Of a DNA stretch of 64,000 bases, positions 1-64,000 are shown one piece after another; within the stretch, counting starts at the first letter, position 1, and each line of letters opens with the position of its first letter. This DNA is from Shewanella polaris (lineage in GTDB: Bacteria > Pseudomonadota > Gammaproteobacteria > Enterobacterales > Shewanellaceae). The stretch spans positions 992,001-1,056,000 of the forward strand of contig NZ_CP041036.1 of the NCBI RefSeq assembly GCF_006385555.1, given 5' to 3'. The notes beneath the pieces were generated by a model, which did not search any database, had not been told where the DNA came from, and saw nothing but the letters and a program-made list of their open reading frames with translations. The position numbers were made by a program, and so were the translations under genes.

Positions 1-881
1 ATGAAAGCCCGTACCAGATTTTTGCCAATGTGCTAGATAACATTGGCTTGAGCCAAGCAAAAATCGGTATTGATGAGTCAACTGCCTTTTTCATTAGCGA
101 TGGCATTGCTCAAGCGGCTCCACAACATCGATTTGTAAGTGCGACCACAGTAACTGCTGGATGTCGGATGATTAAGTCGGTTACCGAAATTGCCTTAATG
201 CAACGCGCTAAAGACATGACACTTGAAGTGCATAAAGCAACTGCCAGTATCTTACGTGAAGGCATTACCACTGCAGAAGTCGAAGACTTTATTAACCAAG
301 CTCACTATGCCGTGGGTGCAGCCAAAGGTTCGTATTTTTGCATCGTTCTATTTGGTGAAGATACCGCTTATCCGCATGGGGTTAAATCACCTAAAGTCCT
401 TGAAAAAAATGACACCGTATTGATTGATACTGGTTGCCAGTTACAAGGCTATAACTCTGATATTACTCGTACTTACGTATTTGGTGAGCCAAATGCTCGT
501 CAGCGTCAATTATGGCAACTTGAACAGGATGCACAAATTGCTGCTTTTGATGCTGCTACGTTAGGGACTCTGTGTAGTGACGTGGATGCGGCTGCTCGAA
601 CAGTATTAGAAGCCGCAGGGTTTGGACCAGATTATAAGGTGCCAGGTTTACCTCATCGAACGGGTCATGGCATTGGCTTAGATATTCATGAATGGCCATA
701 TTTAGTGCGAAATGATATGACGCCACTGGAAGTGGGTATGTGTTTTAGTAATGAGCCAATGTTATGTGTGCCAGGTGAGTTTGGCATACGCCATGAAGAT
801 CATTTTTACATGACTGACCAAGGGCCAAAATGGTTTACCGCGCCAGCTAAATCGATTGATGATCCATTTTATTTGGCTTAA
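1..881 (+). CDS. Xaa-Pro aminopeptidase/dipeptidase, M24 family (5' truncated)
   Basis: Metal-dependent peptidase that removes residues next to proline, cytoplasmic by family. The gene starts before the window: the reading frame is already open at base 3 (...ESPYQIFANVLDN), so the GTG at 30 is not a credible start. The pita-bread fold's five metal ligands are visible. Numbered from the GTG at 30, they are D133 (VLIDTG), D144 (NSDITR), H213 (RTGHGIGLDIHE), E242 (SNEPM) and E256 (RHEDH). The catalytic domain is complete and only part of the N-terminal creatinase-like domain is present. Substrate preference (PepP or PepQ type) cannot be fixed from this fragment. Confidence 0.9.
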   Translation, partial: ESPYQIFANVLDNIGLSQAKIGIDESTAFFISDGIAQAAPQHRFVSATTVTAGCRMIKSVTEIALMQRAKDMTLEVHKATASILREGITTAEVEDFINQAHYAVGAAKGSYFCIVLFGEDTAYPHGVKSPKVLEKNDTVLIDTGCQLQGYNSDITRTYVFGEPNARQRQLWQLEQDAQIAAFDAATLGTLCSDVDAAARTVLEAAGFGPDYKVPGLPHRTGHGIGLDIHEWPYLVRNDMTPLEVGMCFSNEPMLCVPGEFGIRHEDHFYMTDQGPKWFTAPAKSIDDPFYLA

Positions 882-893
882 CAAATTGAGAAT

Positions 894-934
894 AACAGCA
901 TGGGTTAGCAGATTTATCGCTAACCCATGCTGTT
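894..934. terminator. Perfect 16-bp hairpin after the M24 peptidase gene
   Basis: Arms 894-909 and 919-934 are perfectly complementary (AACAGCATGGGTTAGC and its reverse complement) around a 9-nt loop, 13 bp after the peptidase stop. No strong T-run follows, only an AT-rich stretch. It could be a terminator, an mRNA-stabilising structure or a repeat element. The rest of 882-1181 shows no gene. Confidence 0.5.
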
Positions 935-1181
935 AAATTGTATTTCATCTTTACTCTTTCAGCTATAACCGCTAATCCAACCACAATTTATTTTATGTTG
1001 AATGACGACTTATCGTTTAGCGGTTAAGGTCCCATCGATAGCAGTTATCTGTGCTGATATGTTAGTGTTAATTGCTGACATCAGGCTATCTCTGTTATCA
1101 TTGACGATCAATTATTCATATTTTTATGAATGACAATATTTGTCTACCTTTTGATAGCATCATCGCCTACAGGTAACCTTT

Positions 1182-1466
1182 ATGATTAACCACTTCACCG
1201 TGCTTGGCGTCAAAGCTAGTGCAAAAGAAGATGAAATAAAAAAAGCCTATAAACGCTTATCCAATAAGTATCACCCAGATAAATTACTCTCAGCTTCTGA
1301 TGAAGAAAGACAGCAGGCCGCAGTTCAGCTTCAACGAGTGAAACAAGCCTATGACGTGTTGAGTGATAAAAAGCTAAGAAACGCGTTTATTAAAGATTTT
1401 AACAATGTAATAGTGACCGATCCTAACGCCGCAATGTGCGAGTTGTGGGACCAACTTTACCCTTGA
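1182..1466 (+). CDS. Small J-domain (DnaJ-like) co-chaperone
   Basis: A 94-residue protein that is essentially a J domain alone. Helix II (EIKKAYKRLSNKY) leads into the Hsp70-stimulating HPD motif at residues 31-33, and helix III follows (VQLQRVKQAYDVLSD, about 48-62). There is no G/F region, zinc domain or client-binding domain. It should stimulate a DnaK/HscA-type ATPase, with specificity coming from partners. The ATG follows AGGTAACCTTT. It is the first gene of a tight plus-strand group (7 bp, then 1-bp overlap, then 10 bp) with three unrecognised genes, which are candidate clients or targeting subunits. Confidence 0.85.
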   Translation: MINHFTVLGVKASAKEDEIKKAYKRLSNKYHPDKLLSASDEERQQAAVQLQRVKQAYDVLSDKKLRNAFIKDFNNVIVTDPNAAMCELWDQLYP

Positions 1467-1473
1467 GCACCCA

Positions 1474-2001
1474 ATGCCTAAATCATTAAATCTTATTCGT
1501 ATTCAAGAGCTTAAAAGTAACGCCTACGACACTATTGAATCATACAATGATTCTGATAGTCCCAATGCTTTGGATAATTTCACCCGCCAGATAAAGCAGG
1601 TGTTACTGGCCGATATCAGCATTCTTTCCTCTGTTCCAGAGTATTTACCAATCGCTTTATTTGGTCATGTGAAGTTTTCACCTGAATCTATGATTAAGTG
1701 GTCTTACTGGATTGATAATGCCATTCAACCCGAGTGGGATGATTTTAAGGTGAGCATTGCTTTCAATAATGACGACATTCCGTTAGTACAAGCTATTCGC
1801 GGTAAAAGTGAGTCTTTGCTGATCGAAAGCTGCGCAGTGCTATATCTATTGAATCAAGACATCAATGGCAGTGGCAAAAAAGCTAAACCGCCTCACAGTG
1901 AAGACGATGAATACGGCCAGTCAAACGATGACTATGATCAAGACGATGAAGATAGTGAGGAAGAAGGCTATTACGATCAATATGATGACGAGGACAGATA
2001 A
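1474..2001 (+). CDS. Unrecognised protein with a long acidic C-terminal tail, J-domain operon
   Basis: 175 residues, not recognised. The first ~135 residues look folded and mostly helical. The last ~35 are almost only Asp, Glu, Tyr, Ser and Gly, an acidic and probably disordered tail. There is no signal peptide or membrane segment, so it is probably cytoplasmic. It follows the J-domain gene by 7 bp, and its stop overlaps the next ATG by one base (TAATG), which suggests translational coupling. A chaperone-adaptor or client role is inference from context only. Confidence 0.7.
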   Translation: MPKSLNLIRIQELKSNAYDTIESYNDSDSPNALDNFTRQIKQVLLADISILSSVPEYLPIALFGHVKFSPESMIKWSYWIDNAIQPEWDDFKVSIAFNNDDIPLVQAIRGKSESLLIESCAVLYLLNQDINGSGKKAKPPHSEDDEYGQSNDDYDQDDEDSEEEGYYDQYDDEDR

Positions 2002-2759
2002 TGACAACTAATTTGATTGCGATTGCCGCAGCGGAAATCAAGCAGCTTGCTGATGTAGAGCCAAAACAGGCCAGCAAGCGTTTTGAGATCATTGCCAACA
2101 CCATGAGTGACGCTCAGCTAGTTGACGTGATAGAGCAAATGGATATCGTTACTCTGACTCAAATTAACAGTCATCATGATATTTCTTGCCCGTCAATTAT
2201 GTCAGAGCTCATGAGCCCTGAGCAAATTCGCGACATCGTCTGCCAGCAGCCGCTGTACTGGGAAGAGCAAGTTAAAACCAACGTTGATGAGCTTATTAAC
2301 CACACGTTTGAGTTTCTGACATACCTTATTCGTATTCAAGACAGCGAAGCCAAGCAAGCTGCTATTTTAGAATGTATTGCAGAAGATCCTGCCGGTTTGT
2401 TCTATTTATCCATTCCATTTATTGAGCTTATGTTAGCGCCAAGTGAGTCTGATGAAGCGGACGAGCAGGATATATTTGACGATGAAGATGATGGCACTAC
2501 AGTGGGTTACGACAACTGGAATACCAGTGAAGAGTCTCACAGTCTAAGCCTTGATGATCCTCGCAGTTTGATGGCATTGATCCAAGATTTAGCGCCAGAT
2601 GTTGCTCAGTCGATTAAAAACTTACTCCGCAATGAGAGTTCAGGTTGGGAACAGATTATTGCTAAGTTTGTTAGCGAGCTGGTACTGCAAGCGAAAGAGA
2701 AAAATCAAGTGGCGGATGAATACGCTGAAGTTGATGATATGTTTAGCTTTTTAGATTAA
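2001..2759 (+). CDS. Unrecognised acidic soluble protein, J-domain operon
   Basis: 252 residues, not recognised. Mostly helical, with an acidic linker near residues 150-165 (DEADEQDIFDDEDDG) that splits it into two segments, and an acidic C-terminus. No signal peptide, transmembrane helix or catalytic motif is visible. It starts on the last base of the preceding stop codon and is followed after 10 bp by the next gene, so it belongs to the four-gene J-domain operon. Confidence 0.7.
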   Translation: MTTNLIAIAAAEIKQLADVEPKQASKRFEIIANTMSDAQLVDVIEQMDIVTLTQINSHHDISCPSIMSELMSPEQIRDIVCQQPLYWEEQVKTNVDELINHTFEFLTYLIRIQDSEAKQAAILECIAEDPAGLFYLSIPFIELMLAPSESDEADEQDIFDDEDDGTTVGYDNWNTSEESHSLSLDDPRSLMALIQDLAPDVAQSIKNLLRNESSGWEQIIAKFVSELVLQAKEKNQVADEYAEVDDMFSFLD

Positions 2760-2769
2760 GGATCCTGAT

Positions 2770-3660
2770 ATGCAACTGGCATTACGGGACTCAAACCAAG
2801 GCCCCTATTTAACCAAGGTACTGGCTTATGGTCAGCTTGAAGACAAGTTAAGCCAGCAAGAGCTGACTCAAATTAAGGCTAAGGCTATTTTGATGAGCCT
2901 TAAACTTGCTGACAAGTTCTACAACAAGCATAAGATGCATTTGCTTGAACAAGCAGCTCACGATGTGATTGGTGTGGTTAGTATTGGGCTTATTTCCCTT
3001 ACTGGCAACGAACCCGCTACTTCTTTGCCTTTGCTGCAAACGAGCGACGGCGTACTTAAATGTTTTCAAAAAGGCTGGAGCTTATTAACCCAAGCAAGCA
3101 GCCTTAACACCGCAAAATCACTTTATGGTGATGTAAGCCAAAGTTTGCTTGAGAAAGTGTCTAGTCCGCCTGATATGGATGAATGGCAAGGCTGGCAGAG
3201 TTATCAAGAAGCTTTAGCCGAGCATGATCGTTTGCAGGCTATTAGTGTTTTATTGAAAACGTTTTATCAAAATTCAAATCTCGATCTCGTAGATTGCTTA
3301 AACATTGAAGCGGTATTAGCCGAAGCTGTGCTATACCGTACTTTGTTTGCCGACAGTAAAGTAAGAGAAGATCTTAAAAAGCGTTTAGGCAAAATTGAGT
3401 TAGATGATGCGTGGTTTGACAGCGATTATTTAATGGCGCAAACAGACAAAACACTAGCGCTATTACCAGCGGATCTCGTTGTCACTATACGCTCTGATTT
3501 AAGTAAGCATTATAACCAAGGCCTGCTGCGCACAATGCATTTTGCCAAAGGTTACCGTGAGTTACTTATGCAAGGTGCAAGCCCTGAAAAGCTTGAACGT
3601 TTTGAGCACAAAGAAGGCCTCAACGGATTACTTGGCTGGCCTCACTACATCGATTTATAA
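2770..3660 (+). CDS. Unrecognised soluble protein, last gene of the J-domain operon
   Basis: 296 residues, not recognised. Predominantly helical and cytoplasmic in character, with no signal peptide; a moderately hydrophobic stretch near residues 65-80 is unlikely to span the membrane. A conserved-looking C-terminus ends in LLGWPHYIDL. A convincing rho-independent terminator about 95 bp downstream closes the four-gene unit. The co-transcribed J-domain suggests a function depending on Hsp70, but the sequence does not reveal it. Confidence 0.7.
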   Translation: MQLALRDSNQGPYLTKVLAYGQLEDKLSQQELTQIKAKAILMSLKLADKFYNKHKMHLLEQAAHDVIGVVSIGLISLTGNEPATSLPLLQTSDGVLKCFQKGWSLLTQASSLNTAKSLYGDVSQSLLEKVSSPPDMDEWQGWQSYQEALAEHDRLQAISVLLKTFYQNSNLDLVDCLNIEAVLAEAVLYRTLFADSKVREDLKKRLGKIELDDAWFDSDYLMAQTDKTLALLPADLVVTIRSDLSKHYNQGLLRTMHFAKGYRELLMQGASPEKLERFEHKEGLNGLLGWPHYIDL

Positions 3661-3755
3661 CTAGTATTGCACCAAGGCTGATGACTGTATGGCTAACATT
3701 TCACATAGTGATGATGAAGTAACAAGCTGATATTGCAGTAATAGTATTAACCATT

Positions 3756-3786
3756 AAATAGCGACTTAACTGTCGCTATTTTTTTA
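3756..3786 (+). terminator. Rho-independent terminator of the J-domain operon
   Basis: The stem AAATAGCGAC / GTCGCTATTT has a 6-nt loop and runs into a T-run (3779-3785). Confidence 0.85.
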
Positions 3787-3878
3787 TCTGAAATGGTTGG
3801 CTGGTGGGTGGTATTAGGCACAAGATATATCAATTCATTAAATCAATGCATTAAATCCACCGATTAACGCCAATAAAA

Positions 3879-3906
3879 ACGCCTCTTCGTCATGAATAGA
3901 GGCGTT
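3879..3906 (-). terminator. Terminator downstream of the FKBP gene
   Basis: The stem AACGCCTCT / AGAGGCGTT (3879-3887 and 3898-3906) is followed by a T-rich tract on both strands. It lies about 95 bp past the minus-strand FKBP gene. Confidence 0.75.
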
Positions 3907-3999
3907 GTTTTTGGCATTTATGCTAACGACTTATTGTCATCAATAGTTTTAACTATTCATTTTAGCGATGCTTTAATAGATTATTTTGTGTGAGTTTAG

Positions 4000-4470
4000 T
4001 TAGTTAATTTCAAATAATTCAACATCAAAAATCAACACTGAACCACCTTCAATTTTACCGCTTGAACGATTGCCGTAAGCGAGTTGGCTAGGAATATAAA
4101 AACGGAATTTATCGCCCACTGTCATCAACTGTACACCTTCAGTCCAACCTTTAATCACTTGGTTTAAGCCAAAGCTGATGGTTTCTCCACGGTCTACAGA
4201 GCTGTCAAATACTGTGCCATCAAGAAGTGTCCCGTGATAATGCACAGTGACTTTACTATTGGCTTTTGGGTGTTCGGTGTTGTCACCTTTGGTGAGTATT
4301 TCATATTGTAAGCCTGATAAGGTTTGCACTACGCCTTCACGTTTTGCATTGTCAGCTAAAAAAATCTTACCTTGTGCAATATTTTCTTTGGTGGCTTTTG
4401 AGTTGTTTGCTTGAGTAAAAAAATAAAAAATAACGCCGGCAATGACCACAATGGCTAAAAGTATACGCAT
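4000..4470 (-). CDS. FKBP-type peptidyl-prolyl cis-trans isomerase, membrane-anchored
   Basis: 156 residues. An N-terminal hydrophobic helix (about 2-20) is followed by a short spacer and one FKBP domain (about 55-155) with the hallmark VTVHYHGTLLDGTVFDSS, the GWTEGVQLMTVGDKFRFYIPSQLAYG region and a C-terminal VLIFDVELFEI strand. It catalyses prolyl isomerisation, probably on the periplasmic face because of the N-terminal anchor or signal. It resembles the C-terminal half of FkpA/Mip without the dimerisation helices. Confidence 0.9.
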   Translation of the reverse strand: MRILLAIVVIAGVIFYFFTQANNSKATKENIAQGKIFLADNAKREGVVQTLSGLQYEILTKGDNTEHPKANSKVTVHYHGTLLDGTVFDSSVDRGETISFGLNQVIKGWTEGVQLMTVGDKFRFYIPSQLAYGNRSSGKIEGGSVLIFDVELFEIN

Positions 4471-4576
4471 AGTTGCTCTTGAATAGTTGGAAAACAGTGT
4501 CGCTAGTTTAGCGCAAAAAGTGACGACCTAACACACACCTACTTGATTGAATTTACCATTAACCTCATATTTTATA

Positions 4577-4927
4577 TCAAAGATATACCATCAACCGTGG
4601 TTGTAATTGTTGGTAACACAATAGGCTAAACCCGATTGAGTTGAGTAGGATACAGCCCCATAGTATTCGCTTAAATGATGACTTTTGGGTTTTATGCCGT
4701 AAATGGTATTGCCCTAGTAATGCTGCAGGCCAACCGCCCATTAACGCAAAAAGCTGCAAAGTATTTTCGCTAACCCGCCAGCGACCGCACTTAGCCGCAG
4801 ATTTATCTCGATAGTACAAACCGAATGTAATGACATTAATCAATCCATATACCCCAGCTAGCCAAGGTTGGATAATTGCTATAATGGTGCCGAAAATAAT
4901 CAACATCAGCCAAGCAAATTTATTCAT
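4577..4927 (-). CDS. DUF1294 family small membrane protein
   Basis: 116 residues with about three hydrophobic segments. The DUF1294 signature is present: YYRDKSAAKCGRWRVSE, then LFALMGGWPAALLGQ and RHKTQKSSF. Many family members carry an N-terminal cold-shock domain, which is absent here. Function is unknown. It is a monocistronic minus-strand gene; the 240 bp upstream hold nothing I can name. Confidence 0.8.
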   Translation of the reverse strand: MNKFAWLMLIIFGTIIAIIQPWLAGVYGLINVITFGLYYRDKSAAKCGRWRVSENTLQLFALMGGWPAALLGQYHLRHKTQKSSFKRILWGCILLNSIGFSLLCYQQLQPRLMVYL

Positions 4928-5170
4928 TTTACGTTACATCCAGTAGTGTTAATTAGTTTAGATGGAGATTTGGCATTTAGTCGTGGCGCATCATTTGTCA
5001 GATTTAAATAGGACTTCAATGTTATTGCTAACGGTATCAATTTAATCTGGTCATCATTATCTAATGTCTGTGGTTAACGTGCTAGCGGCAATGACTGTTA
5101 TGCTGAATAGATTAATTTATCAAACACAATGAGTTAATTGAATGTAGCTATTTTTGAACCCTTGCTATTT

Positions 5171-6316
5171 TTAGCTTGTTCGAGAGACTAAGCCTCGCCA
5201 TAGTTTTTCTAACGGACCTTGATTGAATTTTCGCAGATAAAGACTGGCTAATGCCAATTGCAGTACACTGTAAATAATCGCAATCGACATATAACCAATT
5301 CTGTCTAACGTGTACAGCCATTCAGGGGCAATATAACGGAGCAATAAAATACCTACAATGGATTGCAGGATATACAAACTAAAAGCTAACCGCCCGACGT
5401 TTTGCAATAGTGTTAATTTAGATGCAGAATTCTGACAAAATTTGCAGATAAAGTGGATGTAAATTAATGCCATTGCTACAGCACTAAGCCAAACCAAGAG
5501 ATCGGAAATAGCTTCTAACATAGGGTTGCCACTGATACTAAGTACCGAGTCTAATGATGATAACAGCAGGGTCCAAAATACACATTGCCATAGGGTTTTA
5601 TTATCTAAACCATTGATGAAAACCTTGCGTTTATATAGCGCCATTCCTAATAACATTAAACCAGCAACAAACCACATTAGGGTTAACGGAATAACCAGCA
5701 GCATGTAGCCAAACATGGTTAAATGCATTTTAAGCTGTTGGCCGTAGGTACCTATCCAAATAGGCAGTTGTTCAATAAATAATGCTGAACTACGAGTGTA
5801 AACTTGTTCATCGGGGATAAGTGAAATAAGCGCGATAGGGATTAATGATAAAAAGATAAACCATTTTGCTTTTTGCAGTAGTTCGTCCGCATTGAGATTG
5901 ATATAGCGAAAAGCCAACAGTCCTCCCACGCCATAAGGGAGCAAGATGTCGCCAGGAAAGATAAAAATCGCGTGGATCACCCCAAATACAATTAACCAAT
6001 ACAAACGCATTTTTATGACGTTTTTTTTGGGTTGGCTATTGTTGGCAGTATCAATGCTCATTTGCTGACGTTGATATTGGATTAACATCCCAACCCCAAA
6101 CAGCATTGCGAACAGGCTAAAGAAACGCCCCTCTAAGAAAAAATTGCTAAAAATAAGTATCGCAATATCGGCAGTGGGTTGTATCTCATGGGGGGCATAG
6201 CCAAAAAAACTATTGCCCATGAAATAAATGTTGAGGAAGAAAATACCTAATACGCCAACACCTCTAATGGCATCAAGATTAGCTAGACGTTGTGTCGGAG
6301 AACAATACTCATCCAT
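5171..6316 (-). CDS. DUF418 (YeiB-like) multi-pass membrane protein
   Basis: 381 residues with about ten hydrophobic segments. The N-terminus RLANLDAIRGVGVLGIFFLNI is the typical DUF418/YeiB opening, and the C-terminal DUF418 portion (about 220-375) ends in a short basic cytoplasmic tail. The fold is related to acyltransferase-3 membrane enzymes, but no substrate is known. It is read alone on the minus strand. A 9-bp inverted repeat lies just upstream of its start. Confidence 0.85.
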   Translation of the reverse strand: MDEYCSPTQRLANLDAIRGVGVLGIFFLNIYFMGNSFFGYAPHEIQPTADIAILIFSNFFLEGRFFSLFAMLFGVGMLIQYQRQQMSIDTANNSQPKKNVIKMRLYWLIVFGVIHAIFIFPGDILLPYGVGGLLAFRYINLNADELLQKAKWFIFLSLIPIALISLIPDEQVYTRSSALFIEQLPIWIGTYGQQLKMHLTMFGYMLLVIPLTLMWFVAGLMLLGMALYKRKVFINGLDNKTLWQCVFWTLLLSSLDSVLSISGNPMLEAISDLLVWLSAVAMALIYIHFICKFCQNSASKLTLLQNVGRLAFSLYILQSIVGILLLRYIAPEWLYTLDRIGYMSIAIIYSVLQLALASLYLRKFNQGPLEKLWRGLVSRTS

Positions 6317-6328
6317 GATCGCGGCCTT

Positions 6329-6359
6329 ATTAATAGTTGAATTCCTTTTTACTATTAAT
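6329..6359. promoter_or_regulatory. Inverted repeat upstream of the DUF418 gene
   Basis: ATTAATAGT (6329-6337) and ACTATTAAT (6351-6359) are a perfect 9-bp inverted repeat, 13 bp before the minus-strand start at 6316. It could be an operator or a 5' leader hairpin. The rest of 6317-6707 holds no gene that I can see. Confidence 0.35.
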
Positions 6360-6707
6360 GGTTATAAACCATCTTTAATAATCAAAAAGTGCATTGTTAG
6401 AGTCAATAAACAGGATTGTACTTGAATATTGTATGGTCGCTGAGCCAGCGTCCATAAAACTATTTAGTTTTAACCGATTCCATTACATTTTTATAGCAGA
6501 TTATTCTGCGTTATTTTTACTTCGGATATTATCAACTTCTTTGATCACCTAGATTTATTTTGGCACTCTACAATATGCCCCTATCATTCAAGCTGTGTAA
6601 CCGTGTTTGGCCTGATTCCACGCAGTTCATTTCTCATATCGGTTAATCGTAAATAAAGCATGACTATTTAGTTGTTTCTGGGATTTATAGCCAAGCAGGT
6701 ACTTACG

Positions 6708-8789
6708 TTAACCTAACTGTCCCGCAATCATTAACTCTTTAGTTTCAGGGACTTCATTATAGGAAAGTACGTGTAGTCCTCGAGCAAATGCCAAGGCATA
6801 GCGGGCGAGTAAAGGGCGAAGCTGTGGAGACACTAATAATATTGGACTATGGCCCTTTTCTTTTGTTTCTGCTAATAACTGCGGCATACGTTGTTGTAAT
6901 TGCGCTAATAAATTTGGCTCAACGGGGAAGCTGTCTAGAGATACTTTACCTTGTTGCTGTGATTGATTTAACGCCGTCATCAAGGTTTGTTCAAGCTCTG
7001 GAGTCAAAGTGAGGACTTGCAGTTTGTCACAGCTGCCCACGATTTGCTGCAATATATTGTTTCGCAATGCACAGCGGACATCTGCTGCCAGTAGTACCGG
7101 ATCTTTGGTTTGTTCTGCACACTCTAGTAGGGTCGTTGCGATCGCTCTTATATCTTTGAGTGGAACTTGTTCTTTAAGGAGTAAACGAAACACCTTTAAC
7201 ATTTGTATTGGTGTCAATGCCGTGGTGAGTGATTCTGCTAATTTTGGGGCTTGGCGGCTTAATCTATCTGTGAGTAGTAAAATATCATCATGCTGAAGTA
7301 AATCAGAGAGAGATTCTCTGAGTAATTTACTCACATGGGTGGCAATAACCGTTGCATTATCAACTACAGAATAGCCAAGATTGAGAGCCTTTGATTTGAG
7401 CTCTTGCTCAATCCAAACAGCATCCATTTGGTAGGCCGGCTCTTTTGTCAGCATGCCTTCAATTTCACCATAAACTATGCCACTTTTAATGGCTAAGAGA
7501 TGGTCAGGTTCTAAGGTTGCAAGTGCCACCTGATTGCCCATAAAGTTGATTTGATAGGCATTAGGAGCTAGTGCTAAGTTATCTCTTACACGTACTTCAG
7601 ACAATAAAAAACCGGCTTGTTCAGATAATGTTCGTCTGATCCCTGTGAGACGTTTTTGTAGTTCTGCTCCCTTGGTTTTTTCGACCAAGTGTACTAATCG
7701 ATAACCTAGTCTTACTTCAATCACATCGGTAAAAGGCAATGAATCCCAGGTTGGGGCCGTAGGTTCTGCTAATGTGTGTTCAACTGGCGCTTGTACATCA
7801 TCATTAGTTTGTAGAGGTAGATTTTGGTATTGTTTCCAAGATGAAAATCCTAACAGTAACGCAAATGACAAGAATACTAATGCAGGCATACCTGGTGTAA
7901 GCCCGAGTACTGCCATTACGATAGCACCAGTTGCCAAAGTTTTAGGATTTGCCAACAATTGTCGACTAAGTTGGGCTGGCATTTCTTCAGCATCAGATAC
8001 GCGAGTAACAATAATTGCTGCTGCTGTTGCTAATAATAATGACGGGATTTGCGCGACCAAACCATCACCTATGGTCAATAACGCGTAGGTTTTAAAAGCG
8101 TCGGCAGCTGACAAGTCGTACATAAATATGCCTATACTTATACCGCCTATGATATTGATTGAAAGTATCAACAAACCTGCAATAGCATCACCCCTAACAA
8201 ATTTTGAAGCTCCGTCCATAGAGCCATAAAAGTCAGCTTCTCTTGCTACGTCTTGGCGACGAATTCTTGCTTGTTCATTGGTGAGAGTTCCAGCATTGAG
8301 GTCAGCATCGATAGCCATTTGCTTGCCGGGTAAAGCATCCAAAGTAAAGCGAGCTGAAACTTCAGAAATTCGTTCCCCACCTTTAGTAATAACCACAAAG
8401 TTGATGATCATCAAGATAAGAAAGATAACGGCACCAACAACATAATTGCCACCGATTACAACCTCACCGAAGGCTTGAATCACTTTACCTGCGGCATCAC
8501 CTCCTTCATGGCCTTCAATTAATACCACACGGGTAGAAGCAACGTTTAGGGTTAGACGCATTAAGGTAGCGAGTAAGAGTAAGGTTGGGAAAACGGAAAA
8601 CTCTAATGGACGCCTGATGGAGACACTGACCAATAATACTAGAATTGCTAAGACAATGTTGAAGGTAAACAGTATGTCTAAAAGCCATGCTGGCAAAGGT
8701 AAAATAACCATAGCCAATATGGCGAGTAGCATGATCGGAATACCGATATAGCTAGTGTTGCCGGCAAAAATACGCGAAAGCCTGTTCAT
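6708..8789 (-). CDS. flhA: Lateral flagellar type III export gate protein FlhA
   Basis: 693 residues, normal FlhA length. The N-terminal half has about eight transmembrane helices and the conserved cytoplasmic FHIPEP region (GERISEVSARFTLDALPGKQ..., RRQDVAREADFYGSMDGASKFVRGDAIAG, about 140-205). The C-terminal cytoplasmic domain docks chaperone-substrate complexes. It forms the nonameric export gate ring with FlhB. It is the last gene of the minus-strand operon fliM-N-P-Q-R-flhB-flhA, 15 bp after flhB. The gene order matches Vibrio-type lateral systems. Confidence 0.95.
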   Translation of the reverse strand: MNRLSRIFAGNTSYIGIPIMLLAILAMVILPLPAWLLDILFTFNIVLAILVLLVSVSIRRPLEFSVFPTLLLLATLMRLTLNVASTRVVLIEGHEGGDAAGKVIQAFGEVVIGGNYVVGAVIFLILMIINFVVITKGGERISEVSARFTLDALPGKQMAIDADLNAGTLTNEQARIRRQDVAREADFYGSMDGASKFVRGDAIAGLLILSINIIGGISIGIFMYDLSAADAFKTYALLTIGDGLVAQIPSLLLATAAAIIVTRVSDAEEMPAQLSRQLLANPKTLATGAIVMAVLGLTPGMPALVFLSFALLLGFSSWKQYQNLPLQTNDDVQAPVEHTLAEPTAPTWDSLPFTDVIEVRLGYRLVHLVEKTKGAELQKRLTGIRRTLSEQAGFLLSEVRVRDNLALAPNAYQINFMGNQVALATLEPDHLLAIKSGIVYGEIEGMLTKEPAYQMDAVWIEQELKSKALNLGYSVVDNATVIATHVSKLLRESLSDLLQHDDILLLTDRLSRQAPKLAESLTTALTPIQMLKVFRLLLKEQVPLKDIRAIATTLLECAEQTKDPVLLAADVRCALRNNILQQIVGSCDKLQVLTLTPELEQTLMTALNQSQQQGKVSLDSFPVEPNLLAQLQQRMPQLLAETKEKGHSPILLVSPQLRPLLARYALAFARGLHVLSYNEVPETKELMIAGQLG

Positions 8790-8804
8790 GGGAGTAGCAA
8801 TCCT

Positions 8805-9935
8805 TTAGTCATGTCTTAAATTAGGTGGAATAAAAAATTGAGGTAAAGGGTCGGGTTTTTGTTGTTGACCTTTACGAGAAGCCTTGATTTGCATCACGTA
8901 ACTTAATACATGCGCAATGGCCATAAATAGTGCACTAGGGATCTGTTGATCAACCTGAGTGGAATAGTAAATAGCCCTAGCTAAGGCCGGTATTTCTATA
9001 ATTTCTACATTATGTTGTTTAGCTAATTTACGCATATAAAGTGCGAGTTCTTCAGTACCTTTAGTGAGTACGTAAGGAGCATCAGCTAATTCTGGATCAT
9101 ATTTAAGCGCAATAGCATAATGAGTTGGGTTAACTAAGAGTACGTCAGCTTTAGGTATTGCAGTATCAGCCCTGGACCGCCCCATTCTATGTTGCAATTG
9201 GCGTATTTTCGCCTTAATTTCAGGCTTACCTTCTTGTTGTTTGTGTTCGTCTTTGATTTCTTGACGTGACATTTTAAGTTCATTGAGGTGATGCCAATAT
9301 TGATAAGGTACGTCGATAAAGGCAATAGCAATAAGTCCCACACCTAAATAGAGCAGACCTGTAGACAACATCGAGATGCCCTTGCTCACAGCTTCGTCAA
9401 TAGGGAGCTGACTGTAATTGATTAAATTATCTAAATTATTATTAAGAAAACTTAACATGATGCCAATCAGTAATGTTATTTTTAAAAATGATTTTATAAG
9501 CTCTATCAGAGATTTTACAGATATGATCCTGCCAAGACCTGAGATTGGATCAATACGGCTATACTTAAAATTGGCATTATTTAAATTGAATATCGGTCCT
9601 CCAGGCAGAGCTCCCGCGACAGCAGCTAATAAACCTACCATAATGAACAATGGTGTAAGTAGTTCTAACATTTTGATTAAGCTTGTCCCTAAATGCATCA
9701 GCATGATGTCATCTCGGGCTAAATCTTCAGAGGTCAATAACATGTTATAACGCGTTAGCTGACTAGTTTTAGTTGCAAACCAGTCTGCACTGTTGGTGAG
9801 CATCAATGAGCACCCTATAATAAGTGCTGCTGATGCTAAATCTTTAGATCGTGGAACTTGACCTTCGTCCCTTGCCTTTCGTAATCGCTGTGGAGTCGCA
9901 TCTTCTGTTTTATCATGCTTAGGTGTCTCACTCAT
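8805..9935 (-). CDS. flhB: Lateral flagellar export protein FlhB
   Basis: 376 residues from the ATG at 9935. A frame extends upstream to 9983, but the ATG at 9935 overlaps the fliR stop as ATGA and begins MSETPKHDKTEDATPQRLRKARDEGQVPRS-type sequence, the true FlhB N-terminus. Four transmembrane helices lie between about 30 and 210. The autocleavage motif NPTH is present (LLVNPTHYAIAL), so substrate-specificity switching should work. It is an export gate component that acts with FliK. Confidence 0.95.
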   Translation of the reverse strand: MSETPKHDKTEDATPQRLRKARDEGQVPRSKDLASAALIIGCSLMLTNSADWFATKTSQLTRYNMLLTSEDLARDDIMLMHLGTSLIKMLELLTPLFIMVGLLAAVAGALPGGPIFNLNNANFKYSRIDPISGLGRIISVKSLIELIKSFLKITLLIGIMLSFLNNNLDNLINYSQLPIDEAVSKGISMLSTGLLYLGVGLIAIAFIDVPYQYWHHLNELKMSRQEIKDEHKQQEGKPEIKAKIRQLQHRMGRSRADTAIPKADVLLVNPTHYAIALKYDPELADAPYVLTKGTEELALYMRKLAKQHNVEIIEIPALARAIYYSTQVDQQIPSALFMAIAHVLSYVMQIKASRKGQQQKPDPLPQFFIPPNLRHD

Positions 9936-10711
9936 ACTGTGCCCCCAATAAATTGGTACATTGCGGATAGAGCATCTAAGCACAGATCACTATATCGACT
10001 AGGTATGCCACTTAAGGATAATAATACACACAATAACCCCATGAGCATCGTCATAGGAAAGCCTAGAGCAAAAATATTTAGTGATGGGGCCGAGCGGCTT
10101 AATACGCCGAAAGTAATATTGACTAGTAACATGGCCAATACAGCAGGAATAGCCAACATTAATGAAGCTGAAAAGAGCCAACCTACTCTATGCACAAATC
10201 CCATCAAGGGAAGGGAGAATAAATCGCTGCCAATAGGCCAAAGTCTAAAACTATCGACTAATATACCAATCGCGACCAAGTGTCCATCTAATGCCAAGAA
10301 GATTAAAGTGCCAAATAGTAAAAACCACTGGCTTAATATGGGATTTGCATCACCATTAGCTGGGTCATTCATAATTGCCATCGCCATACCCATTTGCATA
10401 GACATAATAGTCCCTAATATGGTCATCACGTGCAGTAATAGGTATAAAATAAAACCCAGCATAAAGCCTATGAGTAATTGTTCTACTGCTAAGTATAGAG
10501 CTGAAAATGAAAGAGCATCAACGGCAGGGACTGGTGGGAGTAAATTGGCAATTAAACCTGAAATACATAATGCAAACAGAATTCTTATCATTACAGGGAC
10601 ATAAGCATTGCCAATTAAAGGCATTATCATGAAGGCTCCCATGATACGACAAAATGGCCACCATAGGCTGCCAATTATCGTACTAATTTCTGTTGAGGTG
10701 AGTGAGAGCAT
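9932..10711 (-). CDS. fliR: Lateral flagellar export protein FliR
   Basis: 259 residues, all hydrophobic, with about six membrane segments and the family N-terminal pattern (WWPFCRIMGAFMIMPLIG). It is part of the FliPQR export channel. It starts immediately after fliQ and overlaps flhB by 4 bp. Confidence 0.93.
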   Translation of the reverse strand: MLSLTSTEISTIIGSLWWPFCRIMGAFMIMPLIGNAYVPVMIRILFALCISGLIANLLPPVPAVDALSFSALYLAVEQLLIGFMLGFILYLLLHVMTILGTIMSMQMGMAMAIMNDPANGDANPILSQWFLLFGTLIFLALDGHLVAIGILVDSFRLWPIGSDLFSLPLMGFVHRVGWLFSASLMLAIPAVLAMLLVNITFGVLSRSAPSLNIFALGFPMTMLMGLLCVLLSLSGIPSRYSDLCLDALSAMYQFIGGTV

Positions 10712-10712
10712 A

Positions 10713-10982
10713 TCAGCCGATAATGTGGGGAATATTCATAAATAAGCGGTCAAAAAAATCACTCAAAAGTTGAATAAGCCAAGAGCCAGTAAAAAGTACC
10801 ATTAATAAAGTAATGATAAGTTTAGGTAAAAAACTGAGTGTCTGTTCATTGACCTGAGTTGCAGCCTGAAAAATGGCAATAACAATACCAATTAAGAGAC
10901 CAGGAGTGACTAAAGCGCCGACCATAAGAATTACTATATACATGGCATCGGCAAATAGCACTGTGAGTTCATTGGTGTCCAT
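10713..10982 (-). CDS. fliQ: Lateral flagellar export protein FliQ
   Basis: 89 residues with two transmembrane hairpin helices and the conserved GLLIGIVIAIFQAATQVNEQTLSFLPK core. Export channel subunit. It sits between fliP (4-bp gap) and fliR (1-bp gap). Confidence 0.95.
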   Translation of the reverse strand: MDTNELTVLFADAMYIVILMVGALVTPGLLIGIVIAIFQAATQVNEQTLSFLPKLIITLLMVLFTGSWLIQLLSDFFDRLFMNIPHIIG

Positions 10983-10986
10983 TATA

Positions 10987-11721
10987 TCACCCGAAACTTG
11001 CTGTCAGAGTACTAACAGTCATGGCCCAGCCATCAACGAGTACAAAGATCATTAGCTTAAACGGTAATGATATAATTAAGGGCGATAGCATCATCATACC
11101 CATGGACATCAAGACACTAGCAACAACGAGATCTATTACTAAAAAAGGTAAAAATAGTAAAAATCCTATTTGAAAAGCTGTTTTTAACTCGCTTAATACA
11201 AATGCTGGCATTAATACGAAGAAAGGAATATCGTCAGGTTTCAAATCGATAGGTTCATTTGCAATTTTTAGCATTTGCTCAAGATCTGTCTCACGAGTCT
11301 GAGATAGCATAAATTTACTCAGAGGCACTTTAGCAATACCTACTGCTTCAACAAGATTCATTTGGCCTTGGTCATAGGGTAAATAAGCATCTTTATAAAT
11401 ACTATCACCTACAGGACGCATAATAAAAACAGTCAATACTAACGCAATACCTATGAGGACTTTATTTGGTGGACTTTGTTGTAAGCCTAGAGCTTGACGC
11501 AAAATAGCCAGTACTATCACTATGCGAGTAAAGCTTGTTAACATCATAAGTAGTGCTGGTAAAAAACTTAGAGCTGTCATTAAAGCTAGGATCTCAAGCT
11601 TAATGTTCACATCTTGACTTTCTTGACCAGAACCAAACGTCAACAGTGTTAAACCATCAGCGGCGAACGCTTGTGGAGCCAGTATGACTAGGCTAAATAT
11701 AAGCACTCTTAACATGATCAA
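10987..11721 (-). CDS. fliP: Lateral flagellar export protein FliP
   Basis: 244 residues. A cleavable-looking signal (LIFSLVILAPQAFA) is followed by the FliP core with LMMLTSFTRIVIVLAILRQALG and PPNKVLIGIAL, a periplasmic loop, and C-terminal helices (LVVASVLMSMGMMMLSPLIISLPFK). It is the main pore-forming subunit of the export channel. Its ATG overlaps the fliN stop (ATGA). Confidence 0.95.
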   Translation of the reverse strand: MIMLRVLIFSLVILAPQAFAADGLTLLTFGSGQESQDVNIKLEILALMTALSFLPALLMMLTSFTRIVIVLAILRQALGLQQSPPNKVLIGIALVLTVFIMRPVGDSIYKDAYLPYDQGQMNLVEAVGIAKVPLSKFMLSQTRETDLEQMLKIANEPIDLKPDDIPFFVLMPAFVLSELKTAFQIGFLLFLPFLVIDLVVASVLMSMGMMMLSPLIISLPFKLMIFVLVDGWAMTVSTLTASFG

Positions 11722-12086
11722 TTGGTTGCTTCATCCAGATTGATATCTTCGACTTCAAGCAGACGTACACCATAACGCCCACCCACTTCGACGACTTCGC
11801 CTTTACCTAGCAGAGAGCCATTAACTCTAATATCTAAAGGTTCACCAACCATTCTATCTAAAGCAATGACATCACCTTCGCCCATGTGAGTTAACTCACC
11901 GAGAGGCATTTCGACACTGGCTAGTTCTAAACTGACTTTTACTGGTAATAGTTTAAAGAATGAGGATTGTTTTAATGGTTTTTTACTTATAGCCGGTTGT
12001 GCAAAGTTATCATCGTTAAAAATGTCATCGTTTAGTAAAAAGTCATCAGGTAAAGTGTGTTCATCAGCCAATTTTTTTGTCCTCAT
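11718..12086 (-). CDS. fliN: Lateral flagellar switch protein FliN
   Basis: 122 residues. An acidic variable N-terminus (~45) precedes a SpoA domain (VSLELASVEMPLGELTHMGEGDVIALDRMVGEPLDIRVNG...YGVRLLEV). It is a C-ring component and docks the FliH/FliI export ATPase. The start overlaps the end of fliM by 23 bp. Confidence 0.92.
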   Translation of the reverse strand: MRTKKLADEHTLPDDFLLNDDIFNDDNFAQPAISKKPLKQSSFFKLLPVKVSLELASVEMPLGELTHMGEGDVIALDRMVGEPLDIRVNGSLLGKGEVVEVGGRYGVRLLEVEDINLDEATN

Positions 12087-12945
12087 AGTGGTAAGTGTTT
12101 TGAGTTAATTTTGCAACCATCTGACCATCATGGTTATGTACTGAAGCATTAAATAATGTTCCAGTACCTACAGTTAATACGCTCTTGGGATACAAGTTCA
12201 TAGGTAAAATATCACCTACCTTCAATTTATTAAGGGCATCGACTGGTATATTCTGGTGTCCCAATGTAAGAGTCATCTTTATAGGAACTTGTTGTAGCCA
12301 TTTGGTTAACTTAGCCGCTAAATGATCAGTGTCAGGTTTTTGCTTTGGAGTGTCTTTTACTAGTAATAATAACTCCTGAGACATGTAAATATGTATTGGT
12401 GGTGCTACTGACTCTGAAGCAAACTCAAGGGCCCATACCGCGCTTGCTTCTACAGGAGAATGACTTTTAACTAATTCAATGTCCAACTCTTCTAGGTTGA
12501 TATTCTCAAAAGGAAGGACTTCAAATACGTTTATAAATAGACGCTTAATTAAGCGGAATTCTGATTGAGTAGGCTGCCTTAGAGGTGAACTTAACGGTGT
12601 CATAAGACTGCCATAGCAGCTACTTGCTAACTGTTCCAACGTGCAGCGATCAATACGCCACCAAGCTAATGTTTTTTGTTGGTAACGACAGGCGAACCAT
12701 CCAAAATAAGGCTGAGATTCAATACTATTATTACATGCTTTAAGGGATACACTCAAAAGACTAGCGTAACCTTGACGAGTAATAGGCATAAACAAACGGC
12801 TCACAGTATCTAAAATTGGGCGTTTATATAGGTTTAATTGCTTCAATATTCGAGAACGAACTAAAGTCTCCTGCACTAATTTAACAGGTTTCACTTCATC
12901 TTTTGAATTAGATTTTAATAAAAATGCTCTAGCTGTAACTTTCAT
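12064..12945 (-). CDS. fliM: Lateral flagellar switch protein FliM, without the CheY-binding N-terminus
   Basis: 293 residues. The C-terminal SpoA domain (about 205-280, MTLTLGHQNIPVDALNKLKVGDILPM) and the CheC-like middle domain are recognisable but divergent. The usual N-terminal LSQxEIDALL motif that binds phosphorylated CheY is absent: the protein begins MKVTARAFLLKSNSKDEVK, and no in-frame upstream sequence supplies the motif. Rotor switching by chemotaxis is therefore unlikely, as reported for the secondary FliM2 of Shewanella putrefaciens. It is the first gene of the fliMNPQR-flhBA operon, preceded by GGGGATGGA. Confidence 0.85.
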   Translation of the reverse strand: MKVTARAFLLKSNSKDEVKPVKLVQETLVRSRILKQLNLYKRPILDTVSRLFMPITRQGYASLLSVSLKACNNSIESQPYFGWFACRYQQKTLAWWRIDRCTLEQLASSCYGSLMTPLSSPLRQPTQSEFRLIKRLFINVFEVLPFENINLEELDIELVKSHSPVEASAVWALEFASESVAPPIHIYMSQELLLLVKDTPKQKPDTDHLAAKLTKWLQQVPIKMTLTLGHQNIPVDALNKLKVGDILPMNLYPKSVLTVGTGTLFNASVHNHDGQMVAKLTQNTYHYEDKKIG

Positions 12946-13040
12946 TCCATCCCCGAATAAAAATAATAAATATATAGAATCTTTGTTTTTTTGTTATTAG
13001 TCAAAATCTATTTTGGCTAGTTTTCGACCTGCTTAAATAT

Positions 13041-13073
13041 CTTGCTTAATTATTTTAATGATACTTAAGCAAG
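13041..13073. promoter_or_regulatory. Inverted repeat CTTGCTTAA-N15-TTAAGCAAG
   Basis: The 9-bp arms are perfect (13041-13049 and 13065-13073). A third partial copy, TGCTTAA, lies just to the left at 13030. It is about 100 bp upstream of fliM, so it could be an activator or repressor site for the fliM operon. Confidence 0.35.
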
Positions 13074-13416
13074 TAATGATATATTTTGATTGTTGATAAC
13101 ACTTTCAAATCGCATACTTCAAATCACATGACAAATAACTAATGAATAATGTCAATAATCAACTAGCGCGTCAAAATTGTGACGTTGAATCTAAGTGTCA
13201 AAATATATAACTTGATGTTTGGCGCGTCATTTATTTGTCATTTTTTAAATCTATAACTCACTGTTTGTCGTAAGTAAGTTTGAAATCGTGATAAAGATAT
13301 CAGTCTCTCTGTTCTATGACAACTGAATAAGCATTAAATACTAATTTTTTAATATTTATGTTTTAAATTTTAGTTATCTGTCATATTATCGTCCGCCAAT
13401 CACCTAGGTAAAATAT

Positions 13417-13466
13417 ATGTAATACTTATGAAACTTTACTCCGTTAAGGTTTTATAAGTATTACAT
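13417..13466. promoter_or_regulatory. Long inverted repeat upstream of lafK
   Basis: Arm 13417-13434 (ATGTAATACTTATGAAAC) pairs with 13449-13466 over 18 positions. The single mismatch becomes a G-U pair in RNA, and the loop is 14 nt. No T-run follows. It could be an operator for a dimeric regulator or a very stable leader hairpin about 420 bp upstream of lafK. Confidence 0.5.
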
Positions 13467-13886
13467 GTAGCATTGTATAGAAAGTTTTGCTTTCTCATTT
13501 TTATAACTTGTAGTTTAGAGATTAATATAGATTTCAATTAAAGTTTTAAGTAAATACCTATTTAAAAAGTTAGCGATTTGAGATAAATTAACGTTTTAAA
13601 GGAAACTTAAAAACTTAATATTGTAGTAAGTGCATTATCTCATTACTGGTGATTACTTGAAGAGTTTTATGTTGAACACACAGAAAATTGGTGGTTTTGT
13701 CACTCGTTTTATTCAGTCTGGCGTAAACATCAAACATGTATAAATAGTGCAACTTGGTGAGTTGTATCCTCTGACAGAAAGGGGGGATTAAAACTAGGTC
13801 TGCAGATTAACGTGTAAATACTCGATTATTCAGAGGTTAGTTAAATTATAGAGCTAACCTGTTTTCAACAGAGTGAAGTAGGGATT

Positions 13887-15182
13887 ATGGATAACCTAAC
13901 GATACGTCTTGTCGATTTTGAGCTGTCTAAATCGACAAAAATAAGTCTTGAACACCAAGGTTTTAAACTTTGGCAGACAGGGCAAGAACTGCCTTGGCTT
14001 ACCATCATTAATTTATCGCAATATCAACCAACGGCGCTTGCTCAGCATTTAAAACAGTTCCCCAGTAAAAACTATCTTGCATTGTTAGCCCCAGAACAAG
14101 GAGAGTTAGCTGCTACTGCAATGCAAATTGGTGTGCAAGATTATCTATTACTCCCATTAGAAGATAACCCATTATTTTCATCGATTGAACGTTTACATCG
14201 GCTTGAACAACCCGACTCACAAATTATTGCAGCGGCACCAATCAGCAAGCAATTACTGATGCTCGCGCACAGAGCCGCTTCTACAGAAGCCAGCATTCTA
14301 TTAACAGGGGAAAGTGGTACAGGTAAAGAACCATTAGCTAATTATATTCATAGACATTCAAGTAGAGCGGGCAAACCGTTTGTGGCTATTAATTGTGCGG
14401 CAATTCCTGAAACTATGCTTGAGTCCATTCTATTTGGTCACACAAAGGGAGCTTTTACCGGAGCGAGTGCAGATAAAGCCGGTAAATTCGAACAAGCTAA
14501 TGGTGGTACGTTATTATTAGATGAAATAGCTGAAATGTCTTTGATTTTACAAGCTAAATTATTAAGGGTACTCCAAGAAAGAGAAGTTGAGCGGTTAGGA
14601 GGGAACCAATCTATAACGCTTGATATAAGAGTGATCGCATCTACCAATAAAGACTTAAGAATGGCGGTTGATGCTGGAGAGTTTCGTGAGGATTTATTTT
14701 ACCGCCTTGATGTATTGCCATTAAAAATTGCTCCTCTTAGAGAGAGGAAGGCTGATGTTTTGCCTCTAGCTGAACATTTCTTACAATATTACGGTCAGCA
14801 CGATATTACTACATATTTTAGCCCTCAAGCACAACATGCGCTGATAGATCATGATTGGCCTGGTAATGTAAGGGAACTTGAAAATTGTATTCAACGTGGA
14901 CTTATGATGCGCCGCGGACAAACTATTCAAGCAATAGATCTTGGATTTACTTTAGTGCCAGAGAGTTGTGCTAATAACAGCACACAAGGGCTAAAACAGT
15001 CAAAACGCCAAGCAGAATTTCAATTTATTGTTGATATTCTGCGTAAAGTTCAGGGTAGTCGCAGTCAAACCGCTGCAGAACTGGGTATGACTACTCGGGC
15101 ATTAAGATACAAGTTAGTGCAAATGCGTGATGCAGGTATCGATGTCGATCAATTATTACAACGCTCAGGCAATGCCGCTTAA
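13887..15182 (+). CDS. lafK: Sigma-54-dependent lateral flagellar master regulator LafK
   Basis: 431 residues. An N-terminal FleQ/FlrA-like receiver remnant (~1-110) lacks a clear phospho-acceptor arrangement. An AAA+ domain (about 120-355) has Walker A GESGTGKE, the sigma-54-contacting GAFTGA loop and Walker B GGTLLLDEIAE. The C-terminal Fis-type HTH is QTAAELGMTTRALRYKLVQM (~395-415). Position 8 after Walker A is Pro where Val or Leu is usual. It activates early/middle lateral operons with RNA polymerase-sigma-54. It lies 18 bp upstream of fliE and is probably co-transcribed with fliEFGHIJ. Confidence 0.92.
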   Translation: MDNLTIRLVDFELSKSTKISLEHQGFKLWQTGQELPWLTIINLSQYQPTALAQHLKQFPSKNYLALLAPEQGELAATAMQIGVQDYLLLPLEDNPLFSSIERLHRLEQPDSQIIAAAPISKQLLMLAHRAASTEASILLTGESGTGKEPLANYIHRHSSRAGKPFVAINCAAIPETMLESILFGHTKGAFTGASADKAGKFEQANGGTLLLDEIAEMSLILQAKLLRVLQEREVERLGGNQSITLDIRVIASTNKDLRMAVDAGEFREDLFYRLDVLPLKIAPLRERKADVLPLAEHFLQYYGQHDITTYFSPQAQHALIDHDWPGNVRELENCIQRGLMMRRGQTIQAIDLGFTLVPESCANNSTQGLKQSKRQAEFQFIVDILRKVQGSRSQTAAELGMTTRALRYKLVQMRDAGIDVDQLLQRSGNAA

Positions 15183-15200
15183 GACGGGAAATATTAAGGA

Positions 15201-15545
15201 ATGAATATGGTTAATGGAACTGTAATAAGTGCAAATTCATTAATGGAGACATTGAGTCTACAGCGTGAAGTGGCCAAAGGGGCTATCAGTATTAAGACGA
15301 ATTCTATGGATAACAACATAGAAATGGGGTCTTTTACTGATTTGATGAAGCAAAAAGTGGCTTCAGTTAATGAAGCACAAAATTACTCATCAAATTTAAT
15401 GAAAGCGGTGGATTCTGGTCGTAGTGATGATCTTGTTGGGGCTATGGTGGCTTCGCAAAAAGCCAGCTTATCTTTTTCTGCCATGATACAAATTCGTAAT
15501 CGCTTAGTCCAAGCGTTTGATGATGTTATAAAAATGTCTATTTAA
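15201..15545 (+). CDS. fliE: Lateral flagellar MS ring-rod junction protein FliE
   Basis: 114 residues with the FliE C-terminal pattern (DDLVGAMVASQKASLSFSAMIQIRNRLVQAFDDVIKM). It joins the MS ring to the proximal rod and is an early export substrate. It follows lafK by 18 bp, with AAGGA before the ATG, and is followed by fliF after 12 bp. Confidence 0.93.
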   Translation: MNMVNGTVISANSLMETLSLQREVAKGAISIKTNSMDNNIEMGSFTDLMKQKVASVNEAQNYSSNLMKAVDSGRSDDLVGAMVASQKASLSFSAMIQIRNRLVQAFDDVIKMSI

Positions 15546-15557
15546 GGGAATGCTTGA

Positions 15558-17246
15558 ATGCCGACTAATGTTATTCAGTCTGAAAAAGAAATGCTAGGTG
15601 GAGATCGGTCTTCGAATTTGCTGTCTAGTGCATTTTTAAAGTGGCGCAAGTTTACTCAAGGAGATAAACAAGTCCTAGTTTTGGCCTTATTGGCTACTGT
15701 TGTTGCTAGCGTCATTGTTATCATGTTATGGACGGCTAGCCAAGGTTATCGTCCACTGTACGGTAGTCAAGAGAATGTGGAAACATCTCAAGTGATTGAG
15801 GCGTTAGAAGCCGAAGGTATTTATTATCGTCTTGAATCGACAACGGGTATGATTTTAGTCGCGGATGATCAGTTAGGTAAAGCACGTATGTTGCTAGCCG
15901 CTCGAGGGGTGAAAGCAAAAGTACCTTCTGGTATGGATGAGTTAGATAGTTCGAGCTTAGGCACTAGTCAATTTATGGAGCAAGCTAAGTATCGTCATGG
16001 TTTAGAAGGCGAATTAGCGCGGACTATAATGTCACTGAAAAGCGTCCGCTCAGCTCGAGTGCATTTAGCTATTCCTAAGCGCTCACTATTTATCCGTCAA
16101 CAACCTGAATTACCTACAGCATCTGTGATGCTGCAACTACACCCAGGGGCTGCTCTAACTCAGTCTCAAGTTGAAGCTGTTGTTAATTTGGTGGCTGGTA
16201 GCGTAACCGGTATGTTAACAAGTGGTGTTAAGTTGGTGAATCAAGATGGTGAGTTTTTAAGTGCGAACCTATCTGAAAACCAAGATATTACTCAAGCAAG
16301 AGATAAGCAAATCGATTATACCCGCGAGCTTGAACATAATTTAATTACTAATGCTAATGCTATGTTAGAACCAATCCTTGGACCCAATAACTATCAAGTT
16401 AAAATTGCTGCTAAAGTGAACTTTAATCAGGTTGAAGAAACCAAAGAAGCATTAGACCCAGAAAGTGTTATGACACAGGAGCGCACTAGTACAGATGATA
16501 AAAATGCCGCTCTTGCTCAAGGTATCCCTGGGACGTTAAGTAATCAACCTCCAGATACAACTAAAGCTGCTGCAGATAAAAATCGTAGTTTACGACAGGA
16601 AGCAAACCGTCAGTTTGATGTGGGGCGTAGTGTTCGTCATATTCGTTATCAACAAATGCAGCTTGAAAATCTATCTATATCTGTTTTAGTCAATAATAGT
16701 GTTTCAACAAGCTTAACCACTGATGATGCTGAGTTGGTAAAATTAGGTTCGATGGTTAAAGATGCTATTGGTTTCTCCAGTGAACGTGGAGATAGTTTCA
16801 GTATTAATGCGTTTGCTTTTGCGCCAATAGCAATGACTGAATTTGAACCTCTACCTTGGTGGCAAGTTGAAGATTATCAAGCTTACCTTAGATACATCAT
16901 TGGGGGGTTATTAGGGCTTGGATTGATTCTATTCGTATTACGTCCATTAGTGTCACATTTAACTCAAACTGCCCGTAAACTTGACGATGAGTCTCGTGAA
17001 CTTGATACCATAGCACAAGCTAAAAATGCTGAAGCCGATGCTGAGGACATGACTAGATCTAGTGTTAGATTGGCACAAGGTCAGTCAAGTAAAGATAATG
17101 CTGAGTGGTTAGGTGATATGGATTTACCTGAATCTGGCTCGCCACTAACAGTGAAAATGGAGCATCTTGGAATGCTCGCCAATAAAGAACCCGCACGCGT
17201 TGCCGAAGTACTCGCTCATTGGATTGGTGATAAAGATGCAGACTAA
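15558..17246 (+). CDS. fliF: Lateral flagellar MS ring protein FliF
   Basis: 562 residues. Transmembrane helix 1 is at about 40-60 and helix 2 at about 440-460. The periplasmic ring-building motifs lie between them (YRPLYGSQENVETSQVIEALEAEGI..., RVHLAIPKRSLFIRQQ). The short cytoplasmic C-terminus that binds FliG overlaps the fliG start. It forms the MS ring around the export gate. Normal family length. Confidence 0.95.
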   Translation: MPTNVIQSEKEMLGGDRSSNLLSSAFLKWRKFTQGDKQVLVLALLATVVASVIVIMLWTASQGYRPLYGSQENVETSQVIEALEAEGIYYRLESTTGMILVADDQLGKARMLLAARGVKAKVPSGMDELDSSSLGTSQFMEQAKYRHGLEGELARTIMSLKSVRSARVHLAIPKRSLFIRQQPELPTASVMLQLHPGAALTQSQVEAVVNLVAGSVTGMLTSGVKLVNQDGEFLSANLSENQDITQARDKQIDYTRELEHNLITNANAMLEPILGPNNYQVKIAAKVNFNQVEETKEALDPESVMTQERTSTDDKNAALAQGIPGTLSNQPPDTTKAAADKNRSLRQEANRQFDVGRSVRHIRYQQMQLENLSISVLVNNSVSTSLTTDDAELVKLGSMVKDAIGFSSERGDSFSINAFAFAPIAMTEFEPLPWWQVEDYQAYLRYIIGGLLGLGLILFVLRPLVSHLTQTARKLDDESRELDTIAQAKNAEADAEDMTRSSVRLAQGQSSKDNAEWLGDMDLPESGSPLTVKMEHLGMLANKEPARVAEVLAHWIGDKDAD

Positions 17247-18252
17247 GAACGAACTTGATATTCAGATGGATAACTATTCTCAAGCAGCTATGTTACTGCT
17301 TAGTATGGGAGAAGAAGGCGCAGCTAGTGTTATGTCTTATTTAGATAAGAGTGATGTGCAATTACTCAGTCATAAAATGGCACGTCTTTCTAGTATTACT
17401 CAGCATGAAGCTGAAGCTGTGCTAAGTCGTTTCTTTGACCGTTATAAAGAACAGTCCGGTATTGCTAGAGCATCGCGTTCTTATTTACAGAAAACCTTAG
17501 ATATTGCATTAGGTGATAGAGTAGCTAAAAGCCTGATTGACAGTATCTATGGTGATGAAATTAAAATTTTAGTAAAGCGATTAGAATGGGTCGAACCTCA
17601 ACTGCTTGCTCGTGAAATTGCATATGAACACTCACAATTACAAGCCGTATTGTTAGGGTTGTTACCCGCTGAAAGTGCTGCTCATATATTGAAAATGTTA
17701 CCATTGTCTAACCAAGATGATGTGTTAGTTCGCATTGCACAACTAGGAGATTTAGATCGGCATGTCGTTGATGAATTAAGACAACTAGTTGAACGTTGTA
17801 TGTTAATGGCTATGGAAAAAAGTCATACTCAAGTAGCTGGTGTTAAGCAAGTAGCTGATATTTTGAATCGTTTTGAAGGCGATCGAGAACAGCTCATGGA
17901 AATGATAAAACTTTATGACAATAAACTTGCTGATGACGTAACCGATAACATGTTCGACTTCATCATTCTTGGTCGTCAAAAGCAAGAAACTTTGCAAACA
18001 TTGTTAGGTATAGTGCCATCAGAAACGCTAGCAGTTGCCCTTAAAGGTATTGAGCCAGAGCTGAAAGTAAGCTTACTCAATGCCTTGCCTAAACGTATGT
18101 CGTCGGCCATTGAAACTCAAATGGATGCTTTAGGTGGCGTGCCATTAAGTCGTGCACAAGGTGCGCGCAAAGAGGTTATGAATCTAGCTAAACAAATGTT
18201 AAAAGACGGTGAGATTAAGTTACAACTCTTTGAAGAACAGGTCGTGGTATGA
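17236..18252 (+). CDS. fliG: Lateral flagellar motor switch protein FliG
   Basis: 338 residues from the ATG at 17236, which overlaps the fliF stop by 11 bp. An open frame reaches 17167 but lies wholly inside fliF and gives no FliG-like residues. The N, middle and C domains are all present. The C-terminal torque domain (about 230-330) has MFDFIILGRQKQETLQTLLG and the charged EVMNLAKQMLKDGEI end. It transmits stator force to the rotor. Confidence 0.94.
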   Translation: MQTKNELDIQMDNYSQAAMLLLSMGEEGAASVMSYLDKSDVQLLSHKMARLSSITQHEAEAVLSRFFDRYKEQSGIARASRSYLQKTLDIALGDRVAKSLIDSIYGDEIKILVKRLEWVEPQLLAREIAYEHSQLQAVLLGLLPAESAAHILKMLPLSNQDDVLVRIAQLGDLDRHVVDELRQLVERCMLMAMEKSHTQVAGVKQVADILNRFEGDREQLMEMIKLYDNKLADDVTDNMFDFIILGRQKQETLQTLLGIVPSETLAVALKGIEPELKVSLLNALPKRMSSAIETQMDALGGVPLSRAQGARKEVMNLAKQMLKDGEIKLQLFEEQVVV

Positions 18253-19016
18253 TGAAAAATCCTTTAGATCCTCCACGTCAATATCGTCAGCAATCTACTG
18301 TTAAATCGGGTCATATTCCTATTAATTCTTGGCGTTTAGATACGAGTATTGCCCGTCGTTATCGTTTTCCTGCACTTCTAGGTGAAGAATCTAAATTAGG
18401 AAATGGCAACGATTGGCAAAATAACAAGCAAGCCTTTGAACAAGGCTATAACGAAGGTGTTAATCAGGGCCGAGAAGAGGGGTTAGCATCGGGCATAGAA
18501 GAAGGGAGACTCTTAGGTCATGAAGAAGGGTTTCTTCAAGGGCAACAAGAGGGGCAGCAGTTAGGAAAACAAGAGATCGATGAGCAGTTTAATGACCTAA
18601 TTGTTCCGCTGAGTGCGTTGAGAGCATTGTTAGAAGAAGGCCATGCCGAGCAGATAAAAAGTCAACAAAGTCTTATTCTTGACCTTGTTCGTCGTGTATC
18701 TCAACAAGTGATTCGATGCGAACTCACTCTTCAGCCTCAGCAAATTCTTAAATTAGTGGAAGAAACACTTATCGCTTTGCCTGATGATCAATCTGAAGTC
18801 AAAATACACTTAGAACCAAGTGCTGTAGTTAAGCTTAAAGAATTAGGAGAAGACAAGATTCGTGGTTGGAATTTAGTGTCAGATACTAGTATTTCTGCTG
18901 GAAGTTGTCGTATTGTTAGTGAAAAATCCGATGCTGATGCCTCAGTTGAAACGCGACTCGATACCTGCATGGAACAAGTTGAAGCAAAGCTTTTAGAGGT
19001 TGCACTTGAGTCTTAA
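18249..19016 (+). CDS. fliH: Lateral flagellar export regulator FliH
   Basis: 255 residues. A long run of GxxxG-type repeats at about 60-115 (GYNEGVNQGREEGLASGIEEG...) is the FliH hallmark and precedes the V-ATPase stator-like C-terminal domain. It is a dimer that holds the FliI ATPase and links it to FliN. It starts on the fliG stop (ATGA) and overlaps fliI. Confidence 0.92.
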   Translation: MMKNPLDPPRQYRQQSTVKSGHIPINSWRLDTSIARRYRFPALLGEESKLGNGNDWQNNKQAFEQGYNEGVNQGREEGLASGIEEGRLLGHEEGFLQGQQEGQQLGKQEIDEQFNDLIVPLSALRALLEEGHAEQIKSQQSLILDLVRRVSQQVIRCELTLQPQQILKLVEETLIALPDDQSEVKIHLEPSAVVKLKELGEDKIRGWNLVSDTSISAGSCRIVSEKSDADASVETRLDTCMEQVEAKLLEVALES

Positions 19017-20343
19017 GTTATTACAGGGTGATTGGCCTCATGTTCCTATTGCTAAGGTATATGGTAGATTAATTCGCGTTAATGGTTTAGTACTAGAAGC
19101 TGTGGGTTGCCAGCTTGGTATGGGGGACCGTTGTCGAATCGAAGGTCGTCACGGACGTTTGATCGAAGCAGAGGTGGTGGGGTTTCACAAAGATGTACTT
19201 TGCCTTATGCCAATCGAGCCTACACAAGGTTTAATGCCTGGAGCTCGTGTTATTCCTATTACGGAAGTACGAACAGTTGCTGTGGGTGATGGTTTACTTG
19301 GCCGAGTGCTAGATGGACTCGGTCAGCCACTGGATTTATTTGGAAAACTAAGCGGAGTGACTCAACAGCTTCCAAGTCATAGTAGTTATAATCCTCTTTT
19401 AAGAAGACCTATTACCCAGGCGCTAGATGTCGGGATTCGAGCTATTAATAGTCTATTACCTGTAGGACGAGGCCAGAGATTAGGACTTTTTGCTGGTTCT
19501 GGCGTAGGTAAAAGTATGTTGCTTGGTATGATGACCCGCTTCACTGAAGCTGATGTGGTGGTTGTCGGGCTCATTGGCGAACGTGGCCGCGAAGTCCGAG
19601 AATTTATCGAACAAACTTTAGGGGAAGAAGGTCGTAAGCGGGCAGTTGTTATTGCTGCACCTGCCGACACTACACCCTTGATGCGTCTCAGGGCCATGGT
19701 GCTCAGCCATGAAATTGCTTGTGCTTTTCGTGACCAAGGCAAGCACGTACTTTTGTTAGTGGACTCATTAACTCGTTATGCTCAGGCTCAGCGGGAAATA
19801 GCCTTAAGCTTAGGAGAACCACCCGCCACTAAAGGTTATCCACCTTCAGCATTTGCGCAATTACCACGTTTGGTTGAAATGGCTGGTAATGGTGAACATC
19901 CCGTAGGCACCTTAACCGCTTTTTATACCGTACTAACTGAAGGCGATGATCAACAAGATCCTGTTGCCGATGCCGCTCGGGCAATTCTAGATGGACATGT
20001 TGTACTTAGCCGTAAATTAGCTGAACAAGGTCATTTTCCTGCGATTGATATTAATGCTTCTGTGAGTCGTTTAGCGACTCAAGTGGCAGTAGGGGAGCAG
20101 CTTGCACAAGGTCAAGTGATTCGTCATTTACTGAGTCGTTACAGTGAAGTGCGTGAATTATTACCCCTAGGTGGTTATCAACAAGGGCAAGATCTGGAAA
20201 TGGATTTAGCTGTGCGTCATTATGCCGATATCGCAGCGTTTTTAAAGCAAAATACTGATGAAAATATTGATTTACCAAGCAGCTTAACCCAATTAACACA
20301 ACTGATGGATATTATGGGATATGAGCAACAAACGCCTCGCTAG
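19006..20343 (+). CDS. fliI: Lateral flagellar export ATPase FliI
   Basis: About 445 residues. Walker A GLFAGSGVGKS (about 160-170), Walker B VLLLVDSLTRYAQAQREI and the export-ATPase signature PPATKGYPPSAFAQLPRLVE are all clear. It energises unfolding and release of export substrates. There is no ATG. The TTG at 19006 lies 6 nt after AGAGG, so it is preferred over the TTG at 19000. Both starts lie inside the end of fliH, suggesting translational coupling. Confidence 0.95.
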   Translation: MSLKLLQGDWPHVPIAKVYGRLIRVNGLVLEAVGCQLGMGDRCRIEGRHGRLIEAEVVGFHKDVLCLMPIEPTQGLMPGARVIPITEVRTVAVGDGLLGRVLDGLGQPLDLFGKLSGVTQQLPSHSSYNPLLRRPITQALDVGIRAINSLLPVGRGQRLGLFAGSGVGKSMLLGMMTRFTEADVVVVGLIGERGREVREFIEQTLGEEGRKRAVVIAAPADTTPLMRLRAMVLSHEIACAFRDQGKHVLLLVDSLTRYAQAQREIALSLGEPPATKGYPPSAFAQLPRLVEMAGNGEHPVGTLTAFYTVLTEGDDQQDPVADAARAILDGHVVLSRKLAEQGHFPAIDINASVSRLATQVAVGEQLAQGQVIRHLLSRYSEVRELLPLGGYQQGQDLEMDLAVRHYADIAAFLKQNTDENIDLPSSLTQLTQLMDIMGYEQQTPR

Positions 20344-20746
20344 TTTATGTGGTATGGAAGAAAAAAAACTGGCTAAACTAGGTAAACAAAAAAAAGAGTT
20401 GCATCAAAGAATGCAAACAGCCGTGTATCAATGTCAACATATTAGCCAAATGATTGATGAGTATCGGATTTGCGATCGCCGCGGTACTAATTCCCTTCTA
20501 TGGCAAAATGCCAGCAATATGGCCCAAGTTTTGGTGCCCATGACGGCTAAACTTGTCCAAAAACAGGCATTATTGCAACAAGAACAACATAGACTTGACT
20601 ATTTGTGGCGTCGACAATTAGGTCGACAACAGAGTATCAAATGGTATCAAATGGAACAACGCCGTGAGTCTTTGCAGCGCGAAGCTGTTAAAGAACAAAA
20701 AAGTGCTGATGACTTAGCGGGAGTTTATGGAGGATATAAACGCTAG
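20321..20746 (+). CDS. fliJ: Lateral flagellar export chaperone FliJ
   Basis: 141 residues forming one long helical coiled coil rich in Gln, Lys and Arg, as expected for FliJ. It starts 23 bp inside the fliI end and is the last gene of the lafK-fliEFGHIJ group. It converges on flgN, and no clear terminator lies between them. The assignment rests on position, size and coiled-coil character because FliJ sequences diverge strongly. Confidence 0.82.
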   Translation: MSNKRLASLCGMEEKKLAKLGKQKKELHQRMQTAVYQCQHISQMIDEYRICDRRGTNSLLWQNASNMAQVLVPMTAKLVQKQALLQQEQHRLDYLWRRQLGRQQSIKWYQMEQRRESLQREAVKEQKSADDLAGVYGGYKR

Positions 20747-20798
20747 GTATAAACTTTAAAATTTAATTGTATTATTATTTGTTGGCGAAAATGACGTT

Positions 20799-21257
20799 CT
20801 ATGCAGGGATGTTAGCGCCATAGTCTATTTGATCTTGATTATCTTGTTGTAGCACGCGTTGTATGATGCTTTGCTGCATCACCAATAAATTACCGTTGGT
20901 TTCATTTTCTCTGTGATTATCTTCCACAATCTTCATCACGTTTTGCCACAATACCTTAATTTTCGGCTTTAAATGTACAGGTAAAACTGAGATAAGTGCC
21001 GTCATGCCACCTGCATTAGCATCAAACCCTAATTGATTTAAGTACAAACTACGATTGGAGGCTCTTTTGACTAGGATCTCACATAAAGCAGTTTGACTAG
21101 CGTTATGAGTTAACAAAGCTGCATTATTTCTCTGGTTCATCAATTCCCTTTGATGTATTAGCATGCTATTTAGTTTTGTATAATCCTCAAGATCTAAGCA
21201 AACATCTCGAATAATATTTTGAACTAAGTTACGCTTTTTTTCTGCGTTATTAACCAT
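20799..21257 (-). CDS. flgN: Lateral flagellar chaperone FlgN
   Basis: 152 residues, helical, with FlgN-like features (an N-terminal helix DLEDYTKLNSMLIHQRELMNQRN and a C-terminal amphipathic helix). Chaperone for the hook-filament junction proteins FlgK and FlgL. It overlaps flgM by 8 bp; the flgMN pairing supports the call. Confidence 0.82.
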   Translation of the reverse strand: MVNNAEKKRNLVQNIIRDVCLDLEDYTKLNSMLIHQRELMNQRNNAALLTHNASQTALCEILVKRASNRSLYLNQLGFDANAGGMTALISVLPVHLKPKIKVLWQNVMKIVEDNHRENETNGNLLVMQQSIIQRVLQQDNQDQIDYGANIPA

Positions 21258-21540
21258 GTTGTTTAATCATCTTCTCTGCGATTTGGGCAAGATCTAGATT
21301 AAAATCACCGTTTTTAATTGCGTCACGCAAAGCATTCACTTTATCTGTGTCAACATCATCCAACATTTGCAATGCGACTTGTGACTTTTCAAGTAATTGC
21401 CAATACTGACTAATACCTTGCTTTGGCGCTGGTGTTGCCGTTTCGGTTTGAGTCGTTTGGTTGTTTTTGTGTTTGTTAGCCCGCACTTCAGTACTGATAG
21501 AATCAGTATTAATAGTGCTATGAATTTTTTGTATTTCCAT
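21250..21540 (-). CDS. flgM: Anti-sigma-28 factor FlgM (lateral)
   Basis: 96 residues. The disordered N-terminus is rich in Thr, Asn and Gln, and the C-terminal sigma-binding helices (DKVNALRDAIKNGDFNLDLAQIAEKMIKQ) match FlgM. It should hold LafS inactive until it is exported through the completed hook. It forms a pair with flgN, downstream of flgA on the minus strand. Confidence 0.9.
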   Translation of the reverse strand: MEIQKIHSTINTDSISTEVRANKHKNNQTTQTETATPAPKQGISQYWQLLEKSQVALQMLDDVDTDKVNALRDAIKNGDFNLDLAQIAEKMIKQHG

Positions 21541-21633
21541 AATGTATGGCCTATTGATATTCGGTTACTAAATCTCTATTTAACTATAGCGACTAGGTTA
21601 GCGTAAAACTAAAATTATTTATATGCACTTTAA

Positions 21634-22356
21634 TTAGAATCTTGTTTCTACTCTTCCTTTAGCAATTGGGTAAGCTGTAATGACTTTCCCTGAACTAGTA
21701 TTTTTCACTCGAATTGCTTGTTCCATTTTACCTGAATCCATAGCAATACCTGCCATTGTAGCGTTAAAACCGGGTAATGCAGCCTCAATGATGACAGGAT
21801 CCCCTAATTTAACGAGTACGGGAGAATCTAAATAACTAACTCGAATAGGGATATTTTTGCGTAATTTTCTGGCGACCTGTTGACCAAGGATTTCACTTTC
21901 TTTGGTGAGTATGTATTTATCCGATGTTTTCAACGTTAATTTTCGCCATTGAATATCAGCTTTTTCGATTATTTCATCCCTTTGCATATTTCGTTTTGCA
22001 ACAGGCAACAATGCGGTTACAGACACCATTGCTCGTACATATAATGACCAACTTTCAGAAGGGCAACTGAGCTTTCTCTGCACTCTGCCATAGGCTAAGC
22101 CTTTACTCGGAGACACCTTTAGTGCTTGGTTACATGGAGAAAGTGATTTAGCCGAAGAAGGTATTCGCAGTTCAAACTTATGACTTAGTTGCTTGATGTC
22201 CTGTTGCTTTTGCCATTGAGCGAGATCGTGCGTAATCGCTTCCGATAGGCTCTGATGGATTTGCTCTGATGCGGTAACAGCATTAGCTTGGTGACTAAGC
22301 GGAAATAAAACTAAGCCAGCGTACATAATAAAGGAAAATCGATTTCCGTTTGTCAC
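21634..22356 (-). CDS. flgA: P-ring assembly chaperone FlgA (lateral)
   Basis: 240 residues with an N-terminal signal peptide (about 1-26, ending SHQANA) and a SAF/FlgA domain in the C-terminal half (VAKRNMQRDEIIEKADIQW..., GQQVARKLRKNIPIRVSYL). Periplasmic chaperone for FlgI. It is divergent from flgB, and the shared 112-bp spacer contains a sigma-54-like site for flgB. Confidence 0.92.
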   Translation of the reverse strand: MTNGNRFSFIMYAGLVLFPLSHQANAVTASEQIHQSLSEAITHDLAQWQKQQDIKQLSHKFELRIPSSAKSLSPCNQALKVSPSKGLAYGRVQRKLSCPSESWSLYVRAMVSVTALLPVAKRNMQRDEIIEKADIQWRKLTLKTSDKYILTKESEILGQQVARKLRKNIPIRVSYLDSPVLVKLGDPVIIEAALPGFNATMAGIAMDSGKMEQAIRVKNTSSGKVITAYPIAKGRVETRF

Positions 22357-22400
22357 AAGGTTAAACCTCTAAGTGTTTGTTTATTGATTAAAAAGTATTT

Positions 22401-22416
22401 TGGCACATATATTGAA
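22401..22416 (+). promoter_or_regulatory. Probable sigma-54 promoter of flgB
   Basis: TGGCAC-N5-TTGAA has correct GG-N10 spacing. The -24 element is perfect, but the -12 element has GA in place of GC. It lies 53 bp before the flgB ATG. LafK would be the activator. Confidence 0.55.
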
Positions 22417-22468
22417 TGTTAATACGAGATTATTAGCATCCCGTAGGCATACATTACTAGGAGTTCGC

Positions 22469-22819
22469 ATGGCTATCAACCTTGACACAGCATTAGGTAT
22501 TCACACTCAGACTTTAGATTTCAGGGTTGAACGCAGCAAGATTTTAGCAAGTAACTTAGTGAATGCTGAAACCCCAGGTTACCAAGCAAAAGATTTAGAT
22601 TTCAGTGCCGTGATGGCTCAAGTTGATGCTGGTATGACACCTATGAGTGGTTATGAACAATCTTATCGTATCCCGTATCAAAACTCTGCTGATGGTAACA
22701 CGGTTGAGTTAGGTAAAGAGCAAGCTAGATACTCTGAAAATGCCATGGACTATCAAACAAGTTTAACTTTTTTAAATATGAAAATTTCTGGCCTTAAGTC
22801 AGCAATTGAAGGTCGTTAG
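22469..22819 (+). CDS. flgB: Lateral flagellar rod protein FlgB
   Basis: 116 residues from the ATG at 22469, which has AGGAG just upstream. The frame extends back to 22400 but overlaps the promoter and adds no FlgB-like sequence. The rod-family N-terminal motif (LASNLVNAETPGYQAKDLDF) is clear. Proximal rod. First gene of flgBCDEFGHIJKL-lafW. Confidence 0.94.
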   Translation: MAINLDTALGIHTQTLDFRVERSKILASNLVNAETPGYQAKDLDFSAVMAQVDAGMTPMSGYEQSYRIPYQNSADGNTVELGKEQARYSENAMDYQTSLTFLNMKISGLKSAIEGR

Positions 22820-22827
22820 GAGTCCTT

Positions 22828-23247
22828 ATGTCGTTCGGTGAAATTTATCAAATTGCAGGCGCGGGTATGAATGCCCAAACAATACGCCTTAATACCGTAG
22901 CCAGTAACATAGCTAACGCAGGTACCGCTGCTGAAACACCAGAACAAGCTTACCGTGCAATGAAGCCTGTTTTTGCAACCGTGTATGAGCAGTTTAAACA
23001 AAATAGTACCCAAGGGGCTTCAGTAGAAGTGATGGGAATTGTGCAAACCAGCGCCCCATTAGATTTACGTTACGAACCAAATCATCCTTATGCAGATGAA
23101 CAAGGTTATGTAGCCTATTCAAATGTGAACACCATAGATGAAATGGCCGATATGATGGCCGCCAGCCGTTCATTTGAAACGAGCGTTGAAATTATGAATC
23201 GTGCACGTTCGATGCAGCAAGGTTTATTACAGTTAGGAGGTAATTAA
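22828..23247 (+). CDS. flgC: Lateral flagellar rod protein FlgC
   Basis: 139 residues. The N-terminal NTVASNIANAGT and C-terminal DMMAASRSFETSVEIMNRARSM helices are typical of axial proteins. Proximal rod component, 8 bp after flgB. Confidence 0.95.
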   Translation: MSFGEIYQIAGAGMNAQTIRLNTVASNIANAGTAAETPEQAYRAMKPVFATVYEQFKQNSTQGASVEVMGIVQTSAPLDLRYEPNHPYADEQGYVAYSNVNTIDEMADMMAASRSFETSVEIMNRARSMQQGLLQLGGN

Positions 23248-23249
23248 TT

Positions 23250-23906
23250 ATGCAAGTGACAAGTGCTAGCCAAACAACGGATGCTTCTAATATCTTGGCG
23301 TCGCAAAGTAACGATGCTGCATCGTTAAAAAATGAATTTATGACTTTGATGATTGCACAGATTCAGAATCAAGATCCTACTAATCCGGTTGAAAGTGCCG
23401 AGTATGTATCTCAACTAGCACAGTTTTCACAAGTCGAAAGCTTAGAGTACATGCGTGATAATCAGACATCACAAATGGTGATGATGGAAAATATTGGCAT
23501 AGTGCAATCGGCTTCTTTAATTGGTAAGAGTGCCACAGTACCAGCGTCTACATTACACTTAGATACTGAAGAGGTTGAAGGCAAGGTGTACCTAGAAAAT
23601 GCTGTTGACGATTTAACTATTGAAGTTGTTAATCAACAAGGACAAGTTGTACACAGTATGACAATGGGGGCTCAGGCGACAGGAGATATTAAGTTCTCAT
23701 TTAACCCTTCTGATGCGGGTTTACCAGCAGGGGAATATGACTTAAAGGCGAAAGCCACCTTGGGTGAATCAGCGTTAATTGCTCCTACTTATATCACAGC
23801 AAAAATTGAGAAAATTCATTTCTCTAGTGCATCTGGAATGATGATGGCTGAGATGGGGCACGGTCTTGGTATTGTGCCCGTATTAGATATTTCTGAAGTT
23901 TCTTAA
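23250..23906 (+). CDS. flgD: Hook cap protein FlgD (lateral)
   Basis: 218 residues. The conserved N-terminus FMTLMIAQIQNQDPTNPVESAEYVSQLAQFSQVE is followed by an FlgD Ig-like domain with the usual DLKAKAT-type strands. Scaffold for hook polymerisation. It begins 2 bp after flgC. Confidence 0.94.
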   Translation: MQVTSASQTTDASNILASQSNDAASLKNEFMTLMIAQIQNQDPTNPVESAEYVSQLAQFSQVESLEYMRDNQTSQMVMMENIGIVQSASLIGKSATVPASTLHLDTEEVEGKVYLENAVDDLTIEVVNQQGQVVHSMTMGAQATGDIKFSFNPSDAGLPAGEYDLKAKATLGESALIAPTYITAKIEKIHFSSASGMMMAEMGHGLGIVPVLDISEVS

Positions 23907-23927
23907 TAATTTTAATAGGATAAAAAA

Positions 23928-25136
23928 ATGTCATTCAATATTGCGTTAAGCGGCTTGCAGTCAACCACTCAAGATTTAAACACTATCAGTAATAATATTG
24001 CTAACTCTAGTACTGTCGGGTTTCGTGGTGGTCGAAGTGAATTTTCTGCTATTTATAATGGTGGTCAAGCGGGTGGTGTGAGTGTCATGTCGACCACACA
24101 AAACTTTAGCCTAGGTGGTAGTTTGGCTTATACCGGTCGTCAGCTCGATATGGCTATTCAAGGCGATGGTTTCTTTGTGTTAAAAGGTACTGATGGCGCA
24201 AATATGTATGCTCGCGCGGGTATGTTTCATCAAGATTCTGAAGGTTTTGTGATTGACTCTGTCGGTAACCGTTTACAAGGTTATGGTGCAAGTGCGACTG
24301 GCCGGATTCAAACGGGTAATGCCATCGATTTACAAATACAAACAGCCTCACTAGCTGCTAACGCGACAACAGATGTGGCGTTAGTGTCTAACTTGGATGC
24401 GCGCGTTGCCGATATTAATCCTATTTTGACACCATTTGATGCAACTCAATCTGATACTTTTCACTCATCTAATACTATTAGCGTGTATGACTCGTTAGGC
24501 ACAGAACACGCCTTAACACAATATTACGTAAAAACAGGGTCAAATGATTGGGATGTACATTTTATGATGGACGGCACGGATGTGACTCCCGCTACCGGCC
24601 ATAATATGACTTTCGACAGTAATGGTGTATTGCAAACAGGTAAAACATTGAATCTTAGCATTACCGATCCTACCTTGCTCAATGGTGCATCTGCGCTTAG
24701 TGTCGATATTGGTTATGATAAAACGACCCAATACGCTGCTGATTATAACAATTCTAGCTTGAGTCAAGATGGTTTCACTTCCGGTGAACTTAAGGGTGTA
24801 CGTTTAGACGATAATGGCTTGATTTACGGTACTTATACTAATGGACAAGAATTACTCCAAGGACAAGTCGCATTAGCCAATTTCAGTAACCCTAATGGTC
24901 TTAAAGCTGTTAGTAATAATGCTTGGATTGCGACTACTGAAGCTGGGCAAGCGATTATGGGCGCACCATCGACTGGTACTATGGGTACCGTTACTGGTGG
25001 TTACTTGGAAGGCTCTAACGTAGATACTACCGCTGAAATGGTGAACCTGATGTCAGCTCAACGTAATTACCAATCTAACGCCAAAGTATTAGATGTGAAC
25101 TCTACAATGCAGCAGGCTTTATTAAACTCAATCTAA
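23928..25136 (+). CDS. flgE: Hook protein FlgE (lateral)
   Basis: 402 residues. N-terminal SFNIALSGLQSTTQDLNTISNNIANSSTVGFR-type axial helix, central D1/D2 domains, and a C-terminal QRNYQSNAKVLDVNSTMQQALLN helix. Hook subunit of normal length. Confidence 0.95.
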   Translation: MSFNIALSGLQSTTQDLNTISNNIANSSTVGFRGGRSEFSAIYNGGQAGGVSVMSTTQNFSLGGSLAYTGRQLDMAIQGDGFFVLKGTDGANMYARAGMFHQDSEGFVIDSVGNRLQGYGASATGRIQTGNAIDLQIQTASLAANATTDVALVSNLDARVADINPILTPFDATQSDTFHSSNTISVYDSLGTEHALTQYYVKTGSNDWDVHFMMDGTDVTPATGHNMTFDSNGVLQTGKTLNLSITDPTLLNGASALSVDIGYDKTTQYAADYNNSSLSQDGFTSGELKGVRLDDNGLIYGTYTNGQELLQGQVALANFSNPNGLKAVSNNAWIATTEAGQAIMGAPSTGTMGTVTGGYLEGSNVDTTAEMVNLMSAQRNYQSNAKVLDVNSTMQQALLNSI

Positions 25137-25147
25137 GGGATTAACTC

Positions 25148-25882
25148 ATGGATAAGATGCTTTATACGGCAGCTAGCGGTGCTTCGCGAATTATGGAAGC
25201 TCAGAGTATTAGGGCTAATAACTTGGCGAATGCCGACACGACTGGTTTTAAGGCTGATCTAGAGCGGGTTCAGTCTATTACCTTGCCAGGTGTTGAGGCA
25301 TCGTTCAATACACGTGTGCTAGTACAGACACAAAGCAATGGTTTTAGCCAACAAAGTGGTGAAATGAACCATACTGGACGCACTTTAGATTTAGCTATTC
25401 GTGATAAAGGTTTATTCAGTGTGATGGTTGATGCTGGTGAAGCTTACACCCGGGCCGGGGCGATGATGGCTGATGCGGAAGGTCAACTGACAGTTGATGG
25501 TCGCCCTGTTGTTGGGATCGATGGGCCCATCGTTTTACCTGAATACAAAGATTTATTTGTTGGTGAAGATGGCACTATTAGTATATTGCCGGCAGAAGGC
25601 GGGGTGATTGAAGATATTGGCCGCCTAAAAATGGTGAATCCAGATTTAGCCGATTTAACCAAAGGTGGCGATGGTCTATTTTACCCTGACATAGGTGGTG
25701 TATTAGTAGCAGATGAAGGCGTGCAAGTGGATAGTGGCTTTTTAGAAGCAAGTAACGTGCAAGCTGTATCTGAACTTATCGCGTCTATGGATTTAAGTCG
25801 TCAATTCGAAATTCAAGTCAAACTAATGAAAAGTGCCGAGGAACTAGCAGAAACTGGTAATCGTCTACTCGGTAATGTTTAA
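25148..25882 (+). CDS. flgF: Lateral flagellar rod protein FlgF
   Basis: 244 residues with axial-protein ends (RANNLANADTTGFKADLERV and LEASNVQAVSELIASMDLSRQFEIQVKLM). Proximal rod. 11 bp between flgE and flgF, and 11 bp to flgG. Confidence 0.93.
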   Translation: MDKMLYTAASGASRIMEAQSIRANNLANADTTGFKADLERVQSITLPGVEASFNTRVLVQTQSNGFSQQSGEMNHTGRTLDLAIRDKGLFSVMVDAGEAYTRAGAMMADAEGQLTVDGRPVVGIDGPIVLPEYKDLFVGEDGTISILPAEGGVIEDIGRLKMVNPDLADLTKGGDGLFYPDIGGVLVADEGVQVDSGFLEASNVQAVSELIASMDLSRQFEIQVKLMKSAEELAETGNRLLGNV

Positions 25883-25893
25883 GGAATATATTC

Positions 25894-26679
25894 ATGCAGT
25901 CAGCTTTATGGGTAAGTAAAACCGGCCTCGCCGCGCAAGACACTAAAATGACCACAATAGCCAACAATTTGGCTAACGTGAACACCACTGGATTTAAACG
26001 TGACCGAGTGGCCTTTAATGATTTATTCTATCAAGTCCAACGCCAACCAGGCGGACAAGTTGATGAACTTAATCAGCTGCCTTCTGGCTTACAACTAGGT
26101 ACTGGTACTCGTGTTGTTGGAACACAAAAGGTATTTACAACAGGTGATTTAAAAACCACTGGTCAACAATTAGATTTGGCCATAGAAGGAAATGGTTTTT
26201 TTCAAGTAGAAGAGTCAAATGGTGACTTGGCTTATACTCGTGATGGTCAGTTTTATCGCAGTAGTGAAGGTATGATGGTGACCTCACAAGGTTTACCTTT
26301 AGTGCCCAACATAGTGATTCCTGAAGATTCTACTAATGTGACTATCGCCGAAGATGGACTTGTTATGGCGCAAATTGCAGGATCTACAGATCCGCAAGAA
26401 TTAGGTCAAATTACCTTAATCAATTTTACAAACCCAGCAGGTCTTGAGGCGCGAGGTAATAATTTATATCGTGAAACTGCAGCTTCCGGCGTTGCTGTTG
26501 AAGGTGTCGCTGGAGATCAAGCATTAGGCGGTTTACGTCAAGGTACCTTAGAAGGCGCTAACGTTAATGTGGTTGAGGAAATGGTTGAGATGATTTCAAC
26601 CCAGCGAGCCTATGAAATGAACGCTAAAGTTGTGTCTGCATCGGATGACATGCTTAAGTTTATTAATCAATCAGTATAG
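25894..26679 (+). CDS. flgG: Distal rod protein FlgG (lateral)
   Basis: 261 residues. N-terminal MTTIANNLANVNTTGFKRDR and C-terminal LEGANVNVVEEMVEMISTQRAYEMNAKVVS motifs are typical of FlgG. Distal rod subunit. Confidence 0.96.
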   Translation: MQSALWVSKTGLAAQDTKMTTIANNLANVNTTGFKRDRVAFNDLFYQVQRQPGGQVDELNQLPSGLQLGTGTRVVGTQKVFTTGDLKTTGQQLDLAIEGNGFFQVEESNGDLAYTRDGQFYRSSEGMMVTSQGLPLVPNIVIPEDSTNVTIAEDGLVMAQIAGSTDPQELGQITLINFTNPAGLEARGNNLYRETAASGVAVEGVAGDQALGGLRQGTLEGANVNVVEEMVEMISTQRAYEMNAKVVSASDDMLKFINQSV

Positions 26680-26690
26680 GGAGCAAGTCG

Positions 26691-27350
26691 ATGCGTTGGT
26701 TTCTGCTGTTTACTTTTTTATTATCTGGTTGTATGTCTCATTTTCCCGATTCAGAAACTAAACCAGGCACTAAAGATTGGGCGCCACCAGACGTGGACTA
26801 CAGCTTACCTGATGCTAAAGATGGCAGTTTGTATCGCCCAGGTTACATGCTGACATTATTTAAAGATAAGCGTGCTTATCGTGAAGGGGATATTTTAACT
26901 GTCGCCTTGGATGAGAAAACATATTCTAGTAAGAAAGCCGATACTAAAACCAATAAAGAACAAGGTCTGTCTTTAGGTCTTACAGGCTCAGCTGGCAGTG
27001 AAGATGTCTCAACGGATGGGAATGCCTCTTTAAGTCGTGGTTTTACTGGTACGGGGTCAAGCACTCAGCAAAATCAGTTATCGGGATCCATTACTGTTAC
27101 TGTGTCTAGGGTACTCCCTAATGGTACCTTGTTAATTCGCGGAGAAAAATGGCTTCGACTTAATCAAGGTGACGAATATTTGCGTTTACTTGGACTTATT
27201 CGTGCCGATGATATCGATAACACGAACACTATTTCGTCACAAAGAATTGCCGACGCTCGTATTATATATGGCGGTCAAGGTGCTATAGCCGATAGTAATG
27301 CTATGGGCTGGGCATCTCGTTATTTTAATAGCCCTTGGTTCCCGCTTTAA
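26691..27350 (+). CDS. flgH: L-ring lipoprotein FlgH (lateral)
   Basis: 219 residues. The lipobox LLSGC puts the lipidated Cys at 14. The FlgH body includes the [21 protein letters not shown] region and the C-terminal [28 protein letters not shown] end. It forms the outer-membrane ring bushing. The order flgH-flgI is standard. Confidence 0.95.
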
Positions 27351-27364
27351 TAAAGGATTTGACT

Positions 27365-28480
27365 ATGTTGCGACTGTTGTTTCTTTTACCGTTTTTGTTT
27401 ATGTCTCAGCTTAATGCTGCAGAACAAAGTCGCGTGTTGATGGATATTGTCGATATTCAAGGGTTACGAGAAAACCAACTCGTAGGCTACGGTTTAGTGG
27501 TGGGGTTAAGCGGTTCTGGAGATCGTTCTCAGGTGCGGTTTACCAGCCAGTCAGTGGTGAACATGTTGAAACAGTTTGGGGTACAAGTAGATGACAATAC
27601 AGATCCTAAACTTAAGAACGTAGCAGCCGTAGCTGTGCATGCGATAGTCCCTTCGTTGGCTAGCCCAGGGCAAAGCATTGATGTAACAGTATCTTCCATC
27701 GGTGATGCAAAGAGCTTACAAGGCGGAACGTTATTAATGACACCGCTACGTGCGATAGATGGAGAAGTTTACGCAATAGCTCAAGGCAATTTAGTGGTTG
27801 GTGGGATCTCAGCGTCAGGTCGCAATGGATCTTCTGTTACCGTCAATGTGCCTACAGTGGGTAAAATTCCAAATGGTGCCTTACTCGAAGCATCGATCAA
27901 GAGCAATTTTAATGATAATCCAGATGTTATTTTGAATCTACGCGACCCCAGTTTTAAAACCGCTCGAAATATTGAGCGAGCAATTAATGATTTATTTGGT
28001 CCTGGGGTGGCTCGAGCAGACAGTCATGCAAAGGTGCTAGTGCGTGCACCTAAGAGCTCCAGCGAGCGTGTCACCTTTGTCTCTATGTTAGAAGAGTTAG
28101 AAATTATTCAGGGTCGTAAAGTTCCGAGGATTGTATTTAATAGTCGAACAGGAACGGTTGTAATGGGTGGCAATGTTGTTGTGCGTAAAGCCGCTGTTAG
28201 TCATGGTAACTTAACAGTTACGATTGTTGAGCGTGAAAACGTCAGTCAACCTAATGGTGCTTATCTTGGTAATGCCGCTGGGGAGACTGTCGTGACTAAT
28301 GACAGTCAAGTAACAATCGAACAAGATAATAAACGAATGTTTGTTTGGGAAGAAGGCGTTAATATTGAAGAGATCGTTAAGGCCGTTAATAGCTTAGGTG
28401 CTGCGCCGATGGACTTAATGGCAATACTTCAGGCCCTTAATGAGGCCGGTGCTTTAGAAGCTGAATTGGTGGTGATTTAA
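27365..28480 (+). CDS. flgI: P-ring protein FlgI (lateral)
   Basis: 371 residues from the ATG at 27365, which follows AAAGGATTTGACT and begins a signal peptide ([17 protein letters not shown]). A frame reaches 27335 inside flgH and would spoil the signal peptide. The FlgI core ([37 protein letters not shown]) is clear. Periplasmic ring in peptidoglycan. Confidence 0.95.
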
Positions 28481-28908
28481 TGAAACTTGAGAATGGTGGC
28501 GGGTATTTATCTCAGCAAAGCGCTGGGGAACTAATTAAGACAAATGGTGAACATGGCGCACTTAAAGTGGTGAGTCAGCAATTTGAGGCGCAATTTTTAC
28601 AAACTGTACTTAAACAAATGCGTTCAGCTTCCGATGTAATGGCTGATGAAGACAGCCCTTTTTCCTCAAAAAATGATGGTTTGTATCGAGATCTTCATGA
28701 TGCTGAATTGGCAATGCACTTGAGTAAATTGCAAAACATGGGGTTGTCTGACGTAATGACAAAACAATTGTCTAGTGCCCTTAAGTCCGCACCGCAATCA
28801 GTCGCCTTGGAAAGTAATAATAAACAGGATAATGATATACAAGTCATGAATACTACAGCGATGCAACCTGCGTTAATTATGCCTAAGCTCGCCAAGGATA
28901 CTAAATGA
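28480..28908 (+). CDS. flgJ: Rod-capping protein FlgJ, without a muramidase domain
   Basis: 142 residues. Only the N-terminal rod-cap domain is present (QFEAQFLQTVLKQMRSASDVM...YRDLHDAELAMHLSK, about 28-85). The C-terminal glucosaminidase found in polar FlgJ proteins (~300 residues) is absent, as in other lateral-type FlgJ, so a separate enzyme must open the cell wall. The ATG overlaps the flgI stop by one base, and the stop overlaps the flgK ATG. Confidence 0.88.
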   Translation: MKLENGGGYLSQQSAGELIKTNGEHGALKVVSQQFEAQFLQTVLKQMRSASDVMADEDSPFSSKNDGLYRDLHDAELAMHLSKLQNMGLSDVMTKQLSSALKSAPQSVALESNNKQDNDIQVMNTTAMQPALIMPKLAKDTK

Positions 28909-30278
28909 ATATGCTCAATATTGGTAAATCGGGACTGTTTGCCAGTGCTGCTGCTCTAAATGCCACCTCGAATAATGTGGCCAATGCTATGGTTGCAGGT
29001 TATTCACGACAAGAAGTGATGACAAGCTCAGTTGGCGGTGGTGCCTATGGTGGTGGTGCGGGGGTCTATATTGATGGCGTTCGCCGTATTTCAGACCAAT
29101 ATGAAGTCGCTCAGTTGTGGGAAACAAATAGCAATGTTGGTTTTTCTAAAGTTCAAACCAGCTATTTAGGTCAAGCTGAACAGGTATTTGGTTCTGATGG
29201 TAATGATATTTCTCAAGGCCTGAGTTTAGTTTTTGCCGCTATGAGCTCGGCCATGGAGCAACCTAATTTGATTGCTCATCGTCAAAGTATTATTAATGAA
29301 ACCACAGCCTTAGTGCAACGTATAAATTCAATCAATGAAAGCTTAAGTTCACAACGTGAGCAGATTAATGAACAGTTAGGTTCATCGGTTAAACTGGCCA
29401 ATTCTCAATTAGATATTATCGATAAATTTAATCAAGATATTCGTTCTGCTAGTGCTGCTGGAACTGTCCCATCGGCCTTACTTGATGGGCGTGATGCTGC
29501 TGTGAGTGAGCTTGCTTCTTTGATCGATATACGTGTTGTCGAAGATGCCCAGGGATTAGTTAATATTTCATTGGCAAAAGGGGAACCATTATTATCTGGC
29601 AACACTAAAGCTATATTGAGTACTAGCCCAGATCCTTTAATGCCAATAAATAGCACTGTTAATATTGACTTTGGTAAGAGTAACTTTGTATTTGAAAGTT
29701 CAGTGGGCGGTTCTATGGGAGCCTTATTAAGTTATCGGGATGGGCAATTAGCTAATTCACAAGTTTATATTGATGAAATTGCACAGCACGTAGCCGATGA
29801 ATTTAATACGACTTTAGCTGGAGGAACTGATTTAACGGGCTCAGCCCCTACCAAAAATTTTCTAAGCTTTAATTCAGTTAACCCTGCAGGTAGCTTAAGT
29901 GTTACGGATGGGTTTAACCCAGAAGATTTAGCTCTTGGTCTCAATGGCACCTTAGGTGATAACAGTAACCTTCAAAACCTTACTAACCTCTCTAGTAAGT
30001 CCCTTACTTTTACTAGCTTAGGTGGTGTGGTCAATATGGCTGAATCCTTTTCTAGTATTGTAGGTATTTTAGGTTCCGCCTCAAGACAAGCTCAAGCGAA
30101 CTCTGCAACAAACCTTGATCTTCAAACAGAAGCTAAATCTCAATGGGCGAGTACTAGTGGTGTAAATTTCGATGAGGAAGGGGTTAATCTAATCGTTTAT
30201 CAACAGGCATATCAAGCAAATGCTAAAGTGATAAGTACGGCAGATAGTCTTTTTCAAACGGTATTAAATAGTTTTTAA
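28905..30278 (+). CDS. flgK: Hook-filament junction protein FlgK (lateral)
   Basis: 457 residues with axial helices at both ends (LNATSNNVANAMVAGYSRQEV and VNFDEEGVNLIVYQQAYQANAKVISTADSLFQTVLN). It is the first junction protein (HAP1) and an FlgN client. Its start overlaps flgJ by 4 bp. Confidence 0.95.
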   Translation: MNMLNIGKSGLFASAAALNATSNNVANAMVAGYSRQEVMTSSVGGGAYGGGAGVYIDGVRRISDQYEVAQLWETNSNVGFSKVQTSYLGQAEQVFGSDGNDISQGLSLVFAAMSSAMEQPNLIAHRQSIINETTALVQRINSINESLSSQREQINEQLGSSVKLANSQLDIIDKFNQDIRSASAAGTVPSALLDGRDAAVSELASLIDIRVVEDAQGLVNISLAKGEPLLSGNTKAILSTSPDPLMPINSTVNIDFGKSNFVFESSVGGSMGALLSYRDGQLANSQVYIDEIAQHVADEFNTTLAGGTDLTGSAPTKNFLSFNSVNPAGSLSVTDGFNPEDLALGLNGTLGDNSNLQNLTNLSSKSLTFTSLGGVVNMAESFSSIVGILGSASRQAQANSATNLDLQTEAKSQWASTSGVNFDEEGVNLIVYQQAYQANAKVISTADSLFQTVLNSF

Positions 30279-30288
30279 GGAGCTAGTC

Positions 30289-31206
30289 ATGCGCGTAACT
30301 ATGCAAAATCTTTACACCAATAATTTAACTAGTCTACAAAAGACTACAACTGATGTGGCGCGTTTAAATCAGATGATGTCTCAGGGGTTATCCCTTCTAG
30401 CGCCATCGGATGACCCTGTTGGTGCCGTACGAGTGATGGCCAGCGAGCGTGACTTAGCCGCTGTAGAGCAATACGTTAATAATATTGATGCTGTAAGTAC
30501 TAGCTTAGGCCGTTCCGAAACTCATTTAAACAGCATGGTAGACGTTCAACTTAGAATGCGTGAAATAGGGGTGTTAGCAAACACTGGGTCTTTATCTCCG
30601 TCGGATCGAAGTGCATATGCTTCAGAATTAGATGAACTACTTAAATCCCTTGTTAGTAGTATAAATGCTAAAGACGATGGTGGTAATTCAATATTTGCTG
30701 GTAATCTAGTGGATGTTGATACTGTAATACTCGACGCAACGGGTAAATATGTTTATCAAGGAGACAATAATAAACGTCAAGTGCAAACATCTCCTTCTTC
30801 ATGGGTTGATTCGAACTCAACTGCACAAAGTTTACTTTTCGATAATGTTAGCCAAGATATACTTAATGCAACTGTTGATTATATAAATACATTAAATGAT
30901 CCAACGCTTACTCCAGGTGTACCAGCCTTTGATACAGCGTCCGCGGCATATCAAGCATCTTTAGATGATACATTAGGTAGCATTAATGCTGTGATTACCA
31001 ATATTGGTGGAAAACAAAACAGCTTGGCTTTAATGAAGACTTCTCATGAAGAAATGTCTTTATTTAATAAGTTAGTGATTGGTGAAACACAAGAGCTAGA
31101 TTATGCTGCCGCTACCGCTGAGTTTAATGTGAAATTAACGGCGCTTAAAGTCACTCAAGAAACTTTTGTTCAAGTGAGTCGTTTAAGTTTGTTTGACCAT
31201 ATGTAA
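30289..31206 (+). CDS. flgL: Hook-filament junction protein FlgL (lateral)
   Basis: 305 residues with flagellin-like ends. The N-terminus (LYTNNLTSLQKTTTDVARLNQMMSQGLSLLAPSDDP) and C-terminal coiled coil match FlgL (HAP3). 10 bp after flgK. Confidence 0.93.
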   Translation: MRVTMQNLYTNNLTSLQKTTTDVARLNQMMSQGLSLLAPSDDPVGAVRVMASERDLAAVEQYVNNIDAVSTSLGRSETHLNSMVDVQLRMREIGVLANTGSLSPSDRSAYASELDELLKSLVSSINAKDDGGNSIFAGNLVDVDTVILDATGKYVYQGDNNKRQVQTSPSSWVDSNSTAQSLLFDNVSQDILNATVDYINTLNDPTLTPGVPAFDTASAAYQASLDDTLGSINAVITNIGGKQNSLALMKTSHEEMSLFNKLVIGETQELDYAAATAEFNVKLTALKVTQETFVQVSRLSLFDHM

Positions 31207-31248
31207 TCTAACAATGCTCGTTAAGAAATCGCCTAAAGGTAATATAAG

Positions 31249-32289
31249 ATGATAAAAGGGGTTGGTGAGTCACTCAACGTTATGCGCCAAAGCCAAAGCT
31301 TAGCGCCGAGTAGTGCGGCTGGTATTGCCAGTCAGCCTCAGATTCTAGAAAAACAAAGGTCTATTCCTAAACACAGATTAGACAGTTACCAACGTTGGGC
31401 TAAAACAACCGCAGAGCAGCACAGCATCAGTGCTTCGCAAGTTGCTTTACAATCGTTGAATCAAGCTAAGCAACTTTTACAACAATTAGGTCGAGTGTTG
31501 CAGCATGTGCAACGACAAGACAACGGAGGCCGGGAAGACCCCCGTCATTCCTTGTTAGATAATGCAGAAGCGTTAAGACAACAGATAATAGCCTTAGAAC
31601 CAAGATATCAAGGTATTCAATTACTCGACCATCACTTTAATCTGCTGTCATCGACGTCTAACTCAGCAAGTCATGCTTTTGTATTTAAATCAGTGGACTT
31701 AATTGCGACCAAAGAGCACGCTGAAAAAATTCACTTACAACTTGGGCGCCAAAGCCGCATAGTGTATTTACCTGCAGGATATAGTCGAGAATCTTTGTTA
31801 CAACTGATTACCCCAATCTTTAAAAGCCTTGATATTAACTTAGAGTGGACTGGTCAGGAGCTGATCTATAAAGCCAGCACTCAAGCTTGGTTGGCAGTAC
31901 AAGCTGGTGTGCTTATGATGGGAGAAGGGCAACGTTTACCTGCTGGAGAGTTGAGGCAAATCCGCATAGAACCAAGGTATCACTGGCAAGACCCAAGGGA
32001 ATGGGATCTCGTTGAACAAGGACAACTAAAAGCCAGCCAAGCCAAAATTGCTAAAACGCAACAAAAAATTAGCCAACAAACAGCTGAAATTGAGGCTGTG
32101 CATCAATTATTACTTGATAGAGTAAAAGGCGCTAAAGTTGTAAATTCCAATGAGTTAGGTAATGAAGCCAAATCGGCGCTGAATTCATTATATAAATACA
32201 TGAAACCTCATCCTTTTAGCTATCAAATTGCTTCCCTAATGGCCCAAGGTAATACAAACAGAGATCAAGTTGGTGCCCTGCTGGGGTAA
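31249..32289 (+). CDS. lafW: Putative lateral hook-associated protein LafW
   Basis: 346 residues. Not a standard flagellar protein, but its place between flgL and the flagellin is that of lafW in lateral (Flag-2) clusters, where it is annotated as hook-associated. It is rich in Gln, with helices near residues 55-90 and a coiled coil near 255-285; no signal peptide. It may be a cap or chaperone-like component. The name rests on position rather than visible homology. A strong terminator begins 31 bp after the stop, and the stop codon lies at the first bases of a 2.28-kb repeat. Confidence 0.55.
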   Translation: MIKGVGESLNVMRQSQSLAPSSAAGIASQPQILEKQRSIPKHRLDSYQRWAKTTAEQHSISASQVALQSLNQAKQLLQQLGRVLQHVQRQDNGGREDPRHSLLDNAEALRQQIIALEPRYQGIQLLDHHFNLLSSTSNSASHAFVFKSVDLIATKEHAEKIHLQLGRQSRIVYLPAGYSRESLLQLITPIFKSLDINLEWTGQELIYKASTQAWLAVQAGVLMMGEGQRLPAGELRQIRIEPRYHWQDPREWDLVEQGQLKASQAKIAKTQQKISQQTAEIEAVHQLLLDRVKGAKVVNSNELGNEAKSALNSLYKYMKPHPFSYQIASLMAQGNTNRDQVGALLG

Positions 32290-32319
32290 CCCCCATATAG
32301 AGATGTTATTTCATTCAAT

Positions 32320-32343
32320 AAAAAAGAACTTAGGTTCTTTTTT
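32320..32343 (+). terminator. Terminator after lafW (in repeat copy 1)
   Basis: The perfect 10-bp stem AAAAAAGAAC / GTTCTTTTTT has the loop TTAG, with the T-run built into the right arm. Confidence 0.85.
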
Positions 32344-33525
32344 AAAGACTTTTTTGCTGTCAACTGCTCATCCATAAGTACAATAAATAATTAGAACTTG
32401 TTATATACTCTATAAACCATAGACGAATATTGACAGGTTTCTGGACCTTCAATGCTGCTTAATATGATTTTTACATACAACTGCAAAGTCTAATTTGTGC
32501 CATAAAAAATAAGACATTCCTAGCATCCATGGGGGTCAGATGCAGAGCAACATCTTCTTCATTTCTCTACCTTCAGCATCCATGCTGTCGTATTTTGAAA
32601 ACATCTAACGAAGCATAAAGGACTTTGAAACCCGCCAGAATGGAGTTTCTCAAGTATTCCACTTTTGTGTTGCATCGACTTAAAAAGGGAGCAATCATAT
32701 TTACACCAATGCGCTTTGAATTGTAAAAACTGAGAGACTCTGATCTGACCAGATATTTAATGAGATTGGTATGATTTTCCTAGCAGGACAGAAATCCCGC
32801 TGAATGGCCAGATAATTATTGGAATTAATATAACACATCTACAATAACAGCTTTAGATTTAACTTCTTAAGGTATTGATTTAATTTGTGTTTGTGGTAAT
32901 TGTTGATGGGTGATGCAGTGATAGAAATGAAAGGGCATTTTGCTCCCTCATTAACTTTACCATAGCAATGAAAGGCGGCGTTAGTTTCATTACTCGGATT
33001 GAGTGGGATGATCATATGGTGCAGATACCTAAGAGAATAAAATCTTATGTCGACAACAAAAAGCGAATACAAATCATACTTTGGTATTGCTATAATCTCA
33101 ACACTGTTAGAAATGACTTTTTAAGTTGAAACTTATCGAGATGTAATATCTGAGTTGTAAAATAATTGGATATTGTGTGGACGTGTAATCACATTGTTTA
33201 GAAATGAAATAGATTCAGTTCGTTTAGAATATGGACCGAATATCACTTTATATAAAATTATTGAAGCTATCATCATTCACTTCATTTGGTAATAATCAAA
33301 AGACTTACCAGAACAAATCAAGCGGTTGTTACTGTGTTATTTGCTATAGAGTAAATAAACCCTAATAAAGGCGAACCATATTTTTATCAATCTTAGCTCC
33401 GTTTTTCCTATGAAAGAGTAAAATGGAACTCGTTTAGTACAAACTAATTTTTTTGTCCTTTAAGATGCTATTGTTATGTAGTGTGTTGTTTAGATGGTTT
33501 TAATTTATTGAGCGTTATTGTTTTG

Positions 33526-33547
33526 ACCTCGTTATGAGGTGGTTTTT
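33526..33547 (+). promoter_or_regulatory. Small hairpin plus T-run in the flagellin 5' region (copy 1)
   Basis: ACCTC (33526-33530) and GAGGT (33536-33540) flank GTTAT and are followed by GGTTTTTTG, about 95 bp before the flagellin ATG. It resembles a weak attenuator or a leader stem. The identical element in copy 2 is at about 37030-37051. Confidence 0.35.
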
Positions 33548-33643
33548 TGTCTAACTAATAAATTTTTTTATTTCAGTTTCGTCTGTGAGTGTCGTTTTAA
33601 TACTTTGGATAACAAAAAAACTTATTTTCTTGGAGTAACAATT

Positions 33644-34450
33644 ATGCTTTCAGTACACACAAACTATGCTTCACTTGTTTCACAAGGTGCAGTTAATAAA
33701 AGTAACGACCTATTAACTTCAGCTATGGAACGTTTATCTACAGGTCTTCGTATCAACAGTGCTGCAGATGATGCTGCTGGTCTACAAATTGCTAACCGCA
33801 TGAATGCCAACATCACAGGTATGCAAGCTGCAACCCGTAATATTTCTGATGCAACATCAATGTTACAGACTGCTGATGGTGCGTTAGAAGAATTAACTAC
33901 AATCGCTAACCGTCAAAAAGAATTAGCAACACAAGCTGCCAACGGCGTGAACTCTACAGACGATTTGATTGCATTGGATGCCGAATATCAAGCACTAATT
34001 CTAGAATCTGCGCGTATTACTGATAAAACCACTTATGCTGGTAATAATTTATTTACGTCATTAACAACAGGAACTGGTGTCACCTTCCAAATTGGTGCTG
34101 GTACTACAGAGCAGTTGTCAACACTTCTAGTCGCACCTGCAGCAGTTGGTGGTAATTTATTAACTTCTGCTGCAGCTCTTACAGCAATGGCTGATGTTGA
34201 TACAAATATTGGCGAAGTTGGTACAGCTCGTTCAGTTCTAGGTGCTAGCATTAACCGTTTAGGTCATACATCATCTAACCTTGCTAGTGTAATTGAAAAT
34301 ACTCAAACTGCTGCAGGCCGTATCATGGATACTGATTTCGCAGTTGAATCTGCTAACATGACTCGTAACCAATTGTTAGTTCAAGCGGGTACTTCAATAT
34401 TATCATCAGCTAACCAAAATACTGGTTTAGTGATGGGTCTATTAGGTTAA
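33644..34450 (+). CDS. lafA: Lateral flagellin, copy 1
   Basis: 268 residues from the ATG at 33644 (TTGGAGT 7 nt upstream, N-terminus MLSVHTNYASLVSQGAVNKSN). The frame runs open to 33539 but that stretch is leader. D0/D1 helices are at both ends (RLSTGLRINSAADDAAGLQIANRM; ESANMTRNQLLVQAGTSILSSANQNTGLVMGLLG), with a very short variable domain (~140-185). It polymerises into the lateral filament. The DNA equals copy 2 except for about 20 substitutions and a 6-bp length difference in 34062-34195, plus two silent changes. Confidence 0.95.
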   Translation: MLSVHTNYASLVSQGAVNKSNDLLTSAMERLSTGLRINSAADDAAGLQIANRMNANITGMQAATRNISDATSMLQTADGALEELTTIANRQKELATQAANGVNSTDDLIALDAEYQALILESARITDKTTYAGNNLFTSLTTGTGVTFQIGAGTTEQLSTLLVAPAAVGGNLLTSAAALTAMADVDTNIGEVGTARSVLGASINRLGHTSSNLASVIENTQTAAGRIMDTDFAVESANMTRNQLLVQAGTSILSSANQNTGLVMGLLG

Positions 34451-34482
34451 TTTAACACCAGCCTAACTTTCCGATATTGAAC

Positions 34483-34507
34483 AAAAAGGACCTCAGGGTC
34501 CTTTTTT
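34483..34507 (+). terminator. Terminator of flagellin copy 1
   Basis: AAAAAGGACC-TCAG-GGTCCTTTTTT, a classic rho-independent structure 33 bp after the stop. Confidence 0.9.
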
Positions 34508-34565
34508 ATTGTCTTGCAATTATAAGTCTTACAACTGTTATAGAACTCATAATATGAAGATAATC

Positions 34566-35788
34566 ACGGCAAGATCATTATAAATTAAACTTTTTGAATA
34601 ACTCCTGATCAGATCAAGGAATAATAGTTTCCTTGGTAAATGACAATGAGCACTACTTTTCTGACACATTTTAATTCAATTACAGATCCTCGTATTGAAC
34701 GTTGTAAAAAACATCAACTCATCGATATTCTTCTACTCGCTATCTGTGCAGTACTCTCTGGGGCCGAGGGGTGGGAGGATATTGAGGACTTTGGTCACCT
34801 TAAGCTTGATTGGCTAAAAAAATACGGTACTTTCCCAGCAGGTATACCAAAGCATGACACCATCGCCCGTGTTATTTGTCGATTAAAATCAAATGAAATA
34901 GAAAAAGCCTTTCAGTCTTGGATTTCATCTCTGATAGAAACGACAGGCGCTGATATTATTGCCATTGATGGAAAGACTGCACGACGCTCATTTACCACAC
35001 AAGACCGAAAAACGGCATTACATACCGTGAGTGCATGGAGTTGCCAGCACCAATTAGTGCTAGGGCAAACCGCTGTTGATAATAAAACCAATGAAATAAC
35101 GGCAATACCTGAGTTACTCGCGATGTTAGATATTGAAAACAGCATCATTACGCTTGATGCAATGGGATGCCAGCAAAGCATTGCAAAACAAATCGTCAAA
35201 CAAAAAGCTGATTATATTTTCGCACTCAAAGGTAATCACTCAGGCATGCAGGATGAATTAGAAGCTTGGTGGCATAAAAGTCAACGAGAAGGTTTTGATG
35301 AAAATAACATGGATGAGCACATTGAAATAACCGCTGGACATGGACGTATTGAAACAAGAGCTTGCCAACAGTTATTGATAAACAAAGACTGGCTCGCTAA
35401 ACCTTTCAGATGGTCAGGCTTGCAGAGTGTTATTAAGGTTACATCGCAAGTTCATGATAAATCAACGGGTGCAAATACGATAGAAACACGTTGGTATATC
35501 AGTTCATTAGGCCTAAATGCAGCGCAAGCGCTCAATGCAGTACGAAGTCATTGGCAGGTTGAAAGTATGCATTGGATGTTAGATATGACTTTCAGAGAAG
35601 ATGAATCGAGAATACGGAAACAACAAGGCCACTGGTATTTAATGTGATGCGGAAAATTGCCATGGCTTTACTTAAACGAGATGATACAAAATCAGCTAGC
35701 ATCGCGAGGAAAAAGAAAATGGCAGGGTTAGACGATGATTATCGCTCAACCCTGTTGGAGTCTGGAATTAAAATACGCTAGTCGTGGA
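34566..35788 (+). mobile_element. Remnant of an ISAs1-family insertion sequence between the flagellin repeats
   Basis: About 1.2 kb lying exactly between the two copies of the flagellin repeat. It carries an ISAs1-type transposase gene with one frameshift. I could not identify terminal inverted repeats or a target duplication. The right flank runs straight from the transposase stop into the second repeat after 7 bp, so the right end of the element appears to be lost. Confidence 0.7.
34640..35781 (+). pseudogene. ISAs1-family transposase, frameshifted
   Basis: The first 335 codons encode a clear ISAs1/H-repeat DDE transposase (ITDPRIERCKKHQLIDILLLAICAVLSGAEGWEDIEDFG; DIIAIDGKTARRSF; ADYIFALKGNHSGMQDEL; HWQVESMHWMLDMTFREDESRIRK). 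A stop at 35645-35647 cuts it short. The C-terminal continuation (VMRKIAMALLKRDDTKSASI...) reads on from about 35632 in another frame to a TAG at 35779-35781. One base is missing near 35625-35640. No slippery heptamer is seen, so this is decay or a sequencing error rather than programmed frameshifting. Confidence 0.85.
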
Positions 35789-35822
35789 GTAACCCCCATA
35801 TAGAGATGTTATTTCATTCAGT

Positions 35823-35846
35823 AAAAAAGAACTTAGGTTCTTTTTT
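35823..35846 (+). terminator. Duplicated lafW-type terminator (repeat copy 2)
   Basis: Same AAAAAAGAAC / GTTCTTTTTT stem as at 32320-32343, now 41 bp after the transposase stop. Confidence 0.8.
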
Positions 35847-37147
35847 AAAGACTTTTTTGCTGTCAACTGCTCATCCATAAGTACAATAAATAATTAGAAC
35901 TTGTTATATACTCTATAAACCATAGACGAATATTGACAGGTTTCTGGACCTTCAATGCTGCTTAATATGATTTTTACATACAACTGCAAAGTCTAATTTG
36001 TGCCATAAAAAATAAGACATTCCTAGCATCCATGGGGGTCAGATGCAGAGCAACATCTTCTTCATTTCTCTACCTTCAGCATCCATGCTGTCGTATTTTG
36101 AAAACATCTAACGAAGCATAAAGGACTTTGAAACCCGCCAGAATGGAGTTTCTCAAGTATTCCACTTTTGTGTTGCATCGACTTAAAAAGGGAGCAATCA
36201 TATTTACACCAATGCGCTTTGAATTGTAAAAACTGAGAGACTCTGATCTGACCAGATATTTAATGAGATTGGTATGATTTTCCTAGCAGGACAGAAATCC
36301 CGCTGAATGGCCAGATAATTATTGGAATTAATATAACACATCTACAATAACAGCTTTAGATTTAACTTCTTAAGGTATTGATTTAATTTGTGTTTGTGGT
36401 AATTGTTGATGGGTGATGCAGTGATAGAAATGAAAGGGCATTTTGCTCCCTCATTAACTTTACCATAGCAATGAAAGGCGGCGTTAGTTTCATTACTCGG
36501 ATTGAGTGGGATGATCATATGGTGCAGATACCTAAGAGAATAAAATCTTATGTCGACAACAAAAAGCGAATACAAATCATACTTTGGTATTGCTATAATC
36601 TCAACACTGTTAGAAATGACTTTTTAAGTTGAAACTTATCGAGATGTAATATCTGAGTTGTAAAATAATTGGATATTGTGTGGACGTGTAATCACATTGT
36701 TTAGAAATGAAATAGATTCAGTTCGTTTAGAATATGGACCGAATATCACTTTATATAAAATTATTGAAGCTATCATCATTCACTTCATTTGGTAATAATC
36801 AAAAGACTTACCAGAACAAATCAAGCGGTTGTTACTGTGTTATTTGCTATAGAGTAAATAAACCCTAATAAAGGCGAACCATATTTTTATCAATCTTAGC
36901 TCCGTTTTTCCTATGAAAGAGTAAAATGGAACTCGTTTAGTACAAACTAATTTTTTTGTCCTTTAAGATGCTATTGTTATGTAGTGTGTTGTTTTAGTTG
37001 GTTTTAATTTATTGAGCGTTATTGTTTTGACCTCGTTATGAGGTGGTTTTTTGTCTAACTAATAAATTTTTTTATTTCAGTTTCGTCTGTGAGTGTCGTT
37101 TTAATACTTTGGATAACAAAAAAACTTATTTTCTTGGAGTAACAATT

Positions 37148-37948
37148 ATGCTTTCAGTACACACAAACTATGCTTCACTTGTTTCACAAGGTGCAGTTAA
37201 TAAAAGTAACGACCTATTAACTTCAGCTATGGAACGTTTATCTACAGGTCTTCGTATCAACAGTGCTGCAGATGATGCTGCTGGTCTACAAATTGCTAAC
37301 CGCATGAATGCCAACATCACAGGTATGCAAGCTGCAACCCGTAATATTTCTGATGCAACATCAATGTTACAGACTGCTGATGGTGCGTTAGAAGAATTAA
37401 CTACAATCGCTAACCGTCAAAAAGAATTAGCAACACAAGCTGCCAACGGCGTGAACTCTACAGACGATTTGATTGCATTGGATGCCGAATATCAAGCACT
37501 AATTCTAGAATCTGCACGTATTACTGATAAAACCACTTATGCTGGTAATAACTTATTTACGTCATTAACAGCTGGTACCACCTTCCAAATTGGTGCTGGT
37601 ACTACAGAGCAGTTGACAACAACTATAACTGCACCAACAGCAGTTGCTGGTGATTTACTAAGTTCTGCTAATGCTCTTACAGCAATGGCTGCTGTTGATA
37701 CAAATATTGGCGAAGTTGGTACAGCTCGTTCAGTTCTAGGTGCTAGCATTAACCGTTTAGGTCATACATCATCTAACCTTGCTAGTGTAATTGAAAATAC
37801 TCAAACTGCTGCAGGCCGTATCATGGATACTGATTTCGCAGTTGAATCTGCTAACATGACTCGTAACCAATTGTTAGTTCAAGCGGGTACTTCAATATTA
37901 TCATCAGCTAACCAAAATACTGGTTTAGTGATGGGTCTATTAGGTTAA
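37148..37948 (+). CDS. lafA2: Lateral flagellin, copy 2
   Basis: 266 residues from the ATG at 37148. It has the same ribosome binding site, N-terminal ~137 residues and C-terminal ~80 residues as copy 1. The central stretch (about residues 139-182) differs: TTGTGV becomes TAGT, and S, L, L, V, A, G, N, T, A, D become T, T, I, T, T, A, D, S, N, A at successive sites. Both genes look intact and expressed from identical upstream DNA, so a mixed-flagellin filament is likely. Confidence 0.95.
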   Translation: MLSVHTNYASLVSQGAVNKSNDLLTSAMERLSTGLRINSAADDAAGLQIANRMNANITGMQAATRNISDATSMLQTADGALEELTTIANRQKELATQAANGVNSTDDLIALDAEYQALILESARITDKTTYAGNNLFTSLTAGTTFQIGAGTTEQLTTTITAPTAVAGDLLSSANALTAMAAVDTNIGEVGTARSVLGASINRLGHTSSNLASVIENTQTAAGRIMDTDFAVESANMTRNQLLVQAGTSILSSANQNTGLVMGLLG

Positions 37949-37980
37949 TTTAACACCAGCCTAACTTTCCGATATTGAAC

Positions 37981-38006
37981 AAAAAGGACCTCAGGGTCCT
38001 TTTTTA
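37981..38006 (+). terminator. Terminator of flagellin copy 2
   Basis: Identical to the copy 1 terminator: AAAAAGGACC-TCAG-GGTCCT followed by T-run. Confidence 0.9.
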
Positions 38007-38153
38007 TTGTCTTGCAATTACAAGTCTTACAACTGTTATAGAACTCATAATATGAAGATAATCTGATTGAGTTTAATAAAATAGGATTTATTTCAGTTAT
38101 GGCGCTTAAGGGTCGTCTTATATTAAATAATGGGTCTACTCATGTTGATGAAA

Positions 38154-38175
38154 GAGGAAGTAAATCTTCCTTTTT
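38154..38175 (+). terminator. Terminator-like hairpin between flagellin copy 2 and fliD
   Basis: AGGAAG-TAAAT-CTTCCT followed by TTTTG. It lies inside a 42-codon open frame (38099-38227) that has no ribosome binding site. It may be a second terminator protecting the fliD promoter from read-through. Confidence 0.5.
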
Positions 38176-38253
38176 GTTTGCTGAAACGGAAATGACAATA
38201 GCTTTAAACGTTAAGAAAACAAATTAAGCCTTTAATAAACAATTAGATAAATG

Positions 38254-38270
38254 TTGGTATGACACTTGCT
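38254..38270 (+). promoter_or_regulatory. Probable sigma-54 promoter of the fliD-lafU operon
   Basis: TTGGTATGACACTTGCT has GG (38256-38257), exactly 10 nt, then GC (38268-38269). It matches the -24/-12 consensus apart from two C-to-T changes in the -24 block. It lies 61 bp before the fliD ATG. LafK is the expected activator. Confidence 0.65.
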
Positions 38271-38330
38271 CTAGCATAATATATGCGACTTAGAGTTGTG
38301 AAGTAGTTAAGTCAATGTAAAGGAGTTTCT

Positions 38331-39677
38331 ATGATATCAGGTATGAGTTCGGCGCAATTTGCCCAACAATTAATTTCTGCCGATCGTGCAGGTAAAGATT
38401 ATTATTATCAAAATAAGCTTTCTACTCAGAATACCCAACTTGATGCTTATGGGTTATTAGAAACGGCTATGAAGCAGCTCTCAACTAAGATGAGTAATAT
38501 TGACTCTGATGCTTTTAGTAATAAAAAGGCTGAAATTAATAATGATTTTGCTAATGTGACAGTAACAGCTGCTGCTCCTAGTGGGAACTATGACTTGATT
38601 GTTACTCAGATGGCTCAATCTCATCAATTAACTAAAACCTATGACAGTGAAAACACGTTAATACCTGCTGTAGGGCTTTTTAGTATCCAACTTGGAAGTG
38701 ATCCAGCAGACAAACTCACTATTGACTTAGCTACAATTAATGGCGGTGCAGACATCACTGTTAGCCAATTAAGAGATTTAATTAATAAGGATGTCTCTAA
38801 TCCAGGAATGCAAGCATCTTTAATTCGCACCGGCGGTAAAGTAGAGTTAATGTTGTCGTCTAATAATACCGGGACTAGCAATAATCTAGCTGTGACTTTA
38901 GATGGTACCGATTTGGGGATGACTCAACGACGTGCCGCTCAAGATGCTGAATTAACCTTGAACGGTATTAGTATTACAAATAGTAGCAACTATCTTGATA
39001 ACGTCATTGATGGTGTGAGTTTGGAGCTGGTTAAAGTCCATAGTGTTGGAGAGTCTAGCCAAATAAAAGTTGAAGATGACAGCGAGGCTACTACTAGTGC
39101 GGTTAATGATTTCGTTAATGATTTTAATACATTACTTACTCAAATTAATCAATTAAGTCGCTCTATGGGCAGTACGCTAGTAGATTCTACTGATAGTGAT
39201 GATGAAGACTCCGTTACTGTGTCTAATAGCCAGTTAGGTGTTCTTAACGGAGACTCATCGGTAAGATTATTACAATCTCGTCTACAAGATGTAGTGTTTG
39301 CAATAGCCCCTAATGGTATGCGTCTTAGTGATATTGGTATAGAAATGGGCAGAGACGGCCTATTAAAAATGGATGATACAAAGTTTGAAACTGCATTGAA
39401 GGCTGATAGTGCTAAGGTTCAGGCTATGTTCAGCGATACAAACAGTTATATCGACAAGATTGATGCAGTACTAAAACCCTACACTGCGTTTGATGGTTTA
39501 TTATCGATGAAAAAGCAAACTCTTGATGATCAAATAAATCGTATTCAAGACAGTATGGAACAATATGATTACCAAATGGATTTGAAGTATGGTGTGTATT
39601 TGGCTCAATTTACTGCAATGGAAGCCACCATTAATCAATTAAGTGCTGCCAGTAGCTTATTTTCCACAAATGAATAG
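38331..39677 (+). CDS. fliD: Lateral filament cap protein FliD (LafB)
   Basis: 448 residues. The N-terminal coiled region is SGMSSAQFAQQLISADRAGKDYYYQNKLSTQNTQLDAYG-like. FliD_C motifs include LRDLINKDVSNPGMQASLIRTG and the terminal helix TLDDQINRIQDSMEQYDYQMDLKYGVYLAQFTAMEATINQL. It caps the growing filament. AAAGGAG precedes the ATG. First gene of the late operon. Confidence 0.93.
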   Translation: MISGMSSAQFAQQLISADRAGKDYYYQNKLSTQNTQLDAYGLLETAMKQLSTKMSNIDSDAFSNKKAEINNDFANVTVTAAAPSGNYDLIVTQMAQSHQLTKTYDSENTLIPAVGLFSIQLGSDPADKLTIDLATINGGADITVSQLRDLINKDVSNPGMQASLIRTGGKVELMLSSNNTGTSNNLAVTLDGTDLGMTQRRAAQDAELTLNGISITNSSNYLDNVIDGVSLELVKVHSVGESSQIKVEDDSEATTSAVNDFVNDFNTLLTQINQLSRSMGSTLVDSTDSDDEDSVTVSNSQLGVLNGDSSVRLLQSRLQDVVFAIAPNGMRLSDIGIEMGRDGLLKMDDTKFETALKADSAKVQAMFSDTNSYIDKIDAVLKPYTAFDGLLSMKKQTLDDQINRIQDSMEQYDYQMDLKYGVYLAQFTAMEATINQLSAASSLFSTNE

Positions 39678-39704
39678 AAAATGAAGAAAACAGGATAAAC
39701 AAGA

Positions 39705-40085
39705 ATGTTAAATGAGTACGATCCTTTTAATGCGTATCAACAGACCTCATTAAATTCAAGATTAGCGTCAGCCAATTCTCACGATATGGTTCGTATGCTA
39801 TTGGAAGGTTTGCTGGAGGAGCTGGGTAGAGTGTCAGGGCATATGGAGCGTAAACAGTATGAAGCTAAGGGGATTAGCGTCAACAAATGCTTGAACATAC
39901 TATATGGCTTGGACTCAATGTTAGATCTCGAAAACGGGGGGGAAGTCGCGACTAATTTGCACCGCTTATACGATTATTGCAGTCGTCAATTAGTGGCTGC
40001 TAGTGTTGAAAATGATCCCGAAACATTGGTTCCAGTGATTACAGTCATAATGGATATACGCGAAGGTTGGTCAAATCTCAATTGA
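39705..40085 (+). CDS. fliS: Flagellin export chaperone FliS (LafC)
   Basis: 126 residues, helical FliS fold: N-terminal YQQTSLNSRLASANSHDMVRMLLEGLLEEL, then LNILYGLDSMLDLENGGEVATNLHRLYDYCSRQL. It binds the flagellin C-terminus. 27 bp after fliD. Confidence 0.93.
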   Translation: MLNEYDPFNAYQQTSLNSRLASANSHDMVRMLLEGLLEELGRVSGHMERKQYEAKGISVNKCLNILYGLDSMLDLENGGEVATNLHRLYDYCSRQLVAASVENDPETLVPVITVIMDIREGWSNLN

Positions 40086-40187
40086 TATTAGTTAAGCGAA
40101 TGGTCACTGATGTTATATTTTCTTGGCAGTGGCTGTTATCCTTGCTTGGGATGATGTTATACGCGGCTGTATGCGTGGAGTACTCCT

Positions 40188-40583
40188 ATGTCGATAACAA
40201 CACAGAGCGCCTATACATTGAATGTTAAAACCCAAAGAGTTGATACTCAACTTCCCAAAAATTATCACATCACAGTAGAGCAATGGCAACAGTTTGCTTT
40301 GGGTTTGCGCCATCATTTAGCCGCTAAGGACTGGGACAGTTTAGTTAAACTCAATAAATTGCTTATTAATGCACTCTCTCAAGTGGCAAAGGATGAGTTT
40401 ATTGAGACGGCTGCTCAAGCACTTGCACGGAAAAATGTGGCCAAGGTTCATGAAGAAGTTGTCAATAAGCTGAAGTCAGACCGTGATGCAATGGCCGTAG
40501 AACTTGAACGTTTTAAATCATCACAAGCAGGGCTTAGCGCCTACCAATTTACCTGTATCAGTGGGGAATCCGATGATCTCTGA
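40188..40583 (+). CDS. Putative FliT-like chaperone (LafD)
   Basis: 131 residues, helical and charged, without a strong signature. It lies between fliS and fliK, where lafD (fliT-like, the FliD chaperone) stands in Vibrio-type lateral clusters. The ATG follows GGAGTACTCCT. The fliK start overlaps its end by 11 bp. The functional call rests mainly on position and size. Confidence 0.6.
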   Translation: MSITTQSAYTLNVKTQRVDTQLPKNYHITVEQWQQFALGLRHHLAAKDWDSLVKLNKLLINALSQVAKDEFIETAAQALARKNVAKVHEEVVNKLKSDRDAMAVELERFKSSQAGLSAYQFTCISGESDDL

Positions 40584-42006
40584 TGTAATTGCAAGTCGTC
40601 CTACAGGGGCTGAATCAAATAATAAGTCCATCGGGCAACAAGGACTTGATGACACTGGCAAAGCATCTTATGCCGAGTTTACCAATGACAGAGCATTAGA
40701 AGATAGACAAAAAATGATAAGTGCTAAGTCAGAAGATAAGACTGATTCAAGTGATGAGTCATCATTTGATAGTACTGCGACGGTTACTGGAGATAAAAAG
40801 CCTGTATCAACTTCTGTAAAAGATGCTGATAGTACACAAGGTGATCTTCAAAGCAATAAAGGTAACAAAACTCAGGAAAACATTGAGGGCAACGAGTTAA
40901 TTATTGGACTTAATAGCCTTCAAAGCAAGATACAAAGTGGTCCTCAAAATTATATTGCTATGCAGTATTCTAATGGAACTATACAAGGTCCTAACAGTAT
41001 AAATAGTATTGTAAGCAAGACCAATGATGCTACATTTGAACCGGCTAGATTCGAGACCTTGACCTATGGGGAATTATTGCCAGAAGCATTAATACAACAA
41101 GGAACTGTGTCTTCTATTAACCAAGATATTTCGCATATTACACCTGTATTAGGACTGACTACTAATTCAGATCAGAGTAGCGCAATGGCAAGCCCATTGG
41201 CGGCAACGGTTATTGGTGGATTAAACTTAACCACTGTTAGTTTAAATGCTATAAGCCAAGCTGTAAATTCACGATCTGGGAATTTAGCTGCTGTGATGTC
41301 GGGTACAGTTGCTTCAAGTTCAGATATGTTAACTTCTGTATCATCACCAGTTGTTAACTTTGAGGCCATGAATACTACGGCTATATTAACGAATGATACT
41401 GTTAGCATTAAACGCGCAGAGAATGCATGGCAACCTTTTAATAATATACTAGCAGCTGGTGCTATAGGACAAATGGGGCTGGATGTGAAAACTGCTGATA
41501 TGGCAGATGTTAATTCTCAGCTTTATAGCCAACAACTTGTTAGGGGGGCAAACCCAAGTGTTAGTCAATGGGGACCAGTTCCTGTGAATACTTTGGGCAG
41601 TTTAACTCAGCAAGCTCAAGATATGTTAACGCCACTTAGAGAACAACTGAGATTCCAAATAGATCAGCATATTAAGCATGCTGAAATTCGCTTAGACCCT
41701 CCTGAACTTGGCAAGCTTGAGCTTAATATTCGTCTCGATGGCGACAAATTGCACGTACAAATGCATGCTGCTAACCCTGCAACACGTGATGCCTTACTCA
41801 GCGGATTAGAAAGGTTAAGAGCTGATCTTGCACAGGAATATGGAGGTACTTTAGACGTAGATGTTAGCTCGGGCGATTCAGAACAGCCAAAGCAACGTGA
41901 TCAAAGTCGTTCTACCGCGATTGCGATGAATCAAGTAGAAGGGACTACAGCGCTAAATAACAGCTTAAATAGTTCGCAACAATCTCAATTAAATTTATTG
42001 GCTTAG
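40573..42006 (+). CDS. fliK: Hook-length control protein FliK (LafE)
   Basis: 477 residues from the ATG at 40573, preceded by GTGGGGA. A frame reaches TTG 40504, but that lies inside the previous gene. The N-terminal 350 residues are low complexity (Ser, Asn, Gln, Thr), the molecular ruler. The C-terminal Flg_hook domain has HIKHAEIRLDPPELGKLELNIRLDGDKLHVQMHAANPATRDALLSGLERLR (about 390-440). It triggers FlhB substrate switching. Confidence 0.92.
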   Translation: MISDVIASRPTGAESNNKSIGQQGLDDTGKASYAEFTNDRALEDRQKMISAKSEDKTDSSDESSFDSTATVTGDKKPVSTSVKDADSTQGDLQSNKGNKTQENIEGNELIIGLNSLQSKIQSGPQNYIAMQYSNGTIQGPNSINSIVSKTNDATFEPARFETLTYGELLPEALIQQGTVSSINQDISHITPVLGLTTNSDQSSAMASPLAATVIGGLNLTTVSLNAISQAVNSRSGNLAAVMSGTVASSSDMLTSVSSPVVNFEAMNTTAILTNDTVSIKRAENAWQPFNNILAAGAIGQMGLDVKTADMADVNSQLYSQQLVRGANPSVSQWGPVPVNTLGSLTQQAQDMLTPLREQLRFQIDQHIKHAEIRLDPPELGKLELNIRLDGDKLHVQMHAANPATRDALLSGLERLRADLAQEYGGTLDVDVSSGDSEQPKQRDQSRSTAIAMNQVEGTTALNNSLNSSQQSQLNLLA

Positions 42007-42021
42007 GCTAGGAGCAAGTGG

Positions 42022-42477
42022 ATGGCAGTCATCAAGACTACAGGTGTTAAAGTTTTATTATTTCTTTTGATTTTAAGCGCTTGGACCGGCGGTATCCTCT
42101 GGGTTGGTTGGCAGAGCCCTCATTGGCTTGAGGCTTTATTGGCAGAAGAAAAGCCTGTAGAAGTTACCAAGTTCTACCCTTTAAATAAGTTTATTATTTC
42201 AATTCCAGGGGATAAATCTCCTCATTACTTATTGTTGGAAATAGCATTAAAAAGTAATAATCCAGAGTTACAACCCGTGTTAAATGAAGCAGACCCTTTG
42301 ATCCGTAATTCATTAATGAAAATGTTCTCGCGTAAAAAGTTCCAAGATCTTAATAATAATGATCAACTGGAAAGTTTACAGAGCGAAGCTCTAGTCAATA
42401 TAGTTAGTGTATTGATAGAACATAAATTCCCCTCTGATATTGATGAAGTACTTTTTACTCGGATGGTCATACAATAA
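42022..42477 (+). CDS. fliL: Basal body-associated protein FliL (LafF)
   Basis: 151 residues with one N-terminal transmembrane helix (~10-30) and a periplasmic FliL domain (FYPLNKFIISIPGDKSPHYLLLEIALK...). It supports stator function. 15 bp after fliK and 9 bp before lafS. Confidence 0.88.
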   Translation: MAVIKTTGVKVLLFLLILSAWTGGILWVGWQSPHWLEALLAEEKPVEVTKFYPLNKFIISIPGDKSPHYLLLEIALKSNNPELQPVLNEADPLIRNSLMKMFSRKKFQDLNNNDQLESLQSEALVNIVSVLIEHKFPSDIDEVLFTRMVIQ

Positions 42478-42486
42478 GGATTAGGT

Positions 42487-43200
42487 ATGAGTTGTGATGG
42501 TCAATTAGCCTATCAAGCTGTTAGCGATGAGCCAGTACTACAGCGTTTGTCCGAAGAGCAGCTTATTGTGCAATACCTTCCTTTGGTTAAGCGAGCAGTA
42601 CTGCAGCTGCGGAGTCATTGTGGGGCTATGTTATCCCTAGAGGACATGGAACAAATAGGTATGATGGCACTAATCGAATCATCTCGACGTTACCCTGGTG
42701 AGTTTGATAACGGCTTTATCTCTTTTGCTGGACAGAGAATCCGTGGTGCTATTTTAGATGAATTAAGACGCCAAGATTGGCGTCCAAGACCTGTGAGGCA
42801 ACAAGCTCATAAACTTAATGATAAGGTACGAGAACTTACTCGTGCGTTTGGTCGTGAACCTACAGATAGTGAAGTGGCGCAAGGGTTAGATTTGTCTCAA
42901 GAAGATTATCGACAAAGTTTGTATGCCACTCAAGCTGAATCGATGAAAAGTTTAGATGATATGTTAAGCATAGGTGAACAACCTGCAGATAAAAACAATG
43001 AAGTTGAGCGTTTTTTGCTCAAAAAAACATTAATTAAAGCAATGACAAAATTAAATGAAAGAGAACAGCTAATTCTGTCGCTTTACTATAATCATGAACT
43101 TAATTTAAAAGAAATCGCCCTAACGCTTGGACTCACTGAGACACGTATTTGCCAGTTACATAAACTTGCAGTTGCTAGATTAGAGAGCTTATTACAGTAA
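42487..43200 (+). CDS. lafS: Lateral flagellar sigma-28 factor LafS (FliA)
   Basis: 237 residues. Region 2 (LEDMEQIGMMALIESSRRYPGEFDNGFISFAGQRIRGAILDELRRQDWRPRPVR), region 3 (FGREPTDSEVAQGLDLS) and region 4 HTH (LNLKEIALTLGLTETRICQLHKLAVARL) are intact. It directs class 3 genes such as flagellin and is held by FlgM. It lies between fliL and the stator genes. Confidence 0.95.
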   Translation: MSCDGQLAYQAVSDEPVLQRLSEEQLIVQYLPLVKRAVLQLRSHCGAMLSLEDMEQIGMMALIESSRRYPGEFDNGFISFAGQRIRGAILDELRRQDWRPRPVRQQAHKLNDKVRELTRAFGREPTDSEVAQGLDLSQEDYRQSLYATQAESMKSLDDMLSIGEQPADKNNEVERFLLKKTLIKAMTKLNEREQLILSLYYNHELNLKEIALTLGLTETRICQLHKLAVARLESLLQ

Positions 43201-43230
43201 TCGTAGCGCGAGGCAATTGGATATATATAT

Positions 43231-44088
43231 ATGAGTAAATTGATTGGCTTAATTATCATTTTAGCGTCTGTATTTGGCGGTTATATGTGGGCTGGTGGAA
43301 CATTAACTTCACTATGGCAGCCTGCTGAGATATTAATTATTTCTGGTGCCGCTTTGGGGGCGCTTATTATTGCAAATCCACGTTCAGTTTTAGAGGAAAT
43401 GCTCGTTCAGATAAAAGAATTACTGACTCAAGAAAAAGAAGATCCTGAGTTATATCCGCAGCTGTTCTCCCTGATGAATTTACTGATGAGTCAAATTCAA
43501 TCTCAAGGATTAAAAGTACTTGATGAACACATAGAGAATCCTAAAGAAAGTTCAATCTTCTTAATGTACCCTAATGTGTTAAAGCATACCGCGCTATTAC
43601 AGTTTCTGATTGATAATCTACGTATCCAGTCTATCGGTAAAATGTCTCCTCATGATCTAGAATACTTGTTTGAAGAAGAAATTCACCGTATTGAAGAAGA
43701 CCGATTAAGGCCATCAGAGGCGTTAAATAAAGTTGGTGAAGCTATGCCCGGTTTTGGTATTTTAGCTGCTGTAATGGGTATTATCATCACTATGTCCAAT
43801 ATTGATGGCCCCATTACCATGATAGGTGTAAAAGTTGCTGCTGCCTTGGTGGGAACGTTTATTGGTATTTTTGCCTGTTATTGTTTTTTTGATCCTTTAT
43901 CTAAAGCGTTAGAGCATTTAGTTGATCGTAAATCAGCACAATTGCGTTGTGTTTCTGCGATTTTAGGTGCTTTTGCCAAGGGTAAACCACCGATGATGGC
44001 TGTTGATGCTGGGCGTAAACAAATTCAAAGCGAAAATCGTCCATCGTTTATTGAACTTGAACGTTGGATGATGGAGCAAAAAAGCTAA
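43231..44088 (+). CDS. lafT: Lateral motor stator protein LafT (MotA)
   Basis: 285 residues with four transmembrane helices. The cytoplasmic loop carries torque-generating charges (LEYLFEEEIHRIEEDRLRPSEALNKVGEAMPGFGILAAVMGIIITM). It pairs with LafU; ion specificity is discussed there. (TA)n precedes the ATG, and only a weak ribosome binding site is seen (TTGGA). Confidence 0.94.
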   Translation: MSKLIGLIIILASVFGGYMWAGGTLTSLWQPAEILIISGAALGALIIANPRSVLEEMLVQIKELLTQEKEDPELYPQLFSLMNLLMSQIQSQGLKVLDEHIENPKESSIFLMYPNVLKHTALLQFLIDNLRIQSIGKMSPHDLEYLFEEEIHRIEEDRLRPSEALNKVGEAMPGFGILAAVMGIIITMSNIDGPITMIGVKVAAALVGTFIGIFACYCFFDPLSKALEHLVDRKSAQLRCVSAILGAFAKGKPPMMAVDAGRKQIQSENRPSFIELERWMMEQKS

Positions 44089-45014
44089 TGCTTCAGAAAA
44101 ATGAACCTATCATTATTAAACGTGGTAGAAGAAGTAAGCGTTCTGCCAGTCATGGTGGGGCATGGAAGGTAGCATTTGCCGATTTTACTTTAGCTATGAT
44201 GGCACTATTTATGGTGTTATGGATCATGCAAATCGCTGACCAAGATGAACGGACTCAAATTGTCCAATATCTACGTGGTGAAATGTATGCTACAGGGGAC
44301 ATGAATCCTTTTGATTCTAGTCAGTCATCGTCTATGATTGATTTTGAAGGCAGTCCAGCAATCCAAGAGGCTATTATTACAGGTAATGCTACTGGTCCTG
44401 ACTCTGAGCTTGGTGCTATTGTGCCTGGCCAGTATGATACCCAAGCCCAACAAGTATTACTTGCGAAACATATTAACCGAGTGGTGCAGGAATCCAAGAT
44501 GGCTGATAATATTGCAGTTACCTTAGTCCCCCAAGGAGTACGAATACTCATTCATGACAATATTGACCGCTTTATGTTTACTCGTGGTAGTGCACAGATG
44601 CAGTCATACTTTGAAGATCTTCTACTCGCCTTAGGACCTGTACTAGGTCAAGTAACGAACGCAATGATGATTACTGGTCATACAGATTCAACACCCTATG
44701 CAGGGTCTTTATTTACTAACTGGGAGTTGTCTAGTCAACGTGCTTTATTGGCCAGACGTATGCTTGAACTTGGTGGAGTAAAACGCAACCAAGTAATTCA
44801 AGTGACCGGAATGGCAGATCAAGTTGCTTATATTCCAGAAGATACCGCTGCTGCTGCAAACCGTCGTATTGAAGTTTTGATTTTAAACTCGACAACAGAA
44901 GAGGTGATTAGAAGCATGGTAGGTATACCTGCTGAGAATCTGGAAGGTGAGATACATTTGCAGGATGCAAAATTACAAACTCAATTAGATCAAACTAGAG
45001 CAAGGTTTCAATAG
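44088..45014 (+). CDS. lafU: Lateral motor stator protein LafU (MotB)
   Basis: 308 residues from the ATG at 44088, which shares one base with the lafT stop (TAATG). A frame from 44064 lies inside lafT. One transmembrane helix carries the ion-carrying Asp at residue 32 (VAFADFTLAMMALFMVLWIMQ), the same position as E. coli MotB D32. A C-terminal OmpA-like peptidoglycan domain contains TGHTDSTPYAG and AANRRIEVLI. The helix resembles proton-type MotB more than PomB, an inference. Confidence 0.94.
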   Translation: MLQKNEPIIIKRGRRSKRSASHGGAWKVAFADFTLAMMALFMVLWIMQIADQDERTQIVQYLRGEMYATGDMNPFDSSQSSSMIDFEGSPAIQEAIITGNATGPDSELGAIVPGQYDTQAQQVLLAKHINRVVQESKMADNIAVTLVPQGVRILIHDNIDRFMFTRGSAQMQSYFEDLLLALGPVLGQVTNAMMITGHTDSTPYAGSLFTNWELSSQRALLARRMLELGGVKRNQVIQVTGMADQVAYIPEDTAAAANRRIEVLILNSTTEEVIRSMVGIPAENLEGEIHLQDAKLQTQLDQTRARFQ

Positions 45015-45481
45015 TGAATAAGGATGACACTATGATTAATTATGAAGAATTTTGGCATCATGATGGCTCAGCAGAACGGTTACTTAGCAGCCCTCGTGAC
45101 TACAATCTAAATGAGTTCGATAATCGTAGAGGTCATCAAAGAGTAAGTTTACGTACTAATCGACAAATCCCATTAAACTTCGCTTGCGATGGTGTGACCA
45201 TTGACCTGTTATCAATGGGTTGGATGATGCTGCAATCTATCTGTACTGTTAATGTCAAAGATGTCAGTTTAAGTGGTATCGGCTTTTTAACGAGTGAAAT
45301 GTTGCAACTAGGTAGTGAAATTTACGTTAGGTTTCAAGGGATAACACTTAGGTGTGAAGTTTGCCGTAATCAAAAAGTCCATGGTCGATTGAGTTTTTAT
45401 GGTGCTCGTTGGCTCGATAAGCATGACGAAAAAAAGCAAATTGCTTTTATTAATCATATTAGGCTAAAAGCTAATCGATAA
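45014..45481 (+). CDS. PilZ-domain protein at the end of the lateral stator operon
   Basis: 155 residues. It starts GTG at 45014 on the lafU stop (TAGTG); an ATG at 45032 is a possible alternative. PilZ c-di-GMP-binding motifs are visible: an arginine-rich RRGHQRVSLR (about 37-46) and DVSLSGIGF (about 84-92). No YcgR N-domain is seen. Its coupling to the stator genes suggests a c-di-GMP brake or stator modulator for the lateral motor. Its role is untested. Confidence 0.8.
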   Translation: MNKDDTMINYEEFWHHDGSAERLLSSPRDYNLNEFDNRRGHQRVSLRTNRQIPLNFACDGVTIDLLSMGWMMLQSICTVNVKDVSLSGIGFLTSEMLQLGSEIYVRFQGITLRCEVCRNQKVHGRLSFYGARWLDKHDEKKQIAFINHIRLKANR

Positions 45482-45492
45482 GGGGCATATCC

Positions 45493-45780
45493 ATGGTTGT
45501 TACATATCATCGACGGGGCCTAGATCGTTTGCAAAAATTCTTTTTATACTTAATTCTAACCGATTGGTTTTTACTTATTATTACGGCTCTAAAAATGGAG
45601 TCTTTGAATTTCTTTTATGGTTCTGTAATAGCTATTATGTTATTTTTTTATAATTTGTTTTTAGCCCATCTTTGTCGTATTCGCGCGAGGCGAGCGGAAG
45701 ATACATACCTAATTTATCCAGTTGTATTGGGCGCATTTATTTCATTTTTATTGGTGAGTTATTTTTTTGTTCTTTCCTGA
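45493..45780 (+). CDS. Unrecognised small membrane protein, end of the lateral cluster
   Basis: 95 residues with three hydrophobic helices (about 16-33, 37-57 and 73-93) and a positively charged loop RIRARRAEDTY. Not recognised. It starts 11 bp after the PilZ gene, so it is probably the last gene of the operon. It could be a membrane partner of the PilZ protein or stator, by context only. Confidence 0.6.
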   Translation: MVVTYHRRGLDRLQKFFLYLILTDWFLLIITALKMESLNFFYGSVIAIMLFFYNLFLAHLCRIRARRAEDTYLIYPVVLGAFISFLLVSYFFVLS

Positions 45781-45983
45781 AATACCACTTATTTTGTTAA
45801 CGAAATAATAAGTCTATGCTCTTTCCATATTTAGGTTTATGTAATCTAATGAGCAACTGGTATATATTGGGTTTATTTACATTGTTTATAAATTAAGTTT
45901 TCAAAGTTGTGACAGATTGATAGGTTTTGGATATATAGCTATATCAGAATGTTTTATTTATATTTTATGACTATTGCCATAGA

Positions 45984-46634
45984 TCAATACTTTATATTCA
46001 ATTTAGCACATTTTACTAAAGCTCTCATTACAGGTAATTTTTGTTTTTTATTTTTTTTGATAGCTACTTGAGTTGATATTTTTTTGTATCTAATAATTTC
46101 ATCAACTATTTGTCGTGGATTACACTCATATCGAATTGATAAGTCTACTAACATATCACTGTCAAATTTAATCGATTTTTCCATGGCTTCGTTTATAGCC
46201 TTAGTACCTTGTAACATCAATTCTGCCTTTCTTTCTCCTCTATTAATTAAAGATTGTTTTACACGATTCTTATGCTTCTTAAATGTTTCAGGGGATTTTA
46301 AAGATGCAATATCTTTCATAATTGTATCGGTTGACGTAGGTATGACCGATATTAAGTGATTAATAAATTCATTGCTTTTTAAGTTTCGCTTATAATATAG
46401 GTTGTATACAATTAAATCTCTTCTTTGTAAAGTTTCGTTATCGCTATCATTTTCATGGTTATCTTCAATGTTTAGGCTTGGATTTTTTGTGGTCTCTACC
46501 TGAGATGGATTATCATCACTCTTTACTTGCGACGGCCTGAGTGTTTCAGTTATATCTTCATTAACATCATGGTAGTTATTAAAATCGTGTGGATGTTTGT
46601 TCATTTTCGAAACCTTTTTACCATTGACACTCAT
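45984..46634 (-). CDS. Hypothetical basic/disordered protein, AT-rich orphan
   Basis: 216 residues, not recognised. The first ~70 residues are low-complexity (Asn, Asp, Ser, Glu) and likely disordered. The rest is basic and helical, ending KKNKKQKLPVMRALVKCAKLNIKY. No signal or membrane segment. The start could be the ATG at 46634 or at 46604. It opposes the flagellar operon, and its AT-rich composition and unusual codon use suggest acquired DNA. Real but uncertain. Confidence 0.5.
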   Translation of the reverse strand: MSVNGKKVSKMNKHPHDFNNYHDVNEDITETLRPSQVKSDDNPSQVETTKNPSLNIEDNHENDSDNETLQRRDLIVYNLYYKRNLKSNEFINHLISVIPTSTDTIMKDIASLKSPETFKKHKNRVKQSLINRGERKAELMLQGTKAINEAMEKSIKFDSDMLVDLSIRYECNPRQIVDEIIRYKKISTQVAIKKNKKQKLPVMRALVKCAKLNIKY

Positions 46635-47124
46635 TGTATTAATAATATCAAACTTACGAGCGATAGCAATTAAAGATACTCATAATCATAAGCGCTCATA
46701 GAACAATGTTTTTTAGTTTTGATATAAATAAGTCATAAAATTTAAAATACATTTTCATGCTTAACCGTAGTATTTGATATTCAGTAATTATTCTGACAGA
46801 CGTTTGTGTCAGTAAATACTTGATGTGATTAAGAACTATATTATTATATGATAAAGTCTATTAAGAAATTCTAGGAAAATATATTACAATATTTCTCAGA
46901 TTATTTTCCCATTTCAATAACTAGATATAAGCTTGTATGAGTTAAATTGATGTAAAACAGTATCATGTGTGAGATGTTTTGGTATTTGAATTATTAGTGT
47001 CCTATAGGGATGATTTTGTGAATGTAACCATCTAAATGAAGGTTAATGACTCATATTGATAATAAGTGTTGAAGTGACATAGTTTATGAATGAATTATTC
47101 ACTCAATGTATTGCTAAGATAATA
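46635..47124. other. AT-rich intergenic region with no gene seen
   Basis: About 490 bp very rich in A and T. I see no ORF, tRNA or clear repeat. It may hold the promoter of the minus-strand hypothetical gene. Confidence 0.4.
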
Positions 47125-47153
47125 AAAAACCAAGCTAAATGCTTGGTTTTTTT
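47125..47153 (-). terminator. Terminator downstream of the SPFH gene
   Basis: AAAAACCAAGC-TAAAT-GCTTGGTTTTTTT has T-tracts on both sides and can act in both directions. Confidence 0.8.
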
Positions 47154-47184
47154 AATGGTTTTTTTAATGGGCTTATTAATGAGG

Positions 47185-48072
47185 CTATTTTGTTGTTGGC
47201 ACTTCAAGGAATGGGATTGTGCCAGTAGGTAACATAGTGGTTGGCAGCTTGCCGTCCCAGCGTTCAGCCTTAGTCAATTCAACTAAGTTTTGATTTTGAG
47301 CTAGTGCTTCGGCACGGATTTTAATGGCTGATGCTTCTGCATTACCTTTAATTCGAATACTTTCCGCTTCAGCAATGGCGCGAGCCAGTTGTGAGTCGGC
47401 TTCCGCTTGTGCTTGAGTGACAGCAATTTTGGCACTTACCCGTTCTTTTTCAAGGTTTTGTAATTGGGTTTGTACTTCAACTTCGGCGCGCATTCTGTCT
47501 TCTACTGATTTCTCGTATGCATTACTAAAATCAATATTTTCAATCTGTACCGAATTAATGGTAACAGGGCCTTTAATCGATTGAGTAATGGCGGCAGTAA
47601 CATCAATACCAAATTTTATACGTTCCTGAACGGCAGAAATGGCGGTGTATTTGCCAAAGATATTCTCAATTTGAGTCGGTACTTGGCGGTCAAGTAAACG
47701 CGATACCATTAAGTCGACGCTTTTAAAATTAGCATAGACTTCTTCAACGCGATCAGGAGGAATACTGAATGTAACCGATGCACGTAACGTTGCGGGTTGT
47801 TGATCACGACTATACGCCTGTAGGCCTTGATAGTTTGCGGTATGTGTTTGGGTTGAAATTTTAACGACAGTGTCCATTAGAGGAATTTTAAATCCAAGCC
47901 CTGGTTCTGCAGTATCAATAATTTTACCGTTACGTAATAACACCCCACGTTCGCCCTGATCGACTGTGTACCAGCTGCTATATAAGCTGATAAGTATTAT
48001 CAGCAACACAGCGATAGGAATGATTTTTCCTAGATGATTTATGTTGGCTTGCGCCAGATCATTTTTTAACAT
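47185..48072 (-). CDS. SPFH/prohibitin family membrane protein
   Basis: 295 residues. One N-terminal membrane helix (~16-33) and an SPFH domain (STVDQGERGVLLRNGK-like start, about 35-200), then a long Ala/Glu-rich coiled coil (about 200-260). It resembles prohibitin and HflC and would form membrane-associated oligomers. No NfeD or HflK partner is adjacent. A signal-anchor topology is expected. Confidence 0.88.
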   Translation of the reverse strand: MLKNDLAQANINHLGKIIPIAVLLIILISLYSSWYTVDQGERGVLLRNGKIIDTAEPGLGFKIPLMDTVVKISTQTHTANYQGLQAYSRDQQPATLRASVTFSIPPDRVEEVYANFKSVDLMVSRLLDRQVPTQIENIFGKYTAISAVQERIKFGIDVTAAITQSIKGPVTINSVQIENIDFSNAYEKSVEDRMRAEVEVQTQLQNLEKERVSAKIAVTQAQAEADSQLARAIAEAESIRIKGNAEASAIKIRAEALAQNQNLVELTKAERWDGKLPTTMLPTGTIPFLEVPTTK

Positions 48073-48171
48073 TATGCTTCCCTAGCAAAAGTGAAATTAG
48101 AATATGTTTGGTTTATTCGTTGTGATAGCGTTTAGAACGGTTAGCATTATAAATAATTGTTATAAATGCAA

Positions 48172-48648
48172 TTATTTTTGAGGTTTCTCTGAAATCCAAA
48201 GTTTAATATGTCCTTGAACAACCACAACACCGTTAATGTCATAAGCTTTAACGTCGACTAACATATCACCAACTTGCCACTGTTCTGGTGTTACCTCTGC
48301 AACACACAAAATATCGCTGCCAGCTTTTGCGGTATAGTCTACTGACATTCCTTTAGGGATCCAACGTAAATGCGCGGGAATAGAGGCTTCTGCCATAGTG
48401 CCCATTGCCATTTCTAAGCCATTACAAATAGCAATAACATGTACGGTACCAATATGGTTTTGGACTTTTTTACGTTTTTTAATTAAACATTCACAACGGT
48501 TAACACGTAAATCATTTATATAAGGATGCACAGTGCCAAAATAAGGCGCCATGCGTGACACCATTTTAGAGAAAATACGTTTGCCGAAAGGGTAAGATGT
48601 CACTTTTTTATATAGCGCCATCACTTTATTGGGTTTAGTTTGGGTCAT
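48172..48648 (-). CDS. DUF4442 hotdog-fold protein (thioesterase-like)
   Basis: 158 residues. DUF4442/hotdog features: the helix CNGLEMAMGTMAE and strands IPKGMSVDYTAKAGSDILCVAEV and VVVVQGHIKLWISEK. Related to acyl-CoA thioesterases, but the substrate is unknown and a catalytic residue cannot be assigned. Single gene, divergent from the DUF368 gene. Confidence 0.78.
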   Translation of the reverse strand: MTQTKPNKVMALYKKVTSYPFGKRIFSKMVSRMAPYFGTVHPYINDLRVNRCECLIKKRKKVQNHIGTVHVIAICNGLEMAMGTMAEASIPAHLRWIPKGMSVDYTAKAGSDILCVAEVTPEQWQVGDMLVDVKAYDINGVVVVQGHIKLWISEKPQK

Positions 48649-48802
48649 TGGAAAGACTCTGGTTATTGTGTAAGTAAGTTGTCTGGTCCGATGAGGTTAA
48701 CATTGTTGTAACCCGCGGTGAAGTACTGATCAATATTTTCCATCGCTCATTGTGCTACTGACAGGTATAATTTTGCTGGTGTCGATTCTTTAAGGGTAAA
48801 TT

Positions 48803-49729
48803 TTGAAATCTAACTTGTTATTAAATTATATCAAAGGTATGGCCATGGGGGCCGCAGACGTTGTTCCGGGAGTTTCTGGCGGCACCATCGCATTTATTAC
48901 TGGGATATTAACTCCGCTTTTAGACGGTATTCGCAAAATAAATTTGTCTTTGTTTGGCATTATAAAGCAGCAAGGTATTAAAGCGGCTTTTTTACATATC
49001 AACGGGCCTTTTTTAGTTTGTGTTTTTGGCGGTATCTTAACCAGTATTTTTACCTTAGCTAAGTTGATTTCATGGTTATTGGCTACTCATCCTATTCCCG
49101 TTTGGTCCTTTTTCTTTGGTTTGATTATTTATTCTGTGGTGCACATGCTGAAGCAGGTTGAAACATTTAACGTTCTGCGGATTGTGATGTTTTTTATTGG
49201 GGTTGCATTTGCATGGTCAATTACCGTGTTGCACCCCATTGAAATGCAGGATACTTATCTTAACTTCTTCTTTTGTGGTGCTATCGCCATTTGCGCCATG
49301 ATATTACCGGGTATTTCAGGTAGCTTTATTCTGCTGCTATTAGGCATGTATCCAGCGGTGTTAGCCGCCGCTAAAGGATTCGATATTGTTTATTTAGCCT
49401 GCTTTGCTGTGGGCGCAGTGGTCGGCTTATTAAGTTTTAGCCACGTGTTATCCGCATTGTTACGTAAATTTCAGGATGCAACGTTACTTTTTTTAACCGG
49501 ATTGATGTTGGGCACACTCGGTAAGATTTGGCCATGGAAACAAGTGATCAGCTGGCGCGAAAACTCTAAAGGGGAATTAGTACCACTAGTAGAACAAAAC
49601 TTATCTCCATTTCAGTTTGAGCAAGTCACTGGTGAATCTTCGCAAATCATTATCGCCATTGTGTGCGTGCTGGTGGGCATTGGCTTAGTGTGGGGAGTCG
49701 AGCGCGTAGGTAAAAAAGCCCATGGATAA
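48803..49729 (+). CDS. DUF368 membrane protein (PopT-type polyprenyl-phosphate transporter)
   Basis: 308 residues with about eight to nine membrane helices and two copies of the family motif: GMAMGAADVVPGVSGGTIAFITG (~11-33) and AMILPGISGSFILLLLGMY (~167-185). DUF368 proteins (PopT) have been implicated in recycling undecaprenyl phosphate across the inner membrane. The start is TTG at 48803, 6 nt after AAGGG. No ATG fits the conserved N-terminus. Confidence 0.85.
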   Translation: MKSNLLLNYIKGMAMGAADVVPGVSGGTIAFITGILTPLLDGIRKINLSLFGIIKQQGIKAAFLHINGPFLVCVFGGILTSIFTLAKLISWLLATHPIPVWSFFFGLIIYSVVHMLKQVETFNVLRIVMFFIGVAFAWSITVLHPIEMQDTYLNFFFCGAIAICAMILPGISGSFILLLLGMYPAVLAAAKGFDIVYLACFAVGAVVGLLSFSHVLSALLRKFQDATLLFLTGLMLGTLGKIWPWKQVISWRENSKGELVPLVEQNLSPFQFEQVTGESSQIIIAIVCVLVGIGLVWGVERVGKKAHG

Positions 49730-49774
49730 CAAATATCTGACATTTTTCGGATAAACATTTTTAGATAAATATTA

Positions 49775-49799
49775 AGCAGAACTTCGGTTCTGCTTTTTT
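49775..49799 (+). terminator. Terminator of the DUF368 gene
   Basis: AGCAGAAC-TTCG-GTTCTGCT followed by TTTTT; stable TTCG tetraloop. Confidence 0.9.
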
Positions 49800-49975
49800 G
49801 TGTGTATTATTTGACTAATATGAAGACTCATTTTGCAAAAATGATAAATAACTCTATAAATAATGAACTTAATGGGGGTTTTACTCGTATATTTGTTTAA
49901 TCACATGTGTTGTTAGCATGACATCTTTTTTTATCCCACGCTGGGAATATTACGGTTGCCACAGGAGTGCATAAT

Positions 49976-50938
49976 ATGCCAAATATCGATACATTTGTGC
50001 CAGAAAAAATCCAAATTGGGATTAGCAGTTGCCTTCTTGGTAATCAAGTTCGTTTTGACGGTGGTCATAAAAACTCATATTACTGTAAACAAGAAATAGA
50101 ACCGTTTTTTGAATACACCAATGTTTGCCCTGAAATGGCTATTGGCATGGGCGCTCCACGCAAAAGTATCCGTCAAATTCGTGATGGTGATATTGTTCAT
50201 ATTCGCAGTGCAGATGGCAGTTTAGATGTTACCGACAAGCTTAATGAATATTCTAAAGCTAAAGTTGAAGAGCTGGACTACTTAGGCGGCTACATTTTAT
50301 GTGCCAAATCGCCAACCTGCGGAATGGAGCGAGTAACCGAATATAAAATTGGTACCAATAATGGTTCTAAAACGGGTGTCGGTGTTTTTGCTAAGGCCCT
50401 GATGGAGCGTTATCCGTTGTTGCCAGTAGAAGAAGAAGGGCGTTTGCACGATTTGCCGCTGCGAGAAAACTTTTTTACTCGTATATTTGCTTATAACGAT
50501 TGGCAAAAAATGAAGCAATCTGGATTAACTAAGCACAAATTGATGCAGTTTCATTCACGTTACAAATACTTAATTATGGCACACAGCCCTAAGTGGTATC
50601 GCGAGCTGGGTCCTATTCTGGCGGATATTCAAGATATCGAACAATCGGCTCAGCAATATTTTAAAGGCTTTATGACGGCACTCAAAATCATTGCCACTCG
50701 CAAAAACCACACCAGTACTTTGCAACATATTCAAGGTTATTTTAAGAAGCAACTTACGGCTGAACAGAAAGAAGAACTGAGTGAGTCCATTTTAAAATAT
50801 CGCCAAGGTTTATTGCCTTTACTTGTGCCAATTACCCTGATTAATCATTATGTGCGTGAGTTCCCAACGCCATACATTGAAGAGCAGGTGTATTTAAATC
50901 CACATCCAGAAGCGCTTAAGCTTCGTTATGCCTATTAG
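49976..50938 (+). CDS. DUF523 + DUF1722 (YbgA-like) protein
   Basis: 320 residues from the ATG at 49976 (AGGAG 8 nt upstream). The GTG at 49967 overlaps that Shine-Dalgarno and is rejected. The N-terminal DUF523 domain (~10-150) has conserved cysteines (GISSCLLGNQVRFDGGHK, CPEM, CAKSPTCGMERV). The C-terminal DUF1722 domain (~190-315) resembles E. coli YbgA, the gene next to phrB. It precedes the photolyase by 11 bp here as well, so a role in UV or light stress is inferred. Confidence 0.88.
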   Translation: MPNIDTFVPEKIQIGISSCLLGNQVRFDGGHKNSYYCKQEIEPFFEYTNVCPEMAIGMGAPRKSIRQIRDGDIVHIRSADGSLDVTDKLNEYSKAKVEELDYLGGYILCAKSPTCGMERVTEYKIGTNNGSKTGVGVFAKALMERYPLLPVEEEGRLHDLPLRENFFTRIFAYNDWQKMKQSGLTKHKLMQFHSRYKYLIMAHSPKWYRELGPILADIQDIEQSAQQYFKGFMTALKIIATRKNHTSTLQHIQGYFKKQLTAEQKEELSESILKYRQGLLPLLVPITLINHYVREFPTPYIEEQVYLNPHPEALKLRYAY

Positions 50939-50949
50939 GTCGAGTATTA

Positions 50950-52383
50950 ATGACTTCTATGAATAGTTTGATGTGGTTTAGGCAAGATTTACGGGTGGCA
51001 GATAATCCGGCCTTAGTTGCTGCGTGCGATTTTGCCATTGGTAATAATAGCCATCTTCGAGCCGTATATTTTGTCACACCTTCTCAGTGGGCGCAGCATG
51101 ATGTTGCGCCGATACAAATCGATTTTATGCAACGGCACGTAAATTTATTGGCCCAAGCGCTGGCCGCCTTAGGTATTCAACTTGATGTTGTGCATGTACA
51201 AGATTTTGCTGAGGTACAAGAGGTATTAACCACTTATATTGAAAAGCATCAAATTGGCGCTGTGTTTGCCGGTAATGAGCCCGAAATAAATGAACGTCGT
51301 CGTGATAGTGCATTAATCGATAGTGGCTTGCCATTAACCTTAATAGATCAAGATTGTGTATTAGCCCCAGAGACGGTGAAGAATTTAGCGGGAGGCATGT
51401 ACAAAGTCTTCACCCCTTTTGCTAAAAAATGGAAGAGTATCGCCAATCAGCGAGCGATTATTACCAAGCGCGTGCCTGCGCCAATGGCCACGGCTTTACC
51501 ATCTCCAGATGACATCGTCTTTCATTGTGACAAAGTCAGCAGCGATCTATGGCCTGCAGGTGAAGGTGTTGCTAAAAGAATATTAGATCAATTTCTAGCA
51601 AGTCAAGTGGCCGATTATCATGTAGATCGAGACATTCCAGCCTTAGAAGGAACCAGTCGTTTATCGCCTTATTTGGCTATTGGTGTCATTAGTTCACGCC
51701 AATGTGTTGCCGCTATTCTTGCCCGTTACCCCGAAGCTTTAGTCGACGATGCTTGCCCAGCTAAGACCTGGTTAAACGAATTGATTTGGCGTGAGTTTTA
51801 TCGTCATTTATTGGTGGCATTTCCGCGTTTATCTATGGGGTGTAACTTTAATGAGTTGGGCGATGGTATCGCTTGGCGCAATAATGCCGATGAATTTAAC
51901 GCTTGGTGTGATGGGCAAACGGGCTATCCACTTGTGGATGCCGCTATGCGTCAATTAAATCAAACGGGTTGGATGCATAATCGATTACGTATGGTGGTCG
52001 CGAGTTTTTTAACCAAACATTTGTTAATTGATTGGCGCTGGGGAGAACGTTACTTTAGACAAAAACTCATTGATGGCGACTTAGCGGCTAATAATGGTGG
52101 CTGGCAATGGTCTGCAGGGACAGGTTGCGATGCGCAACCTTATTTTCGAGTGTTTAATCCTATGACTCAAAGCAGCAAATTTGACCCCGATGCTAGCTTT
52201 ATAAAACGTTATGTAACTGAGGTGTCTGGATGGTCTTTGGCTGACATTCACTTACCTAAAACGGTTAATGTAAATGACTTATTTGGCCAACGGCTGGATG
52301 AGGGATATCCACAGCCTATCGTTGAACATAAAATGGCGCGCTTAAGAGCCATTGAAGTTTTAAGTGCACTTAAGCGGGGTTAA
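50950..52383 (+). CDS. phrB: Deoxyribodipyrimidine photolyase (class I CPD)
   Basis: 477 residues. The N-terminal antenna domain is LMWFRQDLRVADNPALVAA. The C-terminal FAD domain has TSRLSPYLAIGVISSRQC, WLNELIWREFYRHLL and NNGGWQWSAGTGCDAQPYFRVFNP. It repairs UV cyclobutane pyrimidine dimers with light energy. Either ATG (50950 or 50959) is possible. It is co-transcribed with the YbgA-like gene and closed by a strong terminator. Confidence 0.96.
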   Translation: MTSMNSLMWFRQDLRVADNPALVAACDFAIGNNSHLRAVYFVTPSQWAQHDVAPIQIDFMQRHVNLLAQALAALGIQLDVVHVQDFAEVQEVLTTYIEKHQIGAVFAGNEPEINERRRDSALIDSGLPLTLIDQDCVLAPETVKNLAGGMYKVFTPFAKKWKSIANQRAIITKRVPAPMATALPSPDDIVFHCDKVSSDLWPAGEGVAKRILDQFLASQVADYHVDRDIPALEGTSRLSPYLAIGVISSRQCVAAILARYPEALVDDACPAKTWLNELIWREFYRHLLVAFPRLSMGCNFNELGDGIAWRNNADEFNAWCDGQTGYPLVDAAMRQLNQTGWMHNRLRMVVASFLTKHLLIDWRWGERYFRQKLIDGDLAANNGGWQWSAGTGCDAQPYFRVFNPMTQSSKFDPDASFIKRYVTEVSGWSLADIHLPKTVNVNDLFGQRLDEGYPQPIVEHKMARLRAIEVLSALKRG

Positions 52384-52478
52384 GCTTTTTGATGTAAAAT
52401 TCATTATTGGTTCAATAAAGATGACCTTGTTGGTTTAATACCAATTCAAAGATTCGCTAAATCAGTAAATATACGACA

Positions 52479-52519
52479 GACTGCTATTATCTTTAATGTT
52501 AATAGCAGTCTTTTTTTTT
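52479..52519 (+). terminator. Terminator of the phrB operon
   Basis: GACTGCTATTA (52479-52489) and TAATAGCAGTC (52500-52510) followed by nine T residues. Confidence 0.95.
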
Positions 52520-52658
52520 GCGTTAGATCACACTATGAGACGGGCTGTTAGTGGATTGATGAGTAATGATTGAAGCACATCGAGTAACAGCATAGAATGA
52601 CGATACTAAAGATTTATATATCATGCATGTTTAAATCCTGTTGATGTTAACCCACTAA

Positions 52659-53885
52659 GTGAGTGAACTGCTTATGCTGAATATTGATGACCCAGCGATA
52701 ACTGATAACACCCCTGCAATCTGGCGTTTGGGCTTTAGACCATTCTTTCTCGGTGGGGCAAGTGTTGCTGCTTTATACATCCCATTATGGTTAATGGGTT
52801 GGTTTACACCGCAATATAGCCTATTTAACAGTGAGTTTTGGGCTAACGTAGTGCCATTATGGTGGCATCCACATGAGATGTTATTTGGCTTTGCGATGGC
52901 GATTGTGTGTGGTTTTCTGCTTACAGCAGTGCAAGCGTGGACTAATCAGCCCACCATAACCGGACGTTCATTGATGGTCACCTTTGGTTGTTGGCTTATT
53001 GCTCGGTTGATGTTGTTACTTCCAATGGACATTCCTTTGGTATTACCAGCCATATTCGATAGCTTATTTTTAGGGTTAAGTGCGTTGGCGTTGTGGCGCT
53101 GTATTTATCCGGTTAAGCAATGGCGTAATATTGGGTTTCCGTTACTATTGGTTGTGGCACTGGTGGTTAACTTAACCAGTTATTATGCGTTATATCAGCG
53201 CGACTTTTCATTGTCTACCCAACTATGGCAAGGGATGATTTGGTGGGTCGCAATGATCATTACTATCGTTGGTGGCCGAGTTATTCCATTTTTTACCGCT
53301 ATGCGTATTAAACAACCCAAGCCAGATCCCATTAGTATATTGGAAAATACATTATTATTCGTAATGGGATTATTGTTTGTACAAGCAGTAAGCCATTGGT
53401 TCCCCAAAGGGGTAGAACAAGTTTTATTGGCTGTTGCTGGTGGTTTGCACCTTATCCGTTTTGCGCGTTGGCAAGGGCATAAAACCCTAAAAGAGCCAAT
53501 GCTATGGTCTTTGCATTTGGCATATATATCGTTACCCATCACGTTACTTTTGATGGCGATTAATATCGACAATGAATATGCCTACCGCACGCTGTTACAT
53601 TTATTTGCTATCGGCGGCATTGCAGCATTATGTTTATCAATGATTTCCCGCGTGTCTCTTGGTCACACCAGTCGCAATATTTATCAAGGTCCTAATATGA
53701 CAATTGCCTTTTTGAGCATTGCATTAGCTGCAGTGTTTCGCGCAATTATGCCATTACTTTTGCCAGAATATACCCAAACATGGTTATGGTCTGCTGGGGC
53801 ATTTTGGTTTATTGGTTTTGGAATGTTTGTGTGGTTTTATGCCCCCATTTTAGTCCGTCCAAGACTCGATGGTCGCCCAGGTTAA
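52659..53885 (+). CDS. nnrS: NnrS family membrane protein (nitric oxide stress)
   Basis: About 403-408 residues with about twelve transmembrane helices and NnrS motifs: IWRLGFRPFFLGGA, WWHPHEMLFGFAMAIVCGFLLTAVQAWT and GGRVIPFFTAMRI. A haem-copper membrane protein associated with resistance to NO. The start is uncertain, GTG at 52659 or ATG at 52674, because no clear Shine-Dalgarno exists. It lies 50 bp upstream of nrfA. Confidence 0.9.
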   Translation: MSELLMLNIDDPAITDNTPAIWRLGFRPFFLGGASVAALYIPLWLMGWFTPQYSLFNSEFWANVVPLWWHPHEMLFGFAMAIVCGFLLTAVQAWTNQPTITGRSLMVTFGCWLIARLMLLLPMDIPLVLPAIFDSLFLGLSALALWRCIYPVKQWRNIGFPLLLVVALVVNLTSYYALYQRDFSLSTQLWQGMIWWVAMIITIVGGRVIPFFTAMRIKQPKPDPISILENTLLFVMGLLFVQAVSHWFPKGVEQVLLAVAGGLHLIRFARWQGHKTLKEPMLWSLHLAYISLPITLLLMAINIDNEYAYRTLLHLFAIGGIAALCLSMISRVSLGHTSRNIYQGPNMTIAFLSIALAAVFRAIMPLLLPEYTQTWLWSAGAFWFIGFGMFVWFYAPILVRPRLDGRPG

Positions 53886-53935
53886 TGCACTGCAATTAAC
53901 CTGGTATTTATCAATACAGTTTTAAGGTAAGCAAC

Positions 53936-55345
53936 ATGATTAATCCATTAATAGAAGTGATGATGCCTGTCACTCGATCTTTACGCAGTAAGACAGGCTT
54001 GAGTATTATTATCGGCGGACTTGCAGTACTGCTGCTAACATCTTGGGGCTTACAAAGTGCAGAGGTTGACCCAAATCAACTTAAGTTTCCTCAGCAATTT
54101 GAATCTTGGCAAGCAACAGAAGAACAAGTAGAACGCGACGACATACTGGCGCAATATCCAGCGAATATCATTCTATGGGCTGGTTCGTCGTTTGCGAAAG
54201 AATATCATAGCCCTCGTGGACATCAGTTTGCCGTTGCAGACATAACACATACTTTGCGTACAGGTGTTGCTGTAGCCGAAGGTGATAAAGGTTTATCAGC
54301 CAGTTGCTGGACGTGTAAATCGCCTGATGCGCCAAGATTGATGAATGAAATGGGGATTCAAGGTTTTTCTGGTGCCAATTTTGTCGATTTAGGCCGAGAA
54401 ATCAAATCTGTTGTCTATTGCAGTGATTGTCATGTTGATGGCAGTGCAGAACTCGCATTACCACGTCCCCATGCACAAAATGCCATGGCCAAAATTAAAC
54501 TGCCTTTTGATAAGCAAGATCACGCAATGCAAGGGGCACAGGTTTGTGGTCAATGTCATGTGAGTTATTATTTCCAGCCAGAAAATAATAATAAGGTTAA
54601 CATTCCATGGATTTTCGGCAGCACGGCTGACGAAATTGAAAAGTATTACGACACGCGTCGCTTTTACGAATGGATCCACCCAATTTCTAAAACACCAATA
54701 TTAAAAGCGCGTCATCCAGAATTTGAACATTGGAGTCGTTCGGCTCATGCAAAACAAGGCGTGACGTGTATAACGTGCCATATGCCACCTGCGACTGATG
54801 AAAAAGGCGCTACATATACCGATCATAAAGTTGCAGGCGCGTTAGATAATTTTGATCGCACCTGTGCAAGTTGCCATAGCAGTAAAGCGGCCATAACCAA
54901 AAAGCTTGATAAAACCAAAGCTATTATTGATGCTAAATCACGTAATGTAGAGTCATTGCTGATTAAAGCACATTACGAAGCAAAAGCAGCGTGGGATGCG
55001 GGAGCCACATGGCCGCAAATGAATGATGCGATTATGGGTATTCGTCATGCACAATGGCGTTGGGACTTTGCCACTGCATCACATGGCATGTACGCTCATA
55101 ATCCTAAAGAAGGGATTGAATTACTGGATAAATCTACTGAACAAGTAACCTATGCACGTCAAGCATTAGCACGCATATTGGGTCAATTATCAGTAACTAA
55201 GGTTGAATATCCAGATTACAGTACCAAAGAAAAAGCCCATGCAGCCATAGGATTTGTTGAAGCTGACGCCATAAAGGCTAAGGAAGCTTTTATTAAAGAA
55301 GAAGTTGATAAATACTGGCAACCAGTAGCCAGAACCGGTTACTAG
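53936..55345 (+). CDS. nrfA: Pentaheme cytochrome c nitrite reductase NrfA
   Basis: 469 residues. A Sec signal or anchor (about 20-40, ending LQSAE) is followed by the catalytic heme motif CWTCK (124-128, Lys ligand) and four CXXCH motifs at 162-166, 204-208, 278-282 and 310-314. Periplasmic six-electron reduction of nitrite to ammonium; also reduces NO. Full length. nnrS precedes it, linking nitrite and NO handling. No nrfBCD or cymA lies in the window. Confidence 0.97.
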   Translation: MINPLIEVMMPVTRSLRSKTGLSIIIGGLAVLLLTSWGLQSAEVDPNQLKFPQQFESWQATEEQVERDDILAQYPANIILWAGSSFAKEYHSPRGHQFAVADITHTLRTGVAVAEGDKGLSASCWTCKSPDAPRLMNEMGIQGFSGANFVDLGREIKSVVYCSDCHVDGSAELALPRPHAQNAMAKIKLPFDKQDHAMQGAQVCGQCHVSYYFQPENNNKVNIPWIFGSTADEIEKYYDTRRFYEWIHPISKTPILKARHPEFEHWSRSAHAKQGVTCITCHMPPATDEKGATYTDHKVAGALDNFDRTCASCHSSKAAITKKLDKTKAIIDAKSRNVESLLIKAHYEAKAAWDAGATWPQMNDAIMGIRHAQWRWDFATASHGMYAHNPKEGIELLDKSTEQVTYARQALARILGQLSVTKVEYPDYSTKEKAHAAIGFVEADAIKAKEAFIKEEVDKYWQPVARTGY

Positions 55346-55373
55346 TCTCTAAAAAGTATCAACTCAAGTCATT

Positions 55374-55401
55374 AACGCCTAAGCATTGCTTAGGCGTTTT
55401 T
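55374..55401 (+). terminator. Terminator of nrfA
   Basis: AACGCCTAAGC-ATT-GCTTAGGCGTT followed by TTT. Confidence 0.88.
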
Positions 55402-55582
55402 GTTTGTGTGGTTATTAATATGGCTTATCTTCGTGATCTACTTTCATGAATCTCTCGTATAAACTTCTAATCAGGTTAATATTTGCCTCACAGACATAAA
55501 ACAAATTTATGTTATTGTCATATAAGGCATTGTTATCGCTAGTCATCGTGAATGTCATCAGTCGCGTATTAGGAGTATGTAA

Positions 55583-56086
55583 ATGCAAGCTGCACAATCG
55601 ATAGTTGATAGTTCATCACCATCATTGGATACGGGCAACCTAACTTCTGTTAATGATAATCCAGCTATCATTAATGCCTTTATTGATATGTATCAAAAGC
55701 TTAATAAAGATAATTTATTTCTATTACGTCAAGTGTATCGAGATGACATTCAGTTTCGTGATCCTATCCATCAAGTCAACGGTATTGAAGCGTTAACTCG
55801 CTACTTTGACAACATGTATCAAAATGTCACTCACATCGAATTTGATATTAAAGAAGTGGTTGTGAGCAAGGATAATGATCAAGCTGCCTTGTATTGGACT
55901 ATGAGCTATTCACATCCAAAATTGAGTAAAGGTCAGTTGATTAATGTTGAGGGCATGTCGCAGCTTAAGTTTGATGACAAAATCTATTCCCACCGTGACT
56001 ATTTCGATTTAGGCCAAATGCTATACGAGCAAATTCCTTTTCTAGGCGGCTTAATTGGTATATTAAAAAACCGAGCGGCAAAATAA
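55583..56086 (+). CDS. SnoaL/NTF2-like protein, first gene of the lipid operon
   Basis: 167 residues. The NTF2-like cone fold is suggested by MYQKLNKDNLFLLRQVYRDDIQFRDPIHQVNGIEALTRYFDNMY and by later strands with IEFDIKEVVV and AALYWTMSY. No catalytic residues can be named. Its stop shares one base with the next ATG, so it is the promoter-proximal gene of the eight-gene set. It precedes the SDR gene in similar gammaproteobacterial clusters. Confidence 0.8.
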   Translation: MQAAQSIVDSSSPSLDTGNLTSVNDNPAIINAFIDMYQKLNKDNLFLLRQVYRDDIQFRDPIHQVNGIEALTRYFDNMYQNVTHIEFDIKEVVVSKDNDQAALYWTMSYSHPKLSKGQLINVEGMSQLKFDDKIYSHRDYFDLGQMLYEQIPFLGGLIGILKNRAAK

Positions 56087-56835
56087 TGGCTACAGTAACC
56101 CTTGATACGCCCGCTGTACTCATTACCGGAGCCAGTTCTGGCATTGGTTTTGCGTTGGCCGAACATTACCTCAGACAAGGTGTTGAGGTTATTGCCTGTG
56201 GCCGCAATGCTCAAGCTTTAAAAGCCATTTCAGGTGCAACAGTACTTGAGTTTGATATTACTGATAGCACTCAGGTTGAAGCCGCGGCAATTAAACTTAA
56301 GCAACTATTACACAATAACCACTGGCAGCTACAGCAGGTGATACTTAATGCTGGCAGCTGCGAATATATTGACGATGCACTACATTTTGATTCAGCGTTA
56401 TTTGCGCGAGTAATCAACACCAATGTGGTTGCTATGGGGTATTGCCTCGAACATTTTTTGCCTTTACTCAATCGCGGTGCACGACTCGGATTAATGAGCT
56501 CAAGTGCTACTTATTTACCGTTTCCTCGTGCCGAAGCTTATGGTACATCAAAAGCCGCAATTAGTTATTTAGGCCGCAGCTTACGGGTTGACCTTGCTGA
56601 GCATGGTATTGGGGTTAGCGTAATTTGCCCTGGGTTTGTTAAAACACCACTCACAGATAAAAATGATTTTGCGATGCCGATGCAAATAACCGCACAGCAA
56701 GCCGCAGTCGCTATTTATAATGGCATGCAGCGTCAACGTAATGAAATTCACTTTCCGGGTAAATTTACCTGGTTACTAAAATTAGCATCCTTGTTACCAG
56801 AATCATTATTAGTATCGTTATTGACAAAAAAATAG
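56086..56835 (+). CDS. Short-chain dehydrogenase/reductase
   Basis: 249 residues. The nucleotide-binding motif TGASSGIG is at about 12-19. The catalytic YxxxK is in AEAYGTSKAAI (~148-158) with the preceding Ser (LMSSSAT). An NAD(P)-dependent oxidoreductase whose substrate is unknown; context suggests a lipid or lipid-derived carbonyl. It overlaps the NTF2-like gene and is 66 bp before the FAD protein. Confidence 0.9.
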   Translation: MATVTLDTPAVLITGASSGIGFALAEHYLRQGVEVIACGRNAQALKAISGATVLEFDITDSTQVEAAAIKLKQLLHNNHWQLQQVILNAGSCEYIDDALHFDSALFARVINTNVVAMGYCLEHFLPLLNRGARLGLMSSSATYLPFPRAEAYGTSKAAISYLGRSLRVDLAEHGIGVSVICPGFVKTPLTDKNDFAMPMQITAQQAAVAIYNGMQRQRNEIHFPGKFTWLLKLASLLPESLLVSLLTKK

Positions 56836-56901
56836 CTAAATATAATTAATATTAAAAATGGTTAGCAACTCACTTCTAAATGCTAGACGAAGGATTATTA
56901 A

Positions 56902-58170
56902 ATGAAAAATATCGCCGTTATCGGTACTGGAATTTCGGGGTTAACCTGCGCGCATTTACTCAGTCGCGAGCACAAGGTCACCGTGTTTGAGGCCAATGAT
57001 TATATTGGTGGTCACACTGCAACGGTTGATGTTGAAGTCGAGGGCAAACCCTATGCTATCGATAGCGGTTTTATTGTTTTTAATGACCGAACTTATCCAC
57101 TTTTTGAAACCTTAATGGCGCAACTTAAGGTTAAATCACTGCCTACTGAGATGAGTTTTAGCGTGAACAATGCCATTACGGGGCTTGAATATAATGGCCA
57201 TAACTTATGGAGCTTGTTTGCTCAGCGTCGTAATTTATTTCGTCCAAGTTTTTATAAATTTTTAGCTGAAATTGTTCGTTTTAACAATGGCTGTAAAGCC
57301 ATTTACGAAGCCGATGATTATCCTAGTGCTTCTTTAGGCGAGTATTTAGATCAGCAGGGCTTTTCAGGTTTTTTTTGTGAACACTATATTTTGCCAATGG
57401 GCGCGGCTATTTGGTCTGCCAGTATTGATGATATGCGAGGTTTCTCACTGCGATTTTTTATTCGTTTCTTTCAGCATCATGGCTTATTAAATGTTAACGA
57501 TCGCCCGCAGTGGTCTGTACTCGAAGGTGGCTCGCGCAGTTATATTCCTGCGCTCACCGCGCCATTTAAAGAGCGTATTAATCTTAATTCGCCAGTAACG
57601 GGCATTAAGCGCAGTGATGCTGGTGTACATATTCAAGTGGCTAACGGGGAATGGCAACAGTTTGATGATGTGGTGCTAACGTGTCACAGTGACCAAGCTT
57701 TGGCGATGCTAACCGATCCAAGCAAAGATGAAACTGATATATTGGCGCCAATGGAATATCAAAATAACGAAGTTGTGTTGCACACTGACATTAACGTATT
57801 ACCCAAACGTAAAGCGGCATGGGCCAGTTGGAACTATCGCCTTGATGGCGAAAATCAGCAGGATATCACTCAGCGCCCTGCCAGTGTCACTTACAACATG
57901 AACATTTTGCAGCGTTTACCTAAAGATGCACCGACTTTTTGCGTGACCTTGAATCAAACTGACATCATTGACGACAGTAAAATTTTGCGTAAGTTTAATT
58001 ATGCTCATCCAGTGTTTAATGATGCCAGTATGAAGTCTCAAGCCAAGCGGTCACTGATTAATGGTAAACGTAATACTTACTATGCAGGTGCATACTGGCA
58101 CAATGGGTTCCACGAAGACGGGGTGCGCAGTGCTGTTGATGTATGTCAGCTTTTTGGAATCAGTCTATGA
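56902..58170 (+). CDS. FAD-dependent amine-oxidase-like oxidoreductase
   Basis: 422 residues. The N-terminal dinucleotide motif IGTGISGLTCAHLL is followed by a glycine-rich EANDYIGGHTATV segment typical of the amine oxidase/phytoene desaturase superfamily. The C-terminus YYAGAYWHNGFHEDGVRSAVDV is the usual FAD-closing stretch. In related clusters this protein is paired with a CFA-like methyltransferase in fatty-acid modification. It overlaps the DUF1365 gene by 4 bp. Confidence 0.88.
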   Translation: MKNIAVIGTGISGLTCAHLLSREHKVTVFEANDYIGGHTATVDVEVEGKPYAIDSGFIVFNDRTYPLFETLMAQLKVKSLPTEMSFSVNNAITGLEYNGHNLWSLFAQRRNLFRPSFYKFLAEIVRFNNGCKAIYEADDYPSASLGEYLDQQGFSGFFCEHYILPMGAAIWSASIDDMRGFSLRFFIRFFQHHGLLNVNDRPQWSVLEGGSRSYIPALTAPFKERINLNSPVTGIKRSDAGVHIQVANGEWQQFDDVVLTCHSDQALAMLTDPSKDETDILAPMEYQNNEVVLHTDINVLPKRKAAWASWNYRLDGENQQDITQRPASVTYNMNILQRLPKDAPTFCVTLNQTDIIDDSKILRKFNYAHPVFNDASMKSQAKRSLINGKRNTYYAGAYWHNGFHEDGVRSAVDVCQLFGISL

Positions 58171-58982
58171 CCTTAACTTCATCACAAACCGATCGTTTAA
58201 ACAGTGGCATTTACACCGGCATGGTGAACCACCGTCGCCACGAGCCTAAATTGCACAGTTTTGGTTATCGTATTGCGATGATGGCGATTGATTTAGATGA
58301 GGTTGAAGCCATTACGGCAACCACTAAGTTGTTTTCAACCGATAGGTTTACGCCGCTAAAATTTAAACCAAGCGATTACCTTAACGCGCTGGATAAGCAG
58401 TTTGCCGACAAGCTTGTGCTGTCTGACGCGTGCAGTGGCGATGATGCTTTTGCATTAAAACAACGGTTGCTAGCAACGATTAAGCATTTAGGCGCAAGTC
58501 AAACGTGTGACAAAGTAATTTTTTCTGGGCAAATTCGTCACTTTGGTTTTTATTTCAGTCCGGTGAATTTTTACTTTTGTTACCATCAAGACGAAATGGT
58601 TTATATGTTGGCTGAAGTGAGCAATACACCATGGAATGAGCGCCATTGTTATCTGGTTGATATTGCTAATAGCACTCACACCGACAAAGTCTTTCATGTG
58701 TCTCCGTTTATGAATTTAGACATGCATTATTTATGGCGGATTACGCCTCCGGGAAAACACTTAAAAGTGACCATCGAGAATCGTAATGACGATAACCGCA
58801 AATTATTTGATGCCGGTTTAGTACTAAAACGCCAACCTATTACCGCTAAAAGCATGCGTAATTTTATGCTGCATTTTCCGCTGATGACCGGAAAAATTAT
58901 GTTGGGTATTTATTGGCAAGCGTTAACGTTATTTGTTAAACGCATCCCTTTTGTTGGCAAGCAAACGACAAAACCTGCGTAA
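58167..58982 (+). CDS. DUF1365 protein
   Basis: 271 residues from the ATG at 58167, which overlaps the previous stop (ATGA); a frame from 58143 lies inside the FAD gene. DUF1365 hallmarks: IYTGMVNHRRHEPKLHSFGYRIAMMAIDLDE, IRHFGFYFSPVNFYFCYHQ and EVSNTPWNERHCYLV. Biochemical role unknown; nearly always next to the FAD protein and the CFA-like methyltransferase. Confidence 0.9.
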   Translation: MTLTSSQTDRLNSGIYTGMVNHRRHEPKLHSFGYRIAMMAIDLDEVEAITATTKLFSTDRFTPLKFKPSDYLNALDKQFADKLVLSDACSGDDAFALKQRLLATIKHLGASQTCDKVIFSGQIRHFGFYFSPVNFYFCYHQDEMVYMLAEVSNTPWNERHCYLVDIANSTHTDKVFHVSPFMNLDMHYLWRITPPGKHLKVTIENRNDDNRKLFDAGLVLKRQPITAKSMRNFMLHFPLMTGKIMLGIYWQALTLFVKRIPFVGKQTTKPA

Positions 58983-59059
58983 TCAACACCCTTTTATTCA
59001 CCGACAGTAAAACAAATGTAAACCAAATGGACTGACGCAACGTATTGACTGCTAATAGG

Positions 59060-59127
59060 GTTATATCAGCAATAGTTAGCTAATAGTTACCTATCTAAGA
59101 GTTACTTAGCTAATAGTGACCCAATCA
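59060..59127 (+). repeat. Imperfect short repeats upstream of the CFA-synthase-like gene
   Basis: Variants of AGTTAGCTAATAGTTAC and AGTTACTTAGCTAATAGTGAC recur through about 70 bp in the 150-bp gap before the methyltransferase gene. Possible slippage or a regulator-binding array. Confidence 0.35.
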
Positions 59128-59155
59128 ATAGCAGTTGATGAACTGGAGACAATAC

Positions 59156-60391
59156 ATGGAAAACACGGCCACACAAAGTAGCATGGCTCAAGCAAGTTTA
59201 TCTGACAGCCTAGCAAGAAAAATTCTGCTTCGCGCACTAGCGCATCTTGCTGAAGGTCATTTAACCATTGTTGATGGCAATCAAACCTCTGAGTTTGGTG
59301 ATGCCAAAAGTGATCTTCACGCTACCATGCAAGTTCAACATGCTAAGTTTTATCGCCAAGTCGTATTTGGTGGATCAATTGGTGCAGGTGAAGCCTATAT
59401 TCAAGGTCATTGGTCTAGCCCAGACTTAACCAAAGTGGTGCAAGTCTTTGCCCGTAACTTAGCCTTACTCGACAACATCGAACGTTATTTTTCATGGTTA
59501 AGTAATGGCATTAGTCGAATCAAACATGTGCTAAATCGCAATTCTGAAGCAGGTTCTAAACGCAATATTTTGGCGCATTACGATTTAGGTAATGACATGT
59601 ATCAGCAGTTTTTAGACCCAGAAATGATGTATTCCAGCGCGCTATATCCGACTGACGATAGCAGTTTAGATGAAGCGCAATTACACAAGTTGCATACCAT
59701 TTGTGAACGATTGGAGTTAACTCCAGGTCAAACCTTGCTTGAAGTAGGAACCGGTTGGGGCGCGTTAGCTATTTATGCTGCTAAACACTTTGGTGTGCAT
59801 GTTACTACCACCACCATTTCGGATGCTCAATTTGACTATGCACAGGCGCGAGTGAAGCAAGAAGGGCTGGAAGATAATATTACCTTGCTTAAGCAAGACT
59901 ACCGATTATTGACCGGTGAATATGACCGTGTAGTGTCGATAGAAATGATTGAAGCTGTAGGTCATCAATATCTTGGCGGCTTTTTTGAAAAATTACAGCA
60001 ATTACTTAAACCAAATGGGCGAATGTTAATTCAAGCGATTACCATTGCCGATCAACGTTATGACAGCTATCGCAACAGTGTAGACTTTATTCAACGCTAT
60101 ATTTTCCCTGGAGGCTGCCTGCCTTCAGTGAGTGAAATGACCAAACACATTGCCAAAAAAACCGACATGGTGACTTGGTCTGTAAGTGATATGGGTAAAG
60201 ATTATGCGCGGACATTACGCCACTGGCATGAGAATTTTGATGCCGCTTACGACAAGATTAAAGCGTTAAATTACGGCGACGATTTTATTCGAATGTGGAA
60301 GTTTTACCTAAGCTACTGTGAAGGCGGTTTTTTAGAACGCACCACCAGTACCGTACATTTAGTCGCTGTTCGCCCTCAATACCGTCTTTAA
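59156..60391 (+). CDS. Cyclopropane-fatty-acid synthase family methyltransferase
   Basis: 411 residues from the ATG at 59156 (GGAG 8 nt before). An SAM-binding motif LLEVGTGWGALAIYAAKHFG is at ~198-217, with the CFA signatures SKRNILAHYDLGNDMYQQFLDPEMMYSSALY, SIEMIEAVGHQYLGGFFEKL and YIFPGGCLPS. It methylates unsaturated acyl chains of phospholipids. Whether it makes cyclopropanes or methylated (furan-precursor) acids is uncertain because of the neighbouring FAD, DUF1365 and SDR genes. Confidence 0.93.
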   Translation: MENTATQSSMAQASLSDSLARKILLRALAHLAEGHLTIVDGNQTSEFGDAKSDLHATMQVQHAKFYRQVVFGGSIGAGEAYIQGHWSSPDLTKVVQVFARNLALLDNIERYFSWLSNGISRIKHVLNRNSEAGSKRNILAHYDLGNDMYQQFLDPEMMYSSALYPTDDSSLDEAQLHKLHTICERLELTPGQTLLEVGTGWGALAIYAAKHFGVHVTTTTISDAQFDYAQARVKQEGLEDNITLLKQDYRLLTGEYDRVVSIEMIEAVGHQYLGGFFEKLQQLLKPNGRMLIQAITIADQRYDSYRNSVDFIQRYIFPGGCLPSVSEMTKHIAKKTDMVTWSVSDMGKDYARTLRHWHENFDAAYDKIKALNYGDDFIRMWKFYLSYCEGGFLERTTSTVHLVAVRPQYRL

Positions 60392-60487
60392 TCGATTAGA
60401 TACGGTTGTCTTTTCTAATGCTACATAGTCATTCACATCCCCGGTAATATTTTGCCGGGACGTCTCATCCTGTTTGAGTGAGGTGTT

Positions 60488-61018
60488 ATGTCTACTCTTA
60501 GTCTTCCACCAACGTTATTTATTGTGATTAACGCTGTGTGTTTTCAATTGGTATGGTGGGCTGGTGTATTAGGCCATAATCAACTTATCTTGTTGTCTAT
60601 TTTACTGATTATTAGTCATTTTTTATTATCAACATCCGTTAACCATGACGCTAGAGTCATGTGTGTGTGTGGTGGGATTGGCATCGTTGTTGATAGTTTA
60701 TTAACAGGGTTTGGTGTATTTGAGTTCAATATTATTCCTTATTGGCTTGGGTTGTTGTGGCTCTACTTTGCACTGAGTTTACATTACAGCTTAGCGATAT
60801 TTAGAACGTTTCCCATATGGTTACAATCATTATTGGGCGGTCTATTCGGTTGTTTAAGTTACATGGCCGGAGCAAAATTTGATGCAGTGGTGTTGCCCTT
60901 GGGTAATGTCTGGAGTGTATTTATATTGGCTTTGATCTGGAGTGGCTTATTTCCCGTATTACTCCATATTAGCCATCGTATTACTCGACGGCATATTGCT
61001 ATGGAGGATCGCACATGA
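60488..61018 (+). CDS. DUF2878 membrane protein
   Basis: 176 residues with about five to six membrane helices, starting FIVINAVCFQLVWWAGVLG and containing SVNHDARVMCVCGGIGIVVDSLLTGFGVFEF, typical of DUF2878. Function unknown. It overlaps the next gene by 4 bp and belongs to the lipid operon. Confidence 0.85.
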   Translation: MSTLSLPPTLFIVINAVCFQLVWWAGVLGHNQLILLSILLIISHFLLSTSVNHDARVMCVCGGIGIVVDSLLTGFGVFEFNIIPYWLGLLWLYFALSLHYSLAIFRTFPIWLQSLLGGLFGCLSYMAGAKFDAVVLPLGNVWSVFILALIWSGLFPVLLHISHRITRRHIAMEDRT

Positions 61019-61647
61019 AAACCTTACATAATGTTGCCAAAGAAAATCTACATTTTAGGCCGTCCCTATCGACACATTGGTTGGTAGAATTATTGTTTGG
61101 TATGGTGGGCGCATTAGTATTAGCGCTAACCGTTATGTTTAGTATTAATGATGCCTCAGCCAGTGAGTCCGATATTGGTGCGGCAACACCTCTTTTTATC
61201 ACCAACACCACAAATGACTCACTTGTTGAAGTCGGTACTGCCGATATGAGCCTGTTATGGTTTGATATTTATAGTGCAAAATTATTTTCTATTGATGGCA
61301 AGTATCGAGCCAATCGATTTCCACTGATACTTGATATCAAATATCACCGTGATATTGATGCCATTGATTTGGTTACTGCCACTATTGAGCAATGGCAACA
61401 TTTAGGGTTAGCCGAAGAAAATATTGAACTCTATCGCCAACAATTAGTTAATGCATGGCCTGATGTGAAAGAGGGCGACAGACTGACTTTTAGGGTTAAC
61501 ACCCCTGAGGATGCTGCATTCTTACTCAACGACGCACCTTATTACCAAGTCAGTAATGCTCAATTCCCTGCAGCTTTTCTTGATATTTGGTTATCAGAAA
61601 AAACCAGCCAACCTGAGTTACGTAAACAACTGATTGGAGTTAACTAA
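61015..61647 (+). CDS. Chalcone isomerase-like (CHI-fold) protein, membrane-anchored or exported
   Basis: 210 residues. A hydrophobic N-terminal segment (about 25-50) precedes a CHI-like domain with EVGTADMSLLWFDIYSAKLFS, HRDIDAIDLVTATIEQWQHLGL and AAFLDIWLSEKTSQPELRKQLIG. Many bacterial members bind fatty acids rather than chalcones. Probably exported or anchored with the domain outside. It overlaps both neighbours. Confidence 0.85.
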   Translation: MKTLHNVAKENLHFRPSLSTHWLVELLFGMVGALVLALTVMFSINDASASESDIGAATPLFITNTTNDSLVEVGTADMSLLWFDIYSAKLFSIDGKYRANRFPLILDIKYHRDIDAIDLVTATIEQWQHLGLAEENIELYRQQLVNAWPDVKEGDRLTFRVNTPEDAAFLLNDAPYYQVSNAQFPAAFLDIWLSEKTSQPELRKQLIGVN

Positions 61648-62291
61648 TGAATTCAGTTCTATTATCCATACGTCAGCCAAAGCATTTTTTTACACGAGTG
61701 TTAACGCAAAATCGCATTGTCCAATACACAAAAAGATGCACTGGCAAACTCGCTAAACCCTTTTTATACGGCGCAATACTATTAGGCGTAATGTCATGTT
61801 CGTCTGCATCGATTGAAGATTATCAACAAACAACTCCAACGTTAGATTTAGCCACATTTTTTGACGGTAAATTAACCGCAGCTGGAGTCGTACAAGATTT
61901 TTCAGGCAAGGTAACTCGCAAATTTACAGTCACCATGGAAGCGCACTGGGTTGATTCACCTGAAGGTAAGCAGGGGGTGATAAATGAATGGTTTATTTAT
62001 GATGATGGCGAAAAGCAAACTCGAGTGTGGAACATTACTGACAAAGGTAATGGGCTATACCAGGGAACGGCTAATGACATTCTAGGCATTGCCCAAGGTG
62101 AGTCGCGCGGTAGTGCATTACGTTGGCGTTACGACATGATATTGCCGGTAGATGGTAACGAGTATGAGGTTCATTTTGACGATTGGATGTTTTTAGTTGA
62201 TGAGCAAACCATTATTAATAAAAGCGATATTATAAAATTTGGTGTAACGGTTGCCCAAGTGACTTTGGTCATTTCTAAGCAGCCTAACTAA
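61647..62291 (+). CDS. DUF3833 lipoprotein
   Basis: 214 residues. A long N-terminus leads to the lipobox LLGVMSC with the putative lipidated Cys near residue 51, so the true start may be a later one. The DUF3833 body is rich in beta strands (DFSGKVTRKFTVTMEAHW, WNITDKGNGLYQGTANDILG, LPVDGNEYEVHFDDWMF). Last gene of the lipid operon; the 1-bp overlap suggests coupling with the CHI gene. Confidence 0.85.
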   Translation: MNSVLLSIRQPKHFFTRVLTQNRIVQYTKRCTGKLAKPFLYGAILLGVMSCSSASIEDYQQTTPTLDLATFFDGKLTAAGVVQDFSGKVTRKFTVTMEAHWVDSPEGKQGVINEWFIYDDGEKQTRVWNITDKGNGLYQGTANDILGIAQGESRGSALRWRYDMILPVDGNEYEVHFDDWMFLVDEQTIINKSDIIKFGVTVAQVTLVISKQPN

Positions 62292-62376
62292 GCAGTAGCT
62301 TACGTAATGGGACTGCTAAGAATTCCAAGGCGTTGAGTTGGAAATTACAGTAATGTTTCAAATCGAATTTGACAAA

Positions 62377-62405
62377 AAATGGACTGATTAGAGTCCATTT
62401 TTATG
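62377..62405. terminator. Bidirectional terminator between the lipid operon and DUF3634 gene
   Basis: AAAATGGACT / AGTCCATTTT stem with a short loop, with A and T tracts serving both converging genes. Confidence 0.85.
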
Positions 62406-62422
62406 TTGATAAACAGGCGGTT

Positions 62423-62767
62423 TTAGCCTTTAAGCTTAGATGCGTCAGTTTGTTTTTTGTCGTAATATTCAAACGGAAACTGGTTACGGATTCGCTGGAC
62501 TAGGTTATCGCCTATATTGGCCGTTACATGCAAACGTACATCACCAGATTTTTCTGCTCTAACAGTGCAGGTTAGCTTATTCGATTTGGCGATTGCACGG
62601 CAATCACGTTCAAATTTCTCTGGTATTTTGCCTTTGTGCTTGTTGAGCTTACCGTCTTTAAAATGCATTTCAAAAAGGGTTAATCCACGGCTACTACTGA
62701 AAATTAGTTTATAGGCCAGAAAGCATAATCCTGCAATCACCAGAATTTTAATGATGGTATCAGCCAT
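62423..62767 (-). CDS. DUF3634 small membrane-anchored protein
   Basis: 114 residues: one N-terminal transmembrane helix (~4-22) and a small soluble domain (FEMHFKDGKLNKHKGKIPEKFERDCRAIA..., about 30-100) typical of DUF3634 in Vibrio and Shewanella. Function unknown. GGAGCG precedes the ATG. Confidence 0.82.
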   Translation of the reverse strand: MADTIIKILVIAGLCFLAYKLIFSSSRGLTLFEMHFKDGKLNKHKGKIPEKFERDCRAIAKSNKLTCTVRAEKSGDVRLHVTANIGDNLVQRIRNQFPFEYYDKKQTDASKLKG

Positions 62768-63133
62768 AGTTCGCTCCTTTGTAGCGCATATTTAAGGTGT
62801 TATATTATTGTAAGATACTCCCGTAAGCGCGGTATGCAATGCAATTTTTTTGAAATTTATGCGCGATGTCTAAGTCTTACAAAAACAACTGGCTAAATGA
62901 TCGCCATACCTTGCCTTTAAGTCTTGTATGGCGATTGATCTCAGTGGATATATCGTTATTAACAAAGGTATTCATTATTTGAATCGAACAGACTGTTAAT
63001 GTAATCACTATAACGGTGTTGAGCCGTTTTTATCTAAATTTTTGGGTAATAAAAAACCGCACTTAAGCGGTTTTTTTGTATTCACCAGAGTCTATTTTTA
63101 TGAGTACAAACTAGTACTCATTCACTGTTATCA
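62768..63133. other. Intergenic region with terminators only
   Basis: About 365 bp without a gene. It holds a small hairpin AACGG...CCGTT at about 63012-63031 and the stronger terminator listed separately. Confidence 0.4.
63051..63077 (-). terminator. Terminator downstream of the TorF-like porin gene
   Basis: AAAAAACCGC-ACTTAA-GCGGTTTTTTT, usable on both strands. Confidence 0.9.
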
Positions 63134-63856
63134 CTAGAACGAGTAACTAACGCTCGCCAATAACGTGCCGGTATTTTTATACAGATCAGAACTTACTTCG
63201 TTAGCACCATCAATGTCGGTATCTAAGTAAGCAATAGACATTCCAAAACCAGCAACTTCAGTTGATACGCCAATAGAGTAATCGGAGTAGCTGTCAAAGC
63301 CTTCTCCATCATCAATGGCGTCGCCAAAGTTGTAGCCATAATGCAAATCTAGGCTCCAGTTTTCGACAAACTCCCAGCCATAGTTTATTTCGGTGTAATG
63401 TAGATCTTGATCACTTCCACCATAGTCATTGGTAAACCAGTAAGCGGCTCTAAAACCATTAAAGTCAATTCCTGCACTCACTTCTAAATAGTCTAATTCG
63501 CTATCACCTGGGTAGTTGTAACGATATAGCGTTAAGTCATAACTGGTATCGTCGTTAATCTCGCCATAATAGCCAGCATATAGATCAATTTCTACGTCTG
63601 GACCGTTATAGCCAGGCTCATCAAAATCGACATTACTGCCCCAAGCTCCGACAAAAAAGCCACTTTCATGGCTCCAATCAATATTGGCTTGTAGCGCTGG
63701 ATCTGCGGCTGTTTGTGATACACCACGGAAACGATAATCGTTGGTTACCGTGACAGCACCAGACACTTCTGCCATAGCTAACGGAGCCAGTAGGGTAGCC
63801 GATAATGTTAATCCGCTTAACAGTGCAATTCGCGTTCTTTTTAATGTGTTTGACAC
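63134..63856 (-). CDS. TorF-family putative outer-membrane porin
   Basis: 240 residues from the GTG at 63856, with GGAG 8 nt upstream. An open frame runs to 63964 but would place 36 residues before the signal peptide (KRTRIALLSGLTLSATLLAPLAMA). Mature protein motifs include TVTNDYRFRGVSQTAADPALQANIDWSHESGFFVGAWGSNVDF, typical of TorF/TIGR02001 proteins. Beta-barrel, ending in aromatic Phe (SYSF). Transported substrate unknown. 63857-64000 shows no further gene. Confidence 0.88.
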   Translation of the reverse strand: MSNTLKRTRIALLSGLTLSATLLAPLAMAEVSGAVTVTNDYRFRGVSQTAADPALQANIDWSHESGFFVGAWGSNVDFDEPGYNGPDVEIDLYAGYYGEINDDTSYDLTLYRYNYPGDSELDYLEVSAGIDFNGFRAAYWFTNDYGGSDQDLHYTEINYGWEFVENWSLDLHYGYNFGDAIDDGEGFDSYSDYSIGVSTEVAGFGMSIAYLDTDIDGANEVSSDLYKNTGTLLASVSYSF

Positions 63857-64000
63857 GATATTATCTCCATTTACATAAAATGCAGTCGCTGCTAACTCAA
63901 GCTCTAGCTTCTGCGTATGCCACTTATCAGAATCAAAACCGCAATGGCTTTGTCTGTACCGCATGGCGGTTAAACGTTATTGTTGTTCAAACATAACGTA

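What the first reader, a model, noticed from the sequence alone, without database searches (positions are those of the whole stretch)
32286..38063. Two lateral flagellin genes in a 2.28-kb near-identical duplication, diverged only in the surface-exposed centre
The two repeat copies differ by only about three or four bases in roughly 2.1 kb, including non-coding DNA. Within 34062-34195, however, the flagellins carry about 20 substitutions and a 6-bp length change. Of 12 differing codons between 34118 and 34195, 10 change the residue. The central part of flagellin faces outward. The pattern fits either diversifying selection or gene conversion that keeps the flanks identical while importing a variable cassette. 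It could produce phase or antigenic-like variation, or phage-receptor escape.
Basis: seen in the sequence. Interest (0 to 1): 0.8.

Follow-up and report, generated by a model that had tools for sequence, protein, structure and literature searches.

The report
IS-separated lateral flagellin gene duplication
A Shewanella genome carries its lateral flagellin gene twice, in two nearly identical copies on either side of a mobile element, and only the outward-facing middle of the protein differs between the copies; it looks like a natural example of known kinds of duplication and flagellin recombination, not a new switching system.

Summary
Two direct copies (32284-34564 and 35787-38062) each hold a complete lateral flagellin gene with the same promoter-like site. 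Of 28 difference events between them, 21 lie in 134 bp of the gene centre. The locus is a Dup-IS-Dup tandem duplication, an architecture described in laboratory-evolved Pseudomonas.

The two closest outgroups found have one lafA each, with a centre like copy B. Copy A carries the derived centre, which shares a run of residues with an S. frigidimarina flagellin. I conclude that an IS-linked duplication was combined with replacement, or fast divergence, of a ~183-bp tract in copy A. Several other Shewanella flagellin arrays show similar ends and divergent centres. Centre dN/dS is about 2 but not significantly above 1. No invertible or programmed switch was found; both genes look expressible. Recombination between the copies could delete one and leave either centre (inference). 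Function (phage escape, glycosylation, filament mechanics) is untested.

The parts
31249..32289 (+). ORF between flgL and the duplication, 346 aa, of the lateral cluster (no Pfam match; a similar ORF lies at the same place in SR44-3). The duplication begins in its last codon and stop
32284..34564 (+). Duplicated unit X, copy A (2,281 bp): about 1.35 kb without a listed gene, lafA1, terminator-like palindrome
33571..33599 (+). Sigma-28-type promoter-like site of copy A, TTTCAGTTT-N11-GTCGTTTTA; identical in copy B (37075-37103) and found, at up to 2 mismatches per half, upstream of lafA in 10 of 12 relatives. A scan with the recalled E. coli FliA consensus at up to 3 mismatches per half found no site in either copy
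33644..34450 (+). lafA1, lateral flagellin, 268 aa (Flagellin_N, Flagellin_C), derived centre
34012..34194 (+). Tract in copy A with 22 substitutions and the 6-bp extra; copy B matches the outgroup SR44-3 at 15 of the 22, A at 3, neither at 4. Likely replaced tract
34565..35786 (+). ISAs1-family insertion sequence, full length 1,222 bp, imperfect tips CACGGCAAG / CTAGTCGTG, no target-site duplication (TGAAGATAAT left, GAGTAACCCC right); 98.5% to a copy on an Alteromonas stellipolaris plasmid
34640..35647 (+). ISAs1 transposase (DDE_Tnp_1), frame broken near the C-terminal end compared with a longer relative
35787..38062 (+). Duplicated unit X, copy B (2,276 bp)
37148..37948 (+). lafA2, lateral flagellin, 266 aa, ancestral-type centre (residues 139-182 identical in protein P0002 from a short ENA contig)
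38331..39677 (+). fliD (filament cap) of the lateral cluster, directly downstream of copy B
42487..43200 (+). FliA-family sigma factor of the lateral cluster, probable user of both lafA promoters (inference)

Best explanation
A 2.28-kb unit carrying the single lateral flagellin gene was duplicated in tandem, with an ISAs1-family element placed exactly at the new joint (Dup-IS-Dup). The flagellin centre of the upstream copy (about 34012-34194) was, then or in the same event, replaced by homologous recombination with a diverged flagellin allele from the Shewanella pool; near-identical flanks provide the homology. Copy B kept the old centre. Both genes are complete, carry the same sigma-28-type upstream site, and should supply two subunits that differ only near the filament surface. 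Shown: the duplication, the IS and its missing target duplication, the direction of most changes, and similar ends with divergent centres in relatives. Inferred: import rather than mutation, a recent date (few flank differences), expression of both genes, and that recombination between the copies can delete the IS and one copy, leaving either centre. Unknown: the benefit.
For: Repeat and difference map. IS ends and absence of TSD, against 10-bp TSDs in the three relatives examined. The only full-length copy found in this genome, so ordinary unequal crossing-over between two resident copies is not visible. B matches SR44-3 at 15 of 22 differing bases, A at 3, neither at 4. Synonymous divergence is also higher in the centre than in the flanks (3.5/37 vs 2/164, p 0.01-0.04 with rounded counts), which selection on protein sequence alone does not predict. 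A shares 7 of 12 A-specific residues with S. frigidimarina P0121, the most among 120 relatives scored (next best 5), in the run VAP.AVGGNLLT.AAA.TAM.DVDTNI. Similar ends with divergent centres elsewhere: three S. frigidimarina flagellins on one contig differ at 0-1/118 N-terminal, 0/84 C-terminal and 15-24/98-104 central residues; in G002/G099 the ends group by genome and the centres by cassette.
Against: No nucleotide donor was found: the closest DNA to the A centre in 129 genus genomes is copy B itself at 82%, and the protein search with the A centre returned only three proteins, itself and two at 77% and 71% (that search reaches only proteins sharing short exact words). Centre dS is only 0.10, far below the 1.1 between B and SR44-3, so any donor was close, and mutation under selection could give the same counts. 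P0121 is a partial protein and matches B, not A, at 3 of the 12 positions. Tree supports behind the G002/G099 pattern are modest (54, 75, 68, 95), and one C-terminal comparison goes the other way (0.103 between genomes vs 0.123-0.135 within G002).
Confidence: 0.6

Rival explanations
1. A specific one-step route, contained in the best explanation: a circle carrying X plus the IS, from a conspecific donor with another lafA allele, integrated into the recipient's X by a single crossover upstream of the centre. That gives X(recipient-donor)-IS-X(donor-recipient), with no IS outside and no TSD, and predicts the foreign centre in the upstream copy.
For: Explains the exact abutment of the IS on both copies, the missing TSD, intact outer joints, the derived centre in A rather than B, and the few scattered flank differences. 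Circular IS-plus-segment units are described for IS26 (listing and start of abstract only, PMC11102541).
Against: Circle formation by ISAs1 elements is not shown here; no donor strain is known; the scattered flank differences could not be polarised.
Confidence: 0.2
2. The duplication came first; the centre of copy A then diverged by point mutation under diversifying selection, while gene conversion kept the flanks identical.
For: Centre dN 0.198 vs dS 0.10, against a B-SR44-3 centre ratio of about 0.23; the nearest DNA to the A centre is B.
Against: dN over dS is not significantly above 1; adjacent multi-base codon changes and a 6-bp length change; A-specific residues shared with S. frigidimarina; raised synonymous divergence in the centre.
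Confidence: 0.15
3. The pair is a dedicated phase or antigenic switch.
For: Two near-identical direct copies can recombine; the surface segment differs.
Against: The longest inverted-repeat pairs in 33300-38200 were 24-26 nt at 77-83% complementarity, one of them the two terminator palindromes; identical upstream sites on both genes; 42 of the 50 genus genomes with LafA have one match only. No search for a recombinase gene was made.
Confidence: 0.03
4. Assembly artefact: one gene duplicated in the assembly.
For: Reads could not be inspected.
Against: Single 4.65-Mb contig; the copies show 28 difference events and are separated by a complete IS with exact tips. P0002, from another record, carries the B centre.
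Confidence: 0.02

Closest known systems
Dup1-IS481-Dup2 in Pseudomonas fluorescens SBW25 (Ngan et al. 2024, PMC11708052; abstract and passages seen)
   Same: Two direct copies separated by one IS at the joint, no target-site duplication, outer joints intact.
   Different: There a 60-kb unit arose in laboratory evolution and was readily lost, and the IS was IS481. Here the unit is 2.28 kb, the element is ISAs1-family, in a genome not known to be laboratory-evolved, and one copy has since diverged or been replaced in part.
Campylobacter flaA/flaB recombination (Meinersmann and Hiett 2000, Harrington 1997, as cited in PMC5126078; passages of that paper seen; the cited papers not seen)
   Same: Tandem flagellin genes that recombine, with differences at glycosylation positions; proposed links to immune and phage escape.
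   Different: Campylobacter flaA and flaB have different promoters (sigma-28 and sigma-54). Here both upstream sites are identical and an IS lies between. In that paper no flaA-flaB recombination was found in phage-escape mutants.
Concertedly evolving fla tandem pair in Alteromonadales (PMC6053082; passages seen)
   Same: Tandem flagellin paralogs in the same order, homogenised within genomes.
   Different: That survey looked at concerted evolution over the whole gene; here the centres escape it. Shewanella is not named in its main text.
Shewanella putrefaciens FlaA/FlaB (PMC6299084; passages seen)
   Same: Two flagellins of about 270 aa that differ mostly in the outward variable region.
   Different: A polar system, an 86% identical pair; here the lateral system, 95% identical with ends identical in protein sequence.
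lafA of S. piezotolerans WP3 (PMC5178100; passages seen)
   Same: Lateral flagellin of similar size; the WP3 flagellin P0044 is 71% identical.
   Different: One lateral flagellin gene is named there.

Membership tests
Lateral flagellin (LafA) | Flagellin_N and Flagellin_C domains | tested here: met
   Both copies score over the cut-offs
Lateral flagellin (LafA) | Lies in a second flagellar cluster with its own sigma factor and motor genes, apart from the polar one | tested here: met
   FliF/G/H/I-like, FlgA/N/E, FliD, FliS, FliA, MotA and LafU-like genes around it (some under NCBIfam cut-offs); three further loci with a Flagellin_N match lie together at 3.18 Mb
ISAs1-family insertion sequence | DDE_Tnp_1 transposase with DDE_Tnp_1_assoc domain; relatives annotated ISAs1 | tested here: met
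ISAs1-family insertion sequence | Target-site duplication of about 10 bp | tested here: not met
   Three of three relatives examined have 10-bp TSDs; this copy has none, which fits a rearrangement at the IS
Dup-IS-Dup duplication | Direct copies abut both IS tips, no TSD, outer joints without IS | tested here: met
Dup-IS-Dup duplication | Instability with clean loss of IS and one copy | not testable with these tools
   Needs culture or reads
Partial concerted evolution of flagellin paralogs | Ends more alike within a genome than between genomes, centres the reverse | tested here: inconclusive
   G002/G099: N-end 0.056-0.110 within vs 0.124-0.130 between cassette partners, centre 0.306-0.360 vs 0.181-0.185; C-end mixed (0.083-0.135 within, 0.139-0.167 partners, but 0.103 for one non-partner pair); supports 54-95
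Phase-variable flagellin switch (Salmonella Hin type, defining feature recalled) | Invertible promoter segment with flanking inverted repeats and recombinase | tested here: not met
   No such repeats in 33300-38200 and identical upstream sites; recombinase genes not searched

The most novel reading that the evidence does not exclude
Shewanella lateral flagellin loci act as a recombinational diversification zone: tandem copies arise, here by an IS-joint duplication, their ends stay interchangeable, and outward centres are exchanged between copies, strains and species, so that cells carry and periodically fix alternative filament surfaces. Dup-IS-Dup would be a transient two-allele state that collapses to either centre.
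Probability: 0.25. Interest if true: 0.6.

Novelty: new member of a known kind. Interest (0 to 1): 0.42.

Why it matters
It is a natural example of a Dup-IS-Dup joint, which the laboratory report calls not readily explained, in a genome where the sequences on both sides can still be read. It also gives a concrete case for asking why many bacteria keep several flagellin genes: here the paralogs differ in protein sequence only where the filament meets the outside.

Tried and rejected
Rejected: an ancient paralog pair (the two closest outgroups have one lafA each). Rejected: copying of the A centre from another flagellin in the same genome (only copy B matches the A centre DNA there). Rejected: a known RNA element in the 1.35-kb part without a gene (no Rfam match at gathering thresholds; it does hold a roughly 225-bp repeat common in Shewanella). 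Rejected: invertible segment. The microhomology idea for the right IS joint stays open: the first 10 bp after the IS match the TSD of the nearest relative at 8 of 10 positions (33 of 63,990 places in the window do so), but the native left end of X already matches at 7 of 10.

Led nowhere: a nucleotide donor for the A centre; strain-level data (the genome sets held one genome per species); papers on lateral flagellin duplications in Shewanella (none seen among 15 of 34 papers listed and 10 of 119) or on mosaic flagellin centres in Shewanella (15 of 43, 12 of 30, 1 of 1 and 7 of 7 listed), or on ISAs1 duplications (10 of 19 listed).

Results against the pattern: I compared 13 same-contig flagellin pairs, all the equal-contig-length sets I saw among the 120 proteins listed of 943, plus this window's pair. 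Same contig is inferred from equal contig length. The centre was the most divergent part in 12 of 13; in the NFH-SH190041 pair the C-terminal part differed as much (14/84 vs 11/67). In three pairs (two uncultured strains and S. surugensis) the ends were clearly diverged too (11-20/118 N-terminal). One of the pairs in G128 is nearly identical throughout. The gene finder used for searches took only genes with a start motif, so some copies were missed (Ferrimonas marina, S. canadensis, one copy each in G133, G134, G138 and G018). The trees used 11 chosen genes. A scan for the recalled E. coli FliA consensus found no promoter site in either copy; the site is called by its conservation. The translation printed was in a wrong frame and was not used.
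Full report
What is there. The window lies in a single-contig 4,648,537-base genome. Its relatives by lateral flagellin are Shewanella; the genome itself is unnamed. Within a lateral flagellar cluster (FliF, FliG-like, FliH, FliI, FlgN, FlgA, FlgE and other Flg proteins, FliD, FliS, a FliA-type sigma factor, MotA and a LafU-like protein, some of them under NCBIfam cut-offs) two direct copies of a 2.28-kb unit hold lafA1 (33644-34450, 268 aa) and lafA2 (37148-37948, 266 aa). The two copies are 98.56% identical.

The difference map. Of 28 difference events, 21 lie within 34062-34195; random placement never put more than 11 in a window of that size in 20,000 trials. Within 34062-34195 there are 20 substitutions and a 6-bp length change; outside there are seven differences. 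Substitutions alone: 20 of 128 sites against 6 of 2,147, Fisher p 4e-21. Codons 139-184: dN 0.198, dS 0.10; N-terminal part: dN 0, dS 0.02; C-terminal part: both 0. Nonsynonymous changes are concentrated in the centre (p 5e-14) and synonymous ones weakly so (p 0.01-0.04), both with rounded counts. N over S within the centre is not significant (p 0.19-0.59).

What lies between. A complete ISAs1-family element, 34565-35786, fills the space exactly. A copy on an Alteromonas stellipolaris plasmid is 98.5% identical. The three relatives I examined (L113, L114, L115) are bounded by 10-bp target duplications; this copy has TGAAGATAAT on the left and GAGTAACCCC on the right. The left flank is the same as the native right end of X, and the right flank is the native left end of X with one base changed. 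The outer ends of the two copies join the neighbouring flagellar genes without any IS. The transposase frame is broken near its end. No other full-length copy was found in this genome; there are three partial matches, one of them the right end of copy B's own unit.

How such a joint can arise. Recombination between two resident IS copies would leave IS copies outside the duplication; none is there. A paper on P. fluorescens SBW25 (PMC11708052, abstract and passages) describes the same arrangement, Dup1-IS-Dup2 without target duplication, arising in the laboratory and readily lost. Integration of an X-plus-IS circle by one crossover in X would give it in one step and would place a donor's centre in the upstream copy. 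Insertion of an IS into an unfinished break, the view of that paper, or joining at short homologies, is also possible: 8 of 10 bases to the right of the IS equal the target duplication of its nearest relative, though 7 of 10 do so in the native left end of X. I cannot choose between these.

Which centre is old. Of the 22 differing coding bases, SR44-3 agrees with B at 15, with A at 3 and with neither at 4. P0002, a protein from a 1,661-base ENA contig, has the B centre (residues 139-182) residue for residue, with 6 differences elsewhere. So A is the copy that mostly changed. On a tree of centres the A branch is 0.130 and the B branch 0.018.

Where the A centre came from. A search with the A centre alone found only itself, P0002 and a partial S. 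frigidimarina flagellin, P0121. P0121 shares 7 of the 12 A-specific residues and 3 of the B-specific ones; among 120 relatives scored it is the most A-like, the next having 5. No close DNA donor was found in 129 genus genomes. Import from an unsampled close lineage is my preferred reading; rapid divergence within A is the main alternative.

Not an isolated case. Of 129 genus genomes, 50 have a LafA match at E <= 1e-60 and 8 of those 50 have two or more. Of 13 same-contig flagellin pairs (this one and 12 from the homologue list), the centre is the most divergent part in 12. The best parallel is three S. frigidimarina flagellins whose N-terminal 118 residues differ at 0-1 sites and C-terminal 84 at none, while the centres differ at 15-24 sites plus length. 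In G002 and G099 the gene ends are mostly more alike within each genome while the centres pair across genomes, the mark of end homogenisation with retained centres, though with modest support and one C-terminal comparison against it.

Where the centre sits. The AlphaFold2 model of LafA1 (mean pLDDT 83) puts residues 139-184 in a short helix end, a beta hairpin (146-160), a loop (161-174) and the start of the last long helix. The best solved match is the S. oneidensis FlaA filament. Aligned to the longer Vibrio cholerae FlaA (9n8g), the profile breaks at position 163, where about 110 extra residues are inserted; this is where longer flagellins carry outer domains (general knowledge). This supports an exposed position; filament contacts were not modelled.

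How it most likely works. Both genes keep the same promoter-like site (TTTCAGTTT-N11-GTCGTTTTA), found with the same spacing upstream of lafA in 10 of 12 relatives; the recalled E. coli FliA consensus itself was not matched. The DNA is identical between the copies from 33495 to 34011, which covers the site, the gene start and the first part of the coding region, and both copies have the same terminator-like palindrome. So both should be made together and mixed in the filament (inference). The copies share long stretches of identity, so homologous recombination can delete the IS and one copy and leave either centre (inference from the SBW25 case). No switch machinery was found in the stretch examined.

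Verdict. A real and readable event, assembled from known processes: an IS-joint tandem duplication plus flagellin centre replacement or fast divergence. It is a good natural example, not a new class.

Noticed in passing
L009 (own genome, G000:C1 about 3,893,200): A bactofilin gene (PF04519) has a close copy of the lafA-type promoter-like site upstream (77% over 76 nt), and beside it lies a 61-bp ISAs1 left-end remnant. It may belong to the lateral flagellar regulon.
   Followed up: partly
window 32547-32775 and the matching part of copy B: A roughly 225-bp repeat in the gene-free part of X; the 1,251-bp query containing it matched 76 of 129 Shewanella genomes, most listed hits falling in this part. 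Nature unknown; no Rfam match.
   Followed up: partly
P0034 and P0121 (S. frigidimarina): Two partial flagellins, each cut off inside the gene (P0034 lacks the C-terminal end, P0121 the N-terminal end), as would be expected if assemblies break at duplicated lafA copies with identical ends.
   Followed up: no
G128 region L147: Four tandem lateral-type flagellin genes, two of them nearly identical throughout.
   Followed up: no
L113, Alteromonas stellipolaris plasmid pASTE61-200: The ISAs1 transposase there is annotated as 'receptor', apparently a misannotation.
   Followed up: no
window 34912-35199 minus strand: A 95-aa open frame antisense to the transposase; probably chance.
   Followed up: no
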